Assembly: GCA_022771695.1 (NCBI GenBank)
Contig: JALEKJ010000032.1
Coordinates: 1-32,404 of the forward strand
Origin: Roseburia sp.
Lineage (GTDB): Bacteria > Bacillota > Clostridia > Lachnospirales > Lachnospiraceae
Length of the DNA stretch: 32,404 nucleotides
Direction: 5' to 3'
The notes under the pieces were generated by a model. That model worked only from the letters and a program-made list of their open reading frames with translations, did no database searches and had not been told where the DNA came from. Position 1 is the first letter of the stretch. Each line of letters starts with the position of its first letter. Below are positions 1 through 32,404 of the stretch, piece by piece. The translations under genes were made by a program, and so were the position numbers.

Positions 1-881
1 TCTAATTTCTGATATATTTTCCGTTGCAGCCTTCTCGCATTTTCTGCAAACGCTTGTCTTTCTAAGTAGGTATAATCTGCGCTGATTCCTGTCGCCTGAT
101 TAGACATGGAGCGATTCCCGTCACCTCTTGCGTCCACTGCCATGCCAATGCAGTGGTGCTCTTTATTTGCCCGTAAAAATGCCGTAGCTATATAACTGTT
201 CACGGATACCCCCGCCTTCCTTGCACGTGCTTTCAGCTCCATTACTTCCTTCGCCGAAAAGGATTCATATAGAATCCGTGAACTGTATTCCCGCCAATAA
301 CTCGCATGAAGCGCCTCATAGTCCTCCCATGAAAAGCAACGTCCACTGCGTCTCCAGTTCCAATTAAAGGCTTTGGCATACCATTTAAAATATAGGGGTA
401 ATTTCGCTTCTCTCGGAAATGTTTGCTCCGTTATTAGTTGCATTTTCTTGTAAGTCAGCGTTTCCCCGGATAATGCCATCATAATATCCTCTAAAAGGTA
501 TGTTATAGACTTTCCGTCCCCTGCAAGATGATGTGCCATGATGAGAAGTTTCATATCTGCATCCGCCAGGCAGATAAATACCCGCACCAGCTCTCCCCTG
601 TTTAGCTGAAATGGTATCTTCTCATTTTCCCGAATAACAGTCTCCCAGTCATTTTCCGTAACCAATATCAGGCATCCTGATACATCCATTTTTTCATAAA
701 ATGCCGCTCCATCTTCCGTTAGTACTACACGGGACATCGTAGCCTCATGCGCTGCATAAGCAGCATTTACTGCCGCTTTTACATCTTTGATATCCGGATT
801 ACCGGTAAGCTGTACAAGAAATTCAATGTAAATATTCGGTTCAAATAAATCAATCCGTTCTGAACGTATCAGGTTCTTCAT
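1..881 (-). CDS. Condensation-domain/acyltransferase-like protein (HHxxxDG), 3' end outside window
   Basis: The reading frame starts at ATG 881-879 and runs open through the window edge, giving 293 residues. Its ribosome binding site is GGAGAAG at 884-890. Residues 117-123 read HHLAGDG, the HHxxxDG active-site motif of the chloramphenicol acetyltransferase/condensation-domain superfamily, which includes NRPS condensation domains, PapA5 and alcohol acetyltransferases. In that superfamily the second His promotes acyl transfer to a hydroxyl or amine. No carrier-protein or adenylation domain is seen in the visible part, so a stand-alone acyltransferase is likelier than an NRPS module. The start lies 10 bp after the stop of the upstream dehydrogenase, so it is the third gene of the TetR operon. 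Substrate is unknown. The family call rests on one motif plus the overall N-terminal layout. Confidence 0.72.
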   Translation of the reverse strand, partial: MKNLIRSERIDLFEPNIYIEFLVQLTGNPDIKDVKAAVNAAYAAHEATMSRVVLTEDGAAFYEKMDVSGCLILVTENDWETVIRENEKIPFQLNRGELVRVFICLADADMKLLIMAHHLAGDGKSITYLLEDIMMALSGETLTYKKMQLITEQTFPREAKLPLYFKWYAKAFNWNWRRSGRCFSWEDYEALHASYWREYSSRILYESFSAKEVMELKARARKAGVSVNSYIATAFLRANKEHHCIGMAVDARGDGNRSMSNQATGISADYTYLERQAFAENARRLQRKIYQKL

Positions 882-891
882 AACTTCTCCT

Positions 892-1656
892 CTATTCACC
901 ATATCTTTCCAGTTTCTTCATCCATGTCCACATTGCCATCTTCTGGGAACATATTTTTGAAAGTACATGCTCAAACCTGAAGTAAAATGAGCAGACAGAC
1001 ATGTCCTTCCCCTTTCTGGCATCCTTCAATGCGACACGCGCCACACGCTCCGCACTCACCATTCCGGTGAATCGAACTGTTTTTCCGTTTATTTCCCTGA
1101 GCAAAAGCTCGGTGTCAACCCAACCCGGACATACCGCCGTGACCGTAATTTTGCTTTTCTTCAATTCTACATTCAAGGCACGGGAATAGTTTCTTATAAA
1201 AACCTTTGTCGCCGCATAGAGGTTCAAATACGGCAGCGGTTGAAACGCAGAAGATGATGATAGATTTAATATTCTGCTTCCTGCTCTCATATATGGTATA
1301 CACATCGTGCACAGACTTACTGTCGCACTGCAGTGAATGCGTATTGTCTCCTCGACCTCCTCTACAGAAAATTCATCATAGGAGCCCATTTTGGCAATCC
1401 CGGCATTGTTGACCAAATACACAACGTCCCCTTCTATCTCCTTAAGCATTTTCCCCAATGCACAGATATCTTCCGTCCTTGTCAAATCTTTTGCTATGGG
1501 AATAATTTTATCCCCCAACTCCTCACGCAGCATCTGAAGTTTTTCCATATTTCTTGCGATTGCCCAGACTTCGTCTACTTCCTCACGTATATATCTGCAA
1601 AACTCCTTACCGATTCCTCCGCTGGCTCCTGTTATAATTGCAATTCTCTTTTTCAT
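892..1656 (-). CDS. Short-chain dehydrogenase/reductase (SDR)
   Basis: This 254-aa protein is a classical SDR: an NAD(P)-dependent oxidoreductase with a Rossmann fold. Seen in the sequence are the TGASGGIG cofactor loop (residues 9-16), the structural NNAG motif (83-86), a Ser-rich strand end at 132-136 that supplies the catalytic Ser, and the YxxxK pair (Y147, K151). PGWVDT at 177-182 follows the family pattern after the active site. Length is typical. The ribosome binding site AAAGGG lies inside the last codons of the upstream tetR gene, so the two are probably translationally coupled. Arg34/Arg35-region chemistry hints at NADP(H) but does not prove it. The substrate is unknown; with the downstream HHxxxDG protein it may make or modify a lipid or small metabolite (inference). 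Confidence 0.88.
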   Translation of the reverse strand: MKKRIAIITGASGGIGKEFCRYIREEVDEVWAIARNMEKLQMLREELGDKIIPIAKDLTRTEDICALGKMLKEIEGDVVYLVNNAGIAKMGSYDEFSVEEVEETIRIHCSATVSLCTMCIPYMRAGSRILNLSSSSAFQPLPYLNLYAATKVFIRNYSRALNVELKKSKITVTAVCPGWVDTELLLREINGKTVRFTGMVSAERVARVALKDARKGKDMSVCSFYFRFEHVLSKICSQKMAMWTWMKKLERYGE

Positions 1657-1662
1657 AATTTT

Positions 1663-2271
1663 CTACCCTTTCTTTTCTCTCAATACGGTTCTTTCTAAAT
1701 CTGCTGCATCAATCATCTCATATTTGGTCGTAAACAACTTTTTGAGGGAATACAGATACACCACGCCCCAATAATAGTCTGCAAGCTTTAACGGTGCACC
1801 CTCGACCACACTTCCTTCCTTTTGCCCCTGAGAAAGAATCTTTGCCGTGTACTTATATAATTCAGACTGATAGGTTGTCCCTTCGGACGCATAGCTTTTG
1901 TCCTGTTCTAAGAGCATCTGTGTGTTCAATGCAATCATTCCGGCAAAGTTCTCATCCTCTTTTAACTGCCTCATTACCGTATCCGTCAACTTATGTATCT
2001 TCTTCTCCGCAGATAACGGTAACGATGCCAACAGTTTTAACTGTTTGATATCTTCTTCCCGATTTATCATCTTTTGAATCTCTAAAAACAATTCCTCTTT
2101 GGAATCGAAATATACATATATCGTCCCCTGCCCGATTCCTATATGCTTCGCAAGGTCACTGATTTTCGTACCTGCAAATCCATTCCTCGCAAAATATAAC
2201 ATTGACTCATGCAATATCTTGTTGCGCATCTCATTTCTTATTTCCTCACAACGTTCCTGTGACTTTGGCAT
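1663..2271 (-). CDS. TetR/AcrR family transcriptional regulator
   Basis: This 202-aa protein has the N-terminal TetR helix-turn-helix: residues about 30-60 include KISDLAKHIGIGQGTIYVYF, with the conserved G-T-I-Y-x-Y-F at the recognition helix end. The rest is a variable all-helical ligand-binding and dimerisation domain. It is first in an operon with an SDR and an acyltransferase-like gene. A 30-bp inverted repeat sits directly between its promoter and its start codon, so it very probably represses its own operon and is relieved by an unknown ligand. Start ATG 2271-2269 is preceded by AAAAGGAGAA at a good distance. The effector cannot be told from sequence. Confidence 0.92.
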   Translation of the reverse strand: MPKSQERCEEIRNEMRNKILHESMLYFARNGFAGTKISDLAKHIGIGQGTIYVYFDSKEELFLEIQKMINREEDIKQLKLLASLPLSAEKKIHKLTDTVMRQLKEDENFAGMIALNTQMLLEQDKSYASEGTTYQSELYKYTAKILSQGQKEGSVVEGAPLKLADYYWGVVYLYSLKKLFTTKYEMIDAADLERTVLREKKG

Positions 2272-2282
2272 ATTCTTCTCCT

Positions 2283-2312
2283 TTTATGAATGAATTTTTA
2301 TTCATTCATAAA
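2283..2312. promoter_or_regulatory. Probable TetR operator (inverted repeat)
   Basis: Perfect 13-bp arms TTTATGAATGAAT (2283-2295) and ATTCATTCATAAA (2300-2312) flank a TTTT spacer. The core TGAATGA/TCATTCA resembles many TetR-family operators. It touches the last base of the -10 box and covers the transcription start and the region just before the regulator's ribosome binding site, the classical place for autorepression. Confidence 0.82.
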
Positions 2313-2340
2313 TAATAAAATATTTTCTCTATCTTGTCAA
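2312..2340 (-). promoter_or_regulatory. Sigma-A promoter of the TetR-SDR-acyltransferase operon
   Basis: On the minus strand TTGACA (2340-2335) and TATTAT (2317-2312) are separated by exactly 17 bp. This is a near-consensus housekeeping promoter about 40 bp from the TetR start codon, directly followed by the inverted-repeat operator. Confidence 0.85.
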
Positions 2341-2367
2341 GTTACTGCTGCTTACTCTTGACAACAG

Positions 2368-2414
2368 AAAAGGAGCTGCGTTCCGACATTTTTCTGTCGG
2401 AGCACAACTCCTTT
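2368..2414 (-). terminator. Rho-independent terminator after hypA
   Basis: On the minus strand a long stem pairs AAGGAG plus TGCTCCGACA with TGTCGGAACGCA plus CTCCTT, with an AAAAA-rich loop, followed by TTTTC. It lies 18 bp after the hypA stop and ends the hyp operon. The plus strand also has a T-rich run after the stem (2411-2417), but no plus-strand gene precedes it. Confidence 0.8.
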
Positions 2415-2431
2415 TTTCTTAACACCGGCGC

Positions 2432-2776
2432 CTAACATGCCTCAATTTCTTTGATATTACACTCATTACCCGCAAGCAGATACGTCTCCTCGCTGCCACA
2501 GTGTGGACATATTCTGCCGTGTGCAACTGTTGGATAAGTCTTCTTGCAAGCCTCGCAGAACGTTGTCGCCGGTAGTATTTCAATCCTCATCTCGGCTTCT
2601 GCCATCAGCGGATTTTTCTTTCGATAATAATCCCAACATTCTGTCAGATAATCCGGCACAATGCCGCTGACCTCACCGATTTCCAAGGTGACGGAACCGA
2701 TTTTCTCCAACTCATTTTCGACAGCAATATCATCCAAAGTTTTAGCAATATGGATAATGATTCCTAATTCATGCAT
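2432..2776 (-). CDS. hypA: Nickel metallochaperone HypA
   Basis: This 114-aa protein has the HypA layout. It starts with Met-His-Glu, where His2 and the N-terminal amine bind nickel. It has a zinc domain of two Cys pairs, CEAC (about residues 73-76) and CPHC (about 90-93). HypA delivers nickel, with the GTPase HypB, to nickel enzymes such as [NiFe]-hydrogenases. The start ATG 2776-2774 has GAGG six bases upstream; choosing it is required because His2 must follow Met1. It is the last gene of the hypB-oxidoreductase-hypA operon, 11 bp after the oxidoreductase stop, and is followed by a terminator. No [NiFe]-hydrogenase or hypCDEF genes are in the window, so its client is unknown. Confidence 0.94.
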   Translation of the reverse strand: MHELGIIIHIAKTLDDIAVENELEKIGSVTLEIGEVSGIVPDYLTECWDYYRKKNPLMAEAEMRIEILPATTFCEACKKTYPTVAHGRICPHCGSEETYLLAGNECNIKEIEAC

Positions 2777-2787
2777 AGATAACCTCG

Positions 2788-5502
2788 TTATTTCTTGTTT
2801 TTCTTAATCTTAATCTGACGCTTCAATGCATATGGTGCAATCGCTTTCAGTTTGTCCTCGGACTTCCACATACGGCTTGCATCCGGAAGGTCTCTGGTCA
2901 GATGAATTGCATCAAATTCGCACTTTGTTGTACATACGCCACAGCCGATACACTTGTTCTCATCGACTACCGTAGCACCACATCCGAGACATCTCTTTGC
3001 CTCAGTCTGAATCTGCTCTTCGGTTAAAGTGCTACGCAGATCGCGGAAGGTTTCCTTTGCCACGCCCGCCTTCTTGCCCGGAATCTGACGTTTTGCATTA
3101 TCAAATGTCTCTACATTGATGTTGTTCTTATCCAATTCAATAAACTGTCTGCGGTTACGTGCCAGCGTCAGACTGTGTCCCTTATTCACAAAACGATGGA
3201 TAGACACGAATCCTTCTTTTCCTGCCGCGATTGCATCAATTGCAAAACGTGGTCCGGTGTACACGTCACCACCAACAAAAATATCCGGCTCTGCTGTCTG
3301 ATAGGTTACCGGGTCTGCCTTTAAGGTTCCGTTGCCGTTAACCTCTGCCTTGGTTCCCTTTAACAGGTCTCCCCATACGATAGACTGACCAATGGATAAA
3401 AGAACATTCTCACATTCCACTGTCACTGTGTCATTCTCATCATACTGCGGATTGAAACGTCCGTCCGCATCCTTTACGGAAGTACATTTCTTGAAGACAA
3501 TTCCTGTCACCTTTCCATTCTCTGTCAGGATTTCTTTCGGTCCCCAGGAATTGTTTACCGCGATACCTTCCTCTTCTGCCTCTTCCACTTCATCCTTTGC
3601 TGCCGGCATGATATCACGGGATTCCAGGCAGTACATGGATACCTCGCTCGCTCCTGCACGAAGTGCGGTTCTGGCAACATCGACTGCCACATTACCGCCA
3701 CCAACTACTACAGTGCGTCCTGAAAGCTTTGTGTTCTCTTCATCTAAGTTTACTGCTTTTAAGAACTCGACACCGGTTACAACACCGTCTGCATCCTCTC
3801 CCGGAACACCAGTCTTACGACCGCCCTGTGCACCAATCGCAACATAAAATGCCTGATAACCTTCCTCGCGAAGCTGCTGGATGGTAACATCGCATCCAAC
3901 CTCAACACCACATTTAAACTCTACCCCCATCTGACGCAATACATCAATCTCTGCATCAATGACATTCTTCTCGAGACGGAAGGATGGAATACCATTCATC
4001 AACATACCGCCCGGACGCTTTTCTTTTTCAAATACGGTAACCGGATATCCCATTTTTCTTAAATAGAATGCTGCGGACATACCGGCAGGGCCCGCTCCGA
4101 TAACAGCAATCTTCTGTGGAAGTTCTTTCCCGATTCCGCGCTGATTAATGATTTCCGGAATATAGCGCTTTTCAGCATGAAGTTCCTGCTCAGCAATGAA
4201 CTTCTTGATTTCATCAATGGCAACAGCCTCATCGATAGTTCCTCGCGTACAAGCATCTTCACAGCGGCGGTTACAGATGGCACCACAGACTGCCGGGAAC
4301 GGATTCTCTGTCTTAATTAACTTTAAGGCATCCATATATCTGCCCTCTGCCGCCATCTTCACATAACCCTGTACCGGAAGATGTGCCGGACACGCTGTTT
4401 TACATGGTGCTGTACCTGTCTCATAGCAGTTAATCTGATTATCGTCACGATAGTTCGGATTCCACTTCTCTTTGCTCCACTTCACTGCATCCGGGAGCTC
4501 CTGCTTTGGATATGTAATCGCGCCCTCTTTCGTACAAAGCTTCTGACCAAGTTTTGCCGCACCGGTCGGACAATACTCTACGCAGCGACCACAAGCCACG
4601 CAGTTCTCAGTCGTTACATGCGCGCGATATGCAGAACGGGACATGTTTGGTGTATTAAAGAGCTGAGAGGTGCGAAGCGCGTTACAGACACCCACCGCAC
4701 AGTTACAGATAGCAAAAATCTTATCCTCCCCGTCAATGTTGGTAATCTGATGCACATATCCCATCTTCTCACCGCGCTCTAAGATTTCCATAACCTCATC
4801 AAGTTCAACATAACGTCCTTTTCCGGTCTCTACCAGATAGTCAGCCATGTCACCGACGCCGATACACCATTCGCCTTCAAGGTCTCCGGTTCCTTCCCCG
4901 CGCACTCTCTGCTGGGTACGGCAGGAGCACTGCCCTACCGCATATTTGTCCTTGTATTTATTCAACCAGTAAGAAATATGCTCTACGCTTGCGGATTCCT
5001 GTGTTGCCGGAATTGCCTTTTCCACCGGAATGACATGCATTCCGATTCCGGCGCCGCCAAGCGGAACCATCGGAGTTACCTTCTCAAGCGGAAGTCTTGA
5101 CATATGCTCAAAGAAGTCCGCAATTTCAGGATGCTCCTCCACCTGTTTCGTGTTCATAACCATGAACTCTGCGCATCCCGGCACATACATCGGAAGCACA
5201 TACTGTTTCTCATGCTGTGGATTCTCCCAGTTATACTCAATCAGACCAATAACCGACATCTCCTGAAGCAGTTGCTCCAGTTCTGCCTCCGGCTTTCCGG
5301 TCTTCTTTGCCAGTTTCGGTAAAGTAATCGGCTTGCGCACATCCATGCAGAGGGCAACCTCCACCATCTCATCATTAATGACGTTCGCCATTCCCCAAAA
5401 CTCCGGATCATTTTCCGTCAGTTTTTCCATTCCCAGCTTATAAGGAATACGGTCTGTAATTTTTTTTCCGAGCTTCAATAATGCTTCTTTGTTCTCTACC
5501 AT
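2788..5502 (-). CDS. Large iron-sulfur/FAD pyridine-nucleotide oxidoreductase (GltD-like core)
   Basis: This 904-aa protein combines several modules. Residues about 1-110 contain a winged-helix-like stretch (LPKLAKKTGKPEAELEQLL). Residues about 190-275 have clustered cysteines (CSC at 192-194, C213, CNC at 266-268, C273). Ferredoxin-type CVACGRCVEYCP sits at 301-312. The Fer4_20 domain typical of glutamate synthase small subunit (GltD) runs from about 367 to 420, with cysteines at 367, 371, 406, 410, 414 and 418. An FAD-binding GAGPAGMSAA is at 469-478, an NAD(P)-binding GGGNVAVDVA at 601-610, and further cysteines with CIGCGVCTTKC lie at 838-861. It likely shuttles electrons between NAD(P)H and a low-potential partner. 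It sits between hypB and hypA, so it may serve a nickel enzyme. Start ATG has GAGGAG about 11 bases upstream. The exact reaction is unknown. Confidence 0.85.
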   Translation of the reverse strand: MVENKEALLKLGKKITDRIPYKLGMEKLTENDPEFWGMANVINDEMVEVALCMDVRKPITLPKLAKKTGKPEAELEQLLQEMSVIGLIEYNWENPQHEKQYVLPMYVPGCAEFMVMNTKQVEEHPEIADFFEHMSRLPLEKVTPMVPLGGAGIGMHVIPVEKAIPATQESASVEHISYWLNKYKDKYAVGQCSCRTQQRVRGEGTGDLEGEWCIGVGDMADYLVETGKGRYVELDEVMEILERGEKMGYVHQITNIDGEDKIFAICNCAVGVCNALRTSQLFNTPNMSRSAYRAHVTTENCVACGRCVEYCPTGAAKLGQKLCTKEGAITYPKQELPDAVKWSKEKWNPNYRDDNQINCYETGTAPCKTACPAHLPVQGYVKMAAEGRYMDALKLIKTENPFPAVCGAICNRRCEDACTRGTIDEAVAIDEIKKFIAEQELHAEKRYIPEIINQRGIGKELPQKIAVIGAGPAGMSAAFYLRKMGYPVTVFEKEKRPGGMLMNGIPSFRLEKNVIDAEIDVLRQMGVEFKCGVEVGCDVTIQQLREEGYQAFYVAIGAQGGRKTGVPGEDADGVVTGVEFLKAVNLDEENTKLSGRTVVVGGGNVAVDVARTALRAGASEVSMYCLESRDIMPAAKDEVEEAEEEGIAVNNSWGPKEILTENGKVTGIVFKKCTSVKDADGRFNPQYDENDTVTVECENVLLSIGQSIVWGDLLKGTKAEVNGNGTLKADPVTYQTAEPDIFVGGDVYTGPRFAIDAIAAGKEGFVSIHRFVNKGHSLTLARNRRQFIELDKNNINVETFDNAKRQIPGKKAGVAKETFRDLRSTLTEEQIQTEAKRCLGCGATVVDENKCIGCGVCTTKCEFDAIHLTRDLPDASRMWKSEDKLKAIAPYALKRQIKIKKNKK

Positions 5503-5523
5503 AACTAATAATCTCCTCTCAAA

Positions 5524-5537
5524 TCCGCCAAAGCGGA
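5524..5537. other. Small intercistronic hairpin between hypB and the oxidoreductase gene
   Basis: TCCGC (5524-5528), loop CAAA, GCGGA (5533-5537). It has flanking A/T pairs but no U-tract, so it is not a normal terminator. It may affect mRNA processing or stability between the two cistrons. Confidence 0.4.
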
Positions 5538-5579
5538 ATTTTCATATGTTTCTATATTGCCTTAATTCTTTGTAACACG

Positions 5580-6248
5580 TTACGCATTCCACTGTTTCAC
5601 TTCACTGCACAGCCAATCATACCACTCATCCATTCCTTCTCCGGTGCGGGAAGAAATCGGAATAATCCTGATATTCGGGTTCAGCTTCTTTACCCGCTCA
5701 CTGCAAGCTTCTATGTCAAAATCAAAATATGGAAGTACGTCTATCTTATTAATCAAAAGCACATCGCAGATAGAAAACATGAGCGGATATTTCAGCGGCT
5801 TGTCATCTCCTTCGGGAACGCTTAAAATCATCGCATTCTTCACGGAACCGGTATCAAACTCTGCCGGACAGACCAGGTTTCCAACATTCTCTAAAATTGC
5901 CAAATCCACATCCTTCGTCTCTAAGCTTTCCAATCCCTGTCTCGTCATATCCGCATCCAGATGGCACATACCACCCGTATGGATTTGAATTGCTTTGACG
6001 CCGGTCTTCGCAATCGTATCTGCATCGACATCGGAATCAATATCTGCCTCCATAACGCCAATCCGCATCTCATCCTTCAGTGCCTCTATCGTCCGAACCA
6101 GCGTAGTCGTCTTGCCGGAACCCGGTGAAGACATCAGATTCAAAAGAAATGTCCGGTTCTTCTTCAACTCTGCGCGCAGTAAATCTGCCTCGTGGTCATT
6201 ATCTTCCAGAATGTTCTTTTTGATTTCAATTACTTTGAATTCACTCAT
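5580..6248 (-). CDS. hypB: Hydrogenase/nickel-enzyme maturation GTPase HypB
   Basis: This 222-aa SIMIBI-class GTPase has the P-loop SSPGSGKTT (40-48) and an acidic switch (EADIDSDVDA). The metal-binding GMCHLDADM has C95 and H96, ENVGNLVCPAEFD has C127, and NKID (167-170) sets guanine specificity. These residues bind Ni or Zn at the dimer interface of HypB. It lacks the N-terminal His-rich stretch and CxxCGC motif found in some proteobacterial forms, as is common in Firmicutes. It is the first gene of a three-gene operon with the iron-sulfur flavoprotein and hypA. AAAGGGG seven bases upstream supports the start. A promoter with a NikR-like site precedes it, so nickel-dependent repression is plausible. 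Confidence 0.94.
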   Translation of the reverse strand: MSEFKVIEIKKNILEDNDHEADLLRAELKKNRTFLLNLMSSPGSGKTTTLVRTIEALKDEMRIGVMEADIDSDVDADTIAKTGVKAIQIHTGGMCHLDADMTRQGLESLETKDVDLAILENVGNLVCPAEFDTGSVKNAMILSVPEGDDKPLKYPLMFSICDVLLINKIDVLPYFDFDIEACSERVKKLNPNIRIIPISSRTGEGMDEWYDWLCSEVKQWNA

Positions 6249-6266
6249 CAGTATACCCCTTTCCCT

Positions 6267-6291
6267 ATGGTGAGTTTTGAACTCTTACCAT
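6267..6291. other. Hairpin in the hypB 5' leader
   Basis: ATGGT-GAGTT (6267-6276), loop TTG, AACTC-TT-ACCAT (6280-6291) forms a 10-bp stem with a 2-nt bulge. It lies in the untranslated leader between the operator and the ribosome binding site, and overlaps the last bases of the operator. Role unknown; it could simply stabilise the 5' end. Confidence 0.45.
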
Positions 6292-6315
6292 GACTCTGAC
6301 CTTTTCTGGTCATAC
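6288..6315. promoter_or_regulatory. NikR-like operator upstream of hypB
   Basis: Read on the minus strand this is GTATGA-N16-TCATGG. The E. coli NikR site is GTATGA-N16-TCATAC, so spacing is identical and 10 of 12 half-site bases match. It begins about 9 bp after the predicted transcription start of the hypB operon, where a bound repressor would block transcription. An inner TGACC-N6-GGTCA palindrome is also present and could be the real site of a different regulator. Confidence 0.55.
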
Positions 6316-6330
6316 CTCATGATTGTCTAA

Positions 6331-6359
6331 ATTTTAACATACATTTTCCCTGAAATCAA
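6331..6359 (-). promoter_or_regulatory. Promoter of the hypB operon
   Basis: On the minus strand TTGATT (6359-6354) and TAAAAT (6336-6331) are spaced by 17 bp. The start site would be near 6324, about 75 bp before the hypB ATG and just before the NikR-like site. The remainder of the 6249-6462 gap shows no gene. Confidence 0.72.
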
Positions 6360-6462
6360 CGTTACTTTCTGCTATATTTCCGGTATCCTTTTTGTGCATA
6401 TTGTTTCTTTTTATTATTCTGGTATGTGGTATGACCAGTTCCAGATTGTTGATTCTCACTGC

Positions 6463-6500
6463 AAAAAAGGAGTGTATAAGTTTTTCTCCTTATACACTCC
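6463..6500 (-). terminator. Rho-independent terminator of the cotF-like operon
   Basis: Perfect 12-bp stem GGAGTGTATAAG (6469-6480) with CTTATACACTCC (6489-6500), an 8-nt loop, and a TTTTTT tract on the minus strand. It lies 29 bp after the stop of the CotF-like gene. Confidence 0.92.
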
Positions 6501-6529
6501 CTGGGTGCCTACTGATTTTAAAATATCCG

Positions 6530-6802
6530 TTACACAGTCTTTACGCACTGCGAAAACTTCTGTTTTGCACTCTGCACCTTTGTCATATCTGCTTCCGGTG
6601 TCGGATAATATCCTCTCTCATGCATCATGTTAAATACATCTTCCTGAATGGTGTGCTCCTGCTCCAAGCAGTGCAAGATTGCATCGCGTACACCATCATG
6701 CACGCACTCGTTGGCAAACGTGTTGTAGTTGTTTGTTGCTGTTTTCTCCGCGGTCAACGCATCCGCTAAAATCTCTTTGTCTGTATAAATCTGTTCTGTC
6801 AT
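6530..6802 (-). CDS. CotF-like spore coat protein
   Basis: This 90-aa protein begins at ATG 6802, with AAAAGGAG seven bases upstream; the longer frame to 6886 has no such site and overlaps the upstream gene. Its sequence (KEILADALTAEKTATNNYN, then NECVHDGVRDAILHCLEQEH, then DVFNMMHERGYYP) follows the CotF-family pattern of a small ferritin-like helical coat protein. These proteins assemble in the spore coat of Bacilli and Clostridia. It follows a 60-aa helical companion by 16 bp and is closed by a strong terminator. Sporulation-stage control is expected from the family, but no clear sporulation sigma-factor promoter was recognised. Confidence 0.85.
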   Translation of the reverse strand: MTEQIYTDKEILADALTAEKTATNNYNTFANECVHDGVRDAILHCLEQEHTIQEDVFNMMHERGYYPTPEADMTKVQSAKQKFSQCVKTV

Positions 6803-6818
6803 CCTTGTTCTCCTTTTA

Positions 6819-7001
6819 CTAAAGCTGCGCATACAGTGCATTAAAATGTCCCTGATGCTTGTTGGAAATCTCCGTAAATTTCGCACTGATTTCCTGATCC
6901 TCTGTGTGCTCTGCTAACATCTGGAACTTCTTAATCAAAAGTTCTTCTTCCGTCAAAAGGTCATTTAACGCGGACAACTCTTTTTCTGATAACTGGCTCA
7001 T
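6819..7001 (-). CDS. Small helical protein, companion of the CotF-like coat protein
   Basis: This 60-aa protein starts at ATG 7001-6999 behind GGAGGTGG, a much better start than the alternative at 7052. The sequence is acidic and helical (SEKELSALNDLLTEEELLIK, then a C-terminal NKHQGHFNALYAQL) and resembles the short CotF-like or ferritin-like proteins commonly encoded next to CotF in Clostridia. It lacks transmembrane segments and a signal peptide. It is the first gene of a two-gene operon. A coat-assembly role is inferred from its neighbour. Confidence 0.75.
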   Translation of the reverse strand: MSQLSEKELSALNDLLTEEELLIKKFQMLAEHTEDQEISAKFTEISNKHQGHFNALYAQL

Positions 7002-7063
7002 ATGATTCCACCTCCATATTTGATTCTCTTTCACAAATATAGTGTGCTCCATTCACCATTCTT

Positions 7064-8524
7064 TTATTCCACTTTTATCGCTCTTCCTGCTCCATTACAG
7101 ATGTCTGTCAAAAGATGATACAAATCCGACTGATAAATCGGACGTTCTACTACATAATCTACGCCCGCCAGCCTCATCTCACTCTCAACCTGCTCTTTTT
7201 CATTGGTTGAGCATGTGATAACCATACTCTCCGCCGGAAAAATGCTCCTCATTTCTTGGATTGCATCCTTTGCTCCTAACATATACCAGTTTAAAAGACA
7301 GATATCATATGCCCTTCCGCTCACATACGCCTTATGTAGCAAGTCCATTGCCCCCGCACCATTCGCTGCCGTGTCGCAAGCGATGCCCAGACGCGTCAGA
7401 ATTGCCGCATGATACTGCCTTGTCAACTCATTATCATCAACCACCAGAGCTCGCATGTTTCCAAGCTTTTTTTGACGCATCAATGGTGCTTCTCCAATTT
7501 TAAATGGAAGTGTAATGACAGAAATAATCCCTCTTCCCTCTTCATCCTCGACAATCATAGACCCTCTAAGCAGTTCCACAATACTCTTTGCAATCGGATA
7601 CTCATTGTTTGGATCAATGTTTCCTCTCACCGTAATTTCAAGTTCCACATTCCCTTTTCCGATTTTGCGTTGCAGATAGCTGGTGCTGATACTTCCTCCC
7701 GGCGGCGTATTGTCGTATACATTTTTTAACATACGGCTCCACACCTGCTTTAACCGCTTACCGTCACCGACTAAATCATCATAGAGAATCTCACAATTTT
7801 TCATGGTAAAGTCTATATTCTTTTTCTGGCATATCACCATATATTCCCTCGTCAGCTCTGTAATAACGCCACGTAGCTGAAACGGAAATAAATGGAGCAT
7901 CTGTTCTTCATGCTCCATCTTTGCCTGGCTTAGCACTTCCTCCACAGTCGTCATCAGATGGGACGCGCGTGCCTCAATTTTTTTCAGGCGCTCCATCTCC
8001 GATTTCTCCATAGTCTCATTTATACCACACAATTCCTGAATGTATACTATGTCCTGTTTCATCCCGGTCGAAACACGTGAAATAAACTTTTCTCGCACTC
8101 TGCTAAGATGCTGTTCTTCTTCAATCTTCTTTTGCAGCATCACCTGACGAAACACATACTTCTGCACAACGTTCCGCACGCGATTTTTGATAATCGCAGG
8201 TTCGCATGGTGAAAAAATAAAATCATCTGCGCCCTTTTCCAGCATTTCCAATTCCATATTTTCATCAATAGCTGTCTTTACGATAACCGGAATATCACGC
8301 AGCGCATTGTCCGCTTTCATCTGCCCAAGCACACCTGCGCCGTCCAAGATTGGCATAAATACATCCAAAATTACCACATCTACCCTTTTTTGGCGCAAAA
8401 CTTCCATTGCTTCCTGCCCATTCTCCGCCTCAATAATTTCATATTCATCACTAAACATTGCTCTTATGGACCCACGATTGACTTCCACATCATCCACTAC
8501 AAGCATGACTAATCTCTCTTGCAT
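7064..8524 (-). CDS. REC-pseudokinase-REC protein (degenerate hybrid signalling protein)
   Basis: This 486-aa protein starts after AGGAGGTAACAT. It has a receiver domain (1-125) with D11, D12 and phospho-acceptor D54, though the usual Lys before Pro is replaced (FIFSPCEP). A histidine-kinase-like core follows (about 130-345), but the H-box equivalent FISRVSTGMKQD (147-158) has Thr where the phospho-His should be. N268 of the N-box is kept, while the DxGxG and GLGL nucleotide boxes are missing. A second receiver (357-480) has N412 in place of the acceptor Asp (CLLNWYML) and R461 in place of Lys. It therefore cannot autophosphorylate in the normal way and probably acts as a scaffold or inhibitor of the neighbouring intact hybrid kinase, or of another system. 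Confidence 0.82.
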   Translation of the reverse strand: MQERLVMLVVDDVEVNRGSIRAMFSDEYEIIEAENGQEAMEVLRQKRVDVVILDVFMPILDGAGVLGQMKADNALRDIPVIVKTAIDENMELEMLEKGADDFIFSPCEPAIIKNRVRNVVQKYVFRQVMLQKKIEEEQHLSRVREKFISRVSTGMKQDIVYIQELCGINETMEKSEMERLKKIEARASHLMTTVEEVLSQAKMEHEEQMLHLFPFQLRGVITELTREYMVICQKKNIDFTMKNCEILYDDLVGDGKRLKQVWSRMLKNVYDNTPPGGSISTSYLQRKIGKGNVELEITVRGNIDPNNEYPIAKSIVELLRGSMIVEDEEGRGIISVITLPFKIGEAPLMRQKKLGNMRALVVDDNELTRQYHAAILTRLGIACDTAANGAGAMDLLHKAYVSGRAYDICLLNWYMLGAKDAIQEMRSIFPAESMVITCSTNEKEQVESEMRLAGVDYVVERPIYQSDLYHLLTDICNGAGRAIKVE

Positions 8525-8546
8525 ATGTTACCTCCTGATTAACAGC

Positions 8547-8576
8547 ATTATACATGATTCTACATAATTTTGTTAT
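8547..8576 (-). promoter_or_regulatory. Possible promoter of the REC-pseudokinase gene
   Basis: A perfect TATAAT (8552-8547 on the minus strand) lies about 23 bp before the start codon. The best -35 is ATAACA (8576-8571) at 18 bp, which is weak, so this is only a likely promoter. Confidence 0.45.
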
Positions 8577-8635
8577 AAGGCGTCCATAGCTTTTCCATTA
8601 CTTCTCTATTTATCGCATTTCTTCTACACGTTTCG

Positions 8636-8665
8636 ACAAAAAACAGCATACCAAACGGTATGCTG
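8636..8665 (-). terminator. Terminator of the hybrid histidine kinase gene
   Basis: CAGCATACC (8644-8652), loop AAAC, GGTATGCTG (8657-8665) forms a perfect 9-bp stem followed by TTTTTTGTCG on the minus strand. It separates the two signalling genes into distinct transcription units. Confidence 0.88.
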
Positions 8666-8679
8666 CCCTATTTTATAAA

Positions 8680-10281
8680 TTATCCACAAATCATGCTGTC
8701 TAATACAAAATACATCTGCTTAATATCCAACGGCTTGCTTAAGTGCGCATCCATGCCCGCCTCAAAAGACTTACGCACATCCTCTTCAAATACATTCGCC
8801 GTCATCGCTACAATCGGTACCTGTAAGCTGTCTTCCCTACCGGAGCAGCGAATCTGCTTGGTTGCCGTAAGTCCGTCCATAACCGGCATACGAATATCCA
8901 TCAAAATGACATCATAATAACCCGGTTCATGCTCTAAATAACGAGTCACGCCCTCTTCTCCGTTCACAGCTACCTCGACTTCAAGGTTCTTGTGCAACAG
9001 AATGTTCTTTGTAATCTCGATATTAATCTCATTATCCTCCACAAGAAGTGCACGCTTTCCTGTGAAATCGTAATCCATGCGCTCTGATTTATTTTGCTTG
9101 CGCTCACGCTCTTCATCATCTGCTACCTTTTGTAATGTAATCGTAACAACGAATGTGGAACCCTTGCCTTTTTCACTGTAAGCGTCAATCCGTCCATCCA
9201 TAAACTCAATAATATTTCTGGCAATGGCAAGTCCCAACCCGGTGCCGCCGTTTAAGGTCGTGTTACGGTTTTCCTCCTGCTCAAACGGGTCAAAAATGTA
9301 TGGTAGAAAATCCTCATCAATACCGATTCCGTTATCACGAATTTCCAGACGAAGTGTTGTCTCCGTGTCCGTGTCCAGAGTCTTCTCAATAATAAAATCT
9401 ATTTTGCCTTCCGTCGGTGTAAACTTAACTGCATTCTCTAAGATATTGAGCAACGCCTTGCGCAGTTTTTCCACGTCAAAGGAATACTTCTGTTTGAAGT
9501 CTCCACGTTTTTCCATGGAGAAATGAATTTCCTTATTATCCGCTTTTTTACAAATTCCTCCGCCAAGTTCCTCTAAAAATGTGTCTAACTCTGCGTCTTC
9601 CTGTATCAGAGCAACATTACCGCTCTCTATCTGCGACAGATTCAGGATATCATTGATAAAAGAAAGCAAAAAATGTGCAGACACATTAATCTTTGTCAGA
9701 TTTTCAAGAACCTGCTTCTGATTGTCCGCATGTTCACTAGTCAGATAGGAAAGACCGATAATGGAATTCATTGGCGTACGAATCTCATGACTCATGCGCT
9801 CCAAAAACTCATTTTTCTCCTGATTCGCATGACGCGCATCCATAAGCGCATAATATAAACGCTCCTTCTGCTTCTGTTCCTCCTCATAACTGTCCGTCAC
9901 ATCACGTCGTACCAGAACCAACGTATTTTTATCGCCCTTGTGATAAGAAATACTCAGCTCCTTACGACGATATCGCTCGCCACAGAGGAGACGATAGTTC
10001 ACGACCATATGGTCCTTTTTCTCTAATTCCGCCTGAATATATGAAATATCAAGCTGCTTCGCACAATACTCCTGATCCTCCGGATGGACATACGCAGGAA
10101 TCGCCTGTCTGTTAATCTCATCATAGTCACCGCCGTTCGTCGGCATCACATCTGTTTCCTCATTGGTAACGATGACTCTGGAGACTCTGGTATTCAAGTC
10201 TACATATGTAATGAAATCTATTTCCTCTTTCAGTACATTTTCTAATATTTCCTGTTCTTTTTCCGTCTTAGGTTTTCCCAT
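8680..10281 (-). CDS. Hybrid sensor histidine kinase (PAS-HK-REC), cytoplasmic
   Basis: Start ATG 10281 is chosen because AGGAG lies seven bases upstream; ATG 10287 and the start at 10308 are badly spaced. The 533-aa protein has a PAS-like N-terminal sensor (about 20-130), HisKA with MSHEIRTP (H165), HATPase_c with N283, DNGIGI (316-321) and GTGLGL (346-351), and a C-terminal receiver with E415/D416, D462 and K516. No transmembrane segment is present, so it senses a cytoplasmic signal. All catalytic residues are intact. No output regulator is adjacent. The degenerate paralogue-like protein downstream may partner with it. Its own promoter and terminator make it monocistronic. Confidence 0.92.
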   Translation of the reverse strand: MGKPKTEKEQEILENVLKEEIDFITYVDLNTRVSRVIVTNEETDVMPTNGGDYDEINRQAIPAYVHPEDQEYCAKQLDISYIQAELEKKDHMVVNYRLLCGERYRRKELSISYHKGDKNTLVLVRRDVTDSYEEEQKQKERLYYALMDARHANQEKNEFLERMSHEIRTPMNSIIGLSYLTSEHADNQKQVLENLTKINVSAHFLLSFINDILNLSQIESGNVALIQEDAELDTFLEELGGGICKKADNKEIHFSMEKRGDFKQKYSFDVEKLRKALLNILENAVKFTPTEGKIDFIIEKTLDTDTETTLRLEIRDNGIGIDEDFLPYIFDPFEQEENRNTTLNGGTGLGLAIARNIIEFMDGRIDAYSEKGKGSTFVVTITLQKVADDEERERKQNKSERMDYDFTGKRALLVEDNEINIEITKNILLHKNLEVEVAVNGEEGVTRYLEHEPGYYDVILMDIRMPVMDGLTATKQIRCSGREDSLQVPIVAMTANVFEEDVRKSFEAGMDAHLSKPLDIKQMYFVLDSMICG

Positions 10282-10323
10282 ATTCATACTCCTATACCTA
10301 ATATGCAAACTAAAGTACTATAT

Positions 10324-10352
10324 ATTATAACAGCATTTTTCTGACTTTCCAA
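10324..10352 (-). promoter_or_regulatory. Promoter of the hybrid histidine kinase
   Basis: TTGGAA (10352-10347) and TATAAT (10329-10324) on the minus strand are 17 bp apart, with an extended -10 (TGTTATAAT). It lies about 43 bp upstream of the chosen start codon. Confidence 0.8.
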
Positions 10353-10380
10353 CAAAATTTTGTCGAATTATGACAATATA

Positions 10381-11046
10381 TTACAGAAATAATAACTGTG
10401 TAGCCAGTAAAAACATGGCGTAATAGTAAGTTGCCAGATTAAACAAATGAATAAACGGTCCCTTTCTTTTCCGAAAATACAAAAACAGGATTGAAATGTC
10501 CGATATCAAAAACAACATGCTACCCACTGCAATCATAATATTCGATAATGATGGACTACTGATTGCCAGATGTTGTCCCTTTACAAAAAACATTGCCACA
10601 AAGAGAGCATATATCAATATAAACGGTTTCAATTTACCCGTATGTACATCCTTACGCGATACCAGATACCAGGTCAACAGCACCGCAAGAACCGGAATCA
10701 AGAGATCAATGACAGAAATCGCCTGCATCGTAGCAAGCCAACGCACAAAACATAGATGCCCCGCAAAAAAAATTCCCAATCCCATTAAAAATTGAATACG
10801 TTTGCGATAGCGGTTATATGCAGCCATAAAGATATCTCCCACAAAGCAACAAAAAAAAGCCGGGAGCATCAGCCAGAACTGTATAATCTCTCTTGATATA
10901 TATGTTGATACAAAAAACACGGCAAGAAACGCCAGACTGCTAACCGTTTTTACCCATATGTAATACTTCTTCCACTCTGCGTGGCACACAACCGCTGAAA
11001 TCAGTGCAAATATCGCACTGTATGCAAGTAACATTCCTATAAACAT
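10381..11046 (-). CDS. YhhN/TMEM86-family membrane protein (lysoplasmalogenase-like)
   Basis: This 221-aa protein is almost entirely hydrophobic, with about eight predicted transmembrane helices. It carries the YhhN family signatures: KTVSSLAF (33-40), an acidic GD in a membrane segment (70-71), FFAGHLCF (93-100) and a late SD pair (LISDISI). Animal TMEM86 proteins and some bacterial YhhN members hydrolyse the vinyl-ether bond of lysoplasmalogens; many Clostridia contain plasmalogens, so this activity is plausible but unproven here. It starts 15 bp after the rRNA methyltransferase stop, with AGAGGGG upstream, so the two genes share an operon. Confidence 0.8.
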   Translation of the reverse strand: MFIGMLLAYSAIFALISAVVCHAEWKKYYIWVKTVSSLAFLAVFFVSTYISREIIQFWLMLPAFFCCFVGDIFMAAYNRYRKRIQFLMGLGIFFAGHLCFVRWLATMQAISVIDLLIPVLAVLLTWYLVSRKDVHTGKLKPFILIYALFVAMFFVKGQHLAISSPSLSNIMIAVGSMLFLISDISILFLYFRKRKGPFIHLFNLATYYYAMFLLATQLLFL

Positions 11047-11061
11047 CTTATAATCCCCTCT

Positions 11062-12492
11062 TTAGACATATTTTCTTAATCCCTTCGGATAGTGATTCTT
11101 CATGACTCCCCCTGCAAGCTTTCCCCAACCGATACTATAGCCATCGACAGTCAGAAGATACCAGCCTTTTTCTCCCTCATGAGAAAAGGTTTCCCCATTT
11201 AAATACCCCCTAACTTCCCGTCCGTCCGCTGGCAAATCCACGGTATGTAACACATCTTCTCCACGCAATGCAAGTGCAAGCGCATGAGAAGGCTCAAAAC
11301 GATTCTTCTTGATGGTTCCGAGGTGAAGACCCGGACGCAGCACTTTCAGACCTTTTACCGCAGGCATCCCCTCCGGGATGAGATATAACTGCTCACCAAA
11401 CTTCAAGTATCTTCCCAGAAAGCCCTCATTTTTTTCCGGCTGCAGCGCTTCTTTTACAAACTCCAGATATTCCACACAGCCCTTGCCCGGCACTTTGCAT
11501 TCTCGTTCGGTAAGCCCCTGCTCGGCTCCATTCCGGCAACATCCCATAGACCCATGTGACAAGCTTCCCTGCTTACGCAACACTGCCATATAATGTCCCT
11601 CTCCTTTTATCCGGTGAGGCCAGAGACGGACAGTATCAGAAAGTGCTGCAAACGGCTCCGCTCCCCACGCCGGCATACCTGCCTGCATTCCGCGTGTCAA
11701 TTCGACTTTTTCAACAAAGAAATCCGGATGTCTTAACAGGAAACGGCTGACGCTTCCCTCATTCTCTGTCGGCGCAAACGTACAGGTCGAATATACAAGT
11801 CTTCCTCCCGATGCAAGCATGGACGCTGCACAATCTAAAATCTCATCCTGCCGTTCTGCGCACAAATCAACATTTGCAAGACTCCATTCATCGCAGGCAT
11901 CTTCGTTTTTGCGGAACATTCCCGCGCCGGAGCACGGCGCATCCACAAGAATACGAGTAAAATAATCCGAAAAATGTTCCGAAAGTCTCTGCGGTGTTTC
12001 ATTCGTCACCATCGCATTGCAGATTCCCATACGTTCCACATTCTCGGACAGAATTTTCGCGCGGGTCGGATGAATCTCATTGCAGATAAGAACTCCCTTT
12101 CCCTGCATCGCCGCAGCAATCTGTGTACTCTTACCTCCGGGAGCCGCACAAAGATCCAAAATGCGCTCATCCTTCCACAAATCTTTTCCATCGAGTGGAC
12201 GCATCAAAAATTCTACCGGTGCCATCGCACTCGGTTCCTGAATATAGTAAACCCCGGCCTCATGATAAGGGTGCTTGCCCGGCGCAGCCTCCGCCTCGTA
12301 ATAAAACCCGTTTGGAGACCAGGGAACAGGCTCTAACGAAAAAGGTGCCTGCGCCAAAAAATGTTCTTTTTCTGTTTTTAATGTATTAATACGCAGTGCA
12401 TGATAACGCTGCTCGTCATAACTTGCCAAAAATGCCGGATACTCCTCTCTGAGCATCTCTTTCATTCTATCTAAAAAATCCTGTGGAAGCAT
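11062..12492 (-). CDS. 16S rRNA (cytosine-C5)-methyltransferase, RsmF/NOL1-NOP2-Sun family
   Basis: This 476-aa protein has a short N-terminal RNA-binding region and then a Rossmann SAM-dependent methyltransferase core. DLCAAPGGKS (113-122) is the SAM loop, DAPCSG (184-189) gives one catalytic Cys, C187, and STCTF (235-239) gives the second, C237, which forms the covalent link to the target cytosine. The C-terminal part (about 330-476) is the extra RNA-binding extension of the RsmF/YebU type, which separates it from RsmB (no NusB domain is present). It modifies rRNA. The start has GAGGAG nine bases upstream. Exact target position cannot be read from sequence. Confidence 0.92.
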   Translation of the reverse strand: MLPQDFLDRMKEMLREEYPAFLASYDEQRYHALRINTLKTEKEHFLAQAPFSLEPVPWSPNGFYYEAEAAPGKHPYHEAGVYYIQEPSAMAPVEFLMRPLDGKDLWKDERILDLCAAPGGKSTQIAAAMQGKGVLICNEIHPTRAKILSENVERMGICNAMVTNETPQRLSEHFSDYFTRILVDAPCSGAGMFRKNEDACDEWSLANVDLCAERQDEILDCAASMLASGGRLVYSTCTFAPTENEGSVSRFLLRHPDFFVEKVELTRGMQAGMPAWGAEPFAALSDTVRLWPHRIKGEGHYMAVLRKQGSLSHGSMGCCRNGAEQGLTERECKVPGKGCVEYLEFVKEALQPEKNEGFLGRYLKFGEQLYLIPEGMPAVKGLKVLRPGLHLGTIKKNRFEPSHALALALRGEDVLHTVDLPADGREVRGYLNGETFSHEGEKGWYLLTVDGYSIGWGKLAGGVMKNHYPKGLRKYV

Positions 12493-12556
12493 ACTGTTTT
12501 CTCCTCGTTTCTATCGCAGGATACGCTTTGCATCCCGTGACTTCATAGCCGTTTCC

Positions 12557-12585
12557 ACTATACCATTTTTCCGGACAAGTGTAAA
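12557..12585 (-). promoter_or_regulatory. Promoter of the rRNA methyltransferase-YhhN operon
   Basis: TTTACA (12585-12580) and TATAGT (12562-12557) are spaced by 17 bp on the minus strand. It starts directly after the stop codon of the hydrogenase-like gene and leaves a leader of about 60 nt. I saw no terminator between the two genes, so read-through is also possible. Confidence 0.72.
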
Positions 12586-12589
12586 TCTT

Positions 12590-13696
12590 TCACGAAAAAT
12601 CACGTGTCAGAATATCACTCTTTTCCAAAAAGTCTTCCACTGTATAAAATCCCAGTTTCTCAATTAACGCAAGCACATACGGATTTTCAAGCGGTGTCTG
12701 GTATATCGCTTCTGCTCCGTATCGATTTACCATCTCCCGTCCCGCATCCCTGTCAATCAATGCGCGCGGGCCACCGACACAACCTCCTTGGCATGCCATT
12801 CCCTCATAAAAATTTGCTGTCAACTCACCGCTCTTAATCTCTTCAATCATCTGCTTACACGCAGCAACCCCGTCCGCCTGTTTCGGTTGAACCTTAATTG
12901 TACGGTCCGGATGAAGCTGTGCCACTGTCTTTTTGACGGCTTCACTGACACCACCGGTTCGCGCATAAATTCTTCCCGCCGTGGACGAATGCTCCTTCTC
13001 ATCTTCCGGCATCTCCTGCGGATTTATCCTGACCGCTTCAAACAGTTCCTGCATCTCACGAAATGTCAGCACATAATCCACCGCATCCGCAATATCAGGC
13101 TCTTTCGCCTCTTTCTTTTTCGCAATGCAGGGACCTATGAATACCGTAACCGCTTCCGGATGTATTTTTTTGACCGCACGCCCGGCTGCAATCATCGGCG
13201 AAACTGCTCCCGGCACATGTGGTACAAGTTCTCCATAGATGCCTCGAATCATTGCAATCCATACCGGACAACAACAGCTCGTAAGTTGAAAATCCTCTTT
13301 GCTCATGACATGTTCATCAAACTCCAAGGCTTCCTTTAAGGTAAGGATATCCGCAAATACCGCGACCTCGACCATCCCCAAAAATCCCGCCGCTTTCAAT
13401 GCGGCTCGCACCTTTCCCGGTGTCACCAAATCTCCAAACTGCCCCATAAACGCCGGTGCAATCAGTGCGTACACCTTTTTCTCCTGCTGAGAGAGCACCT
13501 CTAAAACTGCCGCCACATCCGCACCGAGTGATTCCTTGTCTGCCTTGCAGCCATGCACTACACCCGCACGCTTCTCATACTTTTCCGGATGCAGAAGGCA
13601 ATCCATCTCGTAGATATCCTCCCACCCTTCTAATTTTCTTCCTTTTTCTTCTTCCTGCAATCGCACTGCCTCGTATAGTTCACGCATCGTTCTCAT
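12590..13696 (-). CDS. [FeFe]-hydrogenase H-domain protein lacking ferredoxin domains
   Basis: This 368-aa protein is a stand-alone Fe-hydrogenase large-subunit C-terminal domain. The three H-cluster motifs are present: L1 TSCCCPVW (139-146, one extra Cys compared with TSCCPxW), L2 IGPCIAKKKE (187-196; GPC where classical group A enzymes have MPC), and L3 EGMACQGGCVGGP (298-310). Cys residues at 141-143, 190, 302 and 306 can supply the ligands. There is no CxxCxxC ferredoxin motif at the N-terminus, unlike most clostridial hydrogenases, so electrons must come from a separate protein. It may be an uncharacterised or sensory-type hydrogenase. Start at 13696 has AGGTGG nine bases upstream. No HydEFG genes are in the window. 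Confidence 0.85.
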   Translation of the reverse strand: MRTMRELYEAVRLQEEEKGRKLEGWEDIYEMDCLLHPEKYEKRAGVVHGCKADKESLGADVAAVLEVLSQQEKKVYALIAPAFMGQFGDLVTPGKVRAALKAAGFLGMVEVAVFADILTLKEALEFDEHVMSKEDFQLTSCCCPVWIAMIRGIYGELVPHVPGAVSPMIAAGRAVKKIHPEAVTVFIGPCIAKKKEAKEPDIADAVDYVLTFREMQELFEAVRINPQEMPEDEKEHSSTAGRIYARTGGVSEAVKKTVAQLHPDRTIKVQPKQADGVAACKQMIEEIKSGELTANFYEGMACQGGCVGGPRALIDRDAGREMVNRYGAEAIYQTPLENPYVLALIEKLGFYTVEDFLEKSDILTRDFS

Positions 13697-13756
13697 TCCT
13701 GCACACCACCTTTGTTTTTGATTTAATATGTGCAGGTTCCTGGCATATCATGCATA

Positions 13757-13793
13757 AGAAAAAATAAGCCCCGCGCACATGACGTGCGCGGGG
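13757..13793 (-). terminator. Strong terminator ending the eight-gene operon
   Basis: Perfect 10-bp GC-rich stem CCCCGCGCAC (13769-13778), loop ATGAC, GTGCGCGGGG (13784-13793), followed on the minus strand by CTTATTTTTTC. It lies 24 bp after the stop of the 47-aa membrane protein. Confidence 0.92.
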
Positions 13794-13817
13794 TTCTCTG
13801 CTATAAGGATCTTTCCA

Positions 13818-13961
13818 TTAATCGTACAGTGCGATATGGTATTTTACTTTCCGATATATCTTCCAGATAAAAATGGCAGGCATCGCTAACACAAGATAGA
13901 CCGTGGACAAAAGTCCTGCCACTCCGCCTACAATTATCATAATCCAAATAATAATATCCAT
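13818..13961 (-). CDS. 47-aa small membrane protein
   Basis: This short frame runs from ATG 13961-13959 to TAA 13818-13820. GAGGAAG lies six to eight bases upstream. The peptide begins MDIIIWIMIIVGGVAGLLST and continues as one long hydrophobic stretch to residue 32, then ends in a basic tail (WKIYRKVKYHIALYD). It is thus a single or hairpin transmembrane peptide with the positive end probably in the cytoplasm. It starts 25 bp after the stop of the two-TM protein gene and ends just before the operon terminator, which supports it as a real gene. I recognise no family. Function is unknown. Confidence 0.68.
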   Translation of the reverse strand: MDIIIWIMIIVGGVAGLLSTVYLVLAMPAIFIWKIYRKVKYHIALYD

Positions 13962-13986
13962 CTTTTCTTCCTCTCATAAAATAATT

Positions 13987-14484
13987 TTATTTTATGGAGA
14001 AAGCGATGCCTTCTTTCTTGCCGTCTGAACGGTTTCTGTACAACACAATCTTCAGACTTCGTGGAATCAGCTCCTGTTGCCGCCGCTTTCCGTCACCGAA
14101 ACATGCAAAAAGCAGTACCGGCAAGAAAAGCAATCCTACCATTATGTACCAGACAAACAAACGAACTTGTTGCAGATTCCGATAGCGGAATGACGTGCGC
14201 CACTGCAGCATCTGGGCTCCTCTGAGCACATCATTTTCCCGTACCGCATATTGCAATTCATTGCTATGCATCGATGGTTTTGAAAGCGTCTGTATCGGTG
14301 TATCTGTCGATTGCTGTGTGTCAATCTGAACCCTAATATCATGTGCCGTTGGCATATCCCCAACCACGGCAAGTGGCAGTGTCACTGACAAAAGAAGCAG
14401 TATTGCAGCCAGCAAATAGCACCGACGCTTAAAACCAGTGTTTGATATTACTGATTGCTTTTGCTTTTGCAAATATCTCATCAT
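13987..14484 (-). CDS. Two-TM membrane protein of unknown function
   Basis: This 165-aa protein has a basic N-terminus (1-19), a first transmembrane segment (about 21-43), an outer region of about 60 residues rich in Gln, Thr and Ser, and a second transmembrane segment (about 106-130). A basic cytoplasmic tail follows. The first 56 bp overlap the end of the upstream 82-aa gene in another frame. GGAG seven bases before ATG 14484 supports this start. I do not recognise a family. Being seventh in the operon, it may anchor or report for the soluble ATPase/translation-factor products, but this is only context. Confidence 0.72.
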   Translation of the reverse strand: MMRYLQKQKQSVISNTGFKRRCYLLAAILLLLSVTLPLAVVGDMPTAHDIRVQIDTQQSTDTPIQTLSKPSMHSNELQYAVRENDVLRGAQMLQWRTSFRYRNLQQVRLFVWYIMVGLLFLPVLLFACFGDGKRRQQELIPRSLKIVLYRNRSDGKKEGIAFSIK

Positions 14485-14677
14485 TTTTCAGCTCCAAATA
14501 AAGTTCTAACCCTTTTATTTCTTCTTCCGAAAATCCTTGATTCTTTGTCACTTTGCACTCCGGCAGACTCGCTTCTGCAATATCATGCCCTCGCTCGAAT
14601 CGAACCAGCACATGACGTCGCCCTTTTTTTACAACAATACCGGAATGTGTGAGTCTCATTTCTTCCTCTATGTTCAT
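14429..14677 (-). CDS. 82-aa soluble protein of unknown function
   Basis: Start ATG 14677 is preferred over 14713: AAAGGAG lies eight to nine bases before it, and it leaves a 25-bp gap after the GTPase-nuclease stop. The protein (MNIEEEMRLTHSGIVVKKGR at the N-terminus) looks like a small beta-rich domain with a basic strand (KKGRRHVLVRFERG) followed by a helical C-terminal half (SEEEIKGLELYLELKNDEI). It has no transmembrane segment, Cys pair or known motif. The basic beta strand could bind nucleic acid or the ribosome (speculative). It is sixth in the operon and overlaps the next gene by 56 bp. Confidence 0.75.
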   Translation of the reverse strand: MNIEEEMRLTHSGIVVKKGRRHVLVRFERGHDIAEASLPECKVTKNQGFSEEEIKGLELYLELKNDEIFAKAKAISNIKHWF

Positions 14678-14702
14678 ATTGCAAGTCTCCTTTCCTGCAA
14701 AT

Positions 14703-17456
14703 CTATGATTCATCGTCCACCTTGAATGAGTTCATGGTCTCTTCCGACAATCCATCCATGAGATAATTTCGGCTTTTTTCTTTACTTTCTTGATAGTTTT
14801 CCATCAACATTCTGCCGGCACGCACAACCTCTTCTTCAAATTCCCGCGCAGACAAAAGCTGACACCCTGATCCACGTATGATAATCTGTTCCAGCCCGTC
14901 AGAGGTTGCAACCGTGACATGATATTTTCGTCCGTGCTCCTTTGCAAACTTCTCGATATACTGATCTGCCGTCTCCGCTTCTCTCGTGTATACCACATGA
15001 ATATTGTGATAATCAAAAATTTCCGTCTTATGACCTACTACACGATATGCATCAAACACGACAATCAGCTTACACCTGCGGATGCCCTGATAATTACATA
15101 GAATATCTAAAAGCTTTCCACGCGCACCATCAATATTTTTCTGTGCAAGCTCTGCCAATTCCCTCCACGCAAAAATAATATTATAGCCGTCCACCAACAG
15201 GTATTCCTCCGCAGGCAGCTTTGTCTGATAATCTCTTGTCACTGCTGCCACAGCCGCTTTATCGCGTCCACGCAACTTAAATCTGTTCTTTGCAGGAACA
15301 GATTTATCCCTCTTATTTGCATTGTATGTCTGTGCTAAAATTCTGTCAATCTCCTCTGTGCCAATCCATGCCTCTTCTTCTCCATCCAAGCGCCCGCGCT
15401 TCGCTTCCGGTAATAGCTTCTCCGGCAAAAACGCTTCCTCCTCGTGCATGTTCTCCGACAGGCAGCTTGGCAGATGCATATATTCTGCCACACTGTCCCA
15501 AGGCACGATAAATCCGGCACCATGAGCACAAAAGACGGAATCCGGCGTATGTTCCATATCCCGTTCCGCTTCGTAGCCGATTGCAGCGACAACCTCCTCT
15601 GGATTATGGCAAGGCAAATAACCTTTATTCGTCACAGAAAGCCTTCCCTGTCCTTTTGTATAGGAAATGACCTCCTTTTGATAATTCTGCATGGTCGCTA
15701 CCGGCGCGCTTCCCGTCAGGCATCGCATGCCTTTCACTCCCCCTGCATTCTGTGCACTTTCCTCCCAGCCGGCATCATAATCCAAAGAACCATGCATGCG
15801 CTCGATATCCATCATTGCCCGGCCTACTGCATTCTCCGGCACTTCCAGAACAAAATCATAATACGGTTCCAATAAGACTGACTCTGCCTGCATCAAACCC
15901 TGACGCACGGCACGATAGGTCGCCTGCCGAAAATCGCCGCCCTCCGTATGCTTTAAATGCGCTTTTCCGGACACCAGTGTAATCTTCATATCCGTAATCG
16001 CAGATCCGGTAAGCACACCGATATGTTCACGCTCCTGCAAATGTGTTAAAATCAGACGCTGCCAGTTCTTATCAAGTACATCCTCGCTGCACTTTGCCGC
16101 AAACGTAAGTCCACTGCCATGCTCTCCCGGCTCCAGCAGAAGATGCACCTCCGCGTAGTGGCGCAACGGTTCAAAATGTCCAATCCCCTCCACCACATTC
16201 GCGATGGTCTCTTTATACACGACATGTCCCTCGCCAAATTCCACCTCAATGCCAAATCGCTCTTTTATCAGGCTCTTTAGCACCTCTGTCTGCACTTCTC
16301 CCATCATCTGTACCAGGATTTCACGAAGTCTTTCATCCCAGACAATATGAAGTTCCGGTTCTTCCTCCTCCAAAAGGCGCAGCTTTGGCAACATGATAGC
16401 TGCATCCAGCCCCTCCGGCAAAAGAATCTGATAGGTAAGAACCGGCTCTAATATCGGCATATCGGATGCCTGTTCACTGCCAAGGCCTTCTCCCGGATAA
16501 GTGTAAGAAAGCCCCGTAACGGCACACACAGCTCCTGCCGCAAGTTCATCTGTTGTCTCATATTTTTCTCCGGAATAAATGCGAATCTGGTTTACTTTTT
16601 CTTCCCAGTGCCGGTTCTCTTCCTCACCTGCCGCCACGCTCCTTTTCATACCGCGAAGTGCCTGCTTTACGATAAGGCTTCCCCCTGTAACTTTCAGATA
16701 CGTAAGCCTTGTTCCTTGCTCGTCCCGGGCAATTTTAAAGACCTTTGCACCAAATTCACTTGGGTACTCCGGCTCTCTTACATAGTTTACAAATGCCTCT
16801 AAAAACTCTGCAACGCCTTCCATCTTAAGCGCGGAACCGAAGAAACATGGAAACAGTCGCCGCCCCGCAATCAATCCCGCAATATCTCTTTCGTCTACAC
16901 TGCCATCCTTAAGATAACGCTCCAATACATTCTCATCGCACATGGCAATGCTCTCATAGAAATGCTCTGTATCTCTATCTGAGAAATCAATACAGTTCTC
17001 ATGCAGAATGCCCCGAAGTTCATCCAACAGCCGTTCCCTGTCCGTCCCCTCCTGATCCATCTTATTGACGAACAAAAATACCGGTATCTGATAATGTGCA
17101 AGCAATCTCCAGAGCGTCTTTGTATGCTCCTGCACTCCGTCTGCACCGCTTACGACCAGAATCGCATAATCCAGCACCTGTAAAACACGCTCCATCTCCG
17201 CTGAAAAATCCACATGACCAGGTGTATCTAAAAGCGTCAGCATAGCCCCCTGCAGCTTTATCACTGCCTGTTTGGAAAATATCGTGATTCCTCGCGCACG
17301 CTCCAAGGCATAGGTATCCAGGAAAGCATCTCCGTTGTCCACACGTCCTGCTTTCCGGATATTCCCGCTTAGATAAAGCATTGCCTCTGATAAAGTTGTC
17401 TTTCCGGCATCTACATGTGCCAGCACTGCCGTACAGATTTTTTTCTGATTACTCAC
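14703..17456 (-). CDS. TetM/EF-G-like translational GTPase fused to a YacP/Rae1-type NYN endonuclease domain
   Basis: This 917-aa protein starts with GTG 17456, using GGAAGAGAGA inside the end of the upstream ATPase gene. Residues 1-670 match ribosomal-protection/EF-G family factors: P-loop AHVDAGKTT (13-21), switch I ARGITIF (54-60), DTPGH (77-81), NKMD (131-134), then domains II-V. Residues about 750-885 are a YacP/Rae1-type NYN domain: VDGYNIIFAW (755-764), VVFDAY (799-804), EAETADQYIE (826-835) and ATSDGLEQ (850-857), with candidate metal ligands D756, N759, D802, E828, D831 and D853. Rae1 of Bacillus subtilis cleaves mRNA in the ribosomal A site, while TetM binds near the same site with GTP. 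A residue 690-745 linker joins the two. The likely role is GTP-dependent nuclease action or quality control on ribosomes (inference); tetracycline resistance is not implied. Confidence 0.88.
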   Translation of the reverse strand: MSNQKKICTAVLAHVDAGKTTLSEAMLYLSGNIRKAGRVDNGDAFLDTYALERARGITIFSKQAVIKLQGAMLTLLDTPGHVDFSAEMERVLQVLDYAILVVSGADGVQEHTKTLWRLLAHYQIPVFLFVNKMDQEGTDRERLLDELRGILHENCIDFSDRDTEHFYESIAMCDENVLERYLKDGSVDERDIAGLIAGRRLFPCFFGSALKMEGVAEFLEAFVNYVREPEYPSEFGAKVFKIARDEQGTRLTYLKVTGGSLIVKQALRGMKRSVAAGEEENRHWEEKVNQIRIYSGEKYETTDELAAGAVCAVTGLSYTYPGEGLGSEQASDMPILEPVLTYQILLPEGLDAAIMLPKLRLLEEEEPELHIVWDERLREILVQMMGEVQTEVLKSLIKERFGIEVEFGEGHVVYKETIANVVEGIGHFEPLRHYAEVHLLLEPGEHGSGLTFAAKCSEDVLDKNWQRLILTHLQEREHIGVLTGSAITDMKITLVSGKAHLKHTEGGDFRQATYRAVRQGLMQAESVLLEPYYDFVLEVPENAVGRAMMDIERMHGSLDYDAGWEESAQNAGGVKGMRCLTGSAPVATMQNYQKEVISYTKGQGRLSVTNKGYLPCHNPEEVVAAIGYEAERDMEHTPDSVFCAHGAGFIVPWDSVAEYMHLPSCLSENMHEEEAFLPEKLLPEAKRGRLDGEEEAWIGTEEIDRILAQTYNANKRDKSVPAKNRFKLRGRDKAAVAAVTRDYQTKLPAEEYLLVDGYNIIFAWRELAELAQKNIDGARGKLLDILCNYQGIRRCKLIVVFDAYRVVGHKTEIFDYHNIHVVYTREAETADQYIEKFAKEHGRKYHVTVATSDGLEQIIIRGSGCQLLSAREFEEEVVRAGRMLMENYQESKEKSRNYLMDGLSEETMNSFKVDDES

Positions 17457-17463
17457 GTTATTT

Positions 17464-19179
17464 TTATCTCTCTTCCTGTATCAATAACTTCCGGTATCGG
17501 TTGATGCATGCAAAAATTTCCTGACGCCTTGGCATCGCAAGTCCACACGGCAGATAGCTGCCCTCACAGACAGCCGCAAGTCCCTTTTTCTCTAACAGGC
17601 GCTCTAACTCATCCACGCTCTCCCTTAAGGTGCGTCTGCCGTCAAAAATATGCCCCTCAGCATATTTAAGCAAATATGCAAGCGCTGAAAGCTGCTCACT
17701 GTCTGCAAGCTGCTCCACATAGCGTACATCGATGTTTTCCCGATTAATCGAGATGCCATCTCTGCCCATCGTCTTTAGCTTCATACGGCTGTCCTCTTTA
17801 AATGCACGCTCCGGGCGGACGCGGCGTTCAAACGACGGCTTTGCCTGCTGTGGCGGCGTTGCCACCGGCATCGGGAAACGCTCTGCTTCTTTTTTGGCAA
17901 ACTCTGTAATCTCCACCGGTTCATACTGATTCATCTGAATGATGCAGTCCGCCTTATGGAAATAGGAACCGGAACTTCCCGCCACCAAAATTGTTGAAAT
18001 ACCAAAATTCTCATATAATTCCCGGATACGGTCAATAAACGGCGTAATCGGCTCATCCTCCCGATTCACCACGCGCTGCATCAATTCATCACGAATCATG
18101 AAATTCGTTGCGCTGGTATCTTCATCAATTAAAAATGTCTGTGTACCGGATTCCATCGCTTCCATGACGTTCGCTGCCTGCGAAGTACTTCCGCTCGCAT
18201 CCTCGGTACAGAAAGCTTTCGTGTCTTTCTTATTTGGAAGATTACTGATAAACATGGAAATATCCACGTTCTTGATACTTCTTCCATCCTCTGCACGAAT
18301 CTTCATCGCCGTGTCTTCCGTAATGACATACTCTCTGCCGTCTCCCGCAATGTGATTGTAGACACCCAATTCTAACGCCTTTAAAAGAGTAGACTTTCCA
18401 TGATAACCGCCGCCCACAATCAGCGTGATTCCCTTTCTGATTCCCATACCGCGAAGTGCTCCGCGATGCGGCAAAGGAATTGTAACCTCCAGTTCTTTTG
18501 GCGAAACAAACTTCACCGCATCCTTCATTGGTCTGCCGGACACACCGGATTCCCGTGGCAACACCGAATTGTTTGCCACAAACGCACATAAATCATGTTC
18601 TTTTATATATGCTCTGATTGCCTGCTGGTCCTCTGCCAAATCTGCGGCTTGCGCCACGGATTTCGCATCTAAAGCCGGATAGAACAGGCTCTTTGCCACA
18701 CATTTCGGCAAAAAGTCAAAAAAGATTTTCTCTAATTCTCTGGAATTTACGGTGCGTCCATTGGCAGGGAAGCCCACCTCAAAGCGCAGGATGATATCGC
18801 CATTCCTTTCATCCATCTGACATGCAGTGCGCTCCAGCACCTCCTGTCCCGGTCGGCTGACCGCCATAAGCCCGCTCTTGCCTGAACCTTTTGCCTGAAA
18901 AGATACCTTCTCCAATTCTCTGCCAAACTGCCTGAGCAGATAATCACTGAGCGCAACACGTCTGCATTTCATCTGATAATGCTCTGTCGGAAACTTTGCC
19001 GCGCTTCCCTTGATATGAACACTCACCTTTGATGGAGAAGCAAACGGGTCTCCCTGCACATGGTCGATAGAGAGCACATAATTTCCAAAATCATAGCTTC
19101 CTCTCGTATCCTTGTATGCCGGATATCCTTTATGGTCAATTTTCTGTAATAGATTCTTAAGTTCTGCCTGTGACTGCAT
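17464..19179 (-). CDS. ABC-class P-loop ATPase (PF09818-type)
   Basis: This protein belongs to the soluble ABC-ATPase group of unknown function. Counting from the upstream ATG at 19191, it has Walker A GGGYHGKST (260-268), a signature-like ASGSTSQA (332-339) and Walker B TFLIDEDTSATNF (352-364). SIDHVQGDPFASPS near the N-terminus is also typical. There is no transmembrane part, so it is not a transporter by itself. ATG 19179 is preferred because the first ATG sits one base after GAGG, while ATG 19179 has GGAAG five bases before it; 19191 remains possible. Its end overlaps the ribosome binding site of the GTPase-nuclease gene, seven bases apart, which suggests the two are made together. Its substrate is unknown; RNA or ribosome remodelling is a guess. 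Confidence 0.85.
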   Translation of the reverse strand: MQSQAELKNLLQKIDHKGYPAYKDTRGSYDFGNYVLSIDHVQGDPFASPSKVSVHIKGSAAKFPTEHYQMKCRRVALSDYLLRQFGRELEKVSFQAKGSGKSGLMAVSRPGQEVLERTACQMDERNGDIILRFEVGFPANGRTVNSRELEKIFFDFLPKCVAKSLFYPALDAKSVAQAADLAEDQQAIRAYIKEHDLCAFVANNSVLPRESGVSGRPMKDAVKFVSPKELEVTIPLPHRGALRGMGIRKGITLIVGGGYHGKSTLLKALELGVYNHIAGDGREYVITEDTAMKIRAEDGRSIKNVDISMFISNLPNKKDTKAFCTEDASGSTSQAANVMEAMESGTQTFLIDEDTSATNFMIRDELMQRVVNREDEPITPFIDRIRELYENFGISTILVAGSSGSYFHKADCIIQMNQYEPVEITEFAKKEAERFPMPVATPPQQAKPSFERRVRPERAFKEDSRMKLKTMGRDGISINRENIDVRYVEQLADSEQLSALAYLLKYAEGHIFDGRRTLRESVDELERLLEKKGLAAVCEGSYLPCGLAMPRRQEIFACINRYRKLLIQEER

Positions 19180-19209
19180 ATTTTCTTCCATCCTCGCTTT
19201 CTGTCAATG

Positions 19210-20733
19210 TTACATCTCGTCACGCGCCAATTCCGATAACAACTCTGTCTTTCTTGTTCCGACAAGAAGCTGCTCATTATACTGCTTATAACGCTCACAT
19301 GCATGCTCCGATAAAAACAGGGCAGACTCGCTGTTAATCGTGAGCTCTGTCACGAAAACGACCATCTCCTGTCCGTTCTCGAATGCCTGCTCCATAAAGT
19401 CGAATGCAAACTCTAACGCCTGCGCCGTTTCGGTCTCAAGCTGCGCTAATTTTTCTTTCTGTTCCTGAAATCCTGCACTTGCGCTCGTAAAACATGCCTG
19501 TGCAGTTATGTTGTTTTCTGCGGTTTCCACAGATTCTTCTGTCGACGGGCAATTTTCTCTCAACATTCCCAGCAGACGCTTCTGCAGGCGTTTCTCATCA
19601 TTGCTGTAGCTTCCGGTCTCCTCCGCCAACGCAAGCGCACGCTCCCGCTCCTCTAACTGCATACCATAAAGAGCAACCGGATTCTCCGCACTCTCTACAG
19701 CACCGCGATATTCTTTTAAAAATACAAACCATTCGTCCGTCAGATAACGTTCCTCTGCCGTCTGTCGGAATCGTGCATTCAATCCATCTAACAACAGATT
19801 CGTGACCGCAATCCGCTCATCGAATGCTGCTGCATAGACGCGTGCATAGACTGCCGGTTTCACTCTTCCTGCAAGAATTTCCGGAATGCCATAATCATCC
19901 TGATATTTCCGGTACAAATCAAAGTACGCCGCCGCATCCTCTGCGACCTCTGCGTGATGTAAGAACTCATGGATGACTGTCTCATCCACCGGAAGATTCA
20001 TCTCCTCATAAACGCTCATCAGATTTGACAAGTCCTCCCAGCCTCTCGCCGTTACAAACTGCATACCATCCACATCCGCTTCCACACGGTAAAAGTTACG
20101 CGGACGCAATTCCAAATAGCTTAAAATCGCTCCGTGAATATGCTGTGCTCTCGCATACTCCTTCCATACTTTAAAATCTGCTTCCACCGTCATGTAACGC
20201 ACACGGTCCAATGTCACCATATCAAAATCCCGCACGGACTTGTTGTACTCCGGCGGGTTTCCCGCTGCCACAATCAGCCATCCCTGCGGCACTGCCTGAT
20301 TTCCAAAGGTCTTGCACTGCAAAAATTGCAGCATTGTAGGTGCCAATGTCTCCGATACACAGTTAATTTCATCGATAAACAGAATTCCCTCTTTCTGTCC
20401 GCTGTCCCTGATTTTCCGATGCACGCTTGCGATAATCTCGCTCATCGTGTATTCCGTAACCGAATAGCACTTCCCGTCAAACTCCTCTTCCTTGATAAAC
20501 GGAAGTCCAACTGCACTCTGTCTCGTGTGATGCGTAATCGTATATGCCACCAGACCGATTCCCAGCTCTCTTGCAATCTGCTCCATAATCTGCGTCTTGC
20601 CGATTCCCGGCGGTCCCATTAAAAGCACCGGGCGCTGTCGGATTGCCGGAATCTTATATTCGCCGACCTCATTTTTTGCCAGATATGCCTGCACAGTATG
20701 CTTAATCTCGTTCTTAGCCTGCTTGATATTCAT
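19210..20733 (-). CDS. MoxR-type AAA+ ATPase
   Basis: Start ATG 20733 has GGAAGGAAATAG upstream and gives 507 residues; the 20757 start lacks a good site. Features are Walker A GPPGIGKT (40-47), Walker B LFIDEIN (118-124), sensor 1 AAGNPPE (156-162), and a long C-terminal helical region with heptad-like Glu/Ala-rich segments (about 400-450). MoxR ATPases work with VWA proteins as chaperones that insert metals or remodel complexes. Here the VWA partner lies directly upstream, 55 bp away. The C-terminal region is longer than in the minimal MoxR (about 330 aa) and may mediate contact with the other operon products. Confidence 0.9.
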   Translation of the reverse strand: MNIKQAKNEIKHTVQAYLAKNEVGEYKIPAIRQRPVLLMGPPGIGKTQIMEQIARELGIGLVAYTITHHTRQSAVGLPFIKEEEFDGKCYSVTEYTMSEIIASVHRKIRDSGQKEGILFIDEINCVSETLAPTMLQFLQCKTFGNQAVPQGWLIVAAGNPPEYNKSVRDFDMVTLDRVRYMTVEADFKVWKEYARAQHIHGAILSYLELRPRNFYRVEADVDGMQFVTARGWEDLSNLMSVYEEMNLPVDETVIHEFLHHAEVAEDAAAYFDLYRKYQDDYGIPEILAGRVKPAVYARVYAAAFDERIAVTNLLLDGLNARFRQTAEERYLTDEWFVFLKEYRGAVESAENPVALYGMQLEERERALALAEETGSYSNDEKRLQKRLLGMLRENCPSTEESVETAENNITAQACFTSASAGFQEQKEKLAQLETETAQALEFAFDFMEQAFENGQEMVVFVTELTINSESALFLSEHACERYKQYNEQLLVGTRKTELLSELARDEM

Positions 20734-20788
20734 CGTCTCTATTTCCTTCCATCGCAATATATGTTTCTGTCGCTTTACTTCTTAACTT

Positions 20789-22117
20789 TCAGTTTCCCGC
20801 CACTTCAAATTCCTCCGGCTCTAAGCGAAGCTGCATTGCCCAAGGGGGTACTGCGGCGTCCTCATACGCCTCCAAAAAAAGAAATGCCGTCTGATAATCC
20901 GGACGCTTTTTCGGATAAATTCCCTTCCCATCCGTAAAATACAAAAGTCCGTTCAGATTCAGAAGTTCGCCCCGTTCTCTTAATTCATTCACGTAGGCAA
21001 ACGTCGGTCGAAAGTCTGTGCCGCCACCGCCAATCAACTGAAACTCTGTCAAAAAGTGTTCTAATTCCCTTTCTCCGGTAATCCTTACATCACTGCGGAC
21101 AGCGTTGTCACATTGTAACACGCGGATGACAGAATCCGTAAAAAAGCTGTCGCTCTGCTTTAAGATATCCACCGTCTCTCTTAAAAATTGCTCTACCAAT
21201 CCACTGCTGGTGGAATAGCTAGTATCTATCACAATCACAAACTCCCTGATTTTCTTTGTCTCTCTGCTCTCAAGTGGCTCGATGAGCGGCATGTTGCCAT
21301 ACAGCTTTAGTCCATACGTATAATAATTCAAATCAAACTCATCCGGATCGCTGCGCAGTTCTTCTCTTCGCACTGCGAACCTCTTTAAAAAATCACGATA
21401 GCTACGCCTGCTGCGCTCTGCCGCAAACTGAGCTGAGAGAAGTTCCTCGCCCTCCTTTGTCTCATCCCCCCTGCGTTGCTGCTCCATGCGCGTCTGTCTG
21501 GCAATCTTATTCCATTTCTTCTGACTTGCCGCTGCTGCCTCCTGCTTCACATTGCCGTCCTGCTGCTTCGGCCAATATCTGTGGTCATCCGTGTAAAACT
21601 CCTGCTCTAACGCAGCAATCTGCTCTCGCCCGTTTTCTTCTGATTCCAGTTCGCGCAGCATCCGATAGATAACGGCAGCAGAAACACCCTCCTTCTTTTC
21701 TCGCAGTTGCTCATAGAGCTCCCTGCGCAAAAAGCTAAGAATACGTCTTGTGCACTTCTTGTCCATCCTATCAATCACATATTCCACGGCTATGTCGCAG
21801 GCAATATGCCAAAGCCGTCTGTCACGGTTCCCGCCAATCCACAGGTGGAAAAAAAGACAGTGTAACACAGTATGCAGGTACACACGGTTTAAGAAAAATG
21901 CATTCTGTCGAAACACACGAAGCACCTGCTCCGTCGAAAAGCAAAGCCAAGTTCCATCGGTCGCAAATGTCTGCACGGACGCGTCCGCTTTCGGCTTCAG
22001 CCCAGAAAGCGCTATGTCAAGGAAACGCAGTTCCAGATAAATTTCATTGCGGGTATAGTCAAGAATTTTCTCAGACATCTCGACTTCCCATTCTGTCTGT
22101 GTCTTCACATGTTCCAT
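20789..22117 (-). CDS. VWA-like protein with N-terminal metallopeptidase-like domain (DUF2201 type)
   Basis: This 442-aa protein starts after AAAGGAGGAG. The N-terminal domain holds HTVLHCLFFH (82-91), a HxxxH...H arrangement typical of the predicted metallopeptidase half of these proteins. A charged, flexible middle (about 190-240) follows. The C-terminal VWA-like domain carries a MIDAS site: DTSYS (298-302), GGTD (365-368) and TDG (395-397). The pairing of this architecture with a MoxR ATPase is a known bacterial chaperone arrangement. It likely recognises a target that the ATPase remodels. Whether the peptidase half is active is unclear, since the canonical HExxH glutamate is absent. Confidence 0.87.
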   Translation of the reverse strand: MEHVKTQTEWEVEMSEKILDYTRNEIYLELRFLDIALSGLKPKADASVQTFATDGTWLCFSTEQVLRVFRQNAFFLNRVYLHTVLHCLFFHLWIGGNRDRRLWHIACDIAVEYVIDRMDKKCTRRILSFLRRELYEQLREKKEGVSAAVIYRMLRELESEENGREQIAALEQEFYTDDHRYWPKQQDGNVKQEAAAASQKKWNKIARQTRMEQQRRGDETKEGEELLSAQFAAERSRRSYRDFLKRFAVRREELRSDPDEFDLNYYTYGLKLYGNMPLIEPLESRETKKIREFVIVIDTSYSTSSGLVEQFLRETVDILKQSDSFFTDSVIRVLQCDNAVRSDVRITGERELEHFLTEFQLIGGGGTDFRPTFAYVNELRERGELLNLNGLLYFTDGKGIYPKKRPDYQTAFLFLEAYEDAAVPPWAMQLRLEPEEFEVAGN

Positions 22118-22138
22118 ACCTACGTCTCCTCCTTTCTG

Positions 22139-23209
22139 CTAAAAATCATCAAATGAATAGCGTTCCTCCACCGGCTTGGGCGGAAAAAACCGTTCTTTCG
22201 CGCGCAAAAAGGACGCAGCTCCCTTTGCCCATTCCTGCTCCGTTGCAAGGCGGATACATACGTCTATATCCACCGCCGTAAGAAGCCCCTGTTCACATAG
22301 GAACCAGACCGTTTCCTCATCCTGTGCACACACAGCGGAAGCGCAGACTGCACCTGCATGTGTCCCGATATATCCCTCATACAATATTCGCTCCGTCTCG
22401 CCTAACTCCACCGGATAGAGCAACCGGTTCATCGCAATCCGGCAAAGCGTTTTTTCCCGCTCTTCGGCACACGCCTTAGGAAAAATGGTATCGTACAACC
22501 GAAAATCGACTGCTCCGTCCCTTACGCACTGCCTCGCACGGAATCCCTCTCCCTCGATGTTTCTTCCAAACAAATGAGCCGGTGCAATCTCATCATAGCT
22601 CTCATAATATTCCGGAAAAAACAGCCTTGCTTTAATTCCGTTTTCTCCCTCAAACGTCACTTCCATATCGGATGTTATCTGTGCTAAAATCTGGCGGATA
22701 CCGATGGATGTCTGACATCCGCTACGCACCGTCATATGATGCAGCTTATGGCAATTCATAAAGGCATCGCCGCCGACTTCCTGCACTCCGCCTCCGAGCG
22801 AAATCTGCGCAAGCTTGGTACACTGATAAAATGCATAACTTTCTATCTTCTTCACACAATCCGGCAAAATCACCCGTTCAACGGCTTGTCCGGCTAATTC
22901 CCGCAAGCCCTCATCTGTCATCCCCGCAGAAAAATCTTCCGAAGAGCATATCTCCCCGGAAGACTTATCGTATCTTGTCCTTTTCTCATATTTGAGCATC
23001 TGTGTTCGCCCGGCGAAACAGTATGCTCCAATCTCTGTCACCGGATGTCCTTCTAACTGCTCCGGCACATAAACCTCCGATGTCTGACCATACACACGCA
23101 GTAAGCGTATTCCGCCCGTATCCGTATATTTCCAAAAATACTCATATATCATAATCGCATTTCCATGAATCCTTGTTTTCTGTTCTTCTAAGTGTATCAT
23201 TTCAGGCAT
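22139..23209 (-). CDS. LRR_5 (BspA-like) leucine-rich repeat protein, intracellular
   Basis: This 356-aa protein has LRR_5-type repeats in its first half: PEQLEGHPVTEIGAYCFAG (about 49-67), then LPDCVKKIESYAFYQCTKL (115-133) and GGGVQEVGGDAFMNCHKL (about 138-155). There is no signal peptide, unlike surface BspA proteins. The C-terminal half is helical, rich in Ala, Glu and Cys, and unfamiliar. It is first in the eight-gene operon, 21 bp before the VWA gene, and is likely a target-recognition or scaffold subunit. The start is uncertain: ATG 23209 lies inside a hairpin and far from GGGGAGGG. ATG 23200 or ATG 23152 (GGAA eight bases upstream) are alternatives. Confidence 0.75.
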   Translation of the reverse strand: MPEMIHLEEQKTRIHGNAIMIYEYFWKYTDTGGIRLLRVYGQTSEVYVPEQLEGHPVTEIGAYCFAGRTQMLKYEKRTRYDKSSGEICSSEDFSAGMTDEGLRELAGQAVERVILPDCVKKIESYAFYQCTKLAQISLGGGVQEVGGDAFMNCHKLHHMTVRSGCQTSIGIRQILAQITSDMEVTFEGENGIKARLFFPEYYESYDEIAPAHLFGRNIEGEGFRARQCVRDGAVDFRLYDTIFPKACAEEREKTLCRIAMNRLLYPVELGETERILYEGYIGTHAGAVCASAVCAQDEETVWFLCEQGLLTAVDIDVCIRLATEQEWAKGAASFLRAKERFFPPKPVEERYSFDDF

Positions 23210-23225
23210 TTTTTTTCAATGCCTG
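23203..23225. other. Hairpin covering the annotated start codon of the LRR gene
   Basis: CAGGCATT (23203-23210), 7-nt spacer, AATGCCTG (23218-23225): perfect 8-bp arms. In the minus-strand mRNA the start codon sits in the 3' arm, directly after the purine-rich GGGGAGGG (23226-23233). No U-tract follows, so it is not a terminator. It may control translation of the operon's first gene, or show that the true start is further downstream. Confidence 0.5.
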
Positions 23226-23249
23226 CCCTCCCCAAGATTTTCATTTCTA

Positions 23250-23277
23250 TTGACGCAAAAATGTTGTATACTATATT
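23250..23277 (+). promoter_or_regulatory. Promoter of the KdpD-like kinase/regulator operon
   Basis: TTGACG (23250-23255) and TATATT (23272-23277) with a 16-bp spacer. The predicted start is near 23284, 38 bp before the kinase ATG. No convincing minus-strand promoter for the LRR operon was found in the same 112-bp divergent region; TATAGT overlapping this -10 on the opposite strand is a weak candidate. Confidence 0.7.
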
Positions 23278-23321
23278 TAATTATTTATCATTCTATTCCC
23301 CAGAAAGGGCATCCTATACCT

Positions 23322-24803
23322 ATGCAACAAGCTTTTTCCGACACACCTCCCCGCACGCATCGCAGGGAACGTGTTGCTGTCCTAAAATATCATACAACAA
23401 GTATTCTTGCGGTTATCCTAATCTGTATCGTTACCACAACGCTCTCGCTTTTATTAAAGCGCGTAGGAATCGACAAGGAAAATCTGCTCATGGTCTCTCT
23501 GGTCGGTGTACTGCTTTCTACCGTCATCACGCGCGGCTATTTCTACGGTATCCTGACCTCTGTCTTAAGCATTTTTTCCTTTAACTTTTTCTTTACGGAC
23601 CCGGTACACACCTTTGCCATCAGTGATAAACAGGATATCCTTCTATTGCTGTTTTTCTCTATCGCAGCGGTCATTTCCGGTCTGATGTCGTCCAAGTTTC
23701 AGAATCAGACCATCATTGCCCGTGAAAATGAACAGACCGCTCAGCTTATGTATGAGATTACAGAGAGCTTCTTAAATCTGACCGGTGTGGAAAACATTAC
23801 CTCGCATACGTTAAAATATCTGTATCAGATTGCAGACTGTCCCTGCCGTATCCTGCTCGACGGTAATCGCTTTCCCGGCACCCCAAGCAGTGGCTGTATC
23901 CCGCCGGACACTGATTTAGGACTTTTTGAGAATGGAATTATTTATCCCATCAAAGGACTGACTGCCGAGATTGGAACCGTTACCTTCCCTGCCACGGCAA
24001 GCTTTACTGCCAAGACAGAGAAGATTCTGCGCTCCACGATTTATCAGATGGCGCTTGTCCTGGACCGCGAATACATCTATCTGGAACGAGAGCAGATTCG
24101 CCTTGACATGGAAAGTGAACATTTAAAGAGCACATTATTGCGAAGTATTTCCCATGATTTGCGCACACCGCTCACCGAGATATCCGGTGCCGGAAACCTG
24201 ATTGCAGACAATATTGATGTGCTCACCAAGGAAGAAATCTATAAATTTATTACCGACATCAACACGGAAACAGAATGGCTTACAATGACCGTGCAGAATA
24301 TTTTGAATATGACCCGCATATCGGACGGACGTCTTGACATCCACGAAGAATACGAGTCGATGGACGATTTGATTTCCCAGACAGTCACCAGACTCCCTGC
24401 ATCTTATGACCATGGCAGACTGCACATACAGCTTCCGGATAAAATTATATTGTTGCATGTCGATGGTAATCTGATTGTTCAGGTACTGTTAAATCTTATC
24501 GACAACGCTTACAAGCATTCCGGCACGAACAGCCAAATTACGCTTGCCGGTTCCTATCGGGACGGCATGGCGCACTTTACGGTTTCCGACGATGGATGCG
24601 GCATTGCCCCGTCTATTCTTCCGAATATTTTTGAAGGCTTTGTAACCATGCAGACCACAAGCTCAGACAATCGCCGCGGCGTCGGGCTGGGACTTTCTAT
24701 CTGCAAGGCGATTGTTCAAGCACATGGCGGCACCATTACCGCCGAGAATCTTCCGGAACGGGGAGCATGTTTTACCATTCTCCTGCCCGGCAATATTGCA
24801 TGA
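23322..24803 (+). CDS. KdpD-like sensor histidine kinase lacking the N-terminal KdpD domain
   Basis: Start ATG 23322 follows AGAAAGGG by 12 bases; the longer frame begins with TTG inside the promoter and is rejected. The 493-aa protein has four closely spaced transmembrane segments of the DUF4118 type (about 27-125, including GILTSVLSIFSFNFFFTDP), a GAF-like linker, HisKA with SISHDLRTPL, N-box LLNLIDNAYKHS, G boxes DDGCGI and GVGLGLSI. This is the C-terminal half of KdpD; the Usp and KdpD-N parts that sense K+ and c-di-AMP are absent. It pairs with the following KdpE-type regulator and lies next to ktrAB. It probably responds to potassium or osmotic stress. Confidence 0.85.
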   Translation: MQQAFSDTPPRTHRRERVAVLKYHTTSILAVILICIVTTTLSLLLKRVGIDKENLLMVSLVGVLLSTVITRGYFYGILTSVLSIFSFNFFFTDPVHTFAISDKQDILLLLFFSIAAVISGLMSSKFQNQTIIARENEQTAQLMYEITESFLNLTGVENITSHTLKYLYQIADCPCRILLDGNRFPGTPSSGCIPPDTDLGLFENGIIYPIKGLTAEIGTVTFPATASFTAKTEKILRSTIYQMALVLDREYIYLEREQIRLDMESEHLKSTLLRSISHDLRTPLTEISGAGNLIADNIDVLTKEEIYKFITDINTETEWLTMTVQNILNMTRISDGRLDIHEEYESMDDLISQTVTRLPASYDHGRLHIQLPDKIILLHVDGNLIVQVLLNLIDNAYKHSGTNSQITLAGSYRDGMAHFTVSDDGCGIAPSILPNIFEGFVTMQTTSSDNRRGVGLGLSICKAIVQAHGGTITAENLPERGACFTILLPGNIA

Positions 24804-24823
24804 AAATATATGAGGTACTTTTT

Positions 24824-25525
24824 ATGTTAGATAAGAAATCATTACTGATTATTGAAGACGATGCCAAGATTGCTTCCTTTATGGAACTGTCTTTGAAAAC
24901 ACAGGACTATCATGTTCTTTATGCAAAGAACGGAAAAGAAGGTATATTAACCTTCTGTAATGAGTCTCCTGATATCATTCTGTTGGATTTGGGACTTCCC
25001 GATATGGATGGCATTGACATTATAAAAGAGATTCGCAAGATATCGGATATTCCGATTCTCGTCGTATCCGCAAGAGAATTTGACAAAGATAAGATTGCAG
25101 CCTTGGATGCAGGCGCAAACGACTACGTGACCAAACCCTTCTCCATGGGAGAATTATCGGCACGCATCCGCGTCATGGAACGCTATATCACCAAGACCGA
25201 TATCACGCGCCCTGATACCATTTTACACTTTGACGACCTCACCATCGACACAGAACGCCGCCTGATAACAGTAAAGCAGGAGGAAGTGCATCTTACACCA
25301 CTCGAGTACAAGCTCCTGCTCTATCTTGCCACCAACTGCGGAAAAGTCGTGACACACAATCAAATTTTGCGCGAAGTATGGGGCTATCAGGATAACGACG
25401 CCTCTAAAAACATTCGCGTATGCCTTGCAAGCTTACGCCGCAAGATAGAACCGGATTCTGCAAATCCGCATTACATTCAGACCGAAATAGGCATCGGCTA
25501 TCGCTTTATCGAACAATCACATTAG
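24824..25525 (+). CDS. OmpR/KdpE-type response regulator
   Basis: This 233-aa regulator has an intact receiver (E11, D12, D13, phospho-acceptor D55, K104 in TKPF) and a C-terminal winged helix (about 130-230, ending ETEIGIGYRF) of the OmpR/PhoB class. Start ATG 24824 has TGAGG upstream; the longer frame from 24767 overlaps the kinase and has no such site. It begins 20 bp after the kinase stop, so the pair is co-transcribed. The similarity is to KdpE, but no kdpFABC is in the window; the convergent ktrA-ktrB genes are the obvious candidate targets (inference). Confidence 0.9.
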   Translation: MLDKKSLLIIEDDAKIASFMELSLKTQDYHVLYAKNGKEGILTFCNESPDIILLDLGLPDMDGIDIIKEIRKISDIPILVVSAREFDKDKIAALDAGANDYVTKPFSMGELSARIRVMERYITKTDITRPDTILHFDDLTIDTERRLITVKQEEVHLTPLEYKLLLYLATNCGKVVTHNQILREVWGYQDNDASKNIRVCLASLRRKIEPDSANPHYIQTEIGIGYRFIEQSH

Positions 25526-25542
25526 TCCTTCGCCGACTAATG
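25520..25542. other. Hairpin holding both convergent stop codons
   Basis: CATTAGTC (25520-25527), spacer CTTCGCC, GACTAATG (25535-25542): perfect 8-bp arms. Each arm contains the TAG stop of one converging gene (regulator on plus, ktrA on minus). It has no T-run on either side, so termination would be weak or factor-dependent. No other terminator is visible between these genes. Confidence 0.55.
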
Positions 25543-26193
25543 CTCTGTCTTTGCAGATAAGCGGAACACATCCGTGGATTTTCCGATTACAACGATATGG
25601 TCTCCCTCCCGGAATACGAAATCACCATCCGAAACCGGAGAAAGAATTCCATTTTGCTTTACGGCAATGATATTGATGTTATAGGTTCGGCGCACATCAA
25701 TCTCAGCTATTTTCTTACCGCTCCATTCCGGCAAAATCGGGATTTCAAAGATAGAATACTCACTGGTGAGTTCAATATAGTCAAAGATATTGGTTGCGTT
25801 ATAACGCACTGCCAATTTCTCCGCAATTTCTCTTTCCGGGAAAAACACCTCATCTGCCCCGATTCTTTTTAGGAAATCTGCCTGTCTGGCTCTCTTCGCT
25901 TTCGACACCACATATTTTGCTCCAAGCTCTTTAAGCAAAGATGTAATCTCCAGTGAAGCATAAGAATCCTCGCCCACGGTAACAAAACAGATATCAAAAT
26001 TATTCACTCCCAGAGAACGCAGGACACCTTCATTGACACAGTCACCCACAAACGAGTTTTTAAACTGCGTGGACAATTCCTGCACACGCTCTTCATTTCG
26101 ATCTACAATCATCACGTCATTTCCCATCTCCTGCATTTTTGCAGCCAGATGGATTCCTAATGTTCCCATTCCAATTACAAGAATTGATTTCAT
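25537..26193 (-). CDS. Potassium uptake regulatory subunit KtrA/TrkA (RCK protein)
   Basis: This 218-aa protein has an RCK_N Rossmann domain with GMGTLG (8-13) and an acidic end of beta 2 (VDRNEE), then an RCK_C domain from about 135. It binds nucleotides (ATP/ADP or NAD(H)) and, through RCK_C in Firmicutes, often c-di-AMP, to gate the KtrB channel. Length fits KtrA (about 220 aa) and not the two-repeat TrkA of E. coli. It starts 14 bp after the ktrB stop and is the last gene of the potassium operon. Confidence 0.93.
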   Translation of the reverse strand: MKSILVIGMGTLGIHLAAKMQEMGNDVMIVDRNEERVQELSTQFKNSFVGDCVNEGVLRSLGVNNFDICFVTVGEDSYASLEITSLLKELGAKYVVSKAKRARQADFLKRIGADEVFFPEREIAEKLAVRYNATNIFDYIELTSEYSIFEIPILPEWSGKKIAEIDVRRTYNINIIAVKQNGILSPVSDGDFVFREGDHIVVIGKSTDVFRLSAKTEH

Positions 26194-26207
26194 ATGTAAC
26201 TCCTCTT

Positions 26208-27539
26208 TTATCCTATCAATATTTTTTCAGTCGGACGATGCAGCGGTGCCGTTTTCGCTTTTTCACGGAATACCATAAGCAGTGATAAACCGCCAATACG
26301 TCCACCATACATTAAAACAATAATAATCAGTTTTGAGACCATGCTAAGTCCTGTTGTGATACCCTGAGAAAGACCTACCGTTCCGGCTGCCGAAACAATT
26401 TCAAACATCACCGCCGTAATGTCATACGATTCAAGCGCGCAGATAGCCATTCCCGCACTTAAGATTCCGAGTAAATATACAATTACAATAACTGCTGCAT
26501 GTTTTACCACCGAATCCTCCAGCCGCTTTTTGTAAATCGTAACGTCATCATTTCCTTTTGACATATTGACAATGGCAAAGATGATAACCGCTGCCGTCGT
26601 CGTCTTAACACCACCCGCCGTAGAGCCGGGGCTTCCCCCAATAAACATCAAAATCATTGCCAGTATGCATCCCGAATGCGATAATCCTGCAATATTCATC
26701 GTATTGAATCCGGCAGTTCTTGTCGTGACAGACATAAACGCCGCCGACAAAAGCTTTTTCGGAATTGTATAACCTGCAAGGTTTCCATTGTTTTCAAACA
26801 CCAGAAAACCTATCCATCCAAGCAAAATTAATATTCCGGTTGCTATCAGCACAATTTTTGCATGAAGCGAATACTCTGACACGTTCCACTTCTTGTTATA
26901 AATCTCATTCCACACAAGAAATCCCAAGCCACCGGATATGATTAACAGCATCAATGTGATACTTACAAGAAAATCTCCTTCGTACGCACAAAATGACCTG
27001 AAATTTCCCATTAAATCAAATCCTGCATTGCAGAATGCCGACACCGCATGAAAAACCGCATAATAGATTCCTCTGCCCCATCCAAACTGCGGTACAAAGC
27101 GAGTCGCCAACACCACGCTTCCCGTCACTTCAAATACCGCTGTGCAGGTTACGATTCCTTTGACCAATCTGACAATTCCGCTCAAACGCATATTTCCCGC
27201 TGACTGCATGAGCAGTTTGCGTTCATTTAAGCTGATTTTTCGTCTTAAAAAGATGGAGAACATACTGATAATTGTCATAAATCCCAATCCGCCAACCTGA
27301 ATCATAATCAGGATTACAATCTGCCCGAAAAGGGACCAATAGGTTGCTGTGTCATATACCACCAATCCTGTTACACAAGTCGCGCTGGTTGCTGTAAAAA
27401 GCGCGTTATAAAATGGAGTCCACACTCCTTCTGCGGAAGCAATCGGCAGTGTCAACAAAATACTCCCGGTTAATATTACCAGAAAAAAACTTAGCGCGAT
27501 GATTCTGGTATAACTTACTTTATTTAACCACTTACTCAT
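26208..27539 (-). CDS. Potassium uptake transporter KtrB/TrkH
   Basis: Start ATG 27539 is chosen for its AAGGAG site nine bases upstream. The 443-aa protein has eight core helices in four M-P-M repeats. The filter glycines are in CVTG, CNAG, RTAG and GTVG segments, typical for the SKT family. Length and partner KtrA indicate KtrB; the Na+-dependent Ktr type is typical of Firmicutes. Its start overlaps the stop of a 41-aa membrane peptide by eight bases, so translation is probably coupled. The KdpDE-like pair converging on it is the likely regulator. Confidence 0.93.
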   Translation of the reverse strand: MSKWLNKVSYTRIIALSFFLVILTGSILLTLPIASAEGVWTPFYNALFTATSATCVTGLVVYDTATYWSLFGQIVILIMIQVGGLGFMTIISMFSIFLRRKISLNERKLLMQSAGNMRLSGIVRLVKGIVTCTAVFEVTGSVVLATRFVPQFGWGRGIYYAVFHAVSAFCNAGFDLMGNFRSFCAYEGDFLVSITLMLLIISGGLGFLVWNEIYNKKWNVSEYSLHAKIVLIATGILILLGWIGFLVFENNGNLAGYTIPKKLLSAAFMSVTTRTAGFNTMNIAGLSHSGCILAMILMFIGGSPGSTAGGVKTTTAAVIIFAIVNMSKGNDDVTIYKKRLEDSVVKHAAVIVIVYLLGILSAGMAICALESYDITAVMFEIVSAAGTVGLSQGITTGLSMVSKLIIIVLMYGGRIGGLSLLMVFREKAKTAPLHRPTEKILIG

Positions 27540-27657
27540 CGCCGTCGTCTCCTTCTTTTCTTCTGCGCAATATTTCTCTGAATGCATCCACTTTTTGCAT
27601 CGGCAAGAATCCAAGCAGCATTACGGCAATAAATGCCACCACGATTAACCATTCCAT
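27532..27657 (-). CDS. 41-aa single-TM protein overlapping the ktrB start
   Basis: ATG 27657-27655 to TAA 27534-27532 encodes MEWLIVVAFIAVMLLGFLPM followed by a charged tail (QKVDAFREILRRRKEGDDGDE). GTGGGG lies six bases before the start, and an in-frame stop upstream limits extension to ATG 27663. One transmembrane helix (3-19) and a cytoplasmic helical tail are predicted. Its stop codon lies inside the ktrB start (ATGAGTAA), and the ktrB ribosome binding site is inside its tail codons. It is analogous in size and place to KdpF-type peptides that stabilise potassium transporters, but it has no sequence family I recognise. Confidence 0.72.
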   Translation of the reverse strand: MEWLIVVAFIAVMLLGFLPMQKVDAFREILRRRKEGDDGDE

Positions 27658-27794
27658 AAGCATCCCCACAATCTGTTTTTTCTATTGATATTATGCTTCA
27701 ATTCATATTATCTTCGTGTAGGGATTCTGTCTTTTGCATTATGATTGTGTTAATTTTATTTGTTATTTTCTTTACGGCTTTTTAACACGTAACA

Positions 27795-28949
27795 TCACAC
27801 CTGCGTCATTCCGCCGAGCAGGATTCCTTTATTTGCCTCATAAATTTGTGCAAACTGCGACATCGGCAGCGGGTTCTCCCCCAGCCCTGCTTCAATCGTA
27901 TATCCCGGTCTGTCGTACTCCTGTATAAACCAGTCCTTATATCCTGCATAACCGGATTCCTGCGGTGTTTCCTCCACCATGTACCCGCTGACCTTCCCGA
28001 AGTATTGTGCAATCTCATAGGAACGTTCAGGTTCATAATCTAAATACTTCCAATAAATCACCTCTCCCTGTGTATGATATGCCAGAATCAGCGAGAAGTC
28101 ATGTTCCGTGGTAAATTGATAGACCGCTGCACTCTCTGGTGCCACAAGCGGTGCACTGCCGACATAGTCCCTCGGCGCAGGCGATGTATATCCCTGTGCA
28201 AACTTGATTTCCTTTGCATTTTCCCAGCCTGCAGGGAACTGAAGATTTAAGTCCACGCCGTCAATATTCGCCTTCCAACCGGACGGAAAAGGGATTGTAG
28301 GATATGCCGCACTAATTTCTCTCGCATTCCGATAATACATACCGTTCGTCAGAAAACCATTTACCAAATCTACACCGTCCGGATTTACCATCGGGACAAT
28401 ATAAAGCTGATAAGTCAAAAAAAGCTCCCTTGCCGGTACGCCATATAAATCTTCTCCCTTGGCATAAGCCTCAGCATATTCCTCCGCAAATTTTAAAAGT
28501 ACCGGTGTCGTGATACTCTCATTTGCATGAAAAGAGGCATTGTAAAAAACCTGCGTGCCTCCCGTCCCAATGCGAAGATACGGAATCGTTCTTCCCATGA
28601 CACTTTTCCCGATATTTCCGGTCTGAATAAACGGATAACGTCTCTGTAATCCTTCCACTGCATAGCGGTTCAGAAGCGAAGTATACGGCACCTGCGTAGA
28701 CACCACCGGGAAATCATACAGCATACGCCCCTCTTCCCCGTCTGTTACACCAATCAGATATGGTATTAAACGTCTCCACACTGTCTCATCTACCGAGCAC
28801 GCTCGATTCTCCCCGGTAAACTCCCGCAACGCATCACAGGTCGCATTTCCAAAAATTCCATCCATCCCCACAGGATATCCTGCACGATTTAATGCCAGTT
28901 GCAGATACCACACCAATATTCCCCTGTCTCCCAAATACAAATTCTTCAT
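27795..28949 (-). CDS. M14 zinc peptidase with N-terminal peptidoglycan-binding domain
   Basis: Start ATG 28949 follows ATGAGGACATA; the longer frame to 29015 runs into the neighbouring terminator and is rejected. The 384-aa protein has a PG_binding_1 domain (about 5-62: GDRGILVWYLQLALNRAGYP) and a carboxypeptidase-A type M14 domain (about 90-380). Zinc ligands are H141 and E144 (HANE) and H292 (YHTQG). E353 (TIEAG) is the catalytic base. It resembles gamma-D-glutamyl-meso-diaminopimelate peptidases (YqgT, endopeptidase I) that cut peptidoglycan stem peptides. There is no signal peptide or transmembrane segment, so it may act in the mother cell or spore, recycle peptides in the cytoplasm, or leave on lysis. 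Confidence 0.9.
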   Translation of the reverse strand: MKNLYLGDRGILVWYLQLALNRAGYPVGMDGIFGNATCDALREFTGENRACSVDETVWRRLIPYLIGVTDGEEGRMLYDFPVVSTQVPYTSLLNRYAVEGLQRRYPFIQTGNIGKSVMGRTIPYLRIGTGGTQVFYNASFHANESITTPVLLKFAEEYAEAYAKGEDLYGVPARELFLTYQLYIVPMVNPDGVDLVNGFLTNGMYYRNAREISAAYPTIPFPSGWKANIDGVDLNLQFPAGWENAKEIKFAQGYTSPAPRDYVGSAPLVAPESAAVYQFTTEHDFSLILAYHTQGEVIYWKYLDYEPERSYEIAQYFGKVSGYMVEETPQESGYAGYKDWFIQEYDRPGYTIEAGLGENPLPMSQFAQIYEANKGILLGGMTQV

Positions 28950-28979
28950 TATGTCCTCATAAAACTTTTCTGTTTCTAA

Positions 28980-28995
28980 TATCCTATGCAGGATA
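28980..28995. promoter_or_regulatory. Short inverted repeat before the M14 peptidase gene
   Basis: TATCCT (28980-28985), ATGC, AGGATA (28990-28995) has perfect 6-bp arms. It falls between a weak -35 (TTGTTT) and -10 (TATTAG) on the minus strand, which would suit an operator. Evidence is thin because both boxes are poor. Confidence 0.3.
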
Positions 28996-29003
28996 CCAAA
29001 CAA

Positions 29004-29033
29004 GGATGCCCGCACTTTCCGGTGCGGGCATCC
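29004..29033 (-). terminator. Terminator after the HD-GYP gene
   Basis: Perfect 12-bp stem GGATGCCCGCAC (29004-29015) with GTGCGGGCATCC (29022-29033), 6-nt loop, followed on the minus strand by TTGTTTGG. It starts 3 bp after the stop of the gene above it. The plus strand also has TTTTA, but no plus-strand gene precedes it. Confidence 0.85.
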
Positions 29034-29035
29034 TT

Positions 29036-31453
29036 TTATGCAATCAGATTCTGTCGTTCTATTTTTCCTTCTCGTATCAGTTTGACAAATGCATCTGCAA
29101 GAACCGGGTCAAACTGTGTTCCCTTATTGCGCTCAAGCTCTGCTATCGCATACTCCTTCGACAGCGCTTCTTTATAGGAGCGTTTGGAGGTAATCGCATC
29201 ATAGCTGTCACAGACTGCAAGAATACGCCCCAAAAGTGGTATGCCTTCTCCCTCAAGTCCTCTCGGATATCCTTTGCCATCATAACGCTCATGGTGCGCT
29301 AAAACCGCCGGTATCACATAATCCATATTCGGCAGATGGTGTATCATTTCAATCGAGTTCGTGACATGCGTCTTCATAATCTCATATTCTTCCTGCGTGA
29401 GTTTTCCCTGCTTCTTTAAGATACTCTCAGGAACACCGATTTTACCAATATCATGTAAAAGACCTGCTTCCTTTACTGTCCGGATTTCATTATTATTCAG
29501 TCCGATTGCCGTTGCAAGCAGCACCGCATCCGCGGACACATGGCAGGAGTGCTCAAATGTATAGGAATCCTTCGCATCGATTGCCGCCGTAAGCGCATAA
29601 ATCGTCGGTGCAATCTGCTCATATGCTTTATCACCGCGCTCATTCAATTCCTGTTCCGCTACTGCTGTCTCATATATTTCTACACGATTCTTGCCGTTCT
29701 TTTTCGCAAAAAACAGTGCTTTCTTCGCCTGTTGCAACTGTTCTTCCGCAGTAGAAGCTGCTTCCGGATAGCTTGCAATTCCGATGCTGAGCGTAATCGG
29801 CTGAATTACTTTCGGCTTGGCATCGTCCGGTGCTTCGATTTTCTTTTGAATCTGTAATGCCAGGATACGAAGCTTATCCTTGTCAACACAACGTGTAAAA
29901 ATAACAAACTCATTGGAAGCGAGACGGAACGTTGCCCCCTCCTTTCCAATCACTTCACGCATCTTGATTCCGCACCAGCGCAGGATTTCATCTCCGCATT
30001 CTTCTCCATAAAGCTCATTAAACAGCTTAAAATCGTCCACATCCATATAGATGAGAGCCTGTGTTTTATCCGGTTTCCAATATTGCTTTACGAATTCCTT
30101 ATAGTATGCACGATTATAAAGCCCTGTCAGTTCGTCATGAATCGAGAGCTGATAGACCTCCTGATAAACACTGGCATTCTTAAGACACACGGAAGCATAT
30201 GCCCCAATCTGATGATAGCACTCTTCCTCTATGTAATTCATCTGGTCTCCGTCTAACATTTTTAAGTAGAGAAAACCATGTATCTTATCATCGTATTTTA
30301 GCAGCGTAATCTCCGAGATTCCGGATAACTGTGACATCTCCACTTTTGAAATAATCTCGTGCATTTCTGCTTCATCCAGTCCCTTTGCCTTTTTCCCCTC
30401 GCGCACGATTTCATATCCTGCCTCGCTGCTCTCTTTTCGCGCAAAAACATAGAGCTCTGCATCAATCTTTAGATTCTCAATCGTCTCTACAATCTTATCA
30501 TAAAGCTCTTCTTCTCCAAACATGGATGCCGTCTCATCCTGAAAGATGCGAATCTGCTCAAACCTCTCCTGACGCCTGTGCTCCATCATCCGCTCTGCCA
30601 TCTTAAATGCAACCCAGAATACAAACACGCCCCAAATCATCAAAAGTACCGTAAGCATCGCAAAATCGTGGTTTGCTCCCTGTGGGAGCCAAGCGATTTT
30701 CTCCACTTTGCCGGTTATAATATATACCGGCAAAAACCCAAGTATCATTGCCGTCATATAAATCACACCGATTTTCACTCGGTAGGACCATTCAAACAGA
30801 TACTCTCTATACATGACATACGCCATGCATACAGACATAACCAGGCCGCCCACGGTGTCAAACGGGAATGTGGCTCCCGTCACCAACACCAATATCACAC
30901 CGCCAAGGATTGCCAACGTTCCTACCAAAAGCGGTGATAAGCGATGTCTTAATTTTAAGTCTTCGCCGATTACCTGATGTGCCAGATATGTAACATACAC
31001 AAGCATCACGATTTCCAGCAATATCAGCACATACACTCCGGGACCTGTTATATATGCATAAACAATGCTTCCATCATCCTGCGAAATTGGGATAGGCGAC
31101 TCTATCACGATTCCAAAAATACTGTTCATCAACACGCCCGCCACAGTAAGTACACCCCATATGCCAAGCATACTGTAACGGTTGATATCAAGAATACAAA
31201 AAAGGAAGCTATAGATTACAATCGGAAGCAGCAACAAACCAAGCAAAGACACATGAAACCAGAAATGAATTCCCGGGTGCAACTGCATACGCATCATAAC
31301 AGAGCCTCCTGTCCAGACAAGGCATGCCAAAATTATGCACTGGAATATATATACCGCCTTCGCTCTTCTCGCATTTAAAAATGAAAAAAACAGAAATAGG
31401 AAACCACACAATGCTGCAATCGGAATTCCTATAAAAAGATTATTAACCCCCAT
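29036..31453 (-). CDS. 7TM-GAF-degenerate GGDEF-HD-GYP protein (c-di-GMP phosphodiesterase)
   Basis: This 805-aa protein has an N-terminal membrane region of eight to nine helices (1-285; the histidine-kinase N-terminal 7TM type), a GAF-like domain (about 300-430), a GGDEF domain (about 435-590) and an HD-GYP domain (about 620-800). The GGDEF signature is LASNEF (511-516), so cyclase activity is very unlikely. The HD-GYP site is intact: HDIGK (667-671) and HHERYDGKGYP (720-730). It should therefore cut c-di-GMP in response to a ligand at the membrane, and the dead GGDEF may bind GTP as an activator, as known for some PDEs. GGGGG six bases before the ATG supports the start. Confidence 0.92.
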   Translation of the reverse strand: MGVNNLFIGIPIAALCGFLFLFFSFLNARRAKAVYIFQCIILACLVWTGGSVMMRMQLHPGIHFWFHVSLLGLLLLPIVIYSFLFCILDINRYSMLGIWGVLTVAGVLMNSIFGIVIESPIPISQDDGSIVYAYITGPGVYVLILLEIVMLVYVTYLAHQVIGEDLKLRHRLSPLLVGTLAILGGVILVLVTGATFPFDTVGGLVMSVCMAYVMYREYLFEWSYRVKIGVIYMTAMILGFLPVYIITGKVEKIAWLPQGANHDFAMLTVLLMIWGVFVFWVAFKMAERMMEHRRQERFEQIRIFQDETASMFGEEELYDKIVETIENLKIDAELYVFARKESSEAGYEIVREGKKAKGLDEAEMHEIISKVEMSQLSGISEITLLKYDDKIHGFLYLKMLDGDQMNYIEEECYHQIGAYASVCLKNASVYQEVYQLSIHDELTGLYNRAYYKEFVKQYWKPDKTQALIYMDVDDFKLFNELYGEECGDEILRWCGIKMREVIGKEGATFRLASNEFVIFTRCVDKDKLRILALQIQKKIEAPDDAKPKVIQPITLSIGIASYPEAASTAEEQLQQAKKALFFAKKNGKNRVEIYETAVAEQELNERGDKAYEQIAPTIYALTAAIDAKDSYTFEHSCHVSADAVLLATAIGLNNNEIRTVKEAGLLHDIGKIGVPESILKKQGKLTQEEYEIMKTHVTNSIEMIHHLPNMDYVIPAVLAHHERYDGKGYPRGLEGEGIPLLGRILAVCDSYDAITSKRSYKEALSKEYAIAELERNKGTQFDPVLADAFVKLIREGKIERQNLIA

Positions 31454-31489
31454 ACATAACCCCCGTTTTATCTATTTTTATTATCTTTT

Positions 31490-31498
31490 ATTGTAACA
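31490..31498 (-). promoter_or_regulatory. Extended -10 promoter of the HD-GYP gene
   Basis: TGTTACAAT on the minus strand (31498-31490) is an extended -10 element about 37 bp upstream of the start codon. There is no good -35 at 17 bp (TGGAAT), so activator dependence is possible; the direct repeats cover that area. Confidence 0.55.
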
Positions 31499-31526
31499 TA
31501 TCAGCCTTGCAAATTCCATATCAGCC
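31497..31526. repeat. Two direct repeats at the HD-GYP gene promoter
   Basis: CATATCAGCC occurs at 31497-31506 and 31517-31526, period 20 bp, i.e. about two helical turns on the same DNA face. The pair covers the -35 region of the gene, a typical place for a dimeric activator. Confidence 0.55.
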
Positions 31527-31594
31527 ATGACTTTTTTCCTACTTCCAAACAGAATTTCGCTCGTATCACCAATACCACTCTCATCCCTTGAACA

Positions 31595-31641
31595 TAAAAA
31601 ATGGCGCTGCGAAACCCCTTTACCAAGAATCCCGCAACGCC
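31595..31641 (-). terminator. Terminator of the chemoreceptor gene
   Basis: GGCG-CT-GCG (31603-31611) pairs with CGC-AA-CGCC (31633-31641) with a 2-nt internal loop, then ATTTTTTATG on the minus strand. It lies about 28 bp after the chemoreceptor stop. The rest of the 31454-31668 gap has the promoter and repeats but no gene. Confidence 0.78.
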
Positions 31642-31668
31642 TAATGCACGTTACATTAAAACTGATAT

Positions 31669-32404
31669 TTATTCCTTATTATCAATAATCGTCTGAAGTC
31701 CCTGTACCTCTGCCATTACGTTATCCAGCAGTCCACTGATACTCTCTGTTCCCTGAATCGTCTGTTCACTCAGCTCCTGCGTGTTTTCCGTATTCGCTAA
31801 CAACTCCTCACTAAATGCACTGAGCCGCTCTACATGCTGATTTATTTCGTTGTTGCTGGTAGTTACCTTTTCCATATATGCATATTCCCGATCAATTTTC
31901 TCACTTATCTGATCGATTTCAATCTTTATTTTATCAAAAGACACCTTCGTCTGTTCCACAAGTTCCATTTGATTTTCATTGGTAGAAAGCAGGCTGTCAA
32001 CGCTGCTTCCTGCCTTGTCTGCCTGTTCTTTGAGTGCCCCACAATGTTGGAAATATTTTCAGTCGCCTTTTGTGTCTCCTCTGCAAGCTTTTTGATTTGG
32101 TCTGCAACTACCGCAAATCCTGCGCCTGCTTCACCTGCACGTGCAGCCTCAATACTTGCATTTAGCGCCAGCATTGCCGTCTGCTTTGTGATTCCATCAA
32201 TCATGCCAAGGATTTCCTTCGCCTCCAATGTTTTCTCCGCCAACTCAGCCATGGTCCGGTTTACTTCTCTTCCCACTTCTTTGCTGTTTTCTGATGCAGA
32301 CTCCAGTTCCACCATGTTCCCGTTACCTTCATTCGTAATTCTGATGGTTTCCCCGAACTGATTTTTAATTTGTATAATAAGCTCCCTGGCTTCATTGGTC
32401 AGCC
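31669..32404 (-). pseudogene. Methyl-accepting chemotaxis protein, C-terminal part, with a one-base frameshift
   Basis: The frame enters from beyond the window and continues to about 32040. It encodes the highly conserved MCP hairpin tip region, including [20 protein letters not shown] and [17 protein letters not shown]. At GTG-GGG-CAC (CCCC at 32037-32040 on plus) the frame breaks: the visible frame gives HSKNRQTRQ and stops near 31926, while shifting by one base restores [16 protein letters not shown] and then the downstream frame that ends at 31669 with normal MCP-type coiled coil ([18 protein letters not shown]). Adding one G to the run would give V-G-A-L-K, the expected MCP sequence. It is either a true frameshift mutation, phase-variable, or an assembly error. 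The N-terminal sensor lies outside the window. Confidence 0.85.

Follow-up and report, generated by a model that had tools for sequence, protein, structure and literature searches.

A Rae1-Type Nuclease Domain on a Tet-Related Translational GTPase Looks Like the Relocated Rae1 of a Roseburia Bacterium

The window, a stretch of 32,404 nucleotides from a Roseburia sp. genome, encodes a protein in which a translational GTPase is joined to a Rae1-type nuclease domain. The fusion is real and widespread, and by sequence and gene order it looks like this bacterium's own Rae1, relocated from an ancestral slot between rlmB and sigH. Rae1 is one of the few bacterial enzymes known to cut mRNA inside the ribosome. 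Fusions of this kind have been published, and we would restate their meaning as a relocated Rae1 carried on a non-Tet translational GTPase.

Architecture and active sites of the fusion

The interval named in the original prediction, 14703..17456, was correct, and the gene itself lies on the minus strand; frame 1 of the plus strand over this interval is full of stops. The features are as follows.

17456-14703, minus strand: complete fusion gene starting with GTG and encoding 917 aa (ORF and Pfam)
16776..17432, minus strand: G domain, residues 9-227, with P-loop, RGITI, DTPGH and NKMD (Pfam GTP_EFTU and motif conservation)
16497..16754, minus strand: domain II, residues 235-320 (EF-G_D2 and EF-G fold)
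16233..16448, minus strand: domain III, residues 337-408 (EFG_III)
15885..16229, minus strand: domain IV, residues 410-524 (EFG_IV)
15927..15971, minus strand: tip loop III of domain IV, residues 496-510, KHTEGGDF where Tet proteins have YSPVSTPADF (alignment and conservation)
15603..15878, minus strand: domain V, residues 527-618 (EFG_C)
15474..15602, minus strand: C-terminal extension, residues 619-661, SVFCxHGxGFxVxWxxxxxYMH (alignment and conservation)
15207..15473, minus strand: low-confidence linker of about 90 aa, residues 662-750, with a predicted helix at 700-713 (AlphaFold and conservation)
14721..15200, minus strand: NYN_YacP/Rae1 nuclease domain, residues 753-912 (Pfam, PDB sequence, fold and conservation)
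15191-15189, 15053-15051, 14966-14964 and 14900-14898, minus strand: conserved nuclease Asp codons

Pfam thus bore out the predicted order of intact GTPase motifs and domains II-V followed by a complete YacP-like NYN domain, with domain II below its cut-off (EF-G_D2, 20.0 bits against 27). Residues 1-632 of the fusion model, which include domain II, matched the EF-G fold. The linker is probably flexible, as its modelled pLDDT is below 50 at residues 662-702 and 712-746. The helix between these segments surrounds a conserved EExxxI, and in relatives the linker measures 63-147 aa. Among the best 120 relatives from a protein search, GTP_EFTU was present in all 120 and NYN_YacP in 119, the exception being the 780-aa P0059. 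Because nearly all of them carry both domains, the fusion is not a chance reading frame.

The claim that the C-terminal part is of the YacP/Rae1 type held by profile, by sequence and by fold. The fusion matched NYN_YacP (PF05991) at 177.3 bits against a cut-off of 24.6, and its C-terminal domain matched B. subtilis Rae1 (5mq8) among PDB sequences at E 5e-22. Since a fold search with the whole-protein model listed EF-G-type chains, the NYN part was folded separately. Residues 745-917 were modelled at pLDDT 87.6, with 5mq9 as the best fold match (TM 0.72/0.79, rmsd 1.7 Å). The domain shares with B. subtilis Rae1/YacP the fold, four conserved Asp residues and the VDGYN and TAD motifs. It differs in being fused to a GTPase, in lying away from the rlmB-sigH slot and in lacking the C-terminal tail motif. 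Two papers report mRNA cleavage by Rae1 in the ribosomal A site (PMC6613710, PMC12320835), and by analogy we infer that the domain is a Rae1-type, translation-dependent A-site mRNA endonuclease.

Conservation was examined across 216 distinct fused proteins, which reduce to 175 representatives when those sharing 90% identity or more are merged; 119 of the 216 came from the search with the window protein and are its close kin. D756, D802, D831 and D853 are identical in all 216, so the acidic residues originally singled out, D756 and D853, are real and invariant. The P-loop, NKxD and His81 are intact in the window protein. His81 is kept in 214 of the 215 fused proteins having a residue there, and Lys19 and Asp77 are invariant wherever present, with gaps at Lys19 in four rows (P0044 and P0045, which start late, L155 and L210). 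Because the four Asp residues are invariant and the GTPase motifs nearly always kept, both halves seem to be under selection, and both look active from these alignments.

Distribution, gene slot and neighbourhood

NYN_YacP was found once in the Roseburia genome, in the fusion. In the order cysS-mrnC-rlmB-[yacP]-sigH, the yacP slot of this genome is empty and a sigma-factor gene stands in the sigH place directly after rlmB. Thirteen separate Rae1 copies were inspected, six from the same family and seven from elsewhere: 12 lie beside rlmB, and 10 have sigH on the other side too, with an extra frame in between in one of these (G311).

In the family sample, NYN_YacP occurred in 110 of 120 genomes, fused in 104 and separate in 6; the 10 genomes without it all lacked the clade GTPase as well. 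The fused genomes comprise 99 recognised by a frame 848 aa or longer, counted by length and not by checking each GTPase singly, 4 with fragmentary genes and 1 with a shortened variant. The fusion is nearly always single-copy in the family. The class sample had NYN_YacP in 99 of 146 genomes (55 fused, 44 separate); among the fused cases, 50 are single frames no shorter than 850 aa, each of which matches the clade GTPase, and 5 are fragmentary. The phylum sample had it in 163 of 299 genomes, 18 of them fused. Across these three samples, which overlap in some genomes, no genome held both a fused and a complete separate Rae1. Four genomes needed individual reading: G322 has an extra NYN fragment at a contig end that cannot be classified as fused or separate, G393 a single frame matched as two pieces, G205 two separate Rae1 copies, and G516 a second NYN match under the cut-off. 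At locus L129 (G325), GTPase and NYN domain lie in two overlapping frames, reflecting a frameshift or an assembly error.

The surroundings of the fusion were not conserved. Among frames of at least 120 aa there was no recurrent neighbour, the largest cluster reaching 10 of 92 loci in mixed positions (2 of 94 loci were lost from this survey). Among small frames of 35-150 aa within 600 bases there was none either, the largest cluster reaching 2 of 94 loci. In neither set did a conserved neighbour indicate ribosome rescue. PADLOC gave no match for the fusion, and a role as toxin or mobile cargo was rejected on these grounds. The original 'toxin-like' suggestion likewise found no support: 104 of the 120 genomes in the family sample carry Rae1 in fused form, almost always in a single copy.

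The next gene upstream (window 17464-19191, minus strand) encodes a predicted ATPase of the ABC_ATPase/MRB1590 type; a shared operon with it was rejected, as the two are adjacent in only 3 of 92 loci. Just past the fusion stop, an 82-aa frame (window 14429-14677, minus strand) has a ribosome-binding-site-like AAAGGAG before its ATG, and a longer 94-aa reading overlaps the fusion stop codon. The 82-aa frame had no Pfam match and no kin beside the fusion in 94 loci. Further along, window 19210-22117 (minus strand) encodes a MoxR-like AAA ATPase and a VWA (DUF2201) protein, a chaperone-like pair.

The GTPase half and its unfused sisters

The phylogeny of the GTPase half agreed with the earlier doubt that this is a true tetracycline-resistance protein. 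In a 40-row tree, fused and unfused members formed one clade (100/100), which adjoins a Tet clade (95/91) sampled with TetM/W/S/O and OtrA-like rows and without Tet(Q), Tet(B)P and Tet(T). EF-G lay outside both (100/100). This tree followed a 62-row quick tree, from which L123 (long branch), L114 and L115 and 19 of the 33 fused rows were removed. In the quick tree, L114 and L115, labelled 'tet', grouped with EF-G, and a same-family protein of G131 grouped with a named Butyrivibrio, which makes Lachnospiraceae the probable family.

Profile scores and motifs pointed the same way. The fusion scored 402.4 bits on tet_protect (NCBIfam), below the cut-off of 775 that a tet(M) control passed at 879.8, and 279.6 bits on the EF-G profile TIGR00484, under its cut-off of 659.4. 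TetO and TetM are the closest solved structures by sequence, and they share with the fusion a five-domain GTPase, about 30% identity and the His in DTPGH. They differ in tip loop III, where TetM, TetW, TetS and TetO all have YSPVSTPADF, whereas the fusion has KHTEGGDF; the fusion also carries the C-terminal extension and the nuclease domain and belongs to a separate clade. The form HT[E/D]GGDF occurs in 28 of 33 fused rows, or 29 if Q is allowed. The SVFCxHGxGF...W...YMH extension is common to fused and unfused clade members and absent from the Tet rows shown. In four genomes (G131, G065, G451 and G530) the fusion occurs together with a Tet-type gene of 643-644 aa at 31-33% identity. By sequence, the fusion GTPase is outside the sampled Tet resistance clade and is not a resistance protein.

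An annotation correction would follow, since some fusions are filed as tetracycline-resistance genes. The expectation that annotation would name them so held for Agathobacter rectalis, P0071 and P0101, and failed for Monoglobus and P0150 ('translation factor GTPase family protein'). Atkinson 2015 (PMC4342817) describes 'Tet' proteins that carry a YacP-like NYN domain in ten species of Clostridiales, suggests a possible resistance role for them, cites a maturation idea for NYN domains, and describes Tet loops that contact and dislodge tetracycline. The novelty attached to the fusion itself thus did not survive. The published proteins have the same architecture, a Tet/EF-G-like GTPase with a YacP-like NYN domain, and were called Tet proteins, whereas here the GTPase is placed apart from the Tet clade as sampled, and the NYN domain attached to it appears to be a relocated Rae1. 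The Rae1 work of Leroy in 2017 reportedly came later than that description. The literature searched held no mention of a sole Rae1 with an empty slot, of the non-Tet placement or of the fully invariant Asp residues; other Rae1 papers may discuss fusions.

Unfused clade GTPases were present in 15 sampled genomes: 4 from the family sample (G368 truncated), 3 from the phylum sample and 8 from the class sample, these last placed by identity (44-48%) and not by tree, with G539 in two pieces. G525 (37% identity, separate Rae1) was excluded as unplaced. Eleven of the 15 have a separate Rae1 and 4 have no NYN_YacP (G438, G462, G440 and G475, the last scored negative by absence from the class-sample NYN positives). 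Strict dependence of the GTPase on Rae1 was rejected on this count, and because unfused members occur without any Rae1, the clade GTPase has some function of its own. These sisters (about 650-670 aa, among them L068 and L104; also L117) share the clade, the C-terminal extension and an HTxGGD-type tip loop; they differ in having no Rae1 domain, some in hosts without Rae1 altogether. L117, at 4010-5929 of a Ligilactobacillus salivarius megaplasmid, adjoins a plasmid-borne rpsN, is annotated as tetracycline resistance and is 49% identical to the window GTPase. Two unannotated 'Bacteriophage sp.' gut records, MT835563.1 (L212) and MT835514.1, also encode clade GTPases (59% and 53% identity) and are possibly bacterial DNA filed as phage.

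The two halves gave different pictures of how the fusion arose. The GTPase tree placed the unfused L. salivarius member together with the fused rows in one clade (100/99), and a tree with a clade of fused rows only was not rejected (AU p 0.175). In the NYN tree, the fused rows needed 3 changes, and none of the 200 bootstrap trees united them in a single clade; the starred branches force only 1 change, and the long-branched G268 domain falls among separate copies (86/80). A single fusion event thus has no support from the NYN tree and is compatible with the GTPase tree. The placement of the L. salivarius member suggests either transfer followed by nuclease loss or a branch predating the fusion.

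Mechanism and competing explanations

Separate Rae1 proteins usually end in a C-terminal tail with a motif such as EKWRR, and this end is often changed in fusions. In the class sample, the NYN HMM match reached no further than position 155 in 32 of the 55 fused and 0 of the 44 separate proteins (Fisher p 2e-11, from counts made by hand and a test that ignores kinship). In a larger comparison, in which the fused set was weighted to close kin of the window protein, 4 separate and 1 fused rows were unparsed and 7 loci were set aside as fusion pieces, tails shorter than 36 residues were found in 45 of 232 fused and 0 of 60 separate proteins, and a loose hydrophobic-Arg tail pattern in 52 of 232 and 46 of 60, respectively. 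About 22 of the 52 fused matches looked genuine by eye, so the tail was not lost everywhere. PMC6613710 reports R166P in the B. subtilis Rae1 tail as a selected mutation classed by its authors as loss of function; from the Rae1 alignment and the PDB title W164L, R166 would fall within the tail motif. The shortened or altered tails fit a takeover of ribosome docking by the GTPase, which we infer for many lineages.

One variant departs further from the common plan. The 680-aa frame of L074 (G398; 763-2802, minus strand) has a G domain, a II/III-like region, the linker helix and the NYN domain, with no Pfam match to EFG_IV or EFG_C, as though the place of domain IV could be filled by Rae1. The same protein recurs in the database under P0121, where 4 sequences from 2 contigs cluster together; a single assembly may have been deposited more than once. 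Both EFG_IV and EFG_C are present in each of the remaining 119 relatives listed, which makes the variant a single lineage.

We give an even chance to the reading that the fusion is a GTPase-guided A-site mRNA endonuclease, with docking handed to the attached EF-G-like GTPase. In its GTP form, the GTPase would bind at the factor site when a ribosome has paused and its A site is open, and domain IV would enter that A site. GTP hydrolysis would pull domain IV back, the tethered Rae1 domain would take its place and cut the A-site mRNA, and tmRNA, whose gene is present in the genome, could then rescue the truncated complex. Such a cycle would have to be sequential because the single A site could not take domain IV and Rae1 at once. 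Counting against this reading are the 4 genomes with an unfused clade GTPase and no Rae1, the fusions that retain a Rae1-like tail, the restriction of the IV/V-less variant to one lineage, the NYN tree, and the lack of a conserved neighbour indicating ribosome rescue. A-site cleavage is here extrapolated from what Rae1 does in B. subtilis, the sequence of steps and any link between hydrolysis and cleavage are presumptive, and GTP-driven delivery of the nuclease is plausible.

The main rival to GTP-timed cleavage is that two independent activities share one chain, the fusion fixing a 1:1 ratio and keeping both near ribosomes; the factor half would be Tet/EF-G-like with its own translation role, and Rae1 would act as in B. 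subtilis. We regard this as possible but rather doubtful. It would accommodate the long, low-confidence linker, the unfused sisters whose genomes have no Rae1 (4 of 15), and the separate-Rae1 genomes that often lack the clade GTPase (G302, for example). It sits less well with retention of the fusion by 104 of the 120 family genomes and by members of several further families, with the lack of a complete separate Rae1 beside the fusion in any sampled genome, and with the many shortened or altered Rae1 tails.

That the protein confers tetracycline resistance with an added RNase aiding it, as in Atkinson 2015, is very improbable. TetO and TetM as closest solved structures and the public names of some relatives speak for it, but the GTPase falls outside the sampled Tet clade and far below the tet_protect cut-off that tet(M) passes, lacks the YSPVS tip loop, is single-copy in most family genomes and coexists with a Tet-type gene in four. 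We also consider it very improbable that the fusion brings to ribosomes an enzyme that processes rRNA or tRNA, as was proposed earlier for NYN domains. Separate copies do mostly adjoin rlmB, which encodes an rRNA methylase, and many lie near mrnC, whose product is RNase III-like; the maturation idea is also cited in Atkinson 2015 (PMC4342817). Against this, the domain is closest to Rae1, the A-site mRNA cleaver reported in PMC6613710 and PMC12320835.

Extended to the host family, probably Lachnospiraceae, GTPase-guided cleavage becomes more tentative, and we hold the following somewhat short of even. Across the greater part of this family and many further Clostridia, free Rae1 would have been replaced by a GTP-driven version, in which a Tet-sister subfamily loads Rae1 into paused ribosomes and Rae1 and domain IV alternate in the A site; one lineage without domains IV and V would keep Rae1 on a G/II/III body. 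If true, a translational GTPase would here have the cutting of mRNA as its end result. As the sole Rae1 in most sampled genomes of the family, the Rae1-GTPase fusion offers a direct handle on how the nuclease is admitted to the A site.
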